Positions 1-51,023 of a stretch of 51,023 bases of DNA are shown here, in pieces (the first letter of the stretch is position 1; each line of letters begins with the position of its first letter). The stretch spans positions 1 to 51,023 of the forward strand of contig CAIMLR010000048.1 of assembly GCA_903842345.1 (NCBI GenBank). Direction: 5' to 3'. Under the pieces are notes generated by a model, which had not been told where the DNA came from, did no database searches, and saw nothing but the letters and a program-made list of their open reading frames with translations. The position numbers were made by a program, and so were the translations under genes. This DNA is from an uncultured Myxococcales bacterium. Its GTDB lineage: Bacteria > Myxococcota_A > UBA9042.

Positions 1-141
1 GGCACATCAAGAACAACGGCCCACCGGGCTGGCAGGTCCTGGGGCGAGGCTTTGACCAGCTGCTCGCGATTGAACTGGGCTTCCTCGCCGCGAAAGAGCT
101 AGTGTGAACGGGTGGTTATGGAGATGCGATCAATCATCAGG
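1..141. repeat. Terminal inverted repeat, left copy (IS end)
   Basis: These 141 bases are an exact reverse complement of 50883-51023; the match stops abruptly at base 142. The repeat holds the 3' end of a transposase gene plus about 34 non-coding bases, so base 141 is about where the insertion sequence ends and unique DNA begins. A perfect repeat of exactly 141 bases at both contig ends is what a de Bruijn assembler with k=141 leaves when two unique flanks join the same multi-copy element. Confidence 0.95.
3..107 (+). CDS. IS4-family (IS50/Tn5-like) transposase, C-terminal fragment
   Basis: Partial gene, open at the contig edge, ending in TGA at 105-107. The 34 visible residues include PPGWQVLGRGFDQL and GFLAAKELV. 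Tn5 transposase ends with a closely similar arrangement (LWEGWEAL followed by GFLAAKDLM), which is the basis for the IS4-family call; the DDE catalytic residues lie outside the window. An identical fragment sits on the minus strand at the other end. No in-window copy is complete, so activity cannot be judged. Confidence 0.7.
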   Translation, partial: HIKNNGPPGWQVLGRGFDQLLAIELGFLAAKELV

Positions 142-185
142 CTTCAGCCCGGGGCGCTCACGGCGACATGCAACTCCATGATAAT

Positions 186-563
186 TCATGATAGTAAGGC
201 GACAGGGCCATCGGCCGTCACCGGATGTTCGAGCGGGAAGTTCAAGCAGTTCACCCAAATGGCAAATGCCCCGACCAAACCGGCAAAAACACCGCCCCGA
301 CCGGCAAAAGGCATGGCCAGCATGTCAAAAGGTCCCACCAGACCATCAAACGCACCCGCCAGACTGGCAAACGCCATGGCCCGACCGGCCGAACCATTCG
401 CCAGACCGTCGGACGCAGCCGCCAGACGGGCAAAAGCACCCACCCGACCGTCAAACGCCCCCACCAGCCCGTCAGCCGCCAGGCGGAGCGGGTCGCGTCC
501 CAGGCGTGGGTTCACGCGCGGCCAGTTGCGCGGAGCATCCGCTGCAAAAAACACGCGCATCAT
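186..563 (-). CDS. Hypothetical heptapeptide-repeat protein (125 aa)
   Basis: Not a recognised family. The frame starts MMRVFFAADAPRNWPRVNPRLG and then runs into eleven 7-residue units with approximate consensus (D/A)-G-L-V-G-A-(F/S), such as DGLVGAF, DGRVGAF, ARLAAAS, DGLANGS, ASLAGAF. Every unit corresponds to one 21-bp DNA repeat. A purine-rich GGGGAGG lies directly before two adjacent ATGs (563 and 560), giving some support for translation on this strand, but the array keeps several frames open on both strands, so coding status is uncertain. If translated, the small/hydrophobic heptads suggest a repetitive helical or membrane-seeking peptide. There is no signal peptide. It lies directly beside the IS end. 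Confidence 0.4.
   Translation of the reverse strand: MMRVFFAADAPRNWPRVNPRLGRDPLRLAADGLVGAFDGRVGAFARLAAASDGLANGSAGRAMAFASLAGAFDGLVGPFDMLAMPFAGRGGVFAGLVGAFAIWVNCLNFPLEHPVTADGPVALLS
257..487. repeat. Degenerate 21-bp tandem repeat array, 11 units
   Basis: Units begin at 257, 278, 299, 320, 341, 362, 383, 404, 425, 446 and 467 with no indels. The typical unit is GACCGGCAAAAGGCATGGCC plus A, with most variation in its second half. The period is a multiple of three and never slips, which points to selection on a 7-codon unit or to recent amplification of one. There are no unique spacers, so this is not a CRISPR array. Confidence 0.9.
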
Positions 564-844
564 CCTCCCCACAACGCATGACCGAGCGGAGCGAGCCCGC
601 TGACCCGGGCAGAAGCACGCGGCGACTGTGCAATTGAACCCGGATAGGACTGCAGAGCGGCCGGAGTCCGCCTTCAGGCGGACATCTCAACCCTACCGGG
701 TACCAAGCCTCCCCGTCATGTCTTCACGCTAACCCAGGATTTCCATCCCAAGTCCCATGACCTTCCCCCCCATCTTCCCGCTAGCCCTCCCGCCGCGCCT
801 GCGCTACGTTCAACCGGTCGTCGCGACCCGCCCGGAGCCTGACC
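564..844. other. Intergenic stretch with no recognised gene
   Basis: Between the heptad-repeat frame and the first lipoprotein gene nothing convincing is visible: open frames here are short and lack family resemblance, and no clear -35/-10 pair or terminator hairpin was found. It presumably carries the lipoprotein gene's promoter. Confidence 0.5.
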
Positions 845-2815
845 ATGACTCGCCAGAACGCCCAGCCATGCCTCGCCGTCCTGATGGTACTCGCCACCGC
901 CTGCAGTTCACCTGTCCAGCCGCAGGTCGAGGCATTCGACGCCGGTCTTGGCAAGGACATTACCTCGTCGTTTGGCACCGACGGCACGTCCAGCCTGCCA
1001 GACAGCGACACACTCACGGACGCCACGGATCTCGACGCGTCGCAGGACACGTCGCCTGTCGATGACGACGTCCTCACCATCGACGACATCCCGCCCGACG
1101 TGCAGGCCCAGCCATGTGACAACGTCACCTGCAGCGGCCACGGCGTCTGCGTCCCTCTCTACGACGAGGCCTATTGCAAGTGCGACCCCGGCTTCTATCT
1201 CATGGGCACAACGCTCTGCGCCGACGTCAAGATCCCCGGTCCCTGCAATCCCAACCCATGCGTTGAGCCCGACAAGACGTCCTGCACCGATGGCGCGGGA
1301 ACGACAGTCTGCGGCTGCGCGCCCGGCTTCTTCGACATCGGTGGCGTCTGCACCTTTGGCTCCTGCCCCAGCATCAGCGCGACAACCGGCATCATCGTCT
1401 ACGACGACACAGGCGTCGGCTTGAGCGCCGGCATGGACCCACTGGAGCCCCAGGATACCGTGCAGTTGCGCGTGGACATCGAGGTGGCAAGCGGGCAGGG
1501 CGCCATCAGCCTGGAGCTGCATCCGTACAACCTCAGCTTCAACACCGCGCGGCTGGCATGCGACGGCGTGCCGTGCCCCGGGAAGATCAAGGGGCCGCTG
1601 CTGCTGGTGCCGCTGAACCTGACCGCCGGTCCGCATTCGGTAGAACTGACCGGCACGTTCCTGACCAATCAGGCGCCGCTCAGTCTCAACGCGCGGCTGG
1701 TGGCAGATGCCGGCTGTGAGCTGCCAGGCTCGCGCTCGGGTGTGCGCATCGGCGCGCTGGGTGTCCTGGACGCCAAGGGCATGGATTGCATCGACCTCGA
1801 CCGCACGCGCGCCGTCCAGGTGACCCACGATGTGGCGGAGAAGAGTACGTCAGCCTACGGCACAGCCAACGGTTCGGCGACGCAATACCAGCCGACCGCC
1901 AGCATCGTCAACGTCGTCGCGCAGTGCTTCTCGCGCAAGACCGACAGCGCGCTCTACCTTGCCGGTGACCCGCTGGGCGTGCTGCCGTGGGCGGTGGACA
2001 ACGACCTGGTGATTGAGCGCTATGACGCCCAGCCGCAGCCGGGGGATGTGCCGTCCGCGGTACTGCAGATTGGCACCGACACCGTGACCTCCAACCAGGG
2101 TATCGCGGTTTTTCATGGCTCCAAGCCGGACGTGCCGGGGACGCATTTCGGCATTCCCAACAGCGCGCCGTTTGGTTTCTCCGCTGGCCACGTGCGGCTG
2201 GACGAACTCGTGCCGCCGGGCAAGTCAGTCTGGCTGCGGTTTGTCGCGCTGGATTATGGTTCCGTCGGTCGGCTCACGCGGCTCTACGTCATCGCCGTGC
2301 CGCATAGCCAGGAGCCGCCGCGCTGCATCGACAACAGCCAATGCCCCGACGGTAAAGGTGGCACGCTCGCGGGATGCATCGACGGTCAATGCCTCGGCGC
2401 CACATGCCCCGCAGGCACCTGCCCCAGCAACCAATTCTGCGTCGGCGGCTTCTGTACCTCGCGCTGCGACCAGGGCGGCGGCACTTGCGCCAGTGGCCTG
2501 ACCTGCAAAGTCCGCGGCTGCGTGGCCCCCGGCGCGCCCGGCGTGTGCGACGCAGCGCAGCAGGACCAGGACTGCCCGCAAGGCCAAACCTGCCTCGCTG
2601 GCCGCTGCGAAACCGGCTGTCACCACCCGCGCAAACAGGATCAGACCTACAGCATCGACCCGACCTTCTGCGCCGGCAACAGCCCGGCATTGTGTCCGCA
2701 TTGCCCCGACCCCAAGCAGGGCTGCTGGAACAACGTGTGCAGCGAGTGCGAGGTCGACGCGGCATGTGGCGCGGGCCTGATCTGCGTGGACCGGAAGTGC
2801 GTCGTGGCGTGGTAG
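845..2815 (+). CDS. EGF-like, cysteine-rich surface lipoprotein (656 aa)
   Basis: An exported lipoprotein: residues 1-19 are a signal peptide with a hydrophobic core and the sequence LATAC, making Cys20 the lipidation site. An Asp/Ser/Thr-rich low-complexity linker (about 28-85) follows, typical of myxobacterial lipoproteins. Two EGF-like modules (about 91-126 and 133-168; CSGHGVCVPLYDEAYCKC, then CGCAPGFF) precede a roughly 330-residue beta-rich region of unknown fold. The last 170 residues are short Cys-rich repeats of the CxxxQCPDG / CPSNQFCVGGFC / CPQGQTCLAGRC type. There is no catalytic motif; a role in adhesion or extracellular binding is inferred from architecture only. It stands alone and is followed by a convergent methyltransferase gene. 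Confidence 0.85.
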   Translation: MTRQNAQPCLAVLMVLATACSSPVQPQVEAFDAGLGKDITSSFGTDGTSSLPDSDTLTDATDLDASQDTSPVDDDVLTIDDIPPDVQAQPCDNVTCSGHGVCVPLYDEAYCKCDPGFYLMGTTLCADVKIPGPCNPNPCVEPDKTSCTDGAGTTVCGCAPGFFDIGGVCTFGSCPSISATTGIIVYDDTGVGLSAGMDPLEPQDTVQLRVDIEVASGQGAISLELHPYNLSFNTARLACDGVPCPGKIKGPLLLVPLNLTAGPHSVELTGTFLTNQAPLSLNARLVADAGCELPGSRSGVRIGALGVLDAKGMDCIDLDRTRAVQVTHDVAEKSTSAYGTANGSATQYQPTASIVNVVAQCFSRKTDSALYLAGDPLGVLPWAVDNDLVIERYDAQPQPGDVPSAVLQIGTDTVTSNQGIAVFHGSKPDVPGTHFGIPNSAPFGFSAGHVRLDELVPPGKSVWLRFVALDYGSVGRLTRLYVIAVPHSQEPPRCIDNSQCPDGKGGTLAGCIDGQCLGATCPAGTCPSNQFCVGGFCTSRCDQGGGTCASGLTCKVRGCVAPGAPGVCDAAQQDQDCPQGQTCLAGRCETGCHHPRKQDQTYSIDPTFCAGNSPALCPHCPDPKQGCWNNVCSECEVDAACGAGLICVDRKCVVAW

Positions 2816-2849
2816 GCAAGGGGCGCGAAAGAGCTCGTCACCCGCAGTG

Positions 2850-3878
2850 CTATGCCACTTCCAGCAGGACTGCCTTCATCCGACCCGCCGGAAAATCCAC
2901 CGGCTGCGGCATTGTCCGCTCCTTGACCGCCACGCGCCTGCCCAGCCGCAGCCCATCGGCAAGCACCTGCTGGAACCGCCGCGCATCCACGCCCGCGTGG
3001 TTGATGCACGCCAGCACCCGCCCGCCTGGCGCCAGCACCGCCAACGCCGCCGCCAGCAGCATCGGATAGTCGCGCGCCGCCTGGAAGCGCTTGCCGTCAA
3101 CCTGCGCATAGCTCGGCGGATCCAGCACCACGACGTCAAAGCGGTCGCCGCGCCGCGCCAGCTTGGGCAGCCACGCCAGCACATCGCCGCGAATCAGGTC
3201 GTGCTGCTTGGCATCGACAAACCCATTGAGCAGAAAATTGCCCCGCGCCTGCGCAAGCGCCGGCTGCGCCGCGTCAATGCTCACCGTCTGCCGCGCGCCG
3301 CCGACCGCCGCCGCCACCGAGAACGCGCACGTGTAGGCAAACGTGTTGAGCACGCGCAGGTCGCGCGCATGATCCCGCAGCCACAGCCGATTGGCGCGCT
3401 GGTCCAGGTAGATCCCCGTCCCCAGTCCCTGATTCAGCTGCACGCCAATCCGCACGCCATTCTCCAGGATCGTCAGCGGCTCCGTCAGCGCCTGGCCATA
3501 GACCGGTGCGCCCGGCGTCAGCCCCGCCTGCTTCGCGTCCACAAGCGTATTGGCCTGCCGCGGCCGCACCTTCAGGTACACCGCGCGTGCATTCAACTGC
3601 TTGCCGACGTGCGCGGCAATCCGCGTCCCCAGCGCCACCGCCTGCGCCGCACTCTGCGGGTCCTGCGGGTTCACGTCCGCCAGCAGGGATAGCACCCAGT
3701 CCGTGTCATAGCGGTCCAGCGTCAGGCCACCAGTCTCGTCGTCCAGCAGCCGATACGCATTCGTGTCCACCTGCGCCCGCAGCCCGGCGAGCCGCGTCTG
3801 CGCGGCGGTGAGGGCGAGGTCAAGCTGCGGCGGATCAAAGTCGAGCATGGCCGGAGTGTCGCCCGTACGTGGGGCCAT
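2850..3878 (-). CDS. Class I SAM-dependent rRNA methyltransferase (RlmI/RlmK-like), 342 aa
   Basis: A methyltransferase of the family that methylates 23S rRNA (RlmI makes m5C1962; the exact target here is unknown). Visible features are the LNQGLGTGIYLDQRANR segment before the Rossmann domain, VLNTFAYTCAFSVAAA as motif I, and VVLDPPSYA as the DPPxY catalytic motif, followed by VLACINHAGVD. It is shorter than RlmI (about 396 aa) and lacks the N-terminal PUA domain. It is the third gene of a minus-strand operon, starting about 12 bases after the NnrS-like gene. The start is uncertain: TTG 3884, ATG 3878 and ATG 3848 are in frame and none has a good ribosome-binding site. Confidence 0.88.
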   Translation of the reverse strand: MAPRTGDTPAMLDFDPPQLDLALTAAQTRLAGLRAQVDTNAYRLLDDETGGLTLDRYDTDWVLSLLADVNPQDPQSAAQAVALGTRIAAHVGKQLNARAVYLKVRPRQANTLVDAKQAGLTPGAPVYGQALTEPLTILENGVRIGVQLNQGLGTGIYLDQRANRLWLRDHARDLRVLNTFAYTCAFSVAAAVGGARQTVSIDAAQPALAQARGNFLLNGFVDAKQHDLIRGDVLAWLPKLARRGDRFDVVVLDPPSYAQVDGKRFQAARDYPMLLAAALAVLAPGGRVLACINHAGVDARRFQQVLADGLRLGRRVAVKERTMPQPVDFPAGRMKAVLLEVA

Positions 3879-3890
3879 GGGCAAGAGGTG

Positions 3891-5156
3891 TCAGCGCGGC
3901 CGCGCCCGCAGCACCGTGCCCAGCAGCGCCGCCGCCAGCAGCGCGCCAGTCGCCATCAGCAGCAGCCCCGTCACGCGCGCCAGCCCATCCATGCCCGTGG
4001 CGATGGCCAGCACGCCGCTTGCCAACGTCGCCGCGTGGACGCGCAGGTTCCAGGTGACCTGGCGGTCAGTCAGAAGCTGCTTCATCGGCGGCACATCCGC
4101 CAGCCCCGCCACCGCGGCGAACCGGTGAAACCATACAAGGAATGGCACGATGCGCGTCAGCATCCCGTGGACCATCGCGCCCGCCCAGCCGATAATCGCC
4201 AGCCACGCAAACAGCAGCGGCGCGGGTTGCCAGTCGGTCAGCCACGCCGCGAGCGCCGCCAGCAGCGTCAACGGCGCACAGGCCAGCGCCAGCCACCAGA
4301 ACTGCAGGGTCGGATCGCGGCGCCGCCGACGGCGCTGGAGCAGCAGACGCCCGAGCATCAGCGGATGAACAAGCCAGATCGCCAGCGCGGCGGGCAGGGC
4401 GGCCAGCAGCACGGCCCACAGCGGCAGATGCAGGAGCGCGAGCACCGCCGCCAGCAGCACCGCAAGCGGTACCAGCAGCGCCAACGGCCGGGTCAGGCGC
4501 GGCAAAAAGGGCTGCGTGAGGTAGAACATCGGCACGACCTGCCACGCCACCGCCATCGTCAGCCCGCCAACCCAGCCCACCAGTCCGAGCGCGATGTGCA
4601 TCGCCAGCCAGACGCCGCGCGCTTCCGGCAACGCGCCGGTCGCATGTCCCCACGCCAGCCGCAGCCCCACGAGCGCCAGCACGAGCAGGCACCCGAGCGC
4701 GCCGCGCATCCCCGTCCGCGTGTCGCCCCCTCCTTGCGCGCGGATCAGCGCCACGCCCATCGGCAGCAGAAATCCCGTCAGCGCCAGCGCCAGCAGCGAT
4801 GCGCCAGTCACCAGCAGCGGGGGCACACCCAGCAACAGCCCGGCGACGAGCCCCGCCGTCCCCAGCGCCAGCGCGGCCGCCACCGCATAGGCGAGCCGAA
4901 TCACCGGCACCGGCGTCCCGACAACCACCGGCACCATCTGGTACATCGACCCCAGCATCGCCGGTGCCAGCAGCCCCAGCGTCCCCAGATGCGTCCAGGC
5001 AATCGTCTGCGGCAGCCAGTGGGTCACCAGCAGCAGGCTGCCCTGCCACGCCAGCAGCGCGCCCGCCGCCACAAGCGCCAGCGGAATCAGCGCATAGAAG
5101 CTCAACGGCACCGTCAGCGGCGGCGCCTGGTCCGTGGACAGCCCGCGTGTATTCAT
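3891..5156 (-). CDS. NnrS-like polytopic membrane protein (421 aa, about 12 TM)
   Basis: Nearly the whole protein is hydrophobic, with about twelve transmembrane segments. His-containing helices such as THWLPQTIAWTHLGTLGLLAPAMLGSMYQMVPVVVG and MVHGMLTRIVPFLVWFHRF resemble the heme/copper-linked NnrS family and related cbb3 subunit-I-like proteins, in which conserved His residues ligate metal. NnrS proteins protect against nitrosative stress. The start codon overlaps the stop of the TetR-DUF2249 gene (ATGA), so the two are translationally coupled. With the DUF2249 domains and the divergent hemerythrin this supports an NO/redox role, but the exact subfamily and any metal binding are inferred from motifs only. 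Confidence 0.78.
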   Translation of the reverse strand: MNTRGLSTDQAPPLTVPLSFYALIPLALVAAGALLAWQGSLLLVTHWLPQTIAWTHLGTLGLLAPAMLGSMYQMVPVVVGTPVPVIRLAYAVAAALALGTAGLVAGLLLGVPPLLVTGASLLALALTGFLLPMGVALIRAQGGGDTRTGMRGALGCLLVLALVGLRLAWGHATGALPEARGVWLAMHIALGLVGWVGGLTMAVAWQVVPMFYLTQPFLPRLTRPLALLVPLAVLLAAVLALLHLPLWAVLLAALPAALAIWLVHPLMLGRLLLQRRRRRRDPTLQFWWLALACAPLTLLAALAAWLTDWQPAPLLFAWLAIIGWAGAMVHGMLTRIVPFLVWFHRFAAVAGLADVPPMKQLLTDRQVTWNLRVHAATLASGVLAIATGMDGLARVTGLLLMATGALLAAALLGTVLRARPR

Positions 5157-6235
5157 GAGGCCGCCTCGACCCGCACGATCGCCGAGCCATCGGCAAGCTC
5201 AGCAACCTGCACCGCATGCCCGCGCGCTTGCAACTGCGGCAATGCCAGCCGTGGATTGCGCGGCAAGTGCGCCAGCAGCGCCGTATGTGGTCGCAGCCGC
5301 GCAGCGTGGGTCAGCAGCTGCTCCAGCGGTTCAGGCGGCTCCAGGTCGCGCAGATCCAGGCACGGCAGCGCGCTGTCAACAATCACGACGAGGCTCCACA
5401 GGCCATTGGGCCCCGCGTGCGCCGTCACGCGATGGCCGCGCCCAGTCAGCAGGGCCACCAGCGGTTTGGGCTGAAACGGCGCCGTCACCACCACCGCGGA
5501 CGTCGGCGCCAGCGTCGCGATTACCGCCAGCACGTCCACCAGCGGATCCACGCCGCGCGCAAGGATCGGCCGCACATCAAGCGCCAGCACCCCACACCTC
5601 AGCACCGGCATCTCCACCTGCGGCGCCTCCTGCGCGTCCGTTGTCTCCAACGCCGCCCGCCACAGCGCCGCGACCGGCCCCAGCCGCTCGCGCATCGGCC
5701 GCGGTGCTTGCTCACCCGCCAGCAGCCCTTGCAGCGCCAGACCCTGCACCATCCCGACAAACAGCGTCGCCGCCGCCTCCGGCTGCACCGCCTGCCGCAC
5801 CGCGCCATCGCGCCGGGCATCGCCCACCAACGTCGTCACGAGCGTGTGCTGCATTGTCACCAGATGCTGAACCGCGAGCCGCAGCTCCGGCGCCTCAAAG
5901 GCCAGGTCGGCGAACAGCAGCCGCGGCAGTCCCGGGTGCAGATCGACAAAATCCGCCAGCAAACTTGCCACGGCAAGGCACCGTTCAAGCGGCGGCATCG
6001 GCTGGGCGAGCAGGTGCGTCAGCTTCATGCTCAGCGCCAGCCGCGCCTCCTGCGCCACGGCCAGCAGCAACGCCTCGCGCGACTGGAAATGCCGGAACAG
6101 CGCCGGCTGGGTCACGCCCACGCGCTCGGCAATGTGCCGCGTCGTCAGGCGCTCCAGCGGGGTCGTCGCCAGCAGGTCAAGCACCGCAGTCAGGATCTGT
6201 TCGCGGCGCGGCAGATTGTGCAGGGGCAGGGTCAT
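5153..6235 (-). CDS. TetR-family regulator fused to two DUF2249 domains (360 aa)
   Basis: Residues about 5-55 form a TetR helix-turn-helix (REQILTAVLDLL...LTTRHIAERVGVTQPALFRHFQSREALLLAV), followed by an all-helical ligand domain to about 200. The C-terminal third carries two DUF2249-like modules: one opening VLALDVRPI...DPLVDVL with APFQPKPLVALL, and one opening CLDLRDLEPPEPLEQLL with RNPRLALPQLQARGHAV. DUF2249 proteins usually stand alone beside hemerythrin and NO-metabolism genes, so a direct fusion to a repressor is unusual. Start chosen at ATG 6235 because GGAG lies 7-8 bases upstream; a GTG at 6268 would add 11 residues without a good site. It probably represses itself and the divergent hemerythrin through the palindrome at 6286-6307. 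Confidence 0.85.
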   Translation of the reverse strand: MTLPLHNLPRREQILTAVLDLLATTPLERLTTRHIAERVGVTQPALFRHFQSREALLLAVAQEARLALSMKLTHLLAQPMPPLERCLAVASLLADFVDLHPGLPRLLFADLAFEAPELRLAVQHLVTMQHTLVTTLVGDARRDGAVRQAVQPEAAATLFVGMVQGLALQGLLAGEQAPRPMRERLGPVAALWRAALETTDAQEAPQVEMPVLRCGVLALDVRPILARGVDPLVDVLAVIATLAPTSAVVVTAPFQPKPLVALLTGRGHRVTAHAGPNGLWSLVVIVDSALPCLDLRDLEPPEPLEQLLTHAARLRPHTALLAHLPRNPRLALPQLQARGHAVQVAELADGSAIVRVEAAS

Positions 6236-6285
6236 GAGCAGCTCCGGATGGACGTGCGGGGCGAGCACTTGCCTCCGCTGCGCAC

Positions 6286-6307
6286 GATGTTATCATCTGA
6301 TAACATC
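6286..6307. promoter_or_regulatory. Perfect palindromic operator, probable TetR-DUF2249 binding site
   Basis: GATGTTATCA, a 2-base spacer TC, then the exact inverted copy TGATAACATC. It lies in the divergent interval between the TetR-family gene (start 6235) and the hemerythrin gene (start 6347). Toward the hemerythrin, TTGCCT (6269-6274) and TATCAT (6291-6296), 16 bases apart, form a plausible sigma-70 promoter whose -10 falls inside the palindrome, so binding would block transcription. Confidence 0.8.
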
Positions 6308-6346
6308 CCCCGCCAGTCCGGCGGGCTGGCAAAAACGGAGATGCAG

Positions 6347-6784
6347 ATGGCAACGACGAGCGAATTTCTGGGACAGGATCATGCGGCATGCGACACGCTG
6401 TGGGCGGACGTGGAGAGCAGCGCGGATGCAGGCAACCTCGCGGAGACGCGGGCGCGGTTCGCTGCGTTTGAGCGGGCGATGCAGCGGCACTTCGCGTTTG
6501 AGGAGGAATCGCTCTTTGCGGCGCTGGACAACGCGACGGGGATGCATGGCGTCGGTCCGACGGCGGTGATGCGGATGGAGCACGAGCAGATGCGCCGCGT
6601 CCTGCACACGATGGCCGGCGCGCTGGCGTCAGGCGACACGCAGGGGCTGATGGACCACGGCGATACGCTCCTGATGCTCATCCAGCAGCACAATATGAAG
6701 GAGGAGCACATCGTCTACCCGCTGGCGGATGCGCGGCTCGCGGGCGAGTGGGCGGCGTTGCAGGCGAAGTGGCCGGTCGCGTAG
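6347..6784 (+). CDS. Hemerythrin domain protein (145 aa)
   Basis: A single hemerythrin HHE four-helix bundle with the His/Glu residues expected for a non-heme di-iron site: QDHAACD, MQRHFAFEEESLF, MRMEHEQMRR and IQQHNMKEEHIVYP. Such proteins bind O2 or NO or protect/repair iron centres; cytosolic location is inferred from the lack of a signal peptide. Start taken as ATG 6347, because GGAG at 6337-6340 is 6 bases upstream; an ATG at 6341 abuts the GGAG. It is transcribed divergently from the TetR-DUF2249/NnrS-like operon across a perfect palindrome, so it is a likely target of that regulator. Confidence 0.9.
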   Translation: MATTSEFLGQDHAACDTLWADVESSADAGNLAETRARFAAFERAMQRHFAFEEESLFAALDNATGMHGVGPTAVMRMEHEQMRRVLHTMAGALASGDTQGLMDHGDTLLMLIQQHNMKEEHIVYPLADARLAGEWAALQAKWPVA

Positions 6785-6887
6785 AACCGAGGGTTGAACG
6801 CGGAACTTGCCCTGTCCCCGCCGGACGTGCAGCATGCAAGCCCGTTCGTGCCGCTCTCGGCAAACTCCCGGCGGCAACGAGCAACGC

Positions 6888-7727
6888 ATGCGCACACCCA
6901 GCGGCCTGATTTCCCTCCTGGATCAAGGCATCATTGACCAGGTCGTCCGCCCGCTGATGAGCGGCAAGGAGGCACAGGTCTACCTTGTCGTCTCCGATGG
7001 CGAGGAGCGCGTCGCCAAGGTCTACAAGGACGCGGAACACCGGTCGTTCAAGCACCGCGCCGACTACACGGAAGGCCGCCGCTCCAAGAGCTCGCGCGAC
7101 GAGCGGGCGATGAAGAAAGGCAGCAAGCACGGCAAGGCGCAGGAAGAAGAGGCCTGGCGGTGCGCGGAAGTCGACATGATCTACCGGCTGCGCGATGCCG
7201 GCGTGCGCGTGCCAGTGCCGTACCATTTTCTCGACGGCGTGCTGGTGATGGAGCTGGTGAAGGATGCCGACGGCAATCCGGCGCCGCGCTTGGGTGAAGT
7301 CGCGATGGACGTGCCAACGGCGCAGAAGACGTTCGATTTCCTCCTGCGCGAGGTCGTGAAGATGCTGTGCGCGGGCGTTGTGCACGGCGATCTGTCCGAC
7401 TTCAACGTGCTCATGGGCGCGGATGGGCCGGTCATCATCGATTTTCCGCAGTCGCTCGACGCAGCTGGCAACCAGAACGCGCGGGAGATCCTGCTGCGGG
7501 ACGTCGGCAACCTGAACCGCTTCCTGCTCGGCCATGGCGCGCCGGAGGATCAGCCGCTCAAGCACGGCGCGGAGATGTGGGAAAAATACGCGCGCGGCGA
7601 ACTGCGCCCGGATTCGACGCTGACGGGCAAGCACCAGGGCTCGGAGACGCGCGTGGACCTGCGCGGGCTGATTCGCGAACTGGAAGCGGACGAAGCGGAC
7701 GAGATGCGCCGGCGCGGCGGCCGGTAG
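6888..7727 (+). CDS. RIO-family serine protein kinase (279 aa)
   Basis: An atypical protein kinase of the RIO1 type. Motifs in order: GLISLLDQGIIDQVVRPLMSGKEAQVYLV (nucleotide-binding strands), RVAKVYK (ATP-anchoring Lys), a Lys/Arg-rich RIO loop (GRRSKSSRDERAMKKGSK), VVHGDLSDFNVLM (catalytic loop with HGD for HRD) and VIIDFPQ (metal-binding Asp). Bacterial members have no settled function, while eukaryotic and archaeal members act in ribosome assembly. Start at ATG 6888 is preferred because the family usually begins here; an upstream in-frame ATG exists. It is monocistronic and convergent with the next gene. Confidence 0.88.
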   Translation: MRTPSGLISLLDQGIIDQVVRPLMSGKEAQVYLVVSDGEERVAKVYKDAEHRSFKHRADYTEGRRSKSSRDERAMKKGSKHGKAQEEEAWRCAEVDMIYRLRDAGVRVPVPYHFLDGVLVMELVKDADGNPAPRLGEVAMDVPTAQKTFDFLLREVVKMLCAGVVHGDLSDFNVLMGADGPVIIDFPQSLDAAGNQNAREILLRDVGNLNRFLLGHGAPEDQPLKHGAEMWEKYARGELRPDSTLTGKHQGSETRVDLRGLIRELEADEADEMRRRGGR

Positions 7728-7732
7728 CCCAG

Positions 7733-7761
7733 GGACCGGGAATTCGCAGAACTCCCGACCC
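7733..7761. terminator. Hairpin between convergent genes, possible bidirectional terminator
   Basis: CGGGAATTC (7737-7745) pairs with GAACTCCCG (7749-7757) around a 3-base loop with one mismatch, and flanking GGG/CCC can extend the stem. There is no T-run on either strand, so it is not a canonical intrinsic terminator. It sits in the 57 bases between the stops of the RIO kinase and the old-yellow-enzyme gene. Confidence 0.4.
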
Positions 7762-7784
7762 CTGAGCCGATGCCGGTTGCCGGG

Positions 7785-8873
7785 TTACGGCAGCGTCGGG
7801 TAGTCCGTGTAGCCTTCCGCGCCACCGCCATACAGCTTGTCAAACTGCGGCGGATTGAGCGCCGCACCCGCGGCGATGCGCGCCGGCAGATCCGGATTGG
7901 CCAGGAACGGCACGCCAAACGCGATGGCATCCGCCGTACCCGCCTGCAGCGTCGCTTCCGCCGTCTCGCCGGTATGGCCACCATTGAGGATCAGCGCGCC
8001 GTGGTAGTGCGCGCGGATGACCGGCGCCAACTGCGGCTGGCCCGGCGCGAACATGACGCCCGCAACCGGCTGGATCATGTGCACGTACGCGATGTGCGCC
8101 TGTTCCGCGCGCTGGGCGACGGCGGTGACGAGCGCGACCGGATCGGAGTCCGTGAGGCTCGGGCGGCTGACCGGCAGCGACAGGCGAATGCCGACGCGTC
8201 CCGGACCCCAAATGGCGACGACGGCGTCGATGATTTCCCCGAGGAAGCGGACGCGGTTGGCGACCGAGCCGCCGTACTGGTCGGTGCGCTTGTTGCTGCT
8301 GTCGCGCAGGAATTGGTCGATGAGGTAGCCGTTGGCGCCATGCAATTCCACGCCGTCAAAGCCCGCCGCCTTGGCGTTGCGCGCCGCGTGGGCAAAATCT
8401 CCGACGATGCGGGCGATTTCCGCCGTCTCAAGCGCGCGCGGCACGCCGTAGGGCACCGGACCGGTCGCAGTGAACGCGTTGCTCTCATCCGCCAATGCCG
8501 ACGGCGCCACCGGCAGACCGCCGTTGGGCTGGAACGCCGGCAGGGACATGCGCCCGACGTGCCACAGCTGCGCGAAGATCTTGCCGCCCGCCGCGTGAAC
8601 CGCGTCCGTGACCGCGCGCCAGCCCGCGACCTGCGCGTCCGTGTGCACGCCCGGAGTTGCCGGATAGCCGACGCCTTCCTGCGAGACCTGGGTTCCTTCC
8701 GTGATGAGCAGACCGCCCGACGCCCGCTGGGCGTAGTAGGTCGCAGTCAGCGGCGCGACGACGTTGTCCTCGCCAGCGCGGCTGCGGGTCATGGGCGCAA
8801 GGACGACGCGGTTGGCAACGGGAACGTCGCCGATGGTGAACGGGGTGAGCAATTTGAGGGTGGGCTGGGTCAT
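7785..8873 (-). CDS. Old yellow enzyme family alkene reductase (362 aa)
   Basis: An FMN-dependent NAD(P)H:flavin oxidoreductase of the NemA/XenB class, which reduces activated C=C bonds and nitro compounds. TIM-barrel signatures are visible: NRVVLAPMTRSRA near the start, LLITEGTQVS, FAQLWHVGRMS, then GFDGVELHGANGYLIDQFLRDSSNKRTDQYGGS, and ILNGGHTGETAEATLQAGTADAIAFGVPFLANPDLP. The length matches the family. Start at ATG 8873, where GGAG is about 9 bases upstream; in-frame codons further upstream encode low-quality sequence. A single gene, convergent with the RIO kinase. Confidence 0.95.
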   Translation of the reverse strand: MTQPTLKLLTPFTIGDVPVANRVVLAPMTRSRAGEDNVVAPLTATYYAQRASGGLLITEGTQVSQEGVGYPATPGVHTDAQVAGWRAVTDAVHAAGGKIFAQLWHVGRMSLPAFQPNGGLPVAPSALADESNAFTATGPVPYGVPRALETAEIARIVGDFAHAARNAKAAGFDGVELHGANGYLIDQFLRDSSNKRTDQYGGSVANRVRFLGEIIDAVVAIWGPGRVGIRLSLPVSRPSLTDSDPVALVTAVAQRAEQAHIAYVHMIQPVAGVMFAPGQPQLAPVIRAHYHGALILNGGHTGETAEATLQAGTADAIAFGVPFLANPDLPARIAAGAALNPPQFDKLYGGGAEGYTDYPTLP

Positions 8874-9069
8874 AACTGAATTCTCCGACGCGGCATGCGT
8901 CGACACAGATAAGCACAGCGGAGGGGGGCAACAAGGGCCATCATGAGAAACGGATTGTTCGCCGTCAGGGACAGTCGCGACCGGAGCACCGCCAGTGTTT
9001 GCGAGGCTCGGGAGATTCAGGCATCCTGCCATGGACTTCCGCGCATCGCCGTCCTTGGAGTTCCCGCTG

Positions 9070-10662
9070 ATGTTTGAAGCCATTGTCGCCACGATTGTCG
9101 CCGTCATGGGCACGGCCCAGGACTGGACCGGCGTCGAGTTTGGCCGCGCGCAGTTTGATCAGGTCCAAGCGTACGCGCAGGAGCGGATGCTCGATCCGCC
9201 GGTCGCTGGCACGCCGCGCGAGCAATTTGCCTGGCGTCACGGCGCGGAGCTGTCGCTGTGGAATGCCGCGCCGCTCGTGGATCTGGTGCCAGCGCGGTAT
9301 CTGGCCGACCTGCAGGACCATGGCTGGACGCCGGCGCACCCGCCCGAGCCGCTGATCTGTGGCAAGCAGCCGGTCGACGGCCTGATGCTGGTGCGGGAGC
9401 CAGTCTGGGATCGCGAGCCGTCGGCGCTCAAGATCGCATGGCAGGAGTGGCACGGCGCGCACACCTTCAGCAAGACCGAGCTGTTCTGTGTGCTCAAATG
9501 GCAGGAGGACGCGCTGCCGCGGGACGACGCGCATCAGGCGCGGGTCTATGCCGCGTGGATCAACGCAGCGTCGGGTTGGCTGAAGGGCTTGGACAAGCAC
9601 AGCGATGTGCTCGCGGCGCGCTACTGGGATCGCGTGAGCGAGCCCGATCAAGTGGCGGCGCAGGCGGACCTCGGTTTTGCGGTCACGGCGTGCGCGCAGG
9701 AGCAGCCGGGGACGCCGAGCCAATGCTGCGTCGCGGATGTGCGCGAAGGCTCCAGCGCGTGGCGCGCGGATCTGCGCGTGGGCGATCGCGTGGCGGGCAC
9801 CGTGCAAGCGCCGTTTGACCCGTGCCGAACACCGGCGCTGCTCAAGGGCGACTCAGGCTCCAAGGTGGAACTGCGGCTGTGGTCGATGCGCAGGAAGCGG
9901 ACGCGCGCGGTGCGGCTGATCCGCGATTTTGCCGTGGCGCATGACGTCTCCGAGGAGCGGCTGGCGGCCGGCTATCTGCACCTCCGGCTCAGCGATTTTG
10001 TCAAAGGCACTGCGGCGCGCCTGCGTGCCGTGATTGCGGCGGAGGCGGGCGCAAAGTCGCGGACGCCGTTGCGCGGCATCATCCTGGACATGCGGGACAA
10101 CACGGGCGGCGTGCTGGATGAGGCCGTCGCGATCGCGGACATGCTGCTGCCGTCCGGGACAATCCTGAAGGCGCGCTGGCACGCCAAGCCGGACCAACAA
10201 CCGCTGGCGTCGGACACACCGGACGACGTGCGTTTGCCCATCGTGCTCGTCGTGAACCGGATGTGCGCGTCGGCGTGCGAGGTGCTGACCGGCGCGCTGC
10301 AGGACCATCGCCGCGCGCTGGTGCTGGGGGAACACACGCTCGGCAAGGCGTCCATGCAGCGCATCGCCAAGCCGACGCTGATGGCGGGCTTCTACATCAA
10401 GGCGACGATTGGTCACTACTGGACGCCAAACGACCGCGATCTGGATGGCGTTGGCACGCTGCCGGATATCGCGCTGCCGCTGCAGGCGACCACGCAGTTC
10501 TCCGCGCCGCAGGAGGCGGTGTGGCGCCAGGCGGCACAGTGCGTCGCGCGTCAAGGCCAAGCGCCCAAGCTGTTGGCGGCGGACGTGGCGCCCAAACGGC
10601 GGCCGGATCCGTGGCTGGCGATGGCGCGGGACTTTGTGGCGTGCGTGGCGCAGCCGCAGTGA
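9070..10662 (+). CDS. S41-family C-terminal-processing-like serine protease with PDZ (530 aa)
   Basis: The C-terminal half is an S41 peptidase: LRGIILDMRDNTGGVLDEAVAIADMLLP, then VLVVNRMCASACEVLTGALQDHRRALVLGEHTLGKASMQ. Alignment to the Tsp/CtpA motif places the nucleophile Ser in CASACE and the general-base Lys in TLGK exactly 25 residues later, so the Ser-Lys dyad is intact; the usual second Ser of SASE is Cys. A PDZ-like segment precedes it (AWRADLRVGDRVAG). Roughly 200 N-terminal residues are unrecognised. The first residues (MFEAIVATIVAVMGTAQ) could be a short signal peptide, fitting a periplasmic enzyme. Start at ATG 9070 with GGAG 9 bases upstream. Confidence 0.85.
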   Translation: MFEAIVATIVAVMGTAQDWTGVEFGRAQFDQVQAYAQERMLDPPVAGTPREQFAWRHGAELSLWNAAPLVDLVPARYLADLQDHGWTPAHPPEPLICGKQPVDGLMLVREPVWDREPSALKIAWQEWHGAHTFSKTELFCVLKWQEDALPRDDAHQARVYAAWINAASGWLKGLDKHSDVLAARYWDRVSEPDQVAAQADLGFAVTACAQEQPGTPSQCCVADVREGSSAWRADLRVGDRVAGTVQAPFDPCRTPALLKGDSGSKVELRLWSMRRKRTRAVRLIRDFAVAHDVSEERLAAGYLHLRLSDFVKGTAARLRAVIAAEAGAKSRTPLRGIILDMRDNTGGVLDEAVAIADMLLPSGTILKARWHAKPDQQPLASDTPDDVRLPIVLVVNRMCASACEVLTGALQDHRRALVLGEHTLGKASMQRIAKPTLMAGFYIKATIGHYWTPNDRDLDGVGTLPDIALPLQATTQFSAPQEAVWRQAAQCVARQGQAPKLLAADVAPKRRPDPWLAMARDFVACVAQPQ

Positions 10663-10668
10663 CGGCAA

Positions 10669-11259
10669 CTACGCTTCGGTGGGCGTCCACGCCTGCGGAA
10701 AGGAACCCGCGGCAATCGACTCGACGAGCGGCCGCCGGTCGTTGGGCGTCTCACGCGGCCGGTTGCGTTCCGCCAGGTCGTTGATGTCGCCTTTGTGGCC
10801 CAACGCGACGATGCAGTGAATCGCAAAACCATCGGGAATCTGCAGTTCCGCGCGGATCCTGTCGGTCTGAATCCCGCCCATCGCGTGCGACACGAGGCCC
10901 ATCGAAGACGCCTGCAGCGCCATCGCCATCCACGCGGCACCCGCATCAAACGCGTGCGGCGCCAGCGGCTTGCCGTCGGGCGTCGTCACCTTGGACACCA
11001 CGACCACGAGCGCACCCGCGCGCACGCACCATTCGGCGTTGAACGGGTCCAGAAAGCTCAGGAACTGGGCGAACAGCGGCGTGCCGGCTTGCGCGTACAG
11101 GAAACGCCACGGCTGGAAGTTCGCCGCGGACGGCGCCCAGCGCGCCGCTTCCAGGATCCGCATCAGCTCGGAATCGCTCAGCGGCTGGCCGCTCATGGCG
11201 CGCGTGGAGGAACGGTGGAGGACCAGGGGCAGGATCTCATGGGACGGAATTCGCGACAT
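10669..11259 (-). CDS. Nitroreductase family protein (196 aa)
   Basis: An FMN-dependent nitroreductase-fold enzyme. Diagnostic segments are RSSTRAMSGQPLSDSELMRILEAARWAPSAANFQPWRF (FMN phosphate binding), AWMAMALQASSMGLVSHAMGG and the terminal IVALGHKGDINDL. Substrate cannot be predicted; members reduce nitroaromatics, quinones or flavins. The start ATG 11259 lies 8 bases after the stop of the 1099-aa lipoprotein gene on the same strand, so the two may share a transcript. It is convergent with the S41 protease, with only 6 bases between stops. Confidence 0.92.
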   Translation of the reverse strand: MSRIPSHEILPLVLHRSSTRAMSGQPLSDSELMRILEAARWAPSAANFQPWRFLYAQAGTPLFAQFLSFLDPFNAEWCVRAGALVVVVSKVTTPDGKPLAPHAFDAGAAWMAMALQASSMGLVSHAMGGIQTDRIRAELQIPDGFAIHCIVALGHKGDINDLAERNRPRETPNDRRPLVESIAAGSFPQAWTPTEA

Positions 11260-11267
11260 TGGACTTC

Positions 11268-14200
11268 CTATTTGACGAACAGCACAACGTTGTCGATGCC
11301 AAAGGCCTCGTCGGACGCGGCCTGGTCGAGGTTGCTGGTGAGCGTGACGGTCGCGGTCGCCGCGGTGTGTGCCGTGAGGATCGGATTGCCCGGATCCCAC
11401 AAGTCGTCCTGGTAGTCCCAGCGGCCGCACTTGTTGTTCCAGCCGCCGGTCCACTCGTTGGCGATGCTCTGCTTGGCCCAGACCTGCGCGCCGTCGATCC
11501 TGGCGATGGCGTACTCTGCGTCCCAGGAATCCAGACGCGCGTACTGGAACCACAGCTTGGTCTGCGTGTGCGGTGGCGCGTTCACCGTCTTGGCCGGTGC
11601 GGCTCCTGCGCCAAATTGCCCGGCGCCGCCGAGGATCTTGCCGTAGTTCCCGCAGCCGCTGACCGTGCCCTGGCTCCAGCCGCCTTGGCTCTTCTCAAAG
11701 TCGTCGGAGATGAGCCGCGTCCAGCCGCCGTTCTTCATGTCGCAGTAGTACTGGCCGACCGCGATGGGGCCAGAGCTGTCGATGTCCAGCCAGTAGGTGC
11801 CGTCCGCGCTCTTGGGCAGGGCCTGGAAGATGGCGAGGCAGGAGAGGGCGGGCGCTCCGGGACCGCTGCCGAGCGCGCCGCAGACCGTGCCGTCCCCGAC
11901 CAGGCCGGCGGGGCACGTGCAGGTGAAGCTTCCCGGCGTGTTGGCGCACGTCGCATTCACGGCGCAGTTGCTCTTGCCGGTCGTGCACTCGTTGACGTCC
12001 GCGCAGGTCTTGCCGTCGCCGACGTAGCCGGCCTTGCAGGTGCAGGTGTAGCTGCCCACGGTGTTGGCGCACGTCGCTTCCGCCGCGCAGACCGCCGTGC
12101 CCAGCGCGCATTCGTCGACGTCTACGCAACCGCCGTTCGCAGCGGCGTAGCCCGCGGGGCAGACCGTGCAGTTCAACTGGCCCGTCGTGTCCATCTCGCA
12201 GATCGAGTTCGCGCCGCAGACGCCGGGCTGCGTCGTGCAAAGGTCCTCAAATACCGCGAAATCGTCGATGAACCAGCCCGCGTTCAAGTCCGCGTCGCAC
12301 GTGCCGGCAAAGGCGAAGCGGAAGCGCAGCGTGTGGCCAGCCCACGCGGTGCTGGTGAACGTCAGCTTGGTCCACGCCGCGGTCGCGGTGACGGGGGCCA
12401 AATCGGTGAACGCGCCGCCGTCGATTTGCACGGCGACGGTCGCGGACTTGGTCGCCGCCCAGTTGCCGGCGCTGTAGAACGTCAGCTTCGTCGTGGTGCC
12501 GGTCGCCATCGCGGCCAGGTCGATGCTCGGGGAGGTCGCGGTCGCGTTGAGGCTCGCCTGGCCGCTGCCACACTGGACGTCCGTGCCGTTGTTGATGTTC
12601 AGCGAGCACGACTTGGATTGCGGCGCGGGGATCGCGGGCGTGGCGTCAAAGCCCCACTTCACGGCGCCGTCGGCCAGGAGCGCATCGGAGCGCTGCCACA
12701 AGTCCAGGCTGCCCGAGCCGCAGTTGAACGGCTCCGCGTACGTGCTGGTGATTTGGCAAGCGTTGCCCGCGAGCGGTGTGTTGACGCAGCCGCCGACCGG
12801 GTCGCAGCTGTCGGCGGTGCACGCAAAGCCGTCGTTGCAGGTCACGGGCGTGCCGGCGCAGCTGCCGGCGCCGCACATGTCGCCGCTCGTGCAGGCGTTG
12901 CCATCGTTGCACGCCGCCGTGTTGGCCACGTGCGCGCAGCCGCTCGTGGGGTTGCAGCTGTCGATCGTGCAGTCATTGTCGTCGTTGCACGGCAGCGTGC
13001 CCTGCGGCTGGCAGGTGCTCGCGGCGCAGATTTCGCCGGTTGTGCAGACGTCGCCGTCGTCACACGTCTTGCCGTTGTTCTGCGCGGCGAACTTGCACGC
13101 GCCGTCCGCCGGGTCGCAGCTGTTGAGCCGGCAGAGCGTGTCGCTGGCCGGGTCGCAGGTCACGACCGTCGTCGGGTTGACCTTGCACACGTACGGCGCG
13201 GCGGACTTGGCGCAGTACAGCGTGCCGTTGCACTTGTTGCCGTCTTCGTACTGGGCGCAGTCGCTGTCGGCCTGGCAGTTGCAGGCGTTCTGGGTGCCCG
13301 CGAGGCACGCGCCCTCCTTGCAGATGTCGCCGCTCGTGCAAGCGTCGCCGTCGTCGCAAGTGCCCGTATTGTTGACGTGCTGGCAGCCCAGCGCGCTGTC
13401 GCAAGAATCCGTGGTGCACGGGTTCTTGTCGTCGCAATCCGCGACCGTGCCAGCGCACTTGCCGGCGCTGCAGGCGTCCTTGACGGTGCAGAAATCGCCG
13501 TCGTCGCAGTCGCCGGAAATCGCAGTCGCCAGGCACGTGCCGCCGGTGCAGACGTCGCTCGTGCACGCGTTCTTGTCGTCACACATCGCGCCGATGCCGG
13601 TCTGGATGCCGTCGTCCGTGGCGCCGTTGCAGTCGTTGTCGACGTTGTCGCAGACCTCCGTCACGGCGACGGGCGCGCTGCACGCGGTCAAGCCGGCGTC
13701 GCCGCAGCTGCGGGAGCCGGTGCAGCCGGTGATGGTCGAGCCGTCCGGGGCGGTCTTGCTGCTTGCGCACGTCGTGCTGGCTTTGGTGGCCGTGGCGAGG
13801 CTGCTGCAACTGCACGTGTTGCTCTTGGGCCGGCAGAACGTCGCGGTGTCGCCGTCAACGGTGTTGGCGCTTTGGCACGCGTAGTCGGCGGGGCAGTCCT
13901 TGTCGGACAAGCAGAAATTGGCGCAGTACCAGCCGCTCGCGCCGTCCACTTCCGTGCCGGTGGGCGCGGTGCCCAGGCCGATGCACGCGACCTTGTCGAC
14001 GCCCGCGCTCGGGCACGTGGCGGACGTTGCGCACGGGTCGCACAGGTGGGGGAATTTCGGCGCGCACACGGATTTGTCGTCGTCCGTCGTCAGCGTGTCC
14101 GGGCCGGGAATGTTGACGCAAGTCGTGCCGTCGCTGCACGCCGTACCCGAGAGGCAGGGGGCGAGGCACTGCTTGCCGGCCGCCGTGTCCGCGCAAACGG

Positions 14201-14567
14201 TGATGGCCGGGCAATCGCCGTCGACTTTGCACGGGCAGCCAAAGTCGCCCGGGCACGTCGTGCTGCTGTCCGGTTTGGTGTCGGAGCCGCCGATGTCGGC
14301 GTCCGCGGAGGTTGCGCCGTCGCCAAGGGAGATGGCGTCCGTGCCCTGGCTGTCCAACGGCGGGAGCTCCCATTTCGGGACGTCGACGCCCGTGGCCGCG
14401 TCGCTGCCCGGGTCCGCGTCTCCCAGCGAGTCGCCCAGACCGACGTCATCGGTCGCGCCGCTTTGGTCGTTGTCGACGAGCGTCGATTGAATCGCCAAGT
14501 CATCGCCGCACGCGGCGAAAGACAAGACCAAGGCAAGTGCAGCGGCGAGGGAGATCGCTGATTTCAT
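11268..14567 (-). CDS. Large mosaic cysteine-rich lipoprotein (1099 aa)
   Basis: Signal peptide ending LSFAAC with Cys20 as lipidation site. Architecture in order, approximate residues: Asp/Thr/Ser-rich linker (25-110); Cys-rich modules (115-300); one MopE-type motif [16 protein letters not shown] (about 305-320); a run of [18 protein letters not shown]-type repeats (320-610); a jelly-roll/ConA-like beta domain (about 610-775); a DVDECALG calcium-binding EGF followed by a DVNECTTG one (about 790-890); and the front half of a fibrinogen-C-like domain, [41 protein letters not shown] (about 905-950), followed by a beta-rich tail. This is an animal-like extracellular mosaic typical of Myxococcota. 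Adhesion, prey or glycan binding is inferred only. Start has AGGA 8-9 bases upstream. Confidence 0.85.
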
Positions 14568-14643
14568 GTCAGATCCTTTGTGTTGCGGCCAAGAGACGTT
14601 GGATACGCACCGCGCGAGGATAGCGGATCTTCGGGAGCGATGC

Positions 14644-15027
14644 ATGTCACGCCTTGGCAAACCTTACACATTCTGGCAAGTCGTCGGCATGACAAAACCG
14701 CCGCTCAAGCCGTTCGTGGAGATTCTCGTTGCGCCGCATGCCGCGCTGCCCGATGGCTGCGCGCTGCGCTACAAGGCGGAGTCGCCGGTGCGGCAGGTGG
14801 CGCGCGTGCTGTACGAACCGGACGACGGGCCGGACGGCGTTTGGCAGGTCAACGGGCAAGACGCCGCCGGCCGCATGACGACGGCGCGCGCCGTCCAGGT
14901 CGAGGATTCCGGCGCGGGCACTTCCTGGTTGATTTGGGGCGACGCCTTTGGCCTGCGCCTGCGCCACGGCGATACGCTCGTTGCGGAGACGCACCTGCTG
15001 CTCGCGCTGGACCAGATCGTCGATTAG
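14644..15027 (+). CDS. Hypothetical protein (127 aa)
   Basis: No family recognised. The frame has normal composition and a strong ribosome-binding site (GGGAG, 6 bases before ATG 14644); an alternative ATG at 14689 begins [23 protein letters not shown]. The sequence alternates short strand-like segments ([47 protein letters not shown]), suggesting a small all-beta domain. There is no signal peptide, metal motif or Cys pair. It is divergent from the large lipoprotein gene (77 bases apart), and its stop overlaps the purN stop by 4 bases in tail-to-tail orientation. Confidence 0.65.
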
Positions 15028-15626
15028 CCGATCTTCTGCGCGATCGCCGCCACCAGCACTTCATGCTCGACGGCGTGAATGCGCGCCGTCAGCGCGTCGA
15101 TCGGCTCGCCCGGGACGATCGGAACGTGCCGGACGGCGATGGGCGCGCCGGCGTCCAGATCGGCGACGACTTCATGCACCATCACGCCCGTTTCGCCCAC
15201 TTCACCGCGCCGCGCCGCCTCCCAGGCTTGGCCGATCGCATCCTTGCCAATGAACGCGCCGGGCAGGGCGGGGTGCAAGTTGATGGCGCGACCGGCGAAG
15301 GTCGTCAGGAAGGGCTCGCCCAGAATGAGCATCCAACCGGCGCAAACCACCAAATCCGGCTGCGCGCGCGCCACAGTCTGCGTCAGCAACGCGTCAAAAT
15401 CGCCGCGCGTGCCGCCTTGCGCCTTCACGGCCGCGAGGGTGTGGACCGCAGTCGCGATCCCGCGCGTTTGCGCCCGAATCAGCGCGTGGGCATCCGCGCG
15501 ATGGCTCACGACGAGGACGACTTCAGCGGCCAGTTGGCCCGCGTCGATCGCGTCAAAGATCGCCTGAAGGTTGGATCCGTGACCCGCGGCGAGCACAACA
15601 AGCCGCGCGGAATTCTGACGATGCAT
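15024..15626 (-). CDS. purN: Phosphoribosylglycinamide formyltransferase PurN (200 aa)
   Basis: Transfers a formyl group from 10-formyl-tetrahydrofolate to GAR in de novo purine synthesis. The N-terminal VLAAGHGSNLQAIFDAI is the phosphoribosyl-binding loop, INLHPALPGAF carries the catalytic Asn-x-His, and VVADLDAGAPI the catalytic Asp. The sequence ALPGAFIGKDAIGQAWEA instead of the commoner LLPAFPG marks a divergent branch. Start at ATG 15626, six bases after AGGAG; an upstream in-frame ATG (15647) is less well placed. A single gene, convergent with and overlapping the 127-aa hypothetical by 4 bases. Confidence 0.92.
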   Translation of the reverse strand: MHRQNSARLVVLAAGHGSNLQAIFDAIDAGQLAAEVVLVVSHRADAHALIRAQTRGIATAVHTLAAVKAQGGTRGDFDALLTQTVARAQPDLVVCAGWMLILGEPFLTTFAGRAINLHPALPGAFIGKDAIGQAWEAARRGEVGETGVMVHEVVADLDAGAPIAVRHVPIVPGEPIDALTARIHAVEHEVLVAAIAQKIG

Positions 15627-15695
15627 CGGCGACTCCTGGGCTGCCACCTGCGGCGGCGGCGCAGTCTACGCGCACCGCCGCTCGGACGGAATGGC

Positions 15696-15724
15696 TTGGC
15701 CGCAATCCGTCGGCGTGGTATTTT
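15696..15724 (+). promoter_or_regulatory. Candidate sigma-70 promoter of the GAF/HD-GYP gene
   Basis: TTGGCC (15696-15701) and TATTTT (15719-15724) are separated by 17 bases; each matches the consensus at 4 of 6 positions. The predicted start of transcription is about 20 bases before the ATG at 15750, in the divergent interval with purN. Confidence 0.45.
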
Positions 15725-15749
15725 GAGTCACACAGAGCGGGCAGGGAAC

Positions 15750-17345
15750 ATGGCTGAAGACTCTCTCAAGACCGGGCAGACCGGACAGATTTCCGTTGGC
15801 AACGCGACGGGCACCTACTTGGCGGTGACTCCGCACAGTGAGACGGCGCTGCGGCTGTCGGCGTTGCTGGATGTTGCCAAGACCCTGATTTCTGAGCGCA
15901 ATCTTGATTCTCTTTTGGGCAAGATCCTCTACGAAGCGTCCCGCGTTGTGGATGCCGACCGCGGCTCACTTTTCCTCGTCGATCGCGAGACCGGCGAGCT
16001 GTGGGCGAAGATTGCCCAGGGAATCGGCGGCGATCGCGAGATCCGGATTCCCGCCGGCGTGGGCTTGGCCGGCCACGTCGCGCAGACGGGTGAAATCATC
16101 AAGCTGCGCAACGCCTATGACGATCCGCGCTTCAACGCGTCCATCGATCGCGCCACGGGCTACCAGACGCGCTCGCTGCTCGCGGTGCCGATGGTCGACA
16201 TGCACGGCCAGATCGTCGGCGTCATTCAGGTCCTGAACAAGAAGCACGGGCGTTTTACGCAGGACGACGCCGATGTGCTCGTGGCGCTGGGCGGGCAAGC
16301 GGCGGCGGCGATCGAGAACGCCAAGCTGCACGACGAAATCCAGAAGCTGTTTGAAGGGTTCGTGCAGGCGTCCGTCGTGGCGATCGAGTCGCGCGATCCC
16401 AGCACGGCGGGTCACTCGGAGCGCGTGTCCCGGCTGACGCTGGGGCTGGCGGACGCGGTCGAACTGGTCGGCCTGCCGCAGCACCTTGGGCTGACGTTTG
16501 GTCCGAGCGAACGGATGGAGATCCGGTACGCGGCGCTGCTCCACGATTTCGGCAAGGTCGGCGTGCGCGAGGACGTCCTGATCAAGGCGCAGAAGCTGTA
16601 TCCGCACCAACTGGAGCTCCTGCGCCACCGTTTTGACTATGCCAAGACGAGCATGGAGGCGGAAACGCTGCGCAAGTGCGTGGCGATGCTGCTGGCGGGC
16701 GCGGATCCGGCGCTCGTCCAGCGCGAGCAGGAGAGCCTGGCGCGGCGGACGGCGGACCTCGAGGCGCAATTCCAGGTCGTGCTCACGTGCAACCGGCCGA
16801 CCGTCCTGCAGGGCGGCAGTTTTGAGAGCCTGCAGTTGCTCCAGCAGTCGCTGTTCATCGGCGCGGATGGCGAAAGCCAGCAGTTGGTGACGCCGGCGGA
16901 AGTCGCGGTGCTGTCGATTCCCAAGGGCTCGCTGTCGCCGGACGAGCGGCTGGAAATCGAGAGCCACGTGACCCACACGTTTCGCTTCCTGTCGCAGATT
17001 CCGTGGACGCGCAGCCTCAAGCGCGTGCCGGAAATCGCCCATGGCCACCACGAGAAGATCGACGGGCACGGCTATCCGCGCGGGCTCGCGGGCGAGGCCA
17101 TTTGCATCGAAGCGCGCATGATGGCGATCGCCGATATCTACGACGCGTTGACGGCGTCGGACCGACCGTACAAGAAGGCCGTGCCGCATGACATGGCGCT
17201 GCGCATTCTGGACGACGAGGCGCGCGACAAGAAGATCGACGGGGACCTGCTGTCCGTGTTCCGCGAGGCAGATGTGGCGCGGCGTGTGCTCGGCGTCGAC
17301 GTGGTCCGCGCCAACAATGCCACGCGGGTTTCCGGCGTCTTCTAG
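15750..17345 (+). CDS. GAF domain / HD-GYP phosphodiesterase-like protein (531 aa)
   Basis: Residues about 40-190 are a GAF sensory domain (LLGKILYEASRVVDADRGSLFLVDRETGEL...VGLAGHVAQTGEIIKL). Residues about 200-500 are an HD-GYP domain: GHSERVSRLT, ALLHDFGKVG (HD at 265-266) and HGHHEKIDGHGYPRGLAGEAI (HHExxDGxGYP at 433-443). HD-GYP enzymes hydrolyse cyclic-di-GMP or cGAMP; the metal ligands appear present. A roughly 100-residue insertion (about 292-395) separates the HD pair from the HHE helix, longer than in typical HD-GYP proteins. Cytosolic, with no membrane segment. Ribosome-binding site AGGGA just before ATG 15750. Confidence 0.9.
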   Translation: MAEDSLKTGQTGQISVGNATGTYLAVTPHSETALRLSALLDVAKTLISERNLDSLLGKILYEASRVVDADRGSLFLVDRETGELWAKIAQGIGGDREIRIPAGVGLAGHVAQTGEIIKLRNAYDDPRFNASIDRATGYQTRSLLAVPMVDMHGQIVGVIQVLNKKHGRFTQDDADVLVALGGQAAAAIENAKLHDEIQKLFEGFVQASVVAIESRDPSTAGHSERVSRLTLGLADAVELVGLPQHLGLTFGPSERMEIRYAALLHDFGKVGVREDVLIKAQKLYPHQLELLRHRFDYAKTSMEAETLRKCVAMLLAGADPALVQREQESLARRTADLEAQFQVVLTCNRPTVLQGGSFESLQLLQQSLFIGADGESQQLVTPAEVAVLSIPKGSLSPDERLEIESHVTHTFRFLSQIPWTRSLKRVPEIAHGHHEKIDGHGYPRGLAGEAICIEARMMAIADIYDALTASDRPYKKAVPHDMALRILDDEARDKKIDGDLLSVFREADVARRVLGVDVVRANNATRVSGVF

Positions 17346-17465
17346 CCGCGGAGTTCTGCAGCAAATCCTGAAAATTGTTACGGTTTGGCAACGACGCAGA
17401 TGGCGCTTGCGGCGCCGCCAAGCGGCAGGTAGGCTCTGGGGTTGGCTGTTCAGTCCGGAGTTGCT

Positions 17466-19340
17466 ATGCGCCATCGCCCTCGGCTCACTTCTGCGTCTTC
17501 GGTTGCTGCGCGCGGCGCCTGGGCTCTCGCGCTCTGCCTCGTCGCCGCCTGTTCCAGCAACAGCGGCAGCGGCGGTGGTCCGACGTACCAGATCCCGGGC
17601 AAGGACGGTTCGATTGGCGGCTTGACGGACGGCGCCGCGAATCCCGGTGACGATGCGACCGCGACGGTTGCGGCGGATGGTGCGATCGCCGATGGGGCGC
17701 CTGGCCAGGACGCCGTGGCAACGCCCGACGTGCCGTATCCGGTCGATCCAAACGATCCCAACAAGGACAAGGACCTGGACGGCGACGGCTTTACGCCCAT
17801 GCAGGGCGATTGCGACGACGCCAAGCCGACGACGCACCCCGGCGCGATGGAAACGTGCGACGGCGAGGACAACGACTGCGACGGCGTCGTGGACAACTAC
17901 GACTCGGACAAGGACGGCTACAGCGCGTGCCCTGGCGCCAACCAGGACTGCGACGACAGCGACCCGAAGGTGCATCCCGGCGCGCCCGCGGACTGCACGA
18001 ACGGCAAGGACAACGACTGCAACGGCGAAGTGGACGCCGATCAGGACGACGACAACGACGGCTTTCCGGCGTGTCAGGACTGCGACGACAAGAACCCTGC
18101 CATCCATCCCGGCGCGCCGACGGACTGCAAGAACGGGAAGGACAACGACTGCGACGGCTTCATCGACAACAAGCTGGACGCCGACAAGGACGGTTCGCCC
18201 GCGTGCGTGGACTGCGATGACACCGACCCGACGCGGTTCCCCGGCAACATGGAGATCTGCGACGGCAAGGACAACGACTGCAACGACGTGGCCGACGACA
18301 TGGACAACGACGGCGACAGCTACAGCGGCTGCGCCGACGATTGCGACGACAACGACATCACGATTCACCCCGGCGCCGCGCGCAACTGCAAGAACGGCAA
18401 GGACAACGACTGCTCGGGCATCATCGATGCCAATGAGGACGGCGACAAGGACGGCTACGCGGGCTGTCAGGACTGCAACGACAACAACAAGTACATCAAC
18501 CCCGGCGCCGTCGAATTTGCCGCGGACAACGTCGACAACAACTGCGATGGCCAGACGGACGAGGACCCGACCAAGTGCGACGTGGCCAACTTGAGCTCCG
18601 GCAAAGTGGCGGACTACGCGACCGCGATCGACTTGTGCTCAGGCCTGCAATCCGCGACGTGGGCCGTCGAGGCCTCCGCCAGCGCCCACGGCATCAAGCA
18701 GGCGTACGGATCGATGAACGCGCCGACGCACGGGCCGAACATGATCGCGCTCTCCTCGGGCGTCGCTGCCGCCGTCGGGCAGCCCGGCTACGTGCTTCCG
18801 CAGTCCGGCACATCGTTCTCCAACTCAGGCACGTATCCCACCGGCACGGGCGTCTGCTCCAGTTCCGGCTCGCCGGAGGACTACACGGAGCTCAAGTTCG
18901 TCATCAAGGTGCCGACCAACGCGCAGGCATTCTCCTTTGATTTCAATTTCATGTCGGCGGAATACCCGGAATACGTCGGTACGTCGTTCAACGACAAGTT
19001 CTTCGCGATGCTCGACTCCAAGAACTTCAAGGGCAACGTCTCTTTTGACTCAAAGGGCAGCTGCGTCAGCATCAACAACGGCTTTTTCACGGTCTGCGAC
19101 GGTTGCGCGCAAGGTGCCGCTGGCCTGGCCGGCACGGGCTACGACGGCGGCATTGGCGGTGGCACGGGCTGGCTCACCACGACGGTGCCGGTCACGCCGG
19201 GCGAAACCATCACGCTGCGCTTCATCATCTTTGACGAGACGGACCACATCTACGATTCAGCCGTGCTGATCGACGATTTCCGCTGGCAGCTCTCGGCCAA
19301 AGGTGGCGGTCCCTCGACCGTTCGTCCCGGCGGCGGCTAG
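17466..19340 (+). CDS. MopE-repeat / choice-of-anchor L lipoprotein (624 aa)
   Basis: Signal peptide with lipobox LVAAC, lipidated Cys29. Residues about 100-375 hold some seven repeats of the MopE type, each with DxDxDG, GDCDD, HPGA and NGKDNDCNG motifs; these acidic loops resemble calcium sites and such repeats are abundant in Myxococcota surface proteins. Residues about 385-610 match the choice-of-anchor L beta domain (TELKFVIKVPTNAQAFSFDFNFMSAEYPEYVGTSFNDKFFAML ... LIDDFRWQL). It ends in a Gly/Pro/Arg-rich tail. Start at ATG 17466 with GGAG 5 bases upstream. Likely outer-surface; function unknown. It converges on the kinase gene. Confidence 0.87.
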   Translation: MRHRPRLTSASSVAARGAWALALCLVAACSSNSGSGGGPTYQIPGKDGSIGGLTDGAANPGDDATATVAADGAIADGAPGQDAVATPDVPYPVDPNDPNKDKDLDGDGFTPMQGDCDDAKPTTHPGAMETCDGEDNDCDGVVDNYDSDKDGYSACPGANQDCDDSDPKVHPGAPADCTNGKDNDCNGEVDADQDDDNDGFPACQDCDDKNPAIHPGAPTDCKNGKDNDCDGFIDNKLDADKDGSPACVDCDDTDPTRFPGNMEICDGKDNDCNDVADDMDNDGDSYSGCADDCDDNDITIHPGAARNCKNGKDNDCSGIIDANEDGDKDGYAGCQDCNDNNKYINPGAVEFAADNVDNNCDGQTDEDPTKCDVANLSSGKVADYATAIDLCSGLQSATWAVEASASAHGIKQAYGSMNAPTHGPNMIALSSGVAAAVGQPGYVLPQSGTSFSNSGTYPTGTGVCSSSGSPEDYTELKFVIKVPTNAQAFSFDFNFMSAEYPEYVGTSFNDKFFAMLDSKNFKGNVSFDSKGSCVSINNGFFTVCDGCAQGAAGLAGTGYDGGIGGGTGWLTTTVPVTPGETITLRFIIFDETDHIYDSAVLIDDFRWQLSAKGGGPSTVRPGGG

Positions 19341-19367
19341 TTTCGCTGCGCGCCGAGAGGCGACCGC

Positions 19368-20681
19368 CTAACGCCACGCCAGGATCGACCCGACAATCGC
19401 CGCGGCTGCTGCTGCCCCAATCGCCCACGGCAGCCACTTGGGCGTCGTCGATGTGGGCAGCGGTTCGTACGCTTCCTCCGCAACCGCAGCCTTGGCCTTG
19501 CGCGGCGCCGCGACGACGGTCAACTTTGGCCCGGCCTTGGGCGCCAGCGCCTGCTTGGCCGTCGTGCGTTCCTGCGTGTCCGCGCGGATCGCAATCGGCT
19601 GGGGAACCGTCACCGGCTTGGCCGCACGCACCGGCACCTTCATCGCCACATCCGCCATCTGATCGGCGCTCCAAGCCAGCGTCGGTGCTTCGTCATCGGG
19701 TACCAGGCTGCCCTTGACCAACTCCAGCACGGTCCGCATCTCGCGCGCGCTCTGGAAACGGTCGTCGGGGCGCTTGGCCAGCGCTTTCTCAATGGCCGCC
19801 CGCAGGCCCGGCGCCACGGCCAGGCGCGCCAGTTGCGCGACATCCGGAACCGGCGAGAGCGCGTGGCCCTGCATGATGGCCAGCACGGTATCCGCCTCAA
19901 ATGGCGTCTGGCCCGTCAGGCAGCGAAAGAGGATGCAGCCCAGCGCGTATACGTCGGCGCGCCCGTCCACTTCGTCGCCCATGCACTGCTCCGGGCTCAT
20001 GTACGCGGGCGTGCCCAGCGCGCGGCCGTGGCCCGTCAGCGTCGACCCTTCCCGCCGCGCGATGCCAAAATCCAGCACCTTGAGCAGCCGCTCGCCTTCC
20101 AGTTCCGTCAGCATCAGGTTCGCCGGCTTCAGATCCCGGTGCACAAGGCCTTTGCCGTGCGCCTCGCTCAACGCCTTGAGCGCCTGCACCGCCAGATCCA
20201 GCAGCTCCTCCTGCGGCAGCGGCAGACGCCGCGCTTCCAGCGCCTGCAGGCGATCCTCCAGCGTCTGGCCGTGCAGCAGTTCCATCGCGAGGTACAGCGC
20301 GCCGTGCTGGGTCTGGCCGATGTCGAACACGCGCACCGTGTTGGGATGGCGCAGCGACGCGGTGAGCTGCGCCTCCTGGTGGAAACGGCGAATGTCCGTC
20401 CTGGGATCGTCGTCCGACGGCATCAGCAGCTTCAGCGCGACTTGCTGGTGCGTCCCCGTGTGCTCGCCGGCATAGACGGCGCCAAAACCGCCGCGGCCGA
20501 TCAGCTCGGTAATGCGGTAGCGGCCGTTCACGACGTCGCCAGCGCGCAGCACCGTGGGGTCGGCAAACAGCGCGCGGCCTTCCACCGTTGCGGTGCCGTC
20601 CGCTGGGCAGAAGCGCAGGTCCGTTGACGCGCCACAAGATGGGCAGGTGCGCGGCGTCTTGCTGGTATTGGCGTCGCTCAT
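19368..20681 (-). CDS. Zinc-ribbon Ser/Thr protein kinase with C-terminal TM anchor (437 aa)
   Basis: N-terminal zinc ribbon (CPSCG ... FCPADG, residues 13-29), then a Hanks-type kinase domain (about 55-325): GRGGFGAVY (P-loop), VALKLL (Lys), LVHRDLKPANLM (catalytic Asp), VLDFGIAR (DFG), GTPAYMSPEQ (activation-segment end). A Pro/Ala/Lys-rich juxtamembrane region leads to a C-terminal membrane helix (WLPWAIGAAAAAAIVGSILAW), so the kinase is anchored by its tail with almost nothing outside the cytosol. Typical of the expanded myxobacterial kinase families. Start at ATG 20681 with GGGAG 8 bases upstream. It is divergent from the SET-domain cluster, so co-regulation across the 160-base interval is possible. 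Confidence 0.93.
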   Translation of the reverse strand: MSDANTSKTPRTCPSCGASTDLRFCPADGTATVEGRALFADPTVLRAGDVVNGRYRITELIGRGGFGAVYAGEHTGTHQQVALKLLMPSDDDPRTDIRRFHQEAQLTASLRHPNTVRVFDIGQTQHGALYLAMELLHGQTLEDRLQALEARRLPLPQEELLDLAVQALKALSEAHGKGLVHRDLKPANLMLTELEGERLLKVLDFGIARREGSTLTGHGRALGTPAYMSPEQCMGDEVDGRADVYALGCILFRCLTGQTPFEADTVLAIMQGHALSPVPDVAQLARLAVAPGLRAAIEKALAKRPDDRFQSAREMRTVLELVKGSLVPDDEAPTLAWSADQMADVAMKVPVRAAKPVTVPQPIAIRADTQERTTAKQALAPKAGPKLTVVAAPRKAKAAVAEEAYEPLPTSTTPKWLPWAIGAAAAAAIVGSILAWR

Positions 20682-20844
20682 GCGTCGGGCTCCCGGGATC
20701 CTCACGGTGCCATGCGCCGCGGCGCGGAGCAAGCCACACGCGCGGACGCTGTTGACGCAGCAGAAGATGTGGCCACACAAGCTTACAACTTGCCGTTGGC
20801 GCTAGGGTTGTGTACACCGCGCACGGCTATTTGTGGAGATGCCC

Positions 20845-21273
20845 GTGTCGCTCGCCCGCGTGACTGAAAATGCTTACGGAAAATCCTTGGTTGCTGCGGT
20901 TGACGTGCCGGCTGGCGTCGCCGTCGCCCGCTTTGAGGGCGCGCTCGTCTTGTGGGACGCGGTGCCTGAGTCAGAAGTGCGCCACGCGCTGCTGATCGAC
21001 GACACCCACTGGCTGATTCCGCACAGCGATGCGCGCTACGTCAACCACGCCTGCACGCCCAACTGCACCGTGGATGACGACCTGAACATCGTGACGACCG
21101 CGCCTGTGCCCGCCGGCGCCGAGTTCGCCATCAGCTACAACAACGCCCGCCGCAGTGAATTCGTTGCGAGCCCTGAATCGTTCTTCTGGGACGCGCGTTG
21201 GAGCTTTGACTGTGCCTGTGGCACGGACAACTGTCAGGGTCGCATCGAAGGCTATCGCCTCGTTGACGACTGA
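20845..21273 (+). CDS. SET-domain protein, candidate lysine methyltransferase (about 142 aa)
   Basis: A small protein that is almost only a SET domain. It opens like SET proteins (SLARVTENAYGKSLVAAVDVPAGVAVARFEG), carries the pseudoknot motif YVNHACTPNCTV and the catalytic-region EFAISYNN, and ends with a post-SET-like Cys cluster (FDCACGTDNCQG). SET proteins methylate lysine using SAM. Starts GTG 20833, ATG 20839 and GTG 20845 are in frame; 20845 is chosen because GGAG (20835-20838) is 6 bases upstream of it but abuts ATG 20839. First gene of a same-strand series: 26 bases before the second SET gene, then the methyltransferase/ATP-grasp fusion and msrA. Confidence 0.85.
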   Translation: MSLARVTENAYGKSLVAAVDVPAGVAVARFEGALVLWDAVPESEVRHALLIDDTHWLIPHSDARYVNHACTPNCTVDDDLNIVTTAPVPAGAEFAISYNNARRSEFVASPESFFWDARWSFDCACGTDNCQGRIEGYRLVDD

Positions 21274-21299
21274 ACAACCCCATCGAGAGGATCCCGCTG

Positions 21300-21674
21300 A
21301 TGTTGCAAGCTGTGAATACTCCAGGAAAAGGTCGCGGTGTCATCACGGACACGGCGATCGTCAAGGGCGAAACGATCGAGCGCACGCCCGTTCTGTTCAT
21401 CCCGGCGGAACAGTGGCCGCACATTGAGCAGACCGTGTTCTTTCACTACTGCTATTCCTGGGGTCCGGAGTCGCAGCACGCGGCTTTCGCGCTTGGCTTT
21501 GGCTCGCTGTACAACCACAGCTACCAGCCGGCCGCCGTGTACGTGAAGCACATGGAGACCAATGAAGTGGAATTCGTCGCCCTGCGCGACATCGCCGCGG
21601 GCGAAGAAGTGACGATCAACTACAACGGCGACCCGACCGACTCGCAGCCGATGTGGTTTGGCGAAGTGCTGTAG
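21300..21674 (+). CDS. Second small SET-domain protein (124 aa)
   Basis: A compact SET-fold protein: AVNTPGKGRGVITDTAIVKGETIERTPVLFIP, then FGSLYNHSYQPAAVYV (NHS motif, pseudoknot), VEFVALRDIAAGEEVTINYNGDP (SAM/lysine channel with catalytic-position Tyr). It lacks the Cys-rich post-SET end of its upstream neighbour and is a different subfamily, so this pair is not a simple recent duplication. A ribosome-binding site (GAGGATC) lies 8-10 bases before ATG. It sits between the first SET gene and the methyltransferase/ATP-grasp fusion, spacing 26 and 48 bases. Substrate unknown. Confidence 0.85.
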   Translation: MLQAVNTPGKGRGVITDTAIVKGETIERTPVLFIPAEQWPHIEQTVFFHYCYSWGPESQHAAFALGFGSLYNHSYQPAAVYVKHMETNEVEFVALRDIAAGEEVTINYNGDPTDSQPMWFGEVL

Positions 21675-21722
21675 CCCGTCCGCATCCAGCAGAAACCCGC
21701 ACCTGTCTCATTTGGAGTCCAA

Positions 21723-23648
21723 ATGTCGCGCCCCCCGTCGCACCGCCACCGCACGCTTGGCCCGCTGCCTGATTTGGAACCGCACCTGCCCGACGAGTGG
21801 TGGCGGACGCTGTTCAACGCCAACTACCTCAAGACGGACGGCGACGTCGTCGAGAACGCGGACAATACGACGGCTGAGGTCGATCTGCTCGTGCGCGCGG
21901 CGGAACTGCAGGCGGGCGACAAGATCCTCGACCTGTGCTGCGGTCAGGGGCGCCACACGCTGGAACTGGCGACGCGCGGGTTTCAGTACGCCCAGGGCAT
22001 CGATCAGTCGCGGTACCTGCTGAGCGTGGCGCGGCGGCGTGCCAAGCAGGGCAGCTTGCCGGTGCGGTTCACGCTGGGCGAGGCGCGCAAGCTCAAGCTG
22101 CCGCCGGGCCAGCTGGATTGCGTGGCGATGATGGGCAACAGCTTTGGCTACTTTCAGCACGCGGACGACGATTTGGTCGTGCTGGACGGCGTGCGGCGCG
22201 CCCTCAAGGTCGGCGGCACGCTGGCAATGGACTTGACGGACGGCGATTGGGTGCGGCGCAACTACGAGCCGCGGTCCTGGGAATGGCTGAACAGTCAGGA
22301 GCTGGTGGTCCGCGAGCGGCAGTTGTCGGCCGATGGCCAGCGGCTGGTCTGCCGTGAAGTGATTGTCCACGCGACGCGCGGCATCCTCGTGGACCAGTTC
22401 TACGCGGAGCGGCTGTACGATCGCCAGCAGGTCGCCGACTTGCTGACCCGCGCGGGCTTCTGCGCAATCGCCGAGCACGATGTCCTGGAAGCGGCGTCGT
22501 CGCGCGATCAGGACCTGGGCATGATGGCGCATCGCGTGTTTGTGACCGCGCGCGTGGCGGAGCGCGCCCAAGCGCTGGCCCAAGCGGGCGTGACCAAACA
22601 GCGGCTGACGGTGCTGCTGGGCGACCCGCGGCTGCCGGACCCGGTGAAGCGCGATGGCACGTTCAACGCGGAGGACTTTGACACCATCGATCGCCTGAAG
22701 CGCGTGCTGGCGGATTGGCCGGATGTGTCGGTGCGGTACATCGATCGCCACGCGCAGCTGGTCAAAGTGCTGGGTGACGACGACGCGGATTTGGTGGTGA
22801 ATTTCTGCGACGAAGGCCTGCGCAACGACCCGGCGCTGGAGCTGCATGTGCCGGCGCTGCTGGAAGTTTTTGGCCGGCCGTACACGGGCGCGGCGCCTGC
22901 GTGCCTGGGCTTGTGCGCGGACAAGGCGCACGTGCGCGCGATCGCGGCGTCCATGGGCGTGCCGGTCCCGCGCGAGTCCTACGTGGCGCAAAGCGATCCG
23001 GATCCCGCGCCGGCGTTGGCGTTTCCGGCGATTGTGAAGCCGAACATCGGCGATGGCAGCCTGGGCATTCCGGTCGCTGCAGTCGTGCACAACGCGGCGG
23101 AGATGCGTCAGCGGATTCGCGAACTGCGCGCGGAGCTGCCCGATCGCGGCCTCATCGTCCAGGAGTTCATGCCGGGCACCGAGTATTCGGTCGCGCTGAT
23201 TGGCAACCCGGGCTTTGACCTGCAGCCGCTGCCGATCCTGGAAGTCGACTACAGCGCGCTGCCCGCCGGCGCGCCGCAGATCCTCGGCTATGAGAGCAAG
23301 TGGCACCCGGAATCGCCGTACTGGACGGACATTCGTTTTGCCCAAGCGCAGTTGGAGCACGGTCAGCGGCAGCGCTTGGTGCAGTGGTCGGCGCGTCTGT
23401 TTGAGCGGCTGGGCTGCCGCGACTACGCGCGCTTTGACTTCCGCACCGCCGCGGACGGCGAGATCAAGTTGCTGGAAGTCAACCCGAATCCCGGCTGGTG
23501 CTGGGACGGCAAGCTGAATTTGATGGCGCAGTGGGCCAACTGGAGCTATTCCGACCTCCTGCGGGCGATCGTTGCCGCGGCGAGCCAGCGCATTGGGCTG
23601 ACGACCGTCGCGGCCACGAATTCCGACCGCGTGCAATCGATCGCGTGA
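21723..23648 (+). CDS. SAM methyltransferase fused to D-Ala-D-Ala-ligase-like ATP-grasp (641 aa)
   Basis: Two complete enzymes in one chain. Residues about 45-275 are a class I methyltransferase: motif [17 protein letters not shown] (68-83), acidic loop [14 protein letters not shown] after strand 4. Residues about 293-620 are an ATP-grasp ligase of the D-Ala-D-Ala type: [83 protein letters not shown] and the metal-binding EVNPNPGW. Such ligases join a carboxylate to an amine through an acyl-phosphate. The product is unknown; context suggests methylation and ligation of one peptide-like or amino-acid substrate. ATG 21723 follows GGAG by 5 bases. Confidence 0.9.
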
Positions 23649-23655
23649 GGTTTGG

Positions 23656-24309
23656 ATGGGATCTGCGGACGTGAAACAGGGCATGCCAACGCGCGAAGAA
23701 GCCTTGCTTGGCCGCGCGACTGCGATGGCCGTCGCAGCCCGACACGCCGTCCTGGACGCGCCCATGCGCGCGCCGTTCCCCGCCGGCAGCCAAATCGCCT
23801 GGTTCGGGATGGGCTGCTACTGGGGCGCTGAACGCAAGTTCTGGCAGACGCCGGGCGTGATGGGCACCGCGGTGGGCTTCGCCGGCGGCTTCACCGTCAA
23901 TCCGACCTACCGCGAGACGTGTACCGGCCGCACGGGCCACACGGAGATCGTCCAGGTCGTGTTTGATCCCGCAAAAATCGCGTTTGGCCAGCTCCTGCAG
24001 ACGTTCTGGGAGAACCACGACCCGACGCAGGGCAACCAGCAGGGCGGGGACATCGGCACGCAATATCGCTCAGCGATCTACTGCGCGGATGCGGAGCAGT
24101 TGACGGCGGCGCTGGCGAGCCGGGACGCGTATCAAGGCGCGCTGAGCGCGGCAGGGCTTGGGCGGATCACGACGGAGATCGCGCTGGCGGGGCCGTTCTA
24201 TTACGCTGAGGATGAACATCAGCAGTACCTGCACAAGAATCCGTGGGGCTATTGCGGTCTGGGCGGCACGGGCGTGACCTGTCAGATCGGCACCGGCGTG
24301 GCCAGCTAG
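23656..24309 (+). CDS. msrA: Peptide-methionine (S)-S-oxide reductase MsrA (217 aa)
   Basis: Reduces methionine-S-sulfoxide in free or protein form. [13 protein letters not shown] carries the catalytic Cys (usual motif GCFWG, here GCYWG), and [14 protein letters not shown] plus [25 protein letters not shown] match the E. coli-type enzyme, including C-terminal resolving Cys residues. About 45 extra N-terminal residues precede the domain, as in E. coli MsrA. It starts 7 bases after the stop of the methyltransferase/ATP-grasp gene, strongly suggesting co-transcription. It is convergent with the dihydroorotase gene. Confidence 0.95.
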
Positions 24310-24359
24310 CCAAGTGTGCTGATCCCGGCGATTCGTCCGCGGCTGCGTCAGAAAACGCC

Positions 24360-25712
24360 CTATTTTCCAACGTTGCTGATCGGATCGCCGCAAGTCGCCG
24401 GCTTGCCGCTGGGCGTCCCCACGGGCTCGCCATCGCGAAACACCACGCTGCCGCGCAGGACCGTCATCACCGGCCACCCGCGCATCGGAATCCCCGTCCA
24501 TGGACTCCAGCCGCAGCGCGAGCGGATCTCCCGCTCCTCCAGCGCGTGGAGCTTCTGCAAGTCGCACAGCGCGATGTCCGCATCCAGACCCACCGCCAGC
24601 GTGCCTTTGCCGGCGATTTGGTAGATTTCCGCGGGCCGCTGCGCCGTCCACAACGCGATCTCCTGCAGCGAGACGCGGCCCTCCGCGTGTTCGTTCAGCA
24701 GCAACGGCAGGGTCGTCTGCACGCCCGGCATCCCGGACGGCGCCGACGGGTACGGCTTGGACTTCTCCTCGAGCGTGTGCGGCGCGTGGTCTGAGCCAAT
24801 GCAGGTCAGCGTGCCATCGCGCAGCGCCGCCCACAGGGCCAGACGGTGGCGCTCCTCGCGAATCGGCGGATTCATCACCGCGAGGTTGCCCAGCCGGTCG
24901 TAGCACTCCGGCGCGTGCAGGGTGAGGTGCTGCGGCGTCACTTCCGCCGTCACGAATCGCCGCGCCGGGTGGTGGCGCATCACGTCCAGCTCCTCGGCCG
25001 AGTTGATGTGCAGCACGTGCACGTGGCGCTCCGTCTCGGCCACCAGATCCAGCAGCCGCGCAACGGCCAGCCGCGCGGTCTCCACGTCCCGCCGCAGCGG
25101 ATGATCGTGTGGCCGCGTCGCCGGCACGGTCTCAGCGAGCATGCGCAGCCGCGGTTCGTCCTCCGCATGGACGGCGACGCGGCGTTTGCCGGTCTGCAGC
25201 GCCGCGCGCAGATGATCGTCGTCCGGCACCAGCAGCGTGCCCGTGGAGCTGCCCATGAAGATCTTCACGCCGGCAAAGCCGGGCAGATCCTCACAACTTG
25301 CCAGCAGCGCGGCGTTCTCCGTCGTCGCCCCCAGAAAGAAGGCGTGATCGGCCCACGCCCGACCGGAAGCGCGGGCGAGCTTGTCCAGCAGCAATTCCCG
25401 AGTCGTCGTGTTGGGTTTGGTGTTGGGCATCTCAAAAAACGTCGTCACGCCGCCGGCGATCGCCGCCAGCGACCCGCTCGCCAGGTCTTCCTTGTGCTCG
25501 AGTCCGGGCTCGCGGAAGTGCACCTGTGTGTCGATGACGCCCGGCAACGCCGTGAGCCCGCGCGCGTCGATCGACGCCTGGTACGTGCCGGTAAGTGGCC
25601 GCGCCAGTTCGACAATCTTGCCGTCCCGGATGCCAATGTCAGTTGCGGTGATGCCCGTCGGCAGGACGACTTGGGCGTTGCGAATCGCGAGGGACGGGGT
25701 GTTCATGCTCAT
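24360..25712 (-). CDS. pyrC: Dihydroorotase (450 aa)
   Basis: Amidohydrolase of pyrimidine synthesis, interconverting carbamoyl-aspartate and dihydroorotate. Signatures: ALPGVIDTQVHFREPG (metal site; the first His of DxHxH is Gln, as in the known DQVHFREPG branch), VTTFFEMPNTKP, AGVKIFMGSSTG (carboxylated-Lys position), VAVHAEDE, VHVLHINSAEE and TCIGSDHAPHTLEEK. Length fits the class I form. Because of the Gln substitution, allantoinase or another hydantoinase-type activity cannot be fully excluded. Start is ATG 25712 or 25706; neither has a strong ribosome-binding site. Confidence 0.9.
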   Translation of the reverse strand: MSMNTPSLAIRNAQVVLPTGITATDIGIRDGKIVELARPLTGTYQASIDARGLTALPGVIDTQVHFREPGLEHKEDLASGSLAAIAGGVTTFFEMPNTKPNTTTRELLLDKLARASGRAWADHAFFLGATTENAALLASCEDLPGFAGVKIFMGSSTGTLLVPDDDHLRAALQTGKRRVAVHAEDEPRLRMLAETVPATRPHDHPLRRDVETARLAVARLLDLVAETERHVHVLHINSAEELDVMRHHPARRFVTAEVTPQHLTLHAPECYDRLGNLAVMNPPIREERHRLALWAALRDGTLTCIGSDHAPHTLEEKSKPYPSAPSGMPGVQTTLPLLLNEHAEGRVSLQEIALWTAQRPAEIYQIAGKGTLAVGLDADIALCDLQKLHALEEREIRSRCGWSPWTGIPMRGWPVMTVLRGSVVFRDGEPVGTPSGKPATCGDPISNVGK

Positions 25713-25872
25713 GCCGCGCAGCATGCCACAGCCCGTGCGCCGCCGAAACAGGTTTGCTGCGGACTTGACTTTGGCGCCCACTCGAACGATTGTCTCGCCT
25801 CGGGTTCGACGCAGCGTCGGTCGGGTCCGGATGTCCCAAACGGCAGGATTGCCGCGCGGGGCAGGCACTCAC

Positions 25873-25959
25873 GCCGGAGTGGTGAAATGGTAGACGCGAC
25901 GGACTCAAAATCCGTTGGGCTTAACGCCCGTGAGGGTTCAAGTCCCTCCTCCGGCACCA
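25873..25959 (+). tRNA. tRNA-Leu (anticodon CAA)
   Basis: A 7-bp acceptor stem GCCGGAG/CTCCGGC, an anticodon arm ACGGA-CTCAAAA-TCCGT with anticodon CAA (reads UUG), a long class II variable arm and a T-arm ending GTTCAAGTCC. The CCA end is encoded (25957-25959). The next gene's ATG is only 4 bases downstream. Confidence 0.95.
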
Positions 25960-25963
25960 AACG

Positions 25964-27385
25964 ATGAATTCATTGTGCGCGCCAACTCTGCGCCGACCTT
26001 CAGCCGCCCAGCTGCTTGCGTCGGCGTCGTTGTTTTTGGCGTTTTCGCTTCACGCGGCGCCTGCCCGCGCGGATGTGCCACTGCCCCGCAGCGCCACGGC
26101 GCTCGTCTCGGAGCTGGGCGTCGCGGGTTTGCTGGCCGATGTGACCCAAACCGGGCAGGGGGATGTCGCGCCGCTGCGGCTGGCCAATGTGGACGATCTG
26201 GCCGCCCACACCGCGCTGGATGCGGAGGTCCGCGTTCGCGCGTCTGCGCCGCACCACCTGAGCGCGCTGGAGCCCGGTGCGGACGTCGTGCGCAGCTCCG
26301 TTTTTCACCGCGAGCGTCTGGGTGCGGCGTTTGCCCAAGGTCCCGTTGACGCGCACGTGCAGTTTCAGGCGTCCGGGGCGTTTGGCGACTCGGATCCCGG
26401 CACGTCGCAGTTGCCGCAGGTCGGACTGCAACAGGCCGTCGTGCGGCTCCAGGCGCCGACACTCAAGTGGCTCTCGGCCGAGATGGGTCGCATGGTGCTC
26501 GACTACGGCGCCGGCCGCATGATTGGCGCCTACGATTTTCAGGCCGCGAGCAACGTCTTTGACGGCATGCGCGTGCGGATGAGCTACCAGAAATACCTCG
26601 ACATCGACCTCATCGCCGTCAAGTTGCGCCGCAACAGCACGGAGCCCGATCAGGATCGCAACCTCTTTGGCGCCTACATGACCGGCCAGCCGCACGAGCA
26701 CCTCCGCGCGGAGCTGTACGTGCTTTACCTCGTGGACGGGACCGCCAACGGCCACGCTTACCTCACGACGATGGGCACGCGCCTCGATTGGCATCCCGCG
26801 CATTGGCTGTCCGGCGAGATCGAGGCGGCGCTGCAGGTCGGCGCCGAGGACAAAGCCGGCCACGGCGATCGGCAAAGTCTCATCGGCAGCGCGTTTTTTG
26901 GCGAAATCGCCGGCCATGTTCCCGTCGGCCACGGCAGCATCAGCTTTGCGCCGTTCACGCAGTTCTATTCCGGCGCGCCGACGCCCACGGGCAACGTCCA
27001 GACCGCGACGGCGTGGCGGCCGCTGTATCCGTCGCTCGATCAGGTCGTCGGCCTGCTGCAGCTCTTCAAGCAGACCAACCTGCTGCAAAACGGCGGGCGG
27101 ATTCGCTGGCAAGCGGCGCCGACGTTGGCGCTGGACCTGAACGGCCGCGCGTCGGCAAGTCGCGACAACGCGCCGCTGCCCGGTTTTGGCAATCCGACGC
27201 TGACGGGCGACGGCGGCTGGCGGATGCTCGGCACTGAATTCGATTTGTTGGCGCGGTGGCAGCTGCTGCGCTCCTCGGAACTCTTCGTCGGCGCGGGCCT
27301 GTTCCTCCCCGCGGACAGCGTCAAGACGATCGTCGGCAAGGACGTGGCCAGCCAGATCCTGGCGCAGTGGACCTCGCGCTTCTGA
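25964..27385 (+). CDS. Outer-membrane beta-barrel, alginate-export/porin-like (473 aa)
   Basis: Residues 1-36 are a signal peptide (LLASASLFLAFSLHAAPARA before DVPLP). The rest alternates amphipathic strands and turns, with segments such as LSAEMGRMVLDYGAGRMIGAYDFQAASNVFDGMRVRM that resemble the alginate-export (AlgE-type) barrel family, and a terminal aromatic residue (WTSRF) typical of outer-membrane proteins. Substrate unknown. The annotated ATG lies just 4 bases after the tRNA-Leu CCA, leaving no room for a leader outside the tRNA; TTG 25973 is an alternative start that would keep most of the signal peptide. Confidence 0.72.
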   Translation: MNSLCAPTLRRPSAAQLLASASLFLAFSLHAAPARADVPLPRSATALVSELGVAGLLADVTQTGQGDVAPLRLANVDDLAAHTALDAEVRVRASAPHHLSALEPGADVVRSSVFHRERLGAAFAQGPVDAHVQFQASGAFGDSDPGTSQLPQVGLQQAVVRLQAPTLKWLSAEMGRMVLDYGAGRMIGAYDFQAASNVFDGMRVRMSYQKYLDIDLIAVKLRRNSTEPDQDRNLFGAYMTGQPHEHLRAELYVLYLVDGTANGHAYLTTMGTRLDWHPAHWLSGEIEAALQVGAEDKAGHGDRQSLIGSAFFGEIAGHVPVGHGSISFAPFTQFYSGAPTPTGNVQTATAWRPLYPSLDQVVGLLQLFKQTNLLQNGGRIRWQAAPTLALDLNGRASASRDNAPLPGFGNPTLTGDGGWRMLGTEFDLLARWQLLRSSELFVGAGLFLPADSVKTIVGKDVASQILAQWTSRF

Positions 27386-27474
27386 CCGCGCCCGTCGCCG
27401 CGCACGGCCGCGTTGCCGTCCTCGCGCAAATCGGTTTACCATTGCTCGCCTACGCCCTGACGTAAGGAGTCGCC

Positions 27475-28710
27475 ATGCAGGTCAAGCACGCAGGTCGTAC
27501 GGACGTCGGTCTGGTTCGCCGCCAGAATGAAGACAGCCACTTCATCGACCCGCAGCTCCAGCTCTTCATCGTGTGCGACGGCGTGGGCGGGCGCGCGGGC
27601 GGTTCAGAAGCCAGTCGCATCGCGTGCGAGCACATCGCCGCTGAAGTCGCCAAGTCCCGCAACCTGATCCGTGATTTTGCCGCCAATGCCGGAACGGCCA
27701 CGCGGCGGGATCTCGGCACGATGCTGGAAACGGCGATTAGCACCGCGAGTGCGGCTGTGCGGCGTGCCGCGGCTGTGAATCCGGATTTCAACGGCATGGC
27801 GACGACCAATGTCACGCTGCTCGTCGCGGGTGGCCACGCGTTCATCGGGCACGTCGGCGATTCGCGCGTGTATCTGGTGCGGCAGGGCGTGATGCATCCG
27901 CTGACGGAAGACCACAGCGTCATGAACGACATGAAGCGGCGCGGTCGCGGTCCGGAGCGCGGTCAGATTGGCCAAGCGTTCACGGAGGCGTTGTCGCGTG
28001 CGCTGGGCGTGCTCGATTCGGCGCGCGTCGATTCGATTGACCTGGAGCTGATCCCCGGCGACCGTTTCATCCTGTGCAGCGACGGCATTCACGGCGTGTT
28101 GGGCGACGACCAGATGCAGGTCGTCGTACCGCGCGGCACCGTTGAAGAAGTGGCGGACGACCTGATCGAGGCAGCGCTCCAGCGCGGGGCGCCCGACAAC
28201 GCGACCGCGATCGTGCTCGACGTCCTGGACGACCAGTCCACCGACCGCGCGATGCTGGTCCGTCGCCGCCTGGAAGCGCTGCAGGGCGTCTCCATGTTCC
28301 GCTACTTGCCGTACGCCGACCTCATTCGCGTCGCCGGCATCGCGACCGAGCGCGTCGTCAAGCCGGGCACGGAGCTGTGCACGGAAGGTGAGTTTGGCGA
28401 GAGCCTCTTCATCATCCTCGAAGGCTCCGCGACCGTGCTCAAGGGCGACGGCGTGACCATCGCCGAGCTGCATCCCGGCCAGCACATCGGCGAGATGAGC
28501 CTCATTGAACGCGCGCCGCGCTCTGCGACCGTGCGTTCCAAGACCGCGATGTCCGTTCTGGTCATCGAACGCGACGCGTTCTTTGGCCTCCTCAGCGAGG
28601 AACAGACGGCGGTGAAGCTGCTCTGGGGCCTCGTGCGCATGCTCAACGCGCGCCTGCGCTCGACGAGCGACGAACTCAGCCACATCAAGGCGCGTAACCA
28701 GGGAAACTGA
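27475..28710 (+). CDS. PP2C phosphatase fused to cyclic-nucleotide-binding domain (411 aa)
   Basis: Residues about 5-250 are a PPM/PP2C Ser/Thr phosphatase: VGLVRRQNEDSHFI, LFIVCDGVGGRAGGSEAS, GHAFIGHVGDSRVYLVR, FILCSDGIHGVL and GAPDNATAIVL supply the metal-binding Asp residues. Residues about 275-395 are a cyclic-nucleotide-binding-like beta barrel (VKPGTELCTEGEFGESLFIILEGSATVLKGDGV...GQHIGEMSLIERAPRSATVRS, with the phosphate-binding cassette GEMSLIERAPRSATV). Such fusions would make dephosphorylation respond to cAMP/cGMP. AAGGAG precedes the ATG by 6 bases. Its stop overlaps the next start (TGATG). Confidence 0.92.
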   Translation: MQVKHAGRTDVGLVRRQNEDSHFIDPQLQLFIVCDGVGGRAGGSEASRIACEHIAAEVAKSRNLIRDFAANAGTATRRDLGTMLETAISTASAAVRRAAAVNPDFNGMATTNVTLLVAGGHAFIGHVGDSRVYLVRQGVMHPLTEDHSVMNDMKRRGRGPERGQIGQAFTEALSRALGVLDSARVDSIDLELIPGDRFILCSDGIHGVLGDDQMQVVVPRGTVEEVADDLIEAALQRGAPDNATAIVLDVLDDQSTDRAMLVRRRLEALQGVSMFRYLPYADLIRVAGIATERVVKPGTELCTEGEFGESLFIILEGSATVLKGDGVTIAELHPGQHIGEMSLIERAPRSATVRSKTAMSVLVIERDAFFGLLSEEQTAVKLLWGLVRMLNARLRSTSDELSHIKARNQGN

Positions 28711-29426
28711 TGCAGAAGCTTGTGCCATTCGCCGCGATCCTTGCCCTCGTTTCAGCGTGTACTCCGCCGGATCCGCCGCCGCCGCGCCCCGCGCGCAAGG
28801 CCGCGAAAGTTGAAGCGAGCAAGGAGGCGCCCGCTGAAGATCCGCAGGCCAAGCAGGCCGCGCGCACCGATGGTCTGACCGGCGGAAAGCTGGTTTTTGA
28901 AGAGCATTTTGAGCGCGCGGATCTCGGCCCGGACTGGAATGCGCCGCAGGCGGGCGAGTGGCACATCGTCGACGGCTGGCTGAAAGCGGAGAAAGTCGCC
29001 AACGACGATCTGCGCAATCAAGGCGCGTGGCTTGTGAAGCCGCTGCCCAAGAAGGTGCGCGTCGTCTTCAAGTCGCGGTCGATGACGGCGGTTGGCGACA
29101 CCAAGTGCGAGATCTTCAACACCGAGCCGCGCCATGAGCAGGGCTACTCGATCATCTTCGGCGGCTGGAACAACACGACGAACGCGATCGCGCGGCACGG
29201 TGAACACGAGCCAAACCGCCGCAACCAAAGCGAACCCGCCAAGGTCGAGGCGGGGCGCACGTACACCTGGACGGTCATCCGCACGGACAACGTGGTCCGC
29301 TGGTACATCGATGGCAAGTTCATGGTCGCCTACGACGATCCGACGCCGATTGACGGCAACTTCTTTGGCTTCAACAACTGGGCGAGCGATGTCCGCTTTG
29401 ACGACATCGAAGTCTACGAGCTGTAG
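28710..29426 (+). CDS. Lipoprotein with ConA-like/DUF1080-type domain (238 aa)
   Basis: Signal peptide and lipobox LVSAC, Cys17 lipidated; then a Pro/Lys/Glu-rich linker (about 18-55). The remainder is a lectin-like beta sandwich: LVFEEHFERADLGPDWNAPQAGEWHIVDGWLKAE at the front and VIRTDNVVRWYIDGKFMVAYDDPTPIDGNFFGFNNWASDVRFDDIEVYEL at the end, the pattern of 3-keto-disaccharide hydrolase (DUF1080)/LamG-like domains. Catalytic competence is unclear. It is coupled by one-base overlap to the PP2C-cNMP gene, so signalling and envelope functions share an operon. Confidence 0.82.
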   Translation: MQKLVPFAAILALVSACTPPDPPPPRPARKAAKVEASKEAPAEDPQAKQAARTDGLTGGKLVFEEHFERADLGPDWNAPQAGEWHIVDGWLKAEKVANDDLRNQGAWLVKPLPKKVRVVFKSRSMTAVGDTKCEIFNTEPRHEQGYSIIFGGWNNTTNAIARHGEHEPNRRNQSEPAKVEAGRTYTWTVIRTDNVVRWYIDGKFMVAYDDPTPIDGNFFGFNNWASDVRFDDIEVYEL

Positions 29427-29458
29427 CCACGCCGACCGGGAATTCGCGTGCGGCTTCG

Positions 29459-29487
29459 TTGACGCATGTGCTGGCGCTCGTTACATT
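29459..29487 (+). promoter_or_regulatory. Sigma-70-type promoter of the second PP2C gene
   Basis: TTGACG (29459-29464, 5 of 6 to consensus) and TACATT (29482-29487, 4 of 6) are exactly 17 bases apart. Transcription would begin near 29494, giving a leader of about 25 bases before the TTG start at 29519. Confidence 0.6.
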
Positions 29488-29518
29488 CGCTTTGGGTCTG
29501 CTGCAGGATAGGTGCTGA

Positions 29519-30292
29519 TTGGCCATTCGTCTTTCCAGTGCCGGCGAAACCAACGTCGGCCGCAAACGGACGCATAACGAGGACAACCTCCTTGTTATGG
29601 ACGACGTTGGCCTTTTTGTTGTCGCGGACGGCATGGGCGGCCATGCGTGCGGAGAAGTAGCGAGCGCGATGGTCGTGGAGACCATGCGCGAGTACTACAC
29701 CCGCGTTGCCAACGACGCTTCCGCCACGTGGCCTGGCCGCGAAGAGCGCGGTCTCTCGGAATCCGAGAACATGCTCAACGCCGGTATCCGCTGGTGCAAC
29801 TACACGATTTGGGAGCGGGGCCACTCGGACTCGCGCTACAAGAACATGGGCACTACGGTCGTCGCGATCCACTTTGACTCGGAGAAGGCGACAATCGCGC
29901 ACGTGGGCGACTCGCGCTGCTACCGCCTGCGCGGCAACGAGTTGAAGCAGGTGACGGAAGATCATTCACTGCTGAACGATTACTTGAAGATCGCGACGCT
30001 GACGGCTGAAGAACAGGCGAATTTTCCGCACAAGAACATCATCGTCCGCGCCTGCGGGCTGAAAGAAGACGTCAAGGTCGACCTGCAGCGCGATCAGCCG
30101 CAAGTCGGGGACGTGTACATGCTGTGCAGCGACGGCCTGTCGGGTGAAGTGACGGATCCGCAAATCCTTCAGATCATGTCGAAAACGCAGAGTAATTTGC
30201 CGGAAATGGTGAGCGAGCTGATCCAGACCGCCTGCGTGAACGGCGGCAAAGACAATGTGACGGCGATTGCCATTCGCATCGATGCCGTCTAG
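29519..30292 (+). CDS. PP2C-family protein phosphatase (257 aa), TTG start
   Basis: A stand-alone PPM phosphatase: GETNVGRKRTHNEDNLLVM, VGLFVVADGMGGHACGEVAS, NMGTTVVAIHF, KATIAHVGDSRCYRLR, VYMLCSDGLSGEV and GGKDNVTAIAI include the expected metal-binding Asp and Gly residues; length is normal. The start must be TTG 29519: an in-frame TGA ends at the base before it, and the next ATG would remove the first motif. Likely antagonises Hanks kinases such as the one at 19368-20681 (inference). It has its own promoter despite lying in the same direction as the PP2C-cNMP operon. Confidence 0.93.
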   Translation: MAIRLSSAGETNVGRKRTHNEDNLLVMDDVGLFVVADGMGGHACGEVASAMVVETMREYYTRVANDASATWPGREERGLSESENMLNAGIRWCNYTIWERGHSDSRYKNMGTTVVAIHFDSEKATIAHVGDSRCYRLRGNELKQVTEDHSLLNDYLKIATLTAEEQANFPHKNIIVRACGLKEDVKVDLQRDQPQVGDVYMLCSDGLSGEVTDPQILQIMSKTQSNLPEMVSELIQTACVNGGKDNVTAIAIRIDAV

Positions 30293-30322
30293 CGGACTGA
30301 CGTCCACAACGAGCTGAGCGCC

Positions 30323-31321
30323 ATGATTGCTTTTGCCCAGCACACCTCGATGACGCCCAACGGCATGAGCGGCGATCCCGTTGTCTCGCTGGCGTTGGAA
30401 CTGCACCACCTCCTCGCGGACTTGCAGGACGCGCGGCGCGCGCGTGCGGGGCAGGTGTCCCCCAAGCTGGAGCAGATGCGGCAAATGGCCGAGCGCGCGC
30501 GGAACTACGCCGCGGAGATGCGCCAGAACCAGCCGACGACGGCGGAGGTCCTGGCAAAGATCGCGGCGCGCCTGGAACTGCTGCGGACAGCGGCGGGCGA
30601 GGGGCGGTCGCTCAAGGCGCTCACGCTGCGCGCCGGCCGGCAGTACGAGGCGCTGGCCAAGCTGTTGCGCGAGAAGGCGACGACGCAGGGCGTGGAACTG
30701 CCGACGCTGAAGCCGCGCAACTACATCCGCAACGCCTACCACATCTCCAGCGGCTTCCTGGGCGCGGCCATGTACACGGCGTTCCCGGATCGCACGCTGG
30801 TTCTTTGGGTTTGCGGCATCTACACCGCGTGCATGGTCACGATGGAGGCGATGCGCCGGATCCATCCCAAGATCAACCAGTTCATGGTCGACAAGATGTT
30901 CGGCGCCATCGCGCGGCCGATCGAGGCGTACCGCATCAACTCCGGTACCTGGTACGGCATCGCCTTGTTCATCATGGTGTGGTGCTTCAGCCCGCTCGCG
31001 TGCATCTGCGGCGTCATCGCGCTCGGCGTGGGCGATCCGGCGGCGGCGATCCTCGGCAAGCGCTTTGGCAGTCACAAGCTGCGCGGTCACAAATCGTTGG
31101 AAGGCATGTTCGGCTTCATCGGCGTTTCGACGGCGGTGCTTGGCGCGTTCCTGCTCCTCACGCCGCATCCTGAGCTGGTCGGGATGCCAATCTGGCGCGT
31201 GTGGGCGCTGAGCGCATGGGCGTCGCTCATCGGCGCGGTCACGGAAGTCTACTGCGAGCCGGTGGACGACAACTTTGCCATCCCGTTGACCGTCGCCGCT
31301 GCTGTTGGCCTCCTCGCATGA
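30323..31321 (+). CDS. CTP-dependent diacylglycerol/dolichol kinase-like membrane protein (332 aa)
   Basis: Residues about 1-130 are soluble, helical and Arg/Glu-rich (probable coiled coil); residues 135-332 hold several membrane segments and the CTP-transferase-like signature VIALGVGDPAAAILGKRFGSHKLRGHKSLEGMFGFIGVS, shared by phosphatidate cytidylyltransferases, SEC59 dolichol kinase, DGK1 and VTE5 phytol kinase. NAYHISSGFLGAAMYTAF near the first TM matches the H-xx-SG motif of that group. A lipid kinase role at the inner membrane is likely, substrate unknown. Its stop overlaps the slyX start (ATGA). It follows the PP2C gene by 30 bases. Confidence 0.82.
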   Translation: MIAFAQHTSMTPNGMSGDPVVSLALELHHLLADLQDARRARAGQVSPKLEQMRQMAERARNYAAEMRQNQPTTAEVLAKIAARLELLRTAAGEGRSLKALTLRAGRQYEALAKLLREKATTQGVELPTLKPRNYIRNAYHISSGFLGAAMYTAFPDRTLVLWVCGIYTACMVTMEAMRRIHPKINQFMVDKMFGAIARPIEAYRINSGTWYGIALFIMVWCFSPLACICGVIALGVGDPAAAILGKRFGSHKLRGHKSLEGMFGFIGVSTAVLGAFLLLTPHPELVGMPIWRVWALSAWASLIGAVTEVYCEPVDDNFAIPLTVAAAVGLLA

Positions 31322-31524
31322 GCCGCGACGAGCTGGCAGGGTTGGCCGAGCGGCTGATGGAAATGGAACTGCGCTACATGGAACAGCAGGCGCTGCTGGA
31401 AGCGCTGGACGACGTGGTGCGCGAGCAGGACGCGGTGATCACGCGGCTCGCCAAGGAACTCGACCAGTTGCGGCAGGCGATGGCGGGCGATGGCGACGGC
31501 GATGCCGCCCCGTGGGACGAATAG
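31318..31524 (+). CDS. slyX: SlyX-like protein (68 aa)
   Basis: A short highly charged coiled coil: LAERLMEMELRYMEQQALLEALDDVVREQDAVITRLAKELDQLRQAM, then an acidic tail. This matches the SlyX family in length and in its E-x-(R/K)-x-x-x-Q-E-x-x-(I/L)-x-x-L-N/D pattern. Biochemical function is not established for the family. The ATG overlaps the stop of the lipid-kinase-like gene (ATGA), so it is translationally coupled; argH follows 26 bases later. Confidence 0.8.
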   Translation: MSRDELAGLAERLMEMELRYMEQQALLEALDDVVREQDAVITRLAKELDQLRQAMAGDGDGDAAPWDE

Positions 31525-31550
31525 ACAACCGATCAATTTGAGGCAAGCGT

Positions 31551-33002
31551 ATGAGTACGAAAGGCGATCGCCTGTGGGGCGGCGGCTATGAAGAAGCGAC
31601 GCACCCGCTGGTTGCGCGCATGAACGCGTCCGTGGCGTACGACCAGGTGCTCGCGCGCGAGGACATCCTCGGCTCCGTGGCGCACGCGACGATGCTGCGC
31701 GATCAGAAAATCCTGAGCAAAGACGAGCATGTCGCGATCGTGCGCGGCCTGCGCGGGATCCTCGCGGACGTGGAGGCCGGAAGCTTCGACTGGCGGATGG
31801 AGCGCGAGGACGTGCACATGAACGTCGAGGCGACGCTGCGCGACCGGATTGGCGCGCCCGCTGGACGTTTGCATACCGCCAGGTCGCGAAATGATCAGGT
31901 CGCGCTTGATGAACGTCTATGGTTGCGACGCAAGCTGGCGGAGATTGGCGCCGCGCTGGCGCGGTTGATCGATGTGCTATCGCAGCAGGCAACCCTTCAT
32001 GCGGATTGGCCAATGCCGGGTTATACGCACATGCAGCGGGCGCAGCCGGTGACGGTTGGTCACCACCTGCTGGCGCATGCGGAGGCGATCGCCCGGGATG
32101 CCGAGCGTTTGTTGGATGTCCAGAAGCGTGTTGATATTTGTCCACTTGGCTCCGGCGCGCTGGCGGGCACGACGCTGCCGATCGACCGGCAGAAAGTCGC
32201 AGATCTGCTCGGTTTCTCGCGCATCAGCGGCAACTCGCTGGATGCCGTGGCGGACCGCGACCATCTCGTCGAGGCGATGGCTGCTGCGGCGCTGGGCAGC
32301 GTGCACCTGTCCCGCATCGGCGAGGAACTGGTGCTCTTCACGAGCGCGGAATTCGGCTTCGTGCGCCTGCCTGACGCGTTCACCACGGGCAGTTCGCTGA
32401 TGCCGCAGAAAAAGAACCCCGACATGGCGGAGCTTGTGCGCGGCAAGTCAGGGCGGGTGATTGGCGACCTTGTGGCGCTGCTCGTGGTGCTGAAAGGTCT
32501 GCCGCTGGCGTACAACAAGGACATGCAGGAGGACAAGGAGCCGCTGTTCGATGCGCTCGGCACGTGGCATGACTGCCTGGTGGCGACGGCGGACATGCTG
32601 GCGCGGGCGCAGTGGCAGAAGCGCAACCTATTGAATGCACTGGACAAGGGCTTCCTGCTGGCGACGGATTTGGCCGACGCGCTCGTGAGTTCCGGCGTGC
32701 CGTTCCGGCAGGCGCATGAACAGATTGCTGAATTGGTCGGCGAGTTGACGCATAATCAGTTGACGTTTGTTAAGTTCGGCGCGGCCAAAATCGCCAAGCG
32801 CCTGAACCTCGACGAAGCGGTGGTGCGGGACACGCTCAACATCCAGAAGGCGCTGAAACGGCGGGATCTGGCTGGCGCGCCGCATCCCAAGCGGGTGAAG
32901 GTCGCGGCAAAGGTCATGGGCAAGCGTGGAGAAATGCTGGCGAAATTGGCTGCCAAGGCGCTGCGGCCGATGCCGGTGGAAGCGATCCTCGCGGAGACCT
33001 GA
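31551..33002 (+). CDS. argH: Argininosuccinate lyase (483 aa)
   Basis: Splits argininosuccinate to arginine and fumarate, the last step of arginine synthesis. Fumarase/aspartase-superfamily features are all present: LWGGGYEEATHPLVARMNAS at the start, EDVHMNVEATLRDRIG, GRLHTARSRNDQVALD, MPGYTHMQRAQPVTVGHHLLAHAEA and the mobile signature loop TTGSSLMPQKKNPDMAELVRGKSGRVIG carrying the catalytic Ser. Length fits the family (about 460 aa). No other arg gene is nearby. It may be transcribed with slyX upstream; its stop is 9 bases from that of the convergent radical SAM gene. Confidence 0.97.
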   Translation: MSTKGDRLWGGGYEEATHPLVARMNASVAYDQVLAREDILGSVAHATMLRDQKILSKDEHVAIVRGLRGILADVEAGSFDWRMEREDVHMNVEATLRDRIGAPAGRLHTARSRNDQVALDERLWLRRKLAEIGAALARLIDVLSQQATLHADWPMPGYTHMQRAQPVTVGHHLLAHAEAIARDAERLLDVQKRVDICPLGSGALAGTTLPIDRQKVADLLGFSRISGNSLDAVADRDHLVEAMAAAALGSVHLSRIGEELVLFTSAEFGFVRLPDAFTTGSSLMPQKKNPDMAELVRGKSGRVIGDLVALLVVLKGLPLAYNKDMQEDKEPLFDALGTWHDCLVATADMLARAQWQKRNLLNALDKGFLLATDLADALVSSGVPFRQAHEQIAELVGELTHNQLTFVKFGAAKIAKRLNLDEAVVRDTLNIQKALKRRDLAGAPHPKRVKVAAKVMGKRGEMLAKLAAKALRPMPVEAILAET

Positions 33003-33011
33003 GGCGGTCGC

Positions 33012-35522
33012 CTACGGCCAGCGCGGAAAACCGCCCGGCGGTTCCGGCAGCCAATTGTCCGGTCGCCACGTGCTCGACGCATCGATGAACTGCGCGACGA
33101 CGACGCGGCGATGGCGGGCGGAGCGATTCGGGTAGGACGCGTGCCAGGTCCGCCCCGTGTACATCAGCACGCTGCCGCGGGACATGGGCAGGGCCGGCGC
33201 AGACCCTTCCGGCGGCGCTGGGTGCCGTTCCGGGCCAACGGACCAGCCGTTCTCCGTCAGGATCGCGCGTGTCGTCACGACCTCCGTGGGGCTTGTCGGC
33301 AACAGGTGCAGGCAGCCGTTGTCCTCATCGGTGTCGTCCAGCGCGATCTGCATCGAAACAAGCGACTCCGGCTCCGACAGCAGGTACCAGCTGTCCTGAT
33401 GCAGGCCAAACTGCACCGACCCGCCGGGCACTTTGTCGATCAGCACCGCATTCACCAGCACCGGCGACTGCAGCACAACGCCCAGCGTGCCGGCGATCTC
33501 CGGACGGCGGAACAGCGCGGCGATCTCCGGGATCTGGTGCAGTTGATGGCCCAGCCGCATCAGCCGCTCGACCGGTGGCCGGTCCGCTGGAACCGTCGGG
33601 TCCCAGAACGGCACGACGGAATTGGCCGACGTGCGCAGCCGATCTGCGAAGTTCTCCGGCCACGGCGTCTGCCGTTCCTGTTCAGCCGCGGCGATCACGT
33701 GGCGATTCAGCACGTCCGTGACGTGGACGCAGACGTCGATCGGCACCACCTTCTCCAGCACGAGCAGGCCGTGCTGCTGCCACGCGTCCGTCAGCGCCTC
33801 GCGTGTCGGCGGGACCTTCGCATGCGGCGTCGCCGGCGTCGACGCTGGCAGCCGCGCGATGGCGGGCGCGGTTGGCTGGGCGCGCAACACGGGCGCGATC
33901 CCCTCGACAAGCTGCGGCAGCATCCGGTCCAGCGTGCGGACGTCTTCCGGCTCCAACTGCGCGCCGTCCTTGGTCCGGTAGCTGACCGCCACGCCATCCA
34001 GGATCTTGTACGACTGCTTGGCGCGTTCGGCGTCGATCAGGTCAACGTGAAAATCGACGTTCGCCGCGTGCAGCTTGACGCGCATCCCGGCGTCCGTGAA
34101 GCCGGTCTCGGTCACGGTCCACGTCCCCGTCGACGCCAGGCTCACGTTGGGCTGCAGGCGGGCGGAAAGGCTCTCATCGGTCACGCGCATCGGCCGGAGC
34201 TGCGGCGAGGCGGAGCGCACGTCCTCCCCAGGCGGCGAAAACGTCCACGTGTTGCCCGACGCTTCACCGGCGTTGCCCACCATCATCTGGTCCAGCCAAT
34301 TGCGCGTCTCCGCGAGATCCTGCGGCGACCAGCCCGCGGCTGACGTCACAAGCAGCGTCTCCGGATCCCACTGCAGTTGGTGTTCCGGCTTGGCGCGGCT
34401 CATGAGCGCGTCCGGCAGCACGAGGCAATGGAAGACCCGCACGCGGCAACCGACCTTCATCAGCCGCAGCACGCCTTCCTTGAACGCCCGCGGATTGTCG
34501 CCCGGCAGGCCGAAGATCAACTCCGGCTCCGGGTTGCAGACCTGCATCAGGTTGCGCATCACGGTCTCAAAACGCTCTTCGCGAAACGGCCTGTCCATCG
34601 CGGCAAGCGCGTCCGGATTGAACGTTTGCACGCCCACGTCCATGACCGGCGACTTGCAGCGGGACAGGAACTCCAGGTGCTCGTCGTTGACGATGGACGG
34701 ATAAACGCTGCCGTAGAGCCGCGTCTCCCGAAAGAGGCCGATGTCCGCTTCCGCATTGGCGAAATTGCGGAACGCCTTGGCGTTGAGGTTCAGGCCCGCG
34801 TCCACGAGGTTGAACGTCTTGACCTTGCGCTCCTTGAGGTAGCTCAGCTCAGCGCGCATCCGCTCTTCGCTGAACACGCGATGCGGCGTCGTCAGATCGC
34901 CCCACTGGCAGAACGCGCAGGACATCGGACAGCCGCGGAAACGCTCCATCGTCGCGGTGCGGTGGACGTCGCAAAGGCCGGCCAGGATCGCCGACGGCAG
35001 TTCATCCAGCGGTCGATCCGCGTGCTGCGGCAGCCCGCCTTGCCAGCCGTCCGCGGTTGGCACGTACACGCCGGGAATCGCCGTCACCGCCTTCAGGTCC
35101 CACGTCTTTTGTTGCAGGAGGGAGACGATGCTCCACTCGCCTTCGCCCGCCACCATCGCGTCCAGCGCGCGCTCGCGGCCGCGGAAGGCCGGCATCTTGA
35201 ACATGACGGTCCGCGCCGCCGGGCCGCCAAACAGCAGCCGCACGTCGGGCTGCGCCTGGCGCATCCGCTCCGCGACGCTCACGAACGTGGCGAACGACCA
35301 GACGAAACAGGAGAAACCAATGACGTCGGCGCGTTCCGCCAGCAGCTTGGTGACCCACTCGTCGACGTCCTTGCTCTCCGAATCGAGAAACCGCACTTCC
35401 CAGTCCGCCAGGTCGGGCGCATGTTCGATCGACGCGCGCAACTGCCTGATTCCCTGAGAAAAGGGATTGTAGACGCCGTGGGTGATCCGTGGCTCGATGG
35501 CACAAAACGTGATGCGCGGCAT
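33012..35522 (-). CDS. B12-binding-like radical SAM protein fused to PhyH 2OG-Fe(II) oxygenase (836 aa)
   Basis: Residues 1-130 resemble a cobalamin-binding Rossmann domain (ADVIGFSCFVWSFATFVSVAERM, VRLLFGGPAA) without an obvious DxHxxG. Residues 190-410 are a radical SAM domain with C198-xxx-C202-xx-C205 (RGCPMSCAFCQWGD) and a conserved GVQTFN and LIFGLPGDN. Residues about 445-540 are unknown; a Pro/Ala-rich linker (551-573) leads to a phytanoyl-CoA-dioxygenase-like domain (575-836) with H708-x-D710 (LHQD), distal H794 (TWHASYPNR) and nearby Arg for 2-oxoglutarate. The whole is one uninterrupted frame. Start ATG 35522 has GGGGA upstream. An oxygen-sensitive radical enzyme joined to an O2-consuming one is unusual; the product is unknown, possibly a modified lipid or natural product. 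Confidence 0.88.
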   Translation of the reverse strand: MPRITFCAIEPRITHGVYNPFSQGIRQLRASIEHAPDLADWEVRFLDSESKDVDEWVTKLLAERADVIGFSCFVWSFATFVSVAERMRQAQPDVRLLFGGPAARTVMFKMPAFRGRERALDAMVAGEGEWSIVSLLQQKTWDLKAVTAIPGVYVPTADGWQGGLPQHADRPLDELPSAILAGLCDVHRTATMERFRGCPMSCAFCQWGDLTTPHRVFSEERMRAELSYLKERKVKTFNLVDAGLNLNAKAFRNFANAEADIGLFRETRLYGSVYPSIVNDEHLEFLSRCKSPVMDVGVQTFNPDALAAMDRPFREERFETVMRNLMQVCNPEPELIFGLPGDNPRAFKEGVLRLMKVGCRVRVFHCLVLPDALMSRAKPEHQLQWDPETLLVTSAAGWSPQDLAETRNWLDQMMVGNAGEASGNTWTFSPPGEDVRSASPQLRPMRVTDESLSARLQPNVSLASTGTWTVTETGFTDAGMRVKLHAANVDFHVDLIDAERAKQSYKILDGVAVSYRTKDGAQLEPEDVRTLDRMLPQLVEGIAPVLRAQPTAPAIARLPASTPATPHAKVPPTREALTDAWQQHGLLVLEKVVPIDVCVHVTDVLNRHVIAAAEQERQTPWPENFADRLRTSANSVVPFWDPTVPADRPPVERLMRLGHQLHQIPEIAALFRRPEIAGTLGVVLQSPVLVNAVLIDKVPGGSVQFGLHQDSWYLLSEPESLVSMQIALDDTDEDNGCLHLLPTSPTEVVTTRAILTENGWSVGPERHPAPPEGSAPALPMSRGSVLMYTGRTWHASYPNRSARHRRVVVAQFIDASSTWRPDNWLPEPPGGFPRWP

Positions 35523-35659
35523 GAGATCCCCGGGCGGCTGGAGTGCGTTTTGCGCTGCCGTAGGGCAGGGTACCACGCGGGTCAGGAGCCTCCAACCGAC
35601 ACCGCAGCCGGCTGGGGGCAATCAGCTGAAATGGCAGACGAAAACGCCACGCGCGGCAG

Positions 35660-36868
35660 TCATGGGCACGGGCGCACGGCGACAACAATCTGACCGCCGC
35701 GGCGCGCCTCGCCACTTGTCGCTTCTGGTTCGTCCGGGCTGATGCCGAGCAGTTGCGCCACGTGGCAGCCCGGCTTGGCGTTCTTGCGCAGGTCCTTGAC
35801 GAGATCGCCGCGCATCCCGTGGAACATCGACTCCGCCGGCAGCTGTTTGACGACGACCACCTGGACGCCCTTCCACGAACCGTCTTCCGGCTCGGCCAGC
35901 ACGGGCGCCTGCAACGCGCGCACGCGCACGCCATCCTCGCGGATGTCGACCTCAGCGGAGAATGGCCCCATCGCCGCCAGACCGCGCGCCTTGGCGGCGG
36001 CATCCCACGCCTCCACCGTAATTTCCATGCCAGCGGAGTTGTCCAAGCGCAGCTGCGTGCGGCCAAACGGCTCCTTGCCGCCCGGCGGTTGGACGTTCCA
36101 ATGCCAGGCCACGCCGTCGGCGCGCGTAAAGCCAAAGCCGTCGGGATCCGGGCGCAGCGCCACGCGCATCGATCCGAGGGCGAGCTCCTTGACCGCGCCG
36201 TCGGTCCCCAGCACCAGATCCGCGCGCAGGTGCAGCTTGGCCAACACGAGGCGCACGTACACGCTCTGCGCGGAATGGATGTGCAGCGCCTCGACTTCCC
36301 ACGCCTCGCGACCCGGGCCGTCGGGCCACGCCAGCCCGGTCAAGGCCGCCGCCATCGTCGCTTCGCTCAAGGTGTTCGGCTCACAGCGCGCCTTGAACTG
36401 GCCCGCCCGCACGGAGCAGCCCGATTCCGTCAGCTCCACCGTCGTGTCGTCGCCCAGCGTCCGCAGCGTGAAATGGCCGTTGCGCCAGATCATCTCGTCG
36501 GACTGCCAGCCATGGCGATCGCGCCGTTGCCAGACGGTCGGCTGCGCCTTGGCACCGCCCTCGTGCGCCCGCAGCCAAGCTCCCGCGCGATCCAGCAGCC
36601 ACGGCACGTCGTCAAAACCGATGGGATTGCTGTCCGTCGGCGTCGCCATGTCCCCCGGCTCAACCGCGTCCTGCAAGGTCGCCGCGGCCGGGAGCGTCAT
36701 CAACTGCGCGCCAGTCGCCGTCGTCGCCGCGGGCAGCTCGGCCGTCCGCTGCGCCACTTTCGCGGTCTTCTGCGGCATTGCCGGCGCGGCCGCGGGCGGC
36801 TTCCGGCACGCAACCAGCAGCGCGCACGCCAACCAGCCCAGTCGCAGCCACTTTCTCGTTCGCGTCAC
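35660..36868 (-). CDS. Hypothetical lipoprotein (402 aa)
   Basis: Signal peptide WLRLGWLACALLVAC with a lipobox Cys, then an Ala/Pro/Thr-rich linker to about residue 75. The rest has no family I recognise; it is Trp- and Arg-containing and probably beta-rich, with single Cys residues (ESGCSVRAGQFKARCEPN; PGCHVAQLL). GTG 36868 is taken as start because GGAGG is 5-6 bases upstream; a TTG at 36895 is also in frame. It lies 137 bases upstream of the radical SAM gene on the same strand and is divergent from valS (117 bases between starts). Confidence 0.7.
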   Translation of the reverse strand: MTRTRKWLRLGWLACALLVACRKPPAAAPAMPQKTAKVAQRTAELPAATTATGAQLMTLPAAATLQDAVEPGDMATPTDSNPIGFDDVPWLLDRAGAWLRAHEGGAKAQPTVWQRRDRHGWQSDEMIWRNGHFTLRTLGDDTTVELTESGCSVRAGQFKARCEPNTLSEATMAAALTGLAWPDGPGREAWEVEALHIHSAQSVYVRLVLAKLHLRADLVLGTDGAVKELALGSMRVALRPDPDGFGFTRADGVAWHWNVQPPGGKEPFGRTQLRLDNSAGMEITVEAWDAAAKARGLAAMGPFSAEVDIREDGVRVRALQAPVLAEPEDGSWKGVQVVVVKQLPAESMFHGMRGDLVKDLRKNAKPGCHVAQLLGISPDEPEATSGEARRGGQIVVAVRPCP

Positions 36869-36985
36869 AACAGCCTCCAGCCCTGACGGTAGCAAGAGCG
36901 CGCCGTGGGTTCAATCCGCTTGCGCCTCGTGCTACAAACGCGCGCCCGCCCATTGCGGCACGACGAGCCGAACCTGGAGAGCCCC

Positions 36986-39706
36986 ATGTCAGAGAATCCG
37001 CAGAACATCGCCGACGCTTTGCCCAAGAACTACGATCACCTGGACGTTGAGCCGCGCTGGGTCGCGAAGTGGAACGCCTGGAAAATTTACGAGTACAACC
37101 CGGAGAGCGCCGCAGCCAAGGCTGGGCGGACGTTCGCGATCGATACGCCGCCGCCATACGTGAGCGCCGCGCACCTGCACACGGGTCACGCGATGAGCTA
37201 CAGCCAAGCGGAATTCGTGATTCGCTACAAGCGGATGCGCGGGCATGAAGTGTTCTACCCGATGGGCTTTGACGACAACGGGCTGCCGACGGAGCGCTAC
37301 GTCGAACAGAAGTACAAGATCCAGAAGGGCAAGATGGCCGGCAAGGACATCAGCCGCAAGGAATTCATTGACTTGTGCCTGAGTGAGACGCGCGACGGCG
37401 CGGCCGTCTATGAGAACCTGTGGCGATCGCTGGGTCTGTCGGTCGATTGGCGGATGACCTACTCGACCATCCAGCCGCGCGCGGTGCAGCACGCCCAGCA
37501 GAGCTTCCTCGATCTGGTGGCGAAGGGCCGGCTGGAACGACGCGAGGATCCGATCCTGTGGTGCCCACTGTGCGCGACTTCGCTCGCGCAGGCGGACGTG
37601 GAGGCGGGCGACGAGCAGAACCGGCCGATGCACGCGGTGCGTTTCCCCGTGGATCCGACGTCATCCACGACGGTGACCGAGGGCATCATCGAGACGACGC
37701 GCCCGGAGCTGGTCACGGCCTGCGTCGCGCTGGCGTGCCATCCGACGGACAAGCGCTTCGGCGCGTCGCTGCGTTTTCAGGTGCCGCTGACGGAACTGCG
37801 CGGCCGGAAGGTCATCTCGGCGGAGGGCGGCGAAGGAACGCCGGCAGTTTCCGCGATCGTGCATGAGCCAAACGGCGAATTCCGCTCCGTGCCGCTGATT
37901 TTTGACGAGAGCGTGGACCCCGAATTCGGCTCTGGCCTGATGATGGTCTGCACCTTTGGCGACACGGAAGACATCGCGAAGTGGCGCAACCACAAGCTGG
38001 AGACGGTGCTGATCCTCGACGCGCAGGGCCGAATGATGACGCCGGATCTGCCGGAGCTGGACGGCAAGCGCGTCCACGTGATGGCCAAGGGCAGCAGCCT
38101 CTACAATGAAGCGCGGCTGGCCGCGGTCGAGCTATTGAAAGAACATGGCTATCTGCTGGGCGTGAAGGACAACACGAGCCGGGCGAGCCTGCACGAGCGT
38201 TGCTCCACGCCGGTGGAAATCCAGGTCGCGCCGCAGTGGTTCATCCGCGTGTTGGATTTGAAGGAGCCGCTGCTGGCGCGCGGTCGCGAGCTGAATTGGT
38301 ACCCGGAATTCATGCGGGAGCGCTATGAGCAGTGGGTGGAAAACCTGCGCTGGGACTGGAACATTTCCCGCCAGCGGTTCTACGGCGTGCCGTTTCCCGT
38401 GTGGTTCTGCAACCAATGCCAGACGCCGAACTATGCGCGCATCGACGAGTTGCCGGTTGATCCGCTGATGGCGCCGTGTCCGCGGCCGTGCAGCGCGTGC
38501 GGCAGCGCGGATCTGCGGCCGGAGCCGGACGTGATGGACACGTGGATGACGTCCAGCATGACGCCGCTCATCAACGCCAACTGGGCGATGTGGAACGACA
38601 AGCCGGGCACGGAACGGCCGATCCAGGATCAGCCGCGACCGGTCATCTACCCGGCTGGTGTGCGCGTGCAGGCCCATGAAATCATTCGCACGTGGCTGTT
38701 CTACACGGTCGCCAAGGCGCACCTGCACACGGATTCGCTGCCGTGGAAGGACGTAATGATTTCTGGCTGGGGCTTGGACAAGCAGGGCAAGAAGATGTCC
38801 AAGCGTCTCGGCAACTTCGTGGAGCCGAGCGAAATCATTCACAAGTACTCGGCCGATGCGCTGCGCTATTGGGCGGCTGGCGCGTCTTTGGGCAATGATC
38901 TGCGGTTCCTGGAGGACGACGTCAAGGGCGGCAAGCGGCTGTTGACCAAGCTGTGGAATTCCACGCGGTTTGCCATCATGTACCTCAACGGCTGGACGCC
39001 GGGGGAAGTCGCGGAGACGCCGACCGCCGCGGATCTGGGCATTCGCGCGCGCGTCGTGGAAGCGGCGCTGCAGGCGACGGAAGCGTTTGAGGGCTACGAA
39101 TACTCCAAGGCCGTGCGCGCTGCCGAGTCGCTCTTTTGGGCGGATTGGTGCGACAACTACTTGGAGATCATCAAGGATCGCTTCAAGGAAGGCACGCGGT
39201 TCGCGCCGGGCGAGGTCGAGGCCGCGCGCCAAACGCTGCTGCAGGGCACGTGGACGATTCTGCGGCTGCTCGCGCCGGTGCTGCCGTTCATCACGGAGGA
39301 GCTGTACCAGCTGGCGATCAAGCCGTTCTTCCCGGATGCGCCGGTGTCGATTCACATCGCGCAATGGCCGGTGAACGAGGCGAACGAGGCGGACGTCTTC
39401 GGCAGCGCGCAGGCGCAGGCGAAGCTGGCGACGGGTCAGTGGCAAACGCTGCTGGCACTTGTGGCGGCGGTGCGGACGGCGCGGACCGCGCAGAAGATCG
39501 GTGGCGGTCGCCCGCTCTTGGCGCTGCACTTGGACGCGACGGTCGATGACCGGGCGACGCTCGACGACGTGCTGAAGGATTGGCTGGCGGCGTCGCGGGC
39601 CGAGGAGCTCCTCTTCGACAACCGCGGCGGTCTGGATTGGCACGAAGTGGCCGGTACCGCGATGAAGGTGGCGATTGTTCCGGCGCCGCAGGAGCCGCAA
39701 GCGTAA
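36986..39706 (+). CDS. valS: Valyl-tRNA synthetase, archaeal/Rickettsia-like type (906 aa)
   Basis: Class I synthetase charging tRNA-Val. It has the HIGH-equivalent HLHTGHAMSY, the ValRS signature MGFDDNGLPTERYVEQKYKI, an editing (CP1) domain (ETTRPELVTACVALACHPTDKRFG), zinc-type Cys pairs (WCPLC; FCNQC; CSAC) and KKMSKRLGN as KMSKS motif, then an anticodon-binding domain. The GFDDNGLPTE motif and Cys knots resemble the archaeal-like ValRS found in Rickettsiales rather than the common bacterial enzyme (NMPGTDHAGIATQ-type). A long C-terminal coiled coil typical of bacterial ValRS is absent. Start at ATG 36986 with GGAG about 7 bases upstream. Confidence 0.93.
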   Translation: MSENPQNIADALPKNYDHLDVEPRWVAKWNAWKIYEYNPESAAAKAGRTFAIDTPPPYVSAAHLHTGHAMSYSQAEFVIRYKRMRGHEVFYPMGFDDNGLPTERYVEQKYKIQKGKMAGKDISRKEFIDLCLSETRDGAAVYENLWRSLGLSVDWRMTYSTIQPRAVQHAQQSFLDLVAKGRLERREDPILWCPLCATSLAQADVEAGDEQNRPMHAVRFPVDPTSSTTVTEGIIETTRPELVTACVALACHPTDKRFGASLRFQVPLTELRGRKVISAEGGEGTPAVSAIVHEPNGEFRSVPLIFDESVDPEFGSGLMMVCTFGDTEDIAKWRNHKLETVLILDAQGRMMTPDLPELDGKRVHVMAKGSSLYNEARLAAVELLKEHGYLLGVKDNTSRASLHERCSTPVEIQVAPQWFIRVLDLKEPLLARGRELNWYPEFMRERYEQWVENLRWDWNISRQRFYGVPFPVWFCNQCQTPNYARIDELPVDPLMAPCPRPCSACGSADLRPEPDVMDTWMTSSMTPLINANWAMWNDKPGTERPIQDQPRPVIYPAGVRVQAHEIIRTWLFYTVAKAHLHTDSLPWKDVMISGWGLDKQGKKMSKRLGNFVEPSEIIHKYSADALRYWAAGASLGNDLRFLEDDVKGGKRLLTKLWNSTRFAIMYLNGWTPGEVAETPTAADLGIRARVVEAALQATEAFEGYEYSKAVRAAESLFWADWCDNYLEIIKDRFKEGTRFAPGEVEAARQTLLQGTWTILRLLAPVLPFITEELYQLAIKPFFPDAPVSIHIAQWPVNEANEADVFGSAQAQAKLATGQWQTLLALVAAVRTARTAQKIGGGRPLLALHLDATVDDRATLDDVLKDWLAASRAEELLFDNRGGLDWHEVAGTAMKVAIVPAPQEPQA

Positions 39707-39797
39707 CACCGGTCGGCGAGTTGCCGTCCGACCGTGCGCTGCTAAACTGGTCGCACCATTTTTTCGCCGCCCTGTTGTGCGCGGTCAAGGAGTTCGC

Positions 39798-40616
39798 ATG
39801 TCTTCCCTGTTTTTCCGCTTTGGTGCCCGCGCCCTCGTCCTCGGCACGGCGCTTGCCGTCACCGCTTGTGGCATTCCCAAAGAGCAGTACGACAAGGACT
39901 TGGCCGACCTGAACCTGACGCTCGCCAAGAAGTCAGCGGATGACCTTGGCGCGGCCAAGGCGGCGTGCGATCAGAACCTTGCGGACCGCGATGCGGCGTA
40001 CGCCACGTCCAAAGCGGATGCAGCGCGCAAAGCGGCGGATGAAGCGGCGACCCTCAAGAAGGCGTTGGACGACTGCACCAACAAGGGCGGCGACAGCGCC
40101 AAGAAGTTCGCGCAGTGCACGATCGACCGGGACGAGGCCAAGCAGCGGCTCCAGCGCGTGGAAAGCAGCATCAACAAGGTGCGCGACGCGCTGAGCGCGA
40201 TGTCCGCGGCGGGCAAGTTGCAGGTCAAGGTGCAGCGCGGCTTCCTGGTGATCGCGCTGCAGGGCGACATCCTGTTTGACACCGGCAAGGCGGACCTGAA
40301 GTCCGACGCCAAGCCGGTGCTGCTGGAACTGGCGACGGTGCTGAAGTCGCTGCCGGATCGCAACTTCCAGGTGGCGGGCCACACGGACAATGCGGGCGCG
40401 GAAGACCTCAACTGGAACCTGTCCATGCAGCGCGCACTCACGGTCGTGCGGTTCCTGATGAAGGATGGCGGCGTGGATGGCAAGAACTTGTCCGCGGGCG
40501 GCTACGCGATGTACCAGCCGGTGGCGGACAACGGCACGGACGATGGCAAGAAGGTCAATCGCCGCGTTGAGTTCCTGCTGATTCCGAACCTGAGCGAGAT
40601 CCTGACGCTCAAATAG
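39798..40616 (+). CDS. OmpA-family peptidoglycan-binding lipoprotein (272 aa)
   Basis: Lipobox LAVTAC, lipidated Cys24. Residues about 30-125 form a charged helical region rich in Ala/Lys/Asp with heptad spacing (probable coiled coil). Residues about 150-265 are an OmpA C-terminal domain: LQGDILFDTGKADLKSDAKPVLLELATVLK, FQVAGHTDNAGAEDLNWNLSMQRALTVVRFL and NRRVEFLLIP, with the Asp and Arg that bind meso-DAP of peptidoglycan. A structural link between outer membrane and cell wall. AAGGAG is 6 bases before ATG 39798. A single gene 91 bases after valS. Confidence 0.92.
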   Translation: MSSLFFRFGARALVLGTALAVTACGIPKEQYDKDLADLNLTLAKKSADDLGAAKAACDQNLADRDAAYATSKADAARKAADEAATLKKALDDCTNKGGDSAKKFAQCTIDRDEAKQRLQRVESSINKVRDALSAMSAAGKLQVKVQRGFLVIALQGDILFDTGKADLKSDAKPVLLELATVLKSLPDRNFQVAGHTDNAGAEDLNWNLSMQRALTVVRFLMKDGGVDGKNLSAGGYAMYQPVADNGTDDGKKVNRRVEFLLIPNLSEILTLK

Positions 40617-40817
40617 CCGCCAGCGGTTGGCCTGCGGGTCGTGCCACGGCAGCGTCCGACTTCCGACTTCCGGTGCAAGCCGCCGGTTCGCGCGTGAGGT
40701 CCCGACTCAAAACGGCGTCGTGGGGCCTTTCAGGCCAATCGGTTGCATCGTTTCCAGGGGAGTTGTCCTCAGGCGCGGGCCACGCTACCTTCAGAGGCGC
40801 CGTTCGCCCAAGGTGCC

Positions 40818-42260
40818 ATGCCCATCGCCGATACCATCCAGCCGCCACCGCCACCGTCGCCTACGGAGAGCGAACCGCTGCGCTTGGGGCTGTGGGTGCA
40901 GATGGCGCCCGACGTGGCGCGGTCAACGGCGCTGTTGGAGCTGGGGCCGATTTCGACGACGGTGGGGCGCGGTACGGACGTCACGCACACGGTGCTGGAT
41001 TCCTGGCTGTCCCGCGAGCATTTCCGCGTCTCCCTGACGGAGGGTGGCGTGCCGATGCAGGGGCCATGGCTGCTGGAGGATCTGGGCACCCGCAACGGCA
41101 CGCTGTTGAACGGCCTGCGCGTGGATCGCGCGGTCGTGCGGATGGGCGACGTGATCCGCGCGGGCGGCACCGTGATGGTGCTCGACGTCGGCTGCGACCC
41201 GTCTGAAGAGTACGGCCTTGTCGGCGCGTCGCCGGCGATGGCGCACGTCCGGACGCAGATTCGCAACTTGGGGCCGTCGACGCGGCCGGTGCACATCACG
41301 GGCGAATCGGGCGTTGGCAAGGAGCTTGTGGCGCGCGCGCTGCACGCTTCGTCGGGGCGCGGTGGGCCGTTTCTCGGCGTGAACATGGCCAACATCGTCG
41401 CGAGCCTTGCGGAATCGCAGCTGTTTGGCCACCGGCGCGGCGCGTTCTCCGGTGCGCAAAATGACCAGCAAGGCGCGTTTGACGTCGCGCACGGCGGGAC
41501 GCTGCTGCTGGACGAAATCGCGGAACTGGAGACCGCGCTGCAGGCCAAGCTGCTGCGGGTGACGGAAGCGGGGGAGGTGCACCGGATCGGCGATGCCCGC
41601 CCGCACGCGGTCGACACGCGGCTGGTGACGGCGACGCACCGCGATCTGGCGGAGTTGGCCGTGGAAGGCAAGTTCCGCGCTGACCTGTATTGGCGGATCG
41701 GCCTGTCGACGATCGACATCACGCCGCTGCGCGAGCGGGTGCTGGACGTCGTGCCGCTCGTCGAGCATTTCCTGATTGAATCCGGGGTGCGGTCGCTGCG
41801 GCAGTTGGGACAGATGCAGCCGGCGGACGCGTGGCAGGCGGCCGAACTTGTCGAGCGGATGCTGCTCTACGAATGGCCGGGCAACGTCCGCGAGCTGCGC
41901 GAGGAAGTGCGGCGGCTCGCCGATGCCATGCGGGCGCGCCTCATGCGGCGTCTGGACACGATTATCCCGCCGATGATGGAGGCCTGCAGTCCGCGGCTCC
42001 TGAACCTGGTGACGGGGCAGCACCGCGTGCGCGTGGACGAGCCGCGCGCGCCCTCCGCGAACGCCCAGGAGATCGCGCGGTACACGCACCTGCTGGCGGA
42101 TCCGGAGTCGCTGGCGCAGGCGATCCAGGCGGAGGCGCACGGCAACGTCAAGGACTTTGCCGAGCGGATGGCCGCGGCGCTGGGACGCCATCCGGGGACG
42201 GTGCGGCGGCAGCTGTATCGCGTGTTGGGCGGCGCGCTGGGCGAGCTGCGCAAGCAGTAG
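40818..42260 (+). CDS. FHA-domain sigma-54-dependent transcriptional activator (480 aa)
   Basis: Residues about 20-125 are an FHA phosphothreonine-binding domain (TTVGRGTDVTHTVLDSWLSREHFRVSL...LEDLGTRNGTLLNGLRV). Residues about 135-370 are the AAA+ domain of sigma-54 activators: Walker A GESGVGKE, Walker B GGTLLLDEIAEL, and the sigma-54-contacting loop reading GAFSGA (208-213) instead of GAFTGA. The C-terminus holds a helix-turn-helix (NVKDFAERMAAALGRHPGTVRRQLYRVL). Myxococcal FHA activators respond to Hanks kinases; the kinase at 19368-20681 is one possible partner. The only clear sigma-54 promoter in the window is at 45443-45460. Confidence 0.92.
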   Translation: MPIADTIQPPPPPSPTESEPLRLGLWVQMAPDVARSTALLELGPISTTVGRGTDVTHTVLDSWLSREHFRVSLTEGGVPMQGPWLLEDLGTRNGTLLNGLRVDRAVVRMGDVIRAGGTVMVLDVGCDPSEEYGLVGASPAMAHVRTQIRNLGPSTRPVHITGESGVGKELVARALHASSGRGGPFLGVNMANIVASLAESQLFGHRRGAFSGAQNDQQGAFDVAHGGTLLLDEIAELETALQAKLLRVTEAGEVHRIGDARPHAVDTRLVTATHRDLAELAVEGKFRADLYWRIGLSTIDITPLRERVLDVVPLVEHFLIESGVRSLRQLGQMQPADAWQAAELVERMLLYEWPGNVRELREEVRRLADAMRARLMRRLDTIIPPMMEACSPRLLNLVTGQHRVRVDEPRAPSANAQEIARYTHLLADPESLAQAIQAEAHGNVKDFAERMAAALGRHPGTVRRQLYRVLGGALGELRKQ

Positions 42261-42340
42261 CGTCTTGCCCCGTTGCCGCTCGGGCGGTAGTCTCGCCGCC
42301 CGGGCCAATTGCCGCGCCCGCTGCCGGATTGCCAGCCGCC

Positions 42341-43729
<1,389 letters not shown>

Positions 43730-43732
43730 CGG

Positions 43733-44962
43733 CTAGTACAGGATGCGCGTGCGGATGTTCGTGTCCAGCGCCGCGATCGCCTTGGTGACTTCAGCCGAGA
43801 CGTCCTGGTCGAGATCCGTCACGAGGTAGCCGATGTGCGCGTCGGTCGCCAGCGTCTGCGCGCGCACGTTGGCGCCGAGATCCGAGACGATGCGATTCAC
43901 GTCGCGCAGCACGCCCGGCACGTTGCGGTGGACGTTGAGGATGCGATGCGCACCCGGCGTTGGCGCCAGTTCAACCTGCGGAAAATTGACCGCGCCCGTC
44001 GTGATGCCTGCGTTGACGAACTTGGTCAGCGCCGACGCCACTTCCTTGCCGATGGCCGCCTGCGCTTCCACGGTCGAACCGCCCAGGTGCGGCGTCAGGA
44101 TCACGTTGTCCAAGCCCTGGAGCGCGCTCTGGAAGTCGTCGCTGTTGCTCTCTGGCTCCTTGGGGTAGACGTCGACCGCCGCACCCGCGAGGTGCTTTGA
44201 GCGCAGCGCGTTGGCCAGCGCCTCGATGTCCACGACGGTGCCGCGGCTCGCGTTCAGCAGGTACGCGCCGGGCTTCATCCGCGCCAGCTCCGCCTCGCCG
44301 ATCATGTTGGCCGTCCGCGGCGTCTCCGGCACGTGCAGCGTGACGAAATCGGAGGCTTCCAGAAGTTCTTCCATCGTCGAGCACGGCTGCGAATTGCCAA
44401 TCGCCATCGTCGAGCGGATGTCCCACGTCAGCACGCGCATGCCCATCGACTCGGCCAGCACGCCGACCTGCGAGCCGATGTGGCCATAGCCGATGATGCC
44501 GAGCGTCTTGCCGCGCACTTCAAACGAGCCTTCCGCGAGCTTGCGCCACTTGCCCTCGTGCGCGTCGCGGCTCCGGTCAAAGAGGCGCCGCGAGAGCGAA
44601 ATGACTTCGCCGATGATGAGTTCCGCGACGCTGCGCGTGTTGGAAAACGGCGCGTTGAAGACCGGGATGCCTTTGATGTTGGCGGCGTCGAGTTCGATTT
44701 GATTGGTGCCGATGCAAAACGCGCCAATCGTGAGCAAGCGTCGGGCGTCAACGAGCGAGGCGGCCGTTACGCGGGTCTTGCTGCGGATGCCGAGCACGTG
44801 CACGTCGCGGAGGCGCACGGCCAATTCGGCTTCGCTGAGCGCGCCTTTCACGACCTCGATTTGGAACCCTTCCTCGCGGAAGACCTCCAGCGCGGTCGCG
44901 TGGATATTCTCCAGGAGGAGGACCTTGATGTCTTGCTTGGGGAAGGAAGTGAGCGTCGTCAT
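43733..44962 (-). CDS. serA: D-3-phosphoglycerate dehydrogenase with ACT domain (409 aa)
   Basis: First step of serine synthesis: 3-phosphoglycerate to 3-phosphohydroxypyruvate with NAD. LLTIGAFCIGTNQIELDAANIKGIPVFNAPFSNTRSVAELIIGEVI, the NAD-binding LGIIGYGHIGSQVGVLAESMGM, active-site NASRGTVVDIEAL and TPHLGGSTVEAQAAIG are all present. Residues about 335-409 form the C-terminal ACT domain (HRNVPGVLRDVNRIVSDLGANV) that mediates serine inhibition in the short E. coli-type enzymes. It lies 56 bases downstream of the 119-aa gene on the same strand, so it may lie on the transcript of the sigma-54 promoter. Confidence 0.96.
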   Translation of the reverse strand: MTTLTSFPKQDIKVLLLENIHATALEVFREEGFQIEVVKGALSEAELAVRLRDVHVLGIRSKTRVTAASLVDARRLLTIGAFCIGTNQIELDAANIKGIPVFNAPFSNTRSVAELIIGEVISLSRRLFDRSRDAHEGKWRKLAEGSFEVRGKTLGIIGYGHIGSQVGVLAESMGMRVLTWDIRSTMAIGNSQPCSTMEELLEASDFVTLHVPETPRTANMIGEAELARMKPGAYLLNASRGTVVDIEALANALRSKHLAGAAVDVYPKEPESNSDDFQSALQGLDNVILTPHLGGSTVEAQAAIGKEVASALTKFVNAGITTGAVNFPQVELAPTPGAHRILNVHRNVPGVLRDVNRIVSDLGANVRAQTLATDAHIGYLVTDLDQDVSAEVTKAIAALDTNIRTRILY

Positions 44963-45018
44963 GGTGCGGGAGACTACACGAAATTGCCGGCCGTGCGTAG
45001 TCCTCGGGCAACTGGACC

Positions 45019-45378
45019 CTACGCGGCGTGGACTTCCCGCGTGCGGCGGCGGTTGCCAAACTGGACGTCCCAGTTGTGCAATTCAGCGCCGTCAAAAGCC
45101 TGCTCGACCGGCAGCCCCTGATTCAGGTTGCGCCGGAATGACGCGTAGCTGCGCCACACGCAGTTGTCGAGGCAGATCGCCTGGATGTCCGGTGTGCGGG
45201 TGGCCCAGCGCAACAGCGCTTGGATAGTGGGGAAAACCTGACGGGCCCCGTCGGACGTCAAGCCGTAGCAGCTGACGCGGCGGGCGGGCGGCAGCGCGCG
45301 GATGAGATCGCGCGAATTGAGCGCTGGCGACGCGGCGAACATCTCAAGGAGCGAATCGGCAGAGTGGGCGTGCGCCAT
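45019..45378 (-). CDS. Hypothetical protein with sigma-54 promoter (119 aa)
   Basis: No recognised family. A soluble, probably helical protein with no signal peptide: SADSLLEMFAASPALNSRDLIRALPPARRVSCYGLTSDGARQVFPTIQALLRWATRTPDIQAICLDNCVWRSYASFRRNLNQGLPVEQAF. Three Cys residues (VSCYG, ICLDNC) but no metal motif. ATG 45378 follows GAGG by about 6 bases, and a near-perfect -24/-12 promoter lies 65-82 bases upstream, giving a leader of about 55 bases. serA follows on the same strand after 56 bases. Sigma-54 control of such a small unknown gene makes it a good candidate for a conditionally induced regulator or effector. Confidence 0.7.
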   Translation of the reverse strand: MAHAHSADSLLEMFAASPALNSRDLIRALPPARRVSCYGLTSDGARQVFPTIQALLRWATRTPDIQAICLDNCVWRSYASFRRNLNQGLPVEQAFDGAELHNWDVQFGNRRRTREVHAA

Positions 45379-45442
45379 GGGGGCCTCGTCGTGGTGGGGA
45401 ACCGGTCGTGACGATGCGCTGTGCCTCGTCACAGAAGGGAAT

Positions 45443-45460
45443 AAGCAAGAGGCGTGCCAG
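45443..45460 (-). promoter_or_regulatory. Sigma-54 (-24/-12) promoter
   Basis: Read on the minus strand, CTGGCACGCCTCTTGCTT fits the consensus YTGGCACGrNNNTTGCW at every position except r. The -24 GG and -12 GC dinucleotides have the required 10-base spacing. Transcription would start near 45433 toward the 119-aa gene at 45378. An inverted repeat, TGCCAGA-T-TCTGGCA (45455-45469), overlaps the -24 element and could be a protein-binding site. Confidence 0.8.
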
Positions 45461-45543
45461 ATTCTGGCAAAGAGTATGTAGAGTGCTGAAATGTAAAGTG
45501 AAAACTGGATTCGCGCGTCGTGCGCGTGGTCGAAACCGGCGAT

Positions 45544-45579
45544 TGTGCACATGTGCACACGTGTGCGCGTGCACACGCG
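45544..45579. other. 36-bp alternating pyrimidine-purine tract (Z-DNA-prone), nested palindromes
   Basis: Every base alternates pyrimidine/purine from 45544 to 45579, made of TG, CA and CG steps. It contains the palindromes GTGCACATGTGCAC and GCACACGTGTGC and the inverted pair CGTGTGC/GCACACG around a 4-base loop. It lies in the divergent interval upstream of both the 119-aa gene and the triple DsbA gene, where negative supercoiling is expected. Confidence 0.75.
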
Positions 45580-45636
45580 ATGGCCACTGGCGACGGGCGG
45601 CGATTGCGGGCATCATCGCGACGGAGGCTCTACGTC

Positions 45637-47523
45637 ATGACGAACGCGCGCGTTTTCCGGATCTTGCTGTGGTGTCTCGCGCTGTTGACGACGCTGCCCG
45701 CGCTCGCGGCGCCCCCGCTGCAGACCGTCATCGCCAGCCCGTTGCCGCCCGCGCCCGTGCGTGGTCCGGCTCGCGGGCCGGTGCTCATCGTCGCAGTCGG
45801 CGAGTACGAGTGCCCGTTCTGCAAACGCGCGGAGGTGACGCTGGCGCAGTTGCGTGCCGAGTACGGCGACCAAGTGCGGGTGCTCTGGCGCCACGACCCG
45901 CTGCCCTTTCATTTGCGCGCGCGCCCCGCGGCCAAGGCGACGCTGGCCGCCGACCGGCAGGGCAAGTTCTGGGCGATGCACGACGCGGTGTTTGCCAATG
46001 CGGACCTGAGCGACGCCGGGCTGCGCGCGGCCGCGGTGGTAGCGGGCTTGGACCTGCAGCGCTTTCAGGTGGACGTGACCGATCCGCTGTTGGACGCCCG
46101 CCTCGACAGCGAGATTGCCCAAGCCGCCGCGGTTGGGATCGCGGGAACGCCGACGTTTTTCATCAACGGCAAGCGACTTGTCGGTGCGCAGCCGCAGCCT
46201 TCCTTTCGCCGGGAAGTGGACGCCGCGATCGCCTCGGCCGCGACGGTGACGGGCAATCCTGGCGACCTCGACGCCGCGCGCTGGCAAGCCCACGCCGGCG
46301 CGGAGGGGGCGGACCTGTATCGCTGGCTCGTGCTGGGGCAGCCTGCGCCGATGCCGCGGCCACCGGTGCCGGAATCGGCGATCAGCGTGTGGAACCTGCC
46401 GCTGGATCCGCGGGACGCGATCCTGGGCGATTCTGACCAGGCGGAGGTGACGCTCGTTGCATTCACGGATTTTCAATGTCCGTTCTGCTCGCGGGCTGCG
46501 GCGACGGTCCATGCGCTGGAGCAAAAATACGGAAAGGCGCTGCGCGTGGTCCTCAAGCACAATCCGCTGCCGTTCCACCCGCTGGCGCGACCCGCGGCAA
46601 TGGCGGCGATCGCCGCGCAACGGCAAGGGAAGTTCTGGCCGATGCACGACAAGATGTTTGAGCATCCGCAGGAACTCGACGAGTCCCACTTCTTCAAATG
46701 GGCCAAGCAGTTGGGGATGGACATTGGGCGTTTTCGCCGGGACAAGGGCGATGCGTCGGCGGCGCGGCAGATTGACGACGACATGGCGGTTGCGGAGTCC
46801 GTGGAAGCGCGGGGGACCCCGACGTTTTTCATCAACGGCCGAAAGATCGTCGGCGCGCAGACGTTGGAAGTGTTTTCCGTGGTGATCGATGAAGAAATCG
46901 CCACGGCGCAGGCGGCGAACCGACGTGGTCCCGGCTGGTACGAGGCGCGGATCGCGGACGGCAAGACTTTTGACGACCTGGACGACGTCGCGCTGCCATT
47001 TGACCTCACCGGACTGCCGGCGATGGGCGCGGAGAATCCGAGCGTGACGGTGGTGATGGTGACCGACCATCAATGCCCGTTCTGTGCGCGGCTGGCACCG
47101 ACGCTGCGGCGACTTGTGGAGAAATATCCGCAGCAGGTGCGCGTGGTGATGGTGCCGTGGATGGCGGCCGAGCACCCGGCGTTCCTGGCCGCGGCGCAAG
47201 CGGCGGTCGCCGCATGGCTGGAAGGCGGGTCGGCGATGTTTGCCGCGCTGGATCAGGAATTGTACGCGCATTCGCATGAACTGGACGCGGAATGGGTCGC
47301 CAAGCTCGCCGCGCAGGTGGGCCTGAAGCGGCAGCGACTCGCCGAATTGCTCGCCACTGGTCAAGTCGCGGCCGTGCTCGACCGCGCAAACGCGGTCGCC
47401 GTGCGCGGTGAGGCGGAGGCCACCCCCACCCTCTTCGTCAACGGCCGCACCGTCAAGCACGCGACGGCCAGCGGCGTCGAAAGGGCCGTGACGCGCGAAC
47501 TGCAACGCGCCGCGCACCATTGA
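45637..47523 (+). CDS. Triple DsbA-like thioredoxin-fold protein (628 aa)
   Basis: A signal peptide (ILLWCLALLTTLPALA) followed by three DsbA-type thiol oxidoreductase domains in one chain. Each has the active site CPFC: Cys59/62, Cys281/284 and Cys480/483, and each has a cis-Pro loop (GTPTFFING, GTPTFFING, ATPTLFVNG). Domains 1 and 2 keep a conserved post-motif segment (LPFHxxARPAA...QGKFWxMHD); domain 3 is more divergent (MVPWMAAEHPA). Expected to act in the periplasm or cell envelope on disulfides, in keeping with the many Cys-rich lipoproteins encoded in this window. Start ATG 45637 with GGAGG 9 bases upstream. A single gene just before tRNA-Arg. Confidence 0.9.
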   Translation: MTNARVFRILLWCLALLTTLPALAAPPLQTVIASPLPPAPVRGPARGPVLIVAVGEYECPFCKRAEVTLAQLRAEYGDQVRVLWRHDPLPFHLRARPAAKATLAADRQGKFWAMHDAVFANADLSDAGLRAAAVVAGLDLQRFQVDVTDPLLDARLDSEIAQAAAVGIAGTPTFFINGKRLVGAQPQPSFRREVDAAIASAATVTGNPGDLDAARWQAHAGAEGADLYRWLVLGQPAPMPRPPVPESAISVWNLPLDPRDAILGDSDQAEVTLVAFTDFQCPFCSRAAATVHALEQKYGKALRVVLKHNPLPFHPLARPAAMAAIAAQRQGKFWPMHDKMFEHPQELDESHFFKWAKQLGMDIGRFRRDKGDASAARQIDDDMAVAESVEARGTPTFFINGRKIVGAQTLEVFSVVIDEEIATAQAANRRGPGWYEARIADGKTFDDLDDVALPFDLTGLPAMGAENPSVTVVMVTDHQCPFCARLAPTLRRLVEKYPQQVRVVMVPWMAAEHPAFLAAAQAAVAAWLEGGSAMFAALDQELYAHSHELDAEWVAKLAAQVGLKRQRLAELLATGQVAAVLDRANAVAVRGEAEATPTLFVNGRTVKHATASGVERAVTRELQRAAHH

Positions 47524-47580
47524 CCCGGAGAGGGCGGCCACGTACACTGCGCGCCGCTCTGCGGTCCGCCTGCAGACGTC

Positions 47581-47654
47581 GCGCGACTAGCTCAGCTGGA
47601 TAGAGTATTGGCCTCCGAAGCCAAGGGTCGCCGGTTCGAATCCGGCGTCGCGCG
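47581..47654 (+). tRNA. tRNA-Arg (anticodon CCG); probable attachment site of an integrated element
   Basis: Acceptor stem GCGCGAC/GTCGCGC with discriminator G, D-arm, anticodon arm TTGGC-CTCCGAA-GCCAA (anticodon CCG, reads CGG) and T-arm GCCGG-TTCGAAT-CCGGC. No encoded CCA. A tyrosine integrase gene lies 260 bases downstream with its 3' end facing the tRNA, the usual layout when an element has inserted into a tRNA 3' end. No second copy of the 3' end was seen in the window, so the distal attachment site must lie beyond it. Confidence 0.93.
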
Positions 47655-47700
47655 CTAAGAAAACAGCTACTTACAGAGCGGCGAAGAGCCGAAAGACCGC

Positions 47701-47911
47701 TGGGTCACTACATTGGGTCACTACATTTTGACCGGAAGGGGCTTGCCTCGCGCGGTTTTGTTGCCTGCCACGTGTCCGGAAGCCGAGCGCGCACCCGGAA
47801 ACGGTGCCGGGGAAGCCGCCGTTGTAGTGACCCAGGGCGCCAAATTTGTAGTTACCCACGGCCTCGCGCCTGTAGTGACCCAGCCCATGTAGTGACCCGT
47901 GTAGTGACCCA
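47701..47911. repeat. Seven copies of TGTAGTGACCC between tRNA-Arg and integrase
   Basis: Two copies in reverse orientation (47701-47712, 47714-47725; TGGGTCACTACA) and five forward (47823-47834, 47847-47858 with one mismatch, 47871-47882, 47888-47899, 47900-47911). The first three forward copies are spaced exactly 24 bases apart, the rest 17 and 12. Clustered short repeats between a tRNA and an integrase are typical of arm-type integrase or directionality-factor sites; multiple terminal repeats of an IS21-type element relic are the alternative. Confidence 0.85.
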
Positions 47912-47915
47912 GGCG

Positions 47916-49157
47916 CTACGGCTTCGGCTTGGTGGGCAGGGCGAGGACCGCGGCCATCTTCTCGGCCGGGCCAGCGCCGTAGTAGCGCGCAGTCATCTCC
48001 TCGGTCGTATGCCCCATAATACTGCGGATCGTAAGGCGATCGACCTGCTGCCGGAGCAGGTTGCTGTTCAACGAGCGCCGCAACACCTGCGCGCCAAGGT
48101 TGATGTCCATGCCGAGCTCCTCGGCGATGTTCTCGAACGCCCGGTCGAGCGAGTGCGCGCTGCGCAGCTTGCCGTTGGCGGTCGGGAAGACCAGGTTCGA
48201 CGCGAGCCCGCCGTGCTGATCCCGGATCATCTGCTCGCGGTGGTCCTTCAGCAGGTCGAGCAGGATAGGGTGCAGTGGCACGGTGCGCTGGGCCTTCGTC
48301 TTGGTCGTCTCAGTCAGCACGCCGCGGGAAACCGAGCGTTTCACAATGATTTCGCACTTGTCGAAGTTGATCGTGTCCCATTTCAGGCCGTAGAGTTCGC
48401 CGGCGCGCATGCCGGTCAACGCCAGGCATGCGATCTCGGCGAAGCGGTCGGGCGCGCGCTTCTTCGCGGCCACCAGCAGATCGTACAGCAAGTCCGTGTC
48501 GACGGTGCGCTGCTCGCGCTTCAGCTCCGCCTGCGGCCTTTCCGGCGGACGCACCCGGCTGGTCGGGTCCGCGAAGCCGAGGTCGGCAGCCATGTCCTTG
48601 AGCACCACGCTCAGCACGCGCCACCACTGCTTCAGCGTGTCGTGCGAGTACGGCTCGACAACTTTCTCGACGACGGTCTTCTTCCTGCCGTCAGGGCCGA
48701 TGACCTTGGTCCGGCGCTCCCAGACCTTTTCCTGCTCCTCGGCCCAGACGACCCAGGTCTCGACACATTGCCGGTTGACCTCAGAGACCTGAAGCCCGCC
48801 GATGCGCGGCAGGATGTGCTTGGATAGGGCGATCTCGTAGGTCTTGGCCGCCGACGGCTTCAGGCGCGACTTCCTAATCTTCAGCCAGCGCTCGCAGTAG
48901 TCTTCCACGGTCTGGCTTGTAGCCTGCGGGTGAGGCGTAGGGATCGCTTGCGGCGGGTTGCGCGCCTCCGACTTCAGCGTCTCCACGACCTGCACGGCGT
49001 CCGCTTCCGACGACCCGGCCGGCAGCGTCCGCAGGAGCGTCTTGACCTTGCCGTCCTCCAGCCGCACCACCGCTCGGGCGACCAGCCGTCCGTCCGGCAG
49101 CAGGTACACGCCCGCGTGGCGCGGGGAGGGCTTGGCGGTCTTGAGGTTGATTGCCAT
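47916..49157 (-). CDS. Tyrosine recombinase / integrase (413 aa)
   Basis: Catalyses site-specific recombination of an integrated element. N-terminal residues 1-65 look like a small arm-binding domain (GVYLLPDGRLVARAVVRLEDGKVKTLLRTLPAG); 80-180 is a SAM-like core-binding domain (TVEDYCERWLKIRKSRLKPSAAKTYEIALSKHILPRIGG); the catalytic domain shows LTGMRAGELYGLKW (first Arg), a Lys hairpin (TKTKAQRTVPLHP), QVLRRSLNSNLL (second Arg; His of HxxR is Gln) and IMGHTTEEMTARYYG (His and nucleophile Tyr). Start ATG 49157 has GGAG 6 bases upstream, and lies inside the upstream gene. Likely integrates at tRNA-Arg. Confidence 0.9.
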   Translation of the reverse strand: MAINLKTAKPSPRHAGVYLLPDGRLVARAVVRLEDGKVKTLLRTLPAGSSEADAVQVVETLKSEARNPPQAIPTPHPQATSQTVEDYCERWLKIRKSRLKPSAAKTYEIALSKHILPRIGGLQVSEVNRQCVETWVVWAEEQEKVWERRTKVIGPDGRKKTVVEKVVEPYSHDTLKQWWRVLSVVLKDMAADLGFADPTSRVRPPERPQAELKREQRTVDTDLLYDLLVAAKKRAPDRFAEIACLALTGMRAGELYGLKWDTINFDKCEIIVKRSVSRGVLTETTKTKAQRTVPLHPILLDLLKDHREQMIRDQHGGLASNLVFPTANGKLRSAHSLDRAFENIAEELGMDINLGAQVLRRSLNSNLLRQQVDRLTIRSIMGHTTEEMTARYYGAGPAEKMAAVLALPTKPKP

Positions 49158-49713
49158 ATTCGACTCCGGTGGTGGCAGGCTTCGGCGCGACGCCGCGCGT
49201 AATGTAGGCGTCCAGGGTTGCGCGGGTGAAGACCATGGTCTTGCCGGACTTGCCGTCGGGCTTCAACTGGCCGCGCGATACGAGGCCGCGGACGGTGCTG
49301 GGGTTGCCGAGATGCAGGTAATCCGCGGCGTGGGCGGTCGTGTACCACGTCCGGTCGGGCTCGATAGCTGGCACGGCGGCCTTGAGCGCACGCCGAGTGG
49401 CCTTCGCGCTCCCTGGCCCACGCCGGGCCATGTACTTGTCCAACGTCGGAGCGAGGAACAGCCAGGAGTCGTCGGGCCACTTGCGGCCATCGGGTCGCAG
49501 GTCGCCACGGACGATCGCGGCATCAACATCCCCGGCACTGCCAAGACCGGCATACTGGGCCGCTTCGCCGACCGTGAGCCAGCGTGGGCCGCCGGGTTCG
49601 ATCATGACCAACGGGATGGCGACGCTTTCGGTCGGGTCGCCGGTGCCGGCGCCACGGAAGACGAAGTGGGCAGGGTATTCGACCTCTGAAGGCTTGATCC
49701 GCATCGATCGCAT
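48874..49713 (-). CDS. Tandem excisionase/MerR-like helix-turn-helix protein (279 aa as read)
   Basis: Contains two helix-turn-helix modules of the excisionase type: RWLTVGEAAQYAGLGSAGDVDAAIVRGDLRPDGRKWPDDSWLFLAPTLDKYMARR and RTWYTTAHAADYLHLGNPSTVRGLVSRGQLKPDGKSGKTMVFTRATLDAYITRG. Such proteins direct excision or regulate the element. After about residue 185 the frame runs for some 95 residues out of frame over the integrase gene, where composition becomes Gly/Arg/Ala-rich and unlike a folded domain, so the true C-terminus is doubtful. Either it simply lacks a stop in GC-rich DNA, or a frameshift links the two. Start at 49713 or 49704. Confidence 0.68.
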   Translation of the reverse strand: MRSMRIKPSEVEYPAHFVFRGAGTGDPTESVAIPLVMIEPGGPRWLTVGEAAQYAGLGSAGDVDAAIVRGDLRPDGRKWPDDSWLFLAPTLDKYMARRGPGSAKATRRALKAAVPAIEPDRTWYTTAHAADYLHLGNPSTVRGLVSRGQLKPDGKSGKTMVFTRATLDAYITRGVAPKPATTGVEYGNQPQDRQALPAPRGRVPAAGRTAGRPSGGAAGGRQGQDAPADAAGRVVGSGRRAGRGDAEVGGAQPAASDPYASPAGYKPDRGRLLRALAED

Positions 49714-50882
49714 CGCTCCGGCGGCATTCGGCCGCCCTGCACCTTTGTCGGTGCCGCCGCGTACTGTAGCTGGCCCGATCTGCCGGCAAAAGCGGAATCT
49801 GCAAAGGCGATCCAGATCGCGGAGTTGGCGGCCCAGTTCCGGCCGAGCCACGCGGCGCCACACTACCGGGCCGCGAGGAACCGGCTATGTTCGTTCATTC
49901 TGAGACGCCTGGGCACGCGTCGGCGGCGCGACGTTCTGAACCCTGTCGCCGAACCGCCGCCAGCGACACAGCCGCCGTCAACGCTATTGGGACCGGACGC
50001 TTGCCGGCGGCGCTCGCGACCGAATTTGGCAAGAACAGAGGCGAGGGCGCGCGGATCCGCGCGGCTTGGGTGCCGCGTGGGTTCGGCAGCGGCCTTGAAA
50101 AGACATGCCATGGCGGGAAGTGGTCGTGAAAGCAGATGATTTTGCTTGGCAAATTTTTCATGTTGACAAGCGCCGACGCTCGGCCGTATTTTGCTGTTCA
50201 CCCTGTCGACACAGTGTCTTCAGGCTCCATTCTTTTCGTCCTGCAGTTTGTTCGACGGCAAAACAGCGTCCGGAAGCGCGCGCCCCGAAGTCGGGTGGCG
50301 ACGAGTCCGCCAAGAGAGTTCAGGATCGTCAAGGACTCGCGCACACCGCGGCGCAATATTGAACTTCGCGCGGCACGGAAGTGGCCAAGCGACGGGAAGG
50401 AATCGCGGCAGTTTCTGGAGTTTGGATGTCGACGCGCATAATGGCGTCGGCCCCCTGAGGAAGAAGCATTGCTTGGCGGATTGATCTCCCCAACTCTTGC
50501 TGCACATCCCGAGTCGTGAGGGACGTTGCCCTTGGAAGGCGTCAGGCCAGTCGGGTTTGGACGCGCAGAGCGCTGGTTTGTGGTACGCGCGCTCTCGAAG
50601 TTTGCCTGCGCAAGGTTGCGCGGCGTGGATGCAATCAGACCTCCTGTCTGCCACGCACAGAAGTGATTGCGGGACCCGGTTGTCCCAGGCACTGCTCGTT
50701 TCGAGCACGGCTGGGCAGCACGGAATACCCAATTTGAGGATACGAACGGACACGGGCAGGCGTTCCCAGCTATGGCTGCGACGCCAGATGACCTGCAGCG
50801 TACTGCGGTGACCAGCGGGTCAACCGCGCGCCGCGCGCCCGGTCCGCACAGACGGTTGTCGTGCCGCGCCCCCGCAGTCTGA
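49714..50882. other. 1.17 kb with no convincing gene (element cargo edge)
   Basis: Open frames exist on both strands (the longest 50198-50920 minus, 240 codons) but none shows a recognisable motif or a supported start, and they overlap each other. The stretch has more A/T-rich patches than the rest (for example around 50130-50200). A promoter-like signal is the only feature seen. It may hold decayed cargo genes. Confidence 0.5.
50163..50192 (+). promoter_or_regulatory. Sigma-70-like promoter in orphan region
   Basis: A perfect TTGACA (50163-50168), an 18-base spacer and TATTTT (50187-50192). It points rightward into a stretch without a convincing coding sequence, so it could drive a small RNA or short peptide, or be the remnant of a lost gene. 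Confidence 0.45.
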
Positions 50883-51023
50883 CCTGATGATTGATCGCAT
50901 CTCCATAACCACCCGTTCACACTAGCTCTTTCGCGGCGAGGAAGCCCAGTTCAATCGCGAGCAGCTGGTCAAAGCCTCGCCCCAGGACCTGCCAGCCCGG
51001 TGGGCCGTTGTTCTTGATGTGCC
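50883..51023. repeat. Terminal inverted repeat, right copy (IS end)
   Basis: Exact reverse complement of bases 1-141. The unique bases adjoining the two copies differ, with no shared short target duplication visible, which argues for two separate insertions of the same element rather than one copy split between the ends. Confidence 0.95.
50917..51021 (-). CDS. IS4-family transposase, C-terminal fragment (right copy)
   Basis: Identical, in opposite orientation, to the fragment at 3-107: the final 34 residues ending GFLAAKELV and a TGA stop, running off the contig edge. With the left copy, it shows that the transposase 3' ends of both flanking IS copies face inward. Confidence 0.7.
   Translation of the reverse strand, partial: HIKNNGPPGWQVLGRGFDQLLAIELGFLAAKELV

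Follow-up and report, generated by a model that had tools for sequence, protein, structure and literature searches.

What does a domain of unknown function do in a transcriptional repressor? This question is raised by a locus within a stretch of 51,023 nucleotides from an uncultured Myxococcales bacterium (contig CAIMLR010000048.1), which was analysed as a whole and is called the window below. The domain is DUF2249, which according to PMC11218638 is found widely and repeatedly in the neighborhood of nitrogen-oxide and heme-copper genes, its published context including haloarchaeal denitrification. An earlier note, made from the sequence of the window, had placed a TetR repressor with two DUF2249 domains at 5153–6784. 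This interval does contain the fusion gene, on the reverse strand, but it also spans a divergent hemerythrin gene on the forward strand (6341–6784) and hence covers two genes.

The Fusion Protein and Its Occurrence

The open reading frame of the fusion extends from 5153 to 6268 on the reverse strand. Its likely start is the ATG at position 6235, which is backed by the similar N-termini of 13 aligned relatives and yields a gene from 5153 to 6235 with 360 codons and a stop. Searches with Pfam located a TetR_N DNA-binding domain (PF00440) at residues 14–60 (6056–6196, reverse strand; E 1.8e-12, 47.3 bits at a cut-off of 24), and two stretches of DUF2249 (PF10006; E 6.1e-18), both of which read without internal stop. 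When the two copies were scored separately against the Pfam cut-off of 29.5 bits, copy A (5396–5581, reverse strand) came out barely above it with 29.8 bits and copy B (5168–5359, reverse strand) reached 41.9 bits. The earlier note had named a failure of profiles to find DUF2249 in residues 200–360 as evidence against a fusion; the domain was found there twice, both copies above the cut-off, and the claim of TetR and two DUF2249 domains in one protein is thus borne out. Apart from these two copies, the 5.85-Mb genome of the organism gave no DUF2249 match at E≤1.

An AlphaFold2 model calculated with 14 relatives as input had a mean pLDDT of 87.4. The whole TetR part comprises residues 8 to 198 approximately and has a fold like SlmA, with an all-helical body that superimposes on 4gct_C with a Z score of 21.5 (rmsd 2.1, 188 residues aligned); in the fold comparison of the fusion the TetR part filled the entire match list. 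Residues 201–210 are of low confidence in the model, which would fit a linker from the TetR part to the DUF2249 pair, and the length of this intervening stretch varies among relatives.

Homologues of the fusion occur in 13 other genomes with 36–70% identity along the whole length, so that full or nearly full-length matches were obtained in 14 of 52 related genomes, including the organism's own. A contig scan gave 208 relatives, the best 80 of which were analysed. Forty-four of these 80 are fused, two end inside the TetR part (L091 and L092, which like L189 stop at contig edges), one carries an unfused TetR gene (L094), and 33 have a TetR part without DUF2249 (L095–L097 and L099–L128; by record title mostly Rhodobacterales). 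The survey for the same fusion suggested in the earlier note thus succeeded: the fused loci among the best 80 of the 208, together with the window and the loci from a phylum search, amount after removal of duplicates to at least 47 distinct ones, found in many separate assemblies, and the divergent hemerythrin gene is in view in 45 of them. By record title Myxococcota are commonest, followed by Pseudomonadota, Planctomycetota, Acidobacteriota, and Gemmatimonadota, these phylum names being labels of metagenome-assembled genomes, some of them possibly wrong. Three fused loci have a single DUF2249 (L085, L093, L098), which means that the pair is not essential. A plasmid search with the fusion gave no match, and a literature search found no description of a TetR-DUF2249 fusion.

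The Gene Module and Its Membrane Protein

The fusion gene lies in a recurrent order of genes, with a divergent hemerythrin gene on one side and a gene for a membrane protein on the other. The hemerythrin-like protein of 147 amino acids (6341–6784, forward strand) matches PF01814 with an E value of 7.5e-18 and 65.7 bits at a cut-off of 25.3, and an alignment of 16 sequences contains the invariant ligand-type residues H14, H50, E54, E55, H81, H117, E121, and E122. This confirms the hemerythrin which the earlier note had assigned to the module. On the other side the stop codon of the fusion overlaps the start of the membrane-protein gene by four bases (ATGA, 5153–5156 in the window). Versions of the module without TetR also exist, and in eight of them (L037, L038, L171, L175, L178, L184, L192, L193) DUF2249 stands alone between the hemerythrin and the membrane-protein gene; in the TetR-less loci L170, L186, and L194 no DUF2249 was seen at this position. 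On the evidence of these sequences DUF2249 is a component of the module which has been joined to a repressor.

Some further observations concern the surroundings. In a Sulfuriferula metagenome-assembled genome (L094, 422–3099) an unfused TetR gene converges on a hemerythrin-DUF2249-membrane protein operon, a possible unfused counterpart. The hemerythrin gene of the window is adjoined by a gene for a PA4780-type RIO1-like kinase (6891–7727, forward strand; 365.5 bits at an NCBIfam cut-off of 350); in L024–L026, loci of the same genus, the two genes are likewise neighbors. Two large genes nearby (845–2815, forward strand, and 11268–14660, reverse strand) appear from their translations to encode cysteine-rich, EGF-like proteins of secreted or lipoprotein type.

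The membrane protein (3891–5156, reverse strand) had been called NnrS-like in the earlier note. It has no match in Pfam at E≤1, PF05940 (NnrS) included; the only true NnrS of the genome is encoded elsewhere (G000:C47:179049-180119), and hhalign of the membrane-protein profile (A2) with true NnrS gave a probability of 0.5%, so the NnrS identity was rejected. What the structural model (pLDDT 93.4) and fold comparison indicate instead are 12 helices in the fold of heme-copper-oxidase subunit I, with matches to cbb3 oxidase (3mk7_D; Z 32.0, rmsd 3.5, 387 residues aligned) and NO reductase (4xyd_A; Z 30.0, rmsd 3.7, 378 residues aligned). The PF00115 (COX1) profile does not match the protein of the window and matches only one of 15 relatives, at an E value of 0.0035, and a PDB sequence search with the alignment found nothing convincing. 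Invariant histidines are His56 in helix 2, His187 in helix 6, His330 in helix 10, His344 at the end of helix 10, and His374 in helix 11. The enzymes of the heme-copper oxidase and NO reductase type have a metal-binding histidine in helix 7; alignment and model of the membrane protein contain no invariant histidine in this helix. From the order of helices in the model the protein could thus keep a heme site but not a full binuclear center. It shares 12 helices, the CcoN/NorB fold, and invariant histidines in helices 2, 6, and 10 with the heme-copper-oxidase homology proteins reportedly described by Pei et al. in 2014, but differs from them by the lack of an invariant helix 7 histidine and of a PF00115 match. 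In the phylum, 52 of 235 genomes gave a match to its profile. A remote lineage of the oxidase-fold protein (L200, L202, L205) is located near DUF2249 copies, several of them in one shared frame.

A Palindrome as Predicted Operator

Between the divergent fusion and hemerythrin genes lies a palindrome, ATGTTATC-N4-GATAACAT, at 6287–6306 (without strand), with a 12-base core which spans 6289–6304. The pattern matches once between the genes, and 100 shuffles gave no match with three or fewer mismatches. Of the 45 fused loci that show the hemerythrin gene (distinct loci from the best 80 of the 208 relatives, the window, and the phylum search), 44 have the core in exact form and one (L169) has it with one mismatch; 100 dinucleotide-shuffled sets did not contain it. 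In two fused loci without visible hemerythrin gene the core has one (L078) and two mismatches (L084). Conservation of the sequence drops at the edges of the palindrome in the fused loci. A sigma-70-like promoter for the hemerythrin gene is predicted at 6269–6296 on the forward strand (TTGCCT-16-TATCAT with TG before the −10; one found, 0.1 expected), and its −10 element falls within the palindrome.

None of 11 TetR-less module loci has the core within three mismatches, the best matches having four to six; FNR-type boxes were also sought in the TetR-less loci, where the best matches had two to five mismatches and formed no consistent pattern. Association of TetR presence with the operator has a Fisher p value of 7e-12, kinship being ignored in this figure. 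In a tree of the membrane protein four changes of TetR state and four changes of site state are found, and two independent pairs of TetR and operator changes on supported branches agree with none against, a number too small for a significant sign test. The TetR-less loci L037 and L038 nest in the fused group with L057 (starred branch, 95/94), which indicates that TetR and operator probably went together, loss of both being the likely direction there. In the 33 TetR relatives without DUF2249 no operator within one mismatch was found upstream of the TetR gene; the neighbors in L128 and L095 are efflux genes of MacB/HlyD type (Pfam; three such loci examined).

From these findings the fusion very probably binds the palindrome. 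As the predicted operator is conserved and contains the predicted −10 element, repression is the natural reading, and the fusion is likely to be a local autorepressor of the module. Five exact core sites are present in the genome, with none for a control pattern; four of them are inside predicted genes, and the one between the fusion and hemerythrin genes is the sole intergenic one. A wider regulon of exact sites was rejected on these grounds. That another regulator of the module binds the palindrome and the TetR fusion acts elsewhere is highly improbable, since all 45 fused loci that show the hemerythrin gene have the core with at most one mismatch and none of the 11 TetR-less ones does.

Two variants of the site may be mentioned. 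In two loci labelled Planctomycetota (L082, 4353–4383; L088, 4959–4990) the operator occurs twice in adjacent copies, the second copy of L082 with one mismatch. In L085 and L098 it abuts a possible ATG start codon for the fusion (GATAACATG), and the message might be leaderless there.

The DUF2249 Copies and Nitrogen Oxides

For the ligand of the DUF2249 pair NO, iron, or a redox metabolite had been suggested. Canonical DUF2249, as represented by the 11 strongest matches, has recurrent histidines within KH/RH and NDHDP-like motifs. These histidines are absent from both copies in all 14 fusions compared. In the alignment of the fusion no cysteine is invariant, and the only invariant histidine is situated in the DNA-binding part. 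Direct sensing of iron or NO-iron by DUF2249 has therefore become less likely. The predicted elements of copy A follow the order strand-helix-strand-helix-strand-strand (AlphaFold2), and profile comparison by hhalign to TusA gave probabilities of 35% for copy A and 65% for copy B, about as good as those to canonical DUF2249 (52% and 47%). Element order and profile comparison are suggestive of a kinship of the fused DUF2249 to TusA, without the TusA cysteine, and go no further than that; a PDB sequence search with the pair found nothing convincing.

The genome carries nirK. Its PF00115 genes are two only, one CtaD-like and one CcoN-like, with no NorB among them. Support for an NO signal by co-occurrence of nirK with the module was rejected, as nirK is found in 15 of 52 module genomes and 36 of 183 others (p 0.18), which is not beyond chance. 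NO as the signal is thus a guess rather than a finding.

Comparison with Known Systems

With one-component repressors of the TetR family (TetR, EthR, and FadR type; SlmA nearest in fold) the fusion shares the helix-turn-helix, the all-helical body, and a palindrome beside a divergent gene; what it adds are the two C-terminal DUF2249 domains. Known members of this family sense via the helical body. COG4309, which we take to be DUF2249, offers a second comparison. In the part of PMC1274295 on NsrR and NnrR regulons its genes occur together with norB, which resembles the present module in that DUF2249 accompanies a membrane protein of heme-copper type and that a dedicated regulator controls them. 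There, however, DUF2249 is a target gene, whereas here it is part of the regulator, and the oxidase-fold protein belongs to another family and is not NorB. A third case is the DrpA/DrpB system of Thermus thermophilus, where DrpB consists of a DUF1858 and two DUF2249 domains and acts negatively on genes of nitrate respiration, as described in the relevant portion of PMC6282519. Tandem DUF2249 and a negative effect on genes of a respiratory module are common to both systems. DrpB has no detectable DNA-binding motif in the account given in that portion, where an indirect action by conformational change or by binding to and unbinding from the membrane is proposed (PMC6282519); in the fusion, in contrast, the DUF2249 pair is attached to a DNA-binding repressor.

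Proposed Mechanism and Alternative Explanations

Taken together, the fusion is probably, with considerable room for doubt, a repressor which is dedicated to a redox module of three genes, regulates its own expression, and has the DUF2249 pair as its input side. A dimer of the TetR part would bind the palindrome, which lies between the two divergent promoters, and would silence the hemerythrin gene as well as its own operon, which comprises the fusion and the membrane protein. Both binding and repression are read from the position and conservation of the palindrome, its overlap with the predicted −10 element, and its absence from the TetR-less module loci. The DUF2249 pair on its flexible linker would report the state of the module, the input being a small ligand or a contact, either with hemerythrin or with the oxidase-fold membrane protein, to which the fusion is translationally coupled, and this input would release the repressor so that the module is made on need. 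As DUF2249 elsewhere is a stand-alone protein of the module, the simplest history would be the joining of two genes from one and the same module, one for TetR and the other for DUF2249.

The idea of the earlier note that DUF2249 is the sensory part of a one-component switch is hereby retained in part, a sensory role of DUF2249 being plausible. The architecture is real, conserved, tied to the hemerythrin and membrane-protein genes, and accompanied by a conserved predicted operator; the original role of DUF2249 was not that of a sensor for a TetR switch, since it is a separate gene in TetR-less modules.

Two alternatives deserve discussion. In the first, the membrane partner sequesters the repressor: the oxidase-fold protein (or hemerythrin) is a docking site for the DUF2249 pair, which binds no small ligand, and the repressor leaves the DNA when there is much of this partner or when the partner is in a certain redox state. 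This is a special case of the input side proposed above, and we regard it as possible though doubtful. It draws on the four-base overlap of the fusion and membrane-protein genes, on the place of DUF2249 between the hemerythrin and membrane-protein genes even without TetR (L037, L038, L171, L175, L178, L184), on the lack of invariant metal- or thiol-type residues in DUF2249, and on the SlmA-like fold of the TetR part. SlmA is controlled by protein contact.

C-terminal domains of TetR proteins usually bind ligands, and the C-terminal helices of the TetR part rather than DUF2249 could be the sensor. In the second alternative, which appears rather unlikely, their pocket senses a small molecule and DUF2249 is a passenger effector fused for the sake of co-production. 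The occurrence of DUF2249 alone in the same module and the low-confidence, length-variable stretch which separates it from TetR would fit; against it, at least 47 distinct loci retain the fusion, even though in sister loci DUF2249 is a separate protein. A sequencing or assembly error which merged two genes, named in the earlier note as a way to refute the fusion, is practically impossible in view of relatives along the whole length and of fused loci in that number across many separate assemblies.

Returning to the autoregulated repressor, a more specific form of it may be put forward as a speculation to which we give a minor chance. Two TusA-like DUF2249 domains would read the oxidase-fold heme membrane protein (its NO, oxygen, or redox state) by direct contact and pass this state on to TetR, so that the module would sense through its own effector. 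If this is true, DUF2249 would be a signal-transfer domain linking heme-copper-type proteins and transcription.

A conserved module of hemerythrin, TetR-DUF2249, and an oxidase-fold protein is now defined, which present family libraries name only in part. As DUF2249 is here fused to a repressor for which a 20-bp operator is predicted, a simple assay becomes possible, in which the signal that releases the repressor would show what DUF2249 responds to.

Follow-up and report, generated by a model that had tools for sequence, protein, structure and literature searches.

A single gene of an uncultured lake bacterium of the Myxococcales encodes a cobalamin radical SAM (B12-rSAM) enzyme joined to a phytanoyl-CoA-dioxygenase-like (PhyH) Fe/2OG oxygenase, and the same fusion is found in three sister species (G002, G003, and G004). 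The gene lies in the window, which here means the whole stretch of 51,023 nucleotides analyzed. We consider that it probably encodes one bifunctional tailoring enzyme, which would perform radical methylation and PhyH oxidation on one intermediate within a gene system marked by a ~300-aa protein (DYC) and by another radical SAM protein (rSAM2), the fusion having arisen once. Because both halves belong to this DYC-centered gene set, two successive finishing steps on one natural product appear most likely. The set itself is widespread and apparently undescribed.

The fusion gene runs on the minus strand from an ATG at 35522 to 33012, and the translation bears out the uninterrupted 836-residue frame described in an earlier note made from the sequence alone, which had not given the strand. 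The interval is open solely on this strand; a plus-strand reading contains a stop and is implausible codon-wise. A longer form could start at a TTG at 35621, but the relatives all share the MPRIT-type start of the 836-aa form, and GGGGAT is found just 5′ of the ATG. From the N-terminus, the protein consists of B12-binding, radical SAM (CPMSCAFC), Cext, Pro/Ala linker, and PhyH segments, Cext being a domain that no library names. The three Pfam domains (B12-binding, Radical_SAM, and PhyH) all exceed their curated cut-offs, and both the CxxxCxxC (C198/C202/C205) and the HxD...H (H708/D710/H794) motifs are present, so that the note had correctly recognized the two enzyme types and their motifs.

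Table 1. Features of the fusion gene, with positions in the window.
Feature	Position	Strand	Evidence
Fusion gene, B12-binding/radical SAM/Cext/linker/PhyH, 836 aa	33012..35522	-	Translation, Pfam, orthologous fusions in G002, G003, G004
B12-binding domain, residues 39-129	35136..35408	-	PF02310, 2.4e-11
W75, aligned with TokK Trp76	35298..35300	-	7kdx alignment; invariant in 8 relatives
Radical SAM core, residues 193-349	34476..34946	-	PF04055, 1.2e-10
[4Fe-4S] motif C198 PMS C202 AF C205	34908..34931	-	Sequence; invariant in 8 relatives
Cext, residues ~455-550	33873..34160	-	Profile matches in rSAM2 and PhyH fusions; AlphaFold model
Pro/Ala linker, residues 553-578, of differing length and sequence	33789..33866	-	Comparison of relatives; dN/dS
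PhyH domain, residues 581-807	33102..33782	-	PF05721, 1e-22; PHYHD1 2opw, 2.9e-19
Fe ligands H708 and D710 (HQD)	33393..33401	-	Kept in four fusions and stand-alone orthologues
Distal Fe ligand H794	33141..33143	-	Intact in the relatives
R803, candidate 2-oxoglutarate-binding Arg, nine residues past H794	33114..33116	-	PHYHD1 alignment; conserved in four fusions

Elsewhere, the window contains a 641-aa frame with a class I methyltransferase and a D-Ala-D-Ala-ligase/ATP-grasp domain (21723-23648), a PP2C-type phosphatase that ends in a cyclic-nucleotide-binding domain (27475-28710) followed two genes later by another PP2C-like gene (29519-30292), and a protein with three tandem DsbA/thioredoxin-like domains (45637-47523). 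A tRNA-Arg (CCG) precedes an opposite-strand tyrosine recombinase (47581-49157), which is a likely boundary of an integrated element.

The genomes were assembled from metagenomes, and a frameshift or a contig chimera might have joined two genes artificially. This is extremely improbable, because four independent assemblies share the fusion in frame, with diverged DNA and varied linkers. The homologous fusions that the note had suggested looking for are full-length, use the same frame, and are 72-77% identical in protein sequence. In all four assemblies the locus lies on the argH side, with the identical junction and the same neighbors, whereas the fusion-gene DNA is only 71-77% identical (23-29% different). 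Each coding length is divisible by three, and the linkers differ in length by indels of whole codons. Two grounds for doubt raised in the note, a frameshift at 33770-34000 and degraded metal ligands in relatives, did not materialize: no frameshift was found, and the ligands are intact across the relatives. Values of dN were 0.09-0.20 for the B12/rSAM part and 0.16-0.29 for PhyH, compared with a dS of 0.5-1.2; dN/dS is well below 1 in both catalytic halves and near 1 in the linker. Thus, the B12/rSAM and PhyH halves are under purifying selection and the near-neutral linker joint is not.

A fifth genome of the genus (G001) encodes the radical SAM half with Cext and without PhyH. This unfused gene is not truncated by the end of a contig. 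It adjoins rSAM2 and DYC, as does the unfused B12-rSAM gene of G018. In the tree, the fused forms make up one group nested within unfused ones, with G001 as sister, followed by G294/G341. Given this nesting, and because the two genes are operon neighbors in relatives, the best explanation is that the fusion joined two genes of the same cluster, once, in this genus. A match at locus L085 that spans residues 22-812 was considered as a second copy of the fusion and rejected; there, the adjacent PhyH lies in a different frame and is unfused.

The N-terminal half has the traits of class 1 cobalamin radical SAM enzymes: a B12-binding Rossmann domain that precedes a radical SAM core, both above the Pfam cut-offs, an invariant CxxxCxxC motif, and a TokK-type Trp in place of the His ligand. 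Its best match in the PDB is TokK (7kdx; 9.7e-26, residues 65-407), and CysS is the next among cobalamin radical SAM enzymes. In TokK, Trp76 takes the place of a ligand beneath the cobalt, and the corresponding residue is Asn in the non-methylase OxsB and Arg in TsrM (PMC13331322); W75 of the fusion aligns with Trp76 by sequence only. The best NCBIfam model, that of the KedN5 methylase, gave 110 bits against a cut-off of 700, and we therefore did not file the fusion as a member of the KedN5 family. Because TokK, CysS, and KedN5 are the top matches and W75 aligns with Trp76, we infer a TokK/CysS-like (class 1) enzyme whose best-guess reaction is radical C-methylation. Through methylcobalamin radical chemistry, it would methylate an intermediate of a natural product at an unactivated carbon. 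The same half, in the same pathway and fusion, might instead catalyze a ring contraction, a cyclization, or another reaction of the 5'-deoxyadenosyl radical, cobalamin serving some other purpose and the PhyH half oxidizing the product afterwards. Cobalamin radical SAM enzymes with chemistry other than methylation are indeed known (PMC13331322), and the fusion reaches the cut-off of no characterized family. However, methylases (TokK, CysS, and the KedN5 profile) head the sequence matches, and the predicted under-cobalt residue is the Trp of TokK and not the Asn or Arg of OxsB and TsrM; we regard a non-methylase as rather unlikely.

The PhyH half matches PF05721 with 81.9 bits (gathering score 22), and its HxD...H triad is intact and accompanied by the distal R803. 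In PhyH-like halogenases, the Asp of the HxD motif is replaced by Ala or Gly; D710 is present in all fusions and the halogenase-type replacement is absent. To judge from this motif, the half fits oxygenation over halogenation, and with O2 and 2-oxoglutarate it would hydroxylate or otherwise oxidize the intermediate that the N-terminal half methylates, in this order or possibly the reverse. PhyH is found repeatedly in the same surroundings in relatives. G003 and G004 have an additional stand-alone PhyH protein, 57-58% identical to the fused one, that adjoins DYC and rSAM2, and the PhyH orthologue adjoins DYC in G341 and G370. G294 has a same-strand run of separate genes for DYC, rSAM2-Cext, a Rieske oxygenase, the PhyH orthologue (34-36% identity), a 290-aa protein, B12-rSAM-Cext (37% identity), a second PhyH protein, a GDSL protein, and a carbamoyltransferase. 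We found no close PhyH homologue in five genomes that have B12-rSAM and DYC (G001, G016, G018, G021, and G094), and hydroxylation is therefore not a constant step of the system. Two PhyH-like genes behind B12-rSAM in a member of the Polyangiaceae (L086:11733-12467 and 12496-13272) seemingly lack the HxD motif and are possibly degenerate or non-catalytic, the alignment being uncertain.

The genome of the window carries DYC and rSAM2 on a different contig (C4) from the fusion (C48). The link to DYC therefore rests on co-occurrence and on synteny in relatives. Among 379 genomes of the phylum, B12-rSAM orthologues (threshold E < 1e-50) are present in 24, DYC in 32, and both in 23 (Fisher p about 1.6e-28; by genus 15/16, p about 1e-18); in nine genomes with DYC, no B12-rSAM orthologue was detected. 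Within the family, every genome with B12-rSAM has rSAM2, a protein with a CxxxCxxC motif and a loose resemblance to HxsC4/MoaA, together with DYC. The two normally adjoin each other in the window genus, in G016, G018, and G021, and elsewhere. In a scan of 84,980 species, members of the B12-rSAM family turned up in Planctomycetota, in Pseudomonadota (Methylobacterium, Rhodobacteraceae, and Betaproteobacteria), in Binatota, and in Myxococcota. They often form tandem pairs, and DYC and rSAM2 are repeatedly close by. Planctomycete and alphaproteobacterial clusters add a WelO5-like Fe/2OG enzyme, a tryptophan-halogenase-like flavoenzyme, and methyltransferases. Gene borders at the compared loci came from a simple gene caller that is unreliable in some high-GC stretches (for example L081, L085, and L028), and small neighbors may therefore be wrong. 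At one locus (L078:9917-13261), a frame of ~1115 aa contains two complete tandem cobalamin radical SAM modules, each with its own CxxxCxxC; most other lineages encode this pair as separate genes.

DYC has no match among the Pfam and NCBIfam families. A model built from 16 relatives (pLDDT 88.9, pTM 0.88) was compared with solved structures by Foldseek, and all 27 PDB matches at E < 1e-3 were ABBA prenyltransferases, of the cyanobactin type (DciF, KgpF, and LimF) and of the hapalindole type (AmbP1, AmbP3, and FamD1). Because the TM-scores are modest (0.34-0.47), we take the ABBA fold class of the modeled protein as well supported and prenyl transfer as a predicted activity. DYC-catalyzed prenylation and a radical step by rSAM2 would make the intermediate on which the fusion acts. 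Sequence searches of DYC against the PDB returned short chance matches to a stretch of a viral envelope protein (TVWGIKQ), which were discarded. DYC and rSAM2 are followed by a third gene, P403, in the genome of the window (L048:13862-14995, on C4) and in relatives. The P403 family is related to F6 of the planctomycete clusters (hhalign 94%); its assignment as a LynF/TruF/PatF-type prenyltransferase reached only E = 1.1 and was left as a weak lead.

Between the two halves, the earlier note had placed an unknown domain and a Pro/Ala linker, and both are real. The AlphaFold model of the domain, Cext, shows a helix, five beta strands, and a helix, with pLDDT mostly 89-97; it has no Pfam match and no Foldseek match to solved structures at E < 0.1. 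A profile was built from the B12-rSAM copies alone, and matches outside this training set were counted. In addition, rSAM2 ends in Cext (2e-8 for G001 and 2e-6 for the genome of the window), and the domain is part of a PhyH-Cext-PhyH protein (L085, 5e-21) and of a Cext-PhyH-amidohydrolase protein (L094, 4e-10) whose gene begins right behind the B12-rSAM gene. Weaker copies are found N-terminally in other radical SAM proteins of the class; the profile had no significant match in the short B12-rSAM and rSAM2 proteins of planctomycetes and alphaproteobacteria. In the genome of the window, a radical SAM/SPASM protein also has an N-terminal Cext-like domain (L142:3557-5182, G000:C28). Because several enzymes of one pathway share Cext, it is probably a docking or substrate-recognition module common to B12-rSAM, rSAM2, and some PhyH proteins. 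RiPP recognition elements are PqqD-like domains common to unrelated modifying enzymes of one pathway. Cext matches none of these by Pfam or structure.

A second fusion bears on why the halves were joined. The cultured myxobacterium Paraliomyxa miuraensis has a 1157-aa rSAM2-PhyH-amidohydrolase frame (L158:5642-9115, G053:C68; rSAM2 motif CHSACRFC; PhyH 7.8e-21) that lies behind two DYC genes and directly before B12-rSAM. This fusion is independent of that in the window, so that PhyH has become fused with radical SAM enzymes of two kinds. The earlier note had proposed methylation followed by hydroxylation as an example, which fits TokK and CysS as the nearest solved relatives, W75 at the place of Trp76, and the intact HxD. 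Its further claim, that joining an O2-labile cluster to an O2-using oxygenase implies substrate channeling or oxygen control, finds no support in the sequences, because relatives run the halves apart, as separate neighboring genes in G294, or keep B12-rSAM without a close PhyH. The halves might even act on different intermediates or at far-apart steps and have been joined, without coupling or channeling, because neighboring genes fuse easily. The near-neutral and variable linker would agree with this, as would the several relatives that have B12-rSAM without PhyH and those in which PhyH is a separate protein. Such uncoupled action is a possibility to be taken seriously, though not the one we favor, as the independent fusion in Paraliomyxa and the joining of Cext to PhyH in two further lineages suggest that proximity is favored. 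For the bifunctional enzyme acting on one intermediate, the main effect of the fusion would be to fix the co-expression and proximity of the two steps.

The substrate might also be a ribosomal peptide or a secreted protein, the fusion then being a peptide-modifying enzyme and Cext its leader-binding domain. Among the structural matches of DYC, KgpF, LimF, and DciF are cyanobactin-type peptide prenyltransferases (on this type, see AutF; PMC9609003). In Methylobacterium and in some planctomycetes, the B12-rSAM pair has genes for giant secreted repeat proteins next to it, and the gene of a 965-aa Cys-rich lipoprotein ends 1 base before B12-rSAM in G016 and G021. However, the gaps of about 1 to 80 bases in the cluster of the window genus leave no room for a precursor peptide gene between the genes of that cluster, Cext, with neither a Pfam match nor a solved relative, is not recognizable as a RiPP recognition element, and the Rieske, carbamoyltransferase, and amidohydrolase partners look like small-molecule tailoring enzymes. 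Overall, a peptide or protein substrate seems improbable to us. The repeat proteins (L073, L079, and L087 in Methylobacterium; L070, L091, and L093) look secreted, have 1500-2600 aa, and occur also near the WelO5-like and methyltransferase partners; they are possible substrates or chance neighbors. The lipoprotein genes (L026:1856-4747 and L027:13014-15908), from two species, encode an identical C-terminus, GFSCPGCNGICLQCTIFGGIQIKYCLAF.

A bolder reading, which we offer tentatively, extends the bifunctional enzyme to an undescribed natural-product system of Myxococcota, Planctomycetota, Pseudomonadota, and Binatota, with DYC, as an ABBA-fold prenyltransferase family, and radical SAM enzymes at its core. 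In Myxococcota, Cext would be a new recognition domain that ties the B12-radical, radical, and O2-dependent enzymes to a shared intermediate or carrier, much as a RiPP recognition element does. The recurrent fusion of radical SAM and PhyH domains would then reflect the direct passage of Cext-bound intermediates from one to the other.

An incomplete literature search returned no publication on a cobalamin radical SAM-PhyH fusion or on the present gene combination. Each half of the fusion belongs to a known kind, and the surrounding system may deserve the higher claim to novelty: the fusion points to a broad unannotated gene system with an unrecognized ABBA-fold family and an unnamed shared domain, both of which (DYC and Cext) are missed by ordinary family searches in Pfam and NCBIfam. 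The fusion also offers one polypeptide for the joint study of radical C-H chemistry at an O2-sensitive cluster and an O2-dependent oxygenase. Relatives in which the halves are apart, the second half is absent, or another radical SAM enzyme is fused to PhyH provide natural controls, and the product can be sought in cultured hosts such as Paraliomyxa miuraensis and Methylobacterium.

Compared with known systems, the fusion resembles the TokK, CysS, and KedN5 methylases in its order of B12-binding and radical SAM domains, its CxxxCxxC motif, and the Trp at the place of Trp76, but it is distant from them in sequence and has Cext and PhyH, which they lack. Like a RiPP recognition element, Cext is a domain of ~100 aa carried by several enzyme types of one pathway; it differs in its predicted alpha/beta5/alpha fold, which has no Pfam or structural match, and no precursor peptide was observed. 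With the PHYHD1/SnoK family the PhyH half has in common a complete PF05721 domain, the HxD...H motif, and the following Arg, but it is joined to a radical SAM enzyme, and its nearest relatives are the cluster-borne PhyH proteins and not phytanoyl-CoA hydroxylases. DYC, finally, shares its predicted fold with the ABBA prenyltransferases of the cyanobactin (LynF/TruF/PatF) and hapalindole (AmbP1/FamD1) pathways, whereas it is only 10-14% identical to its structural matches and always occurs here with radical SAM partners.
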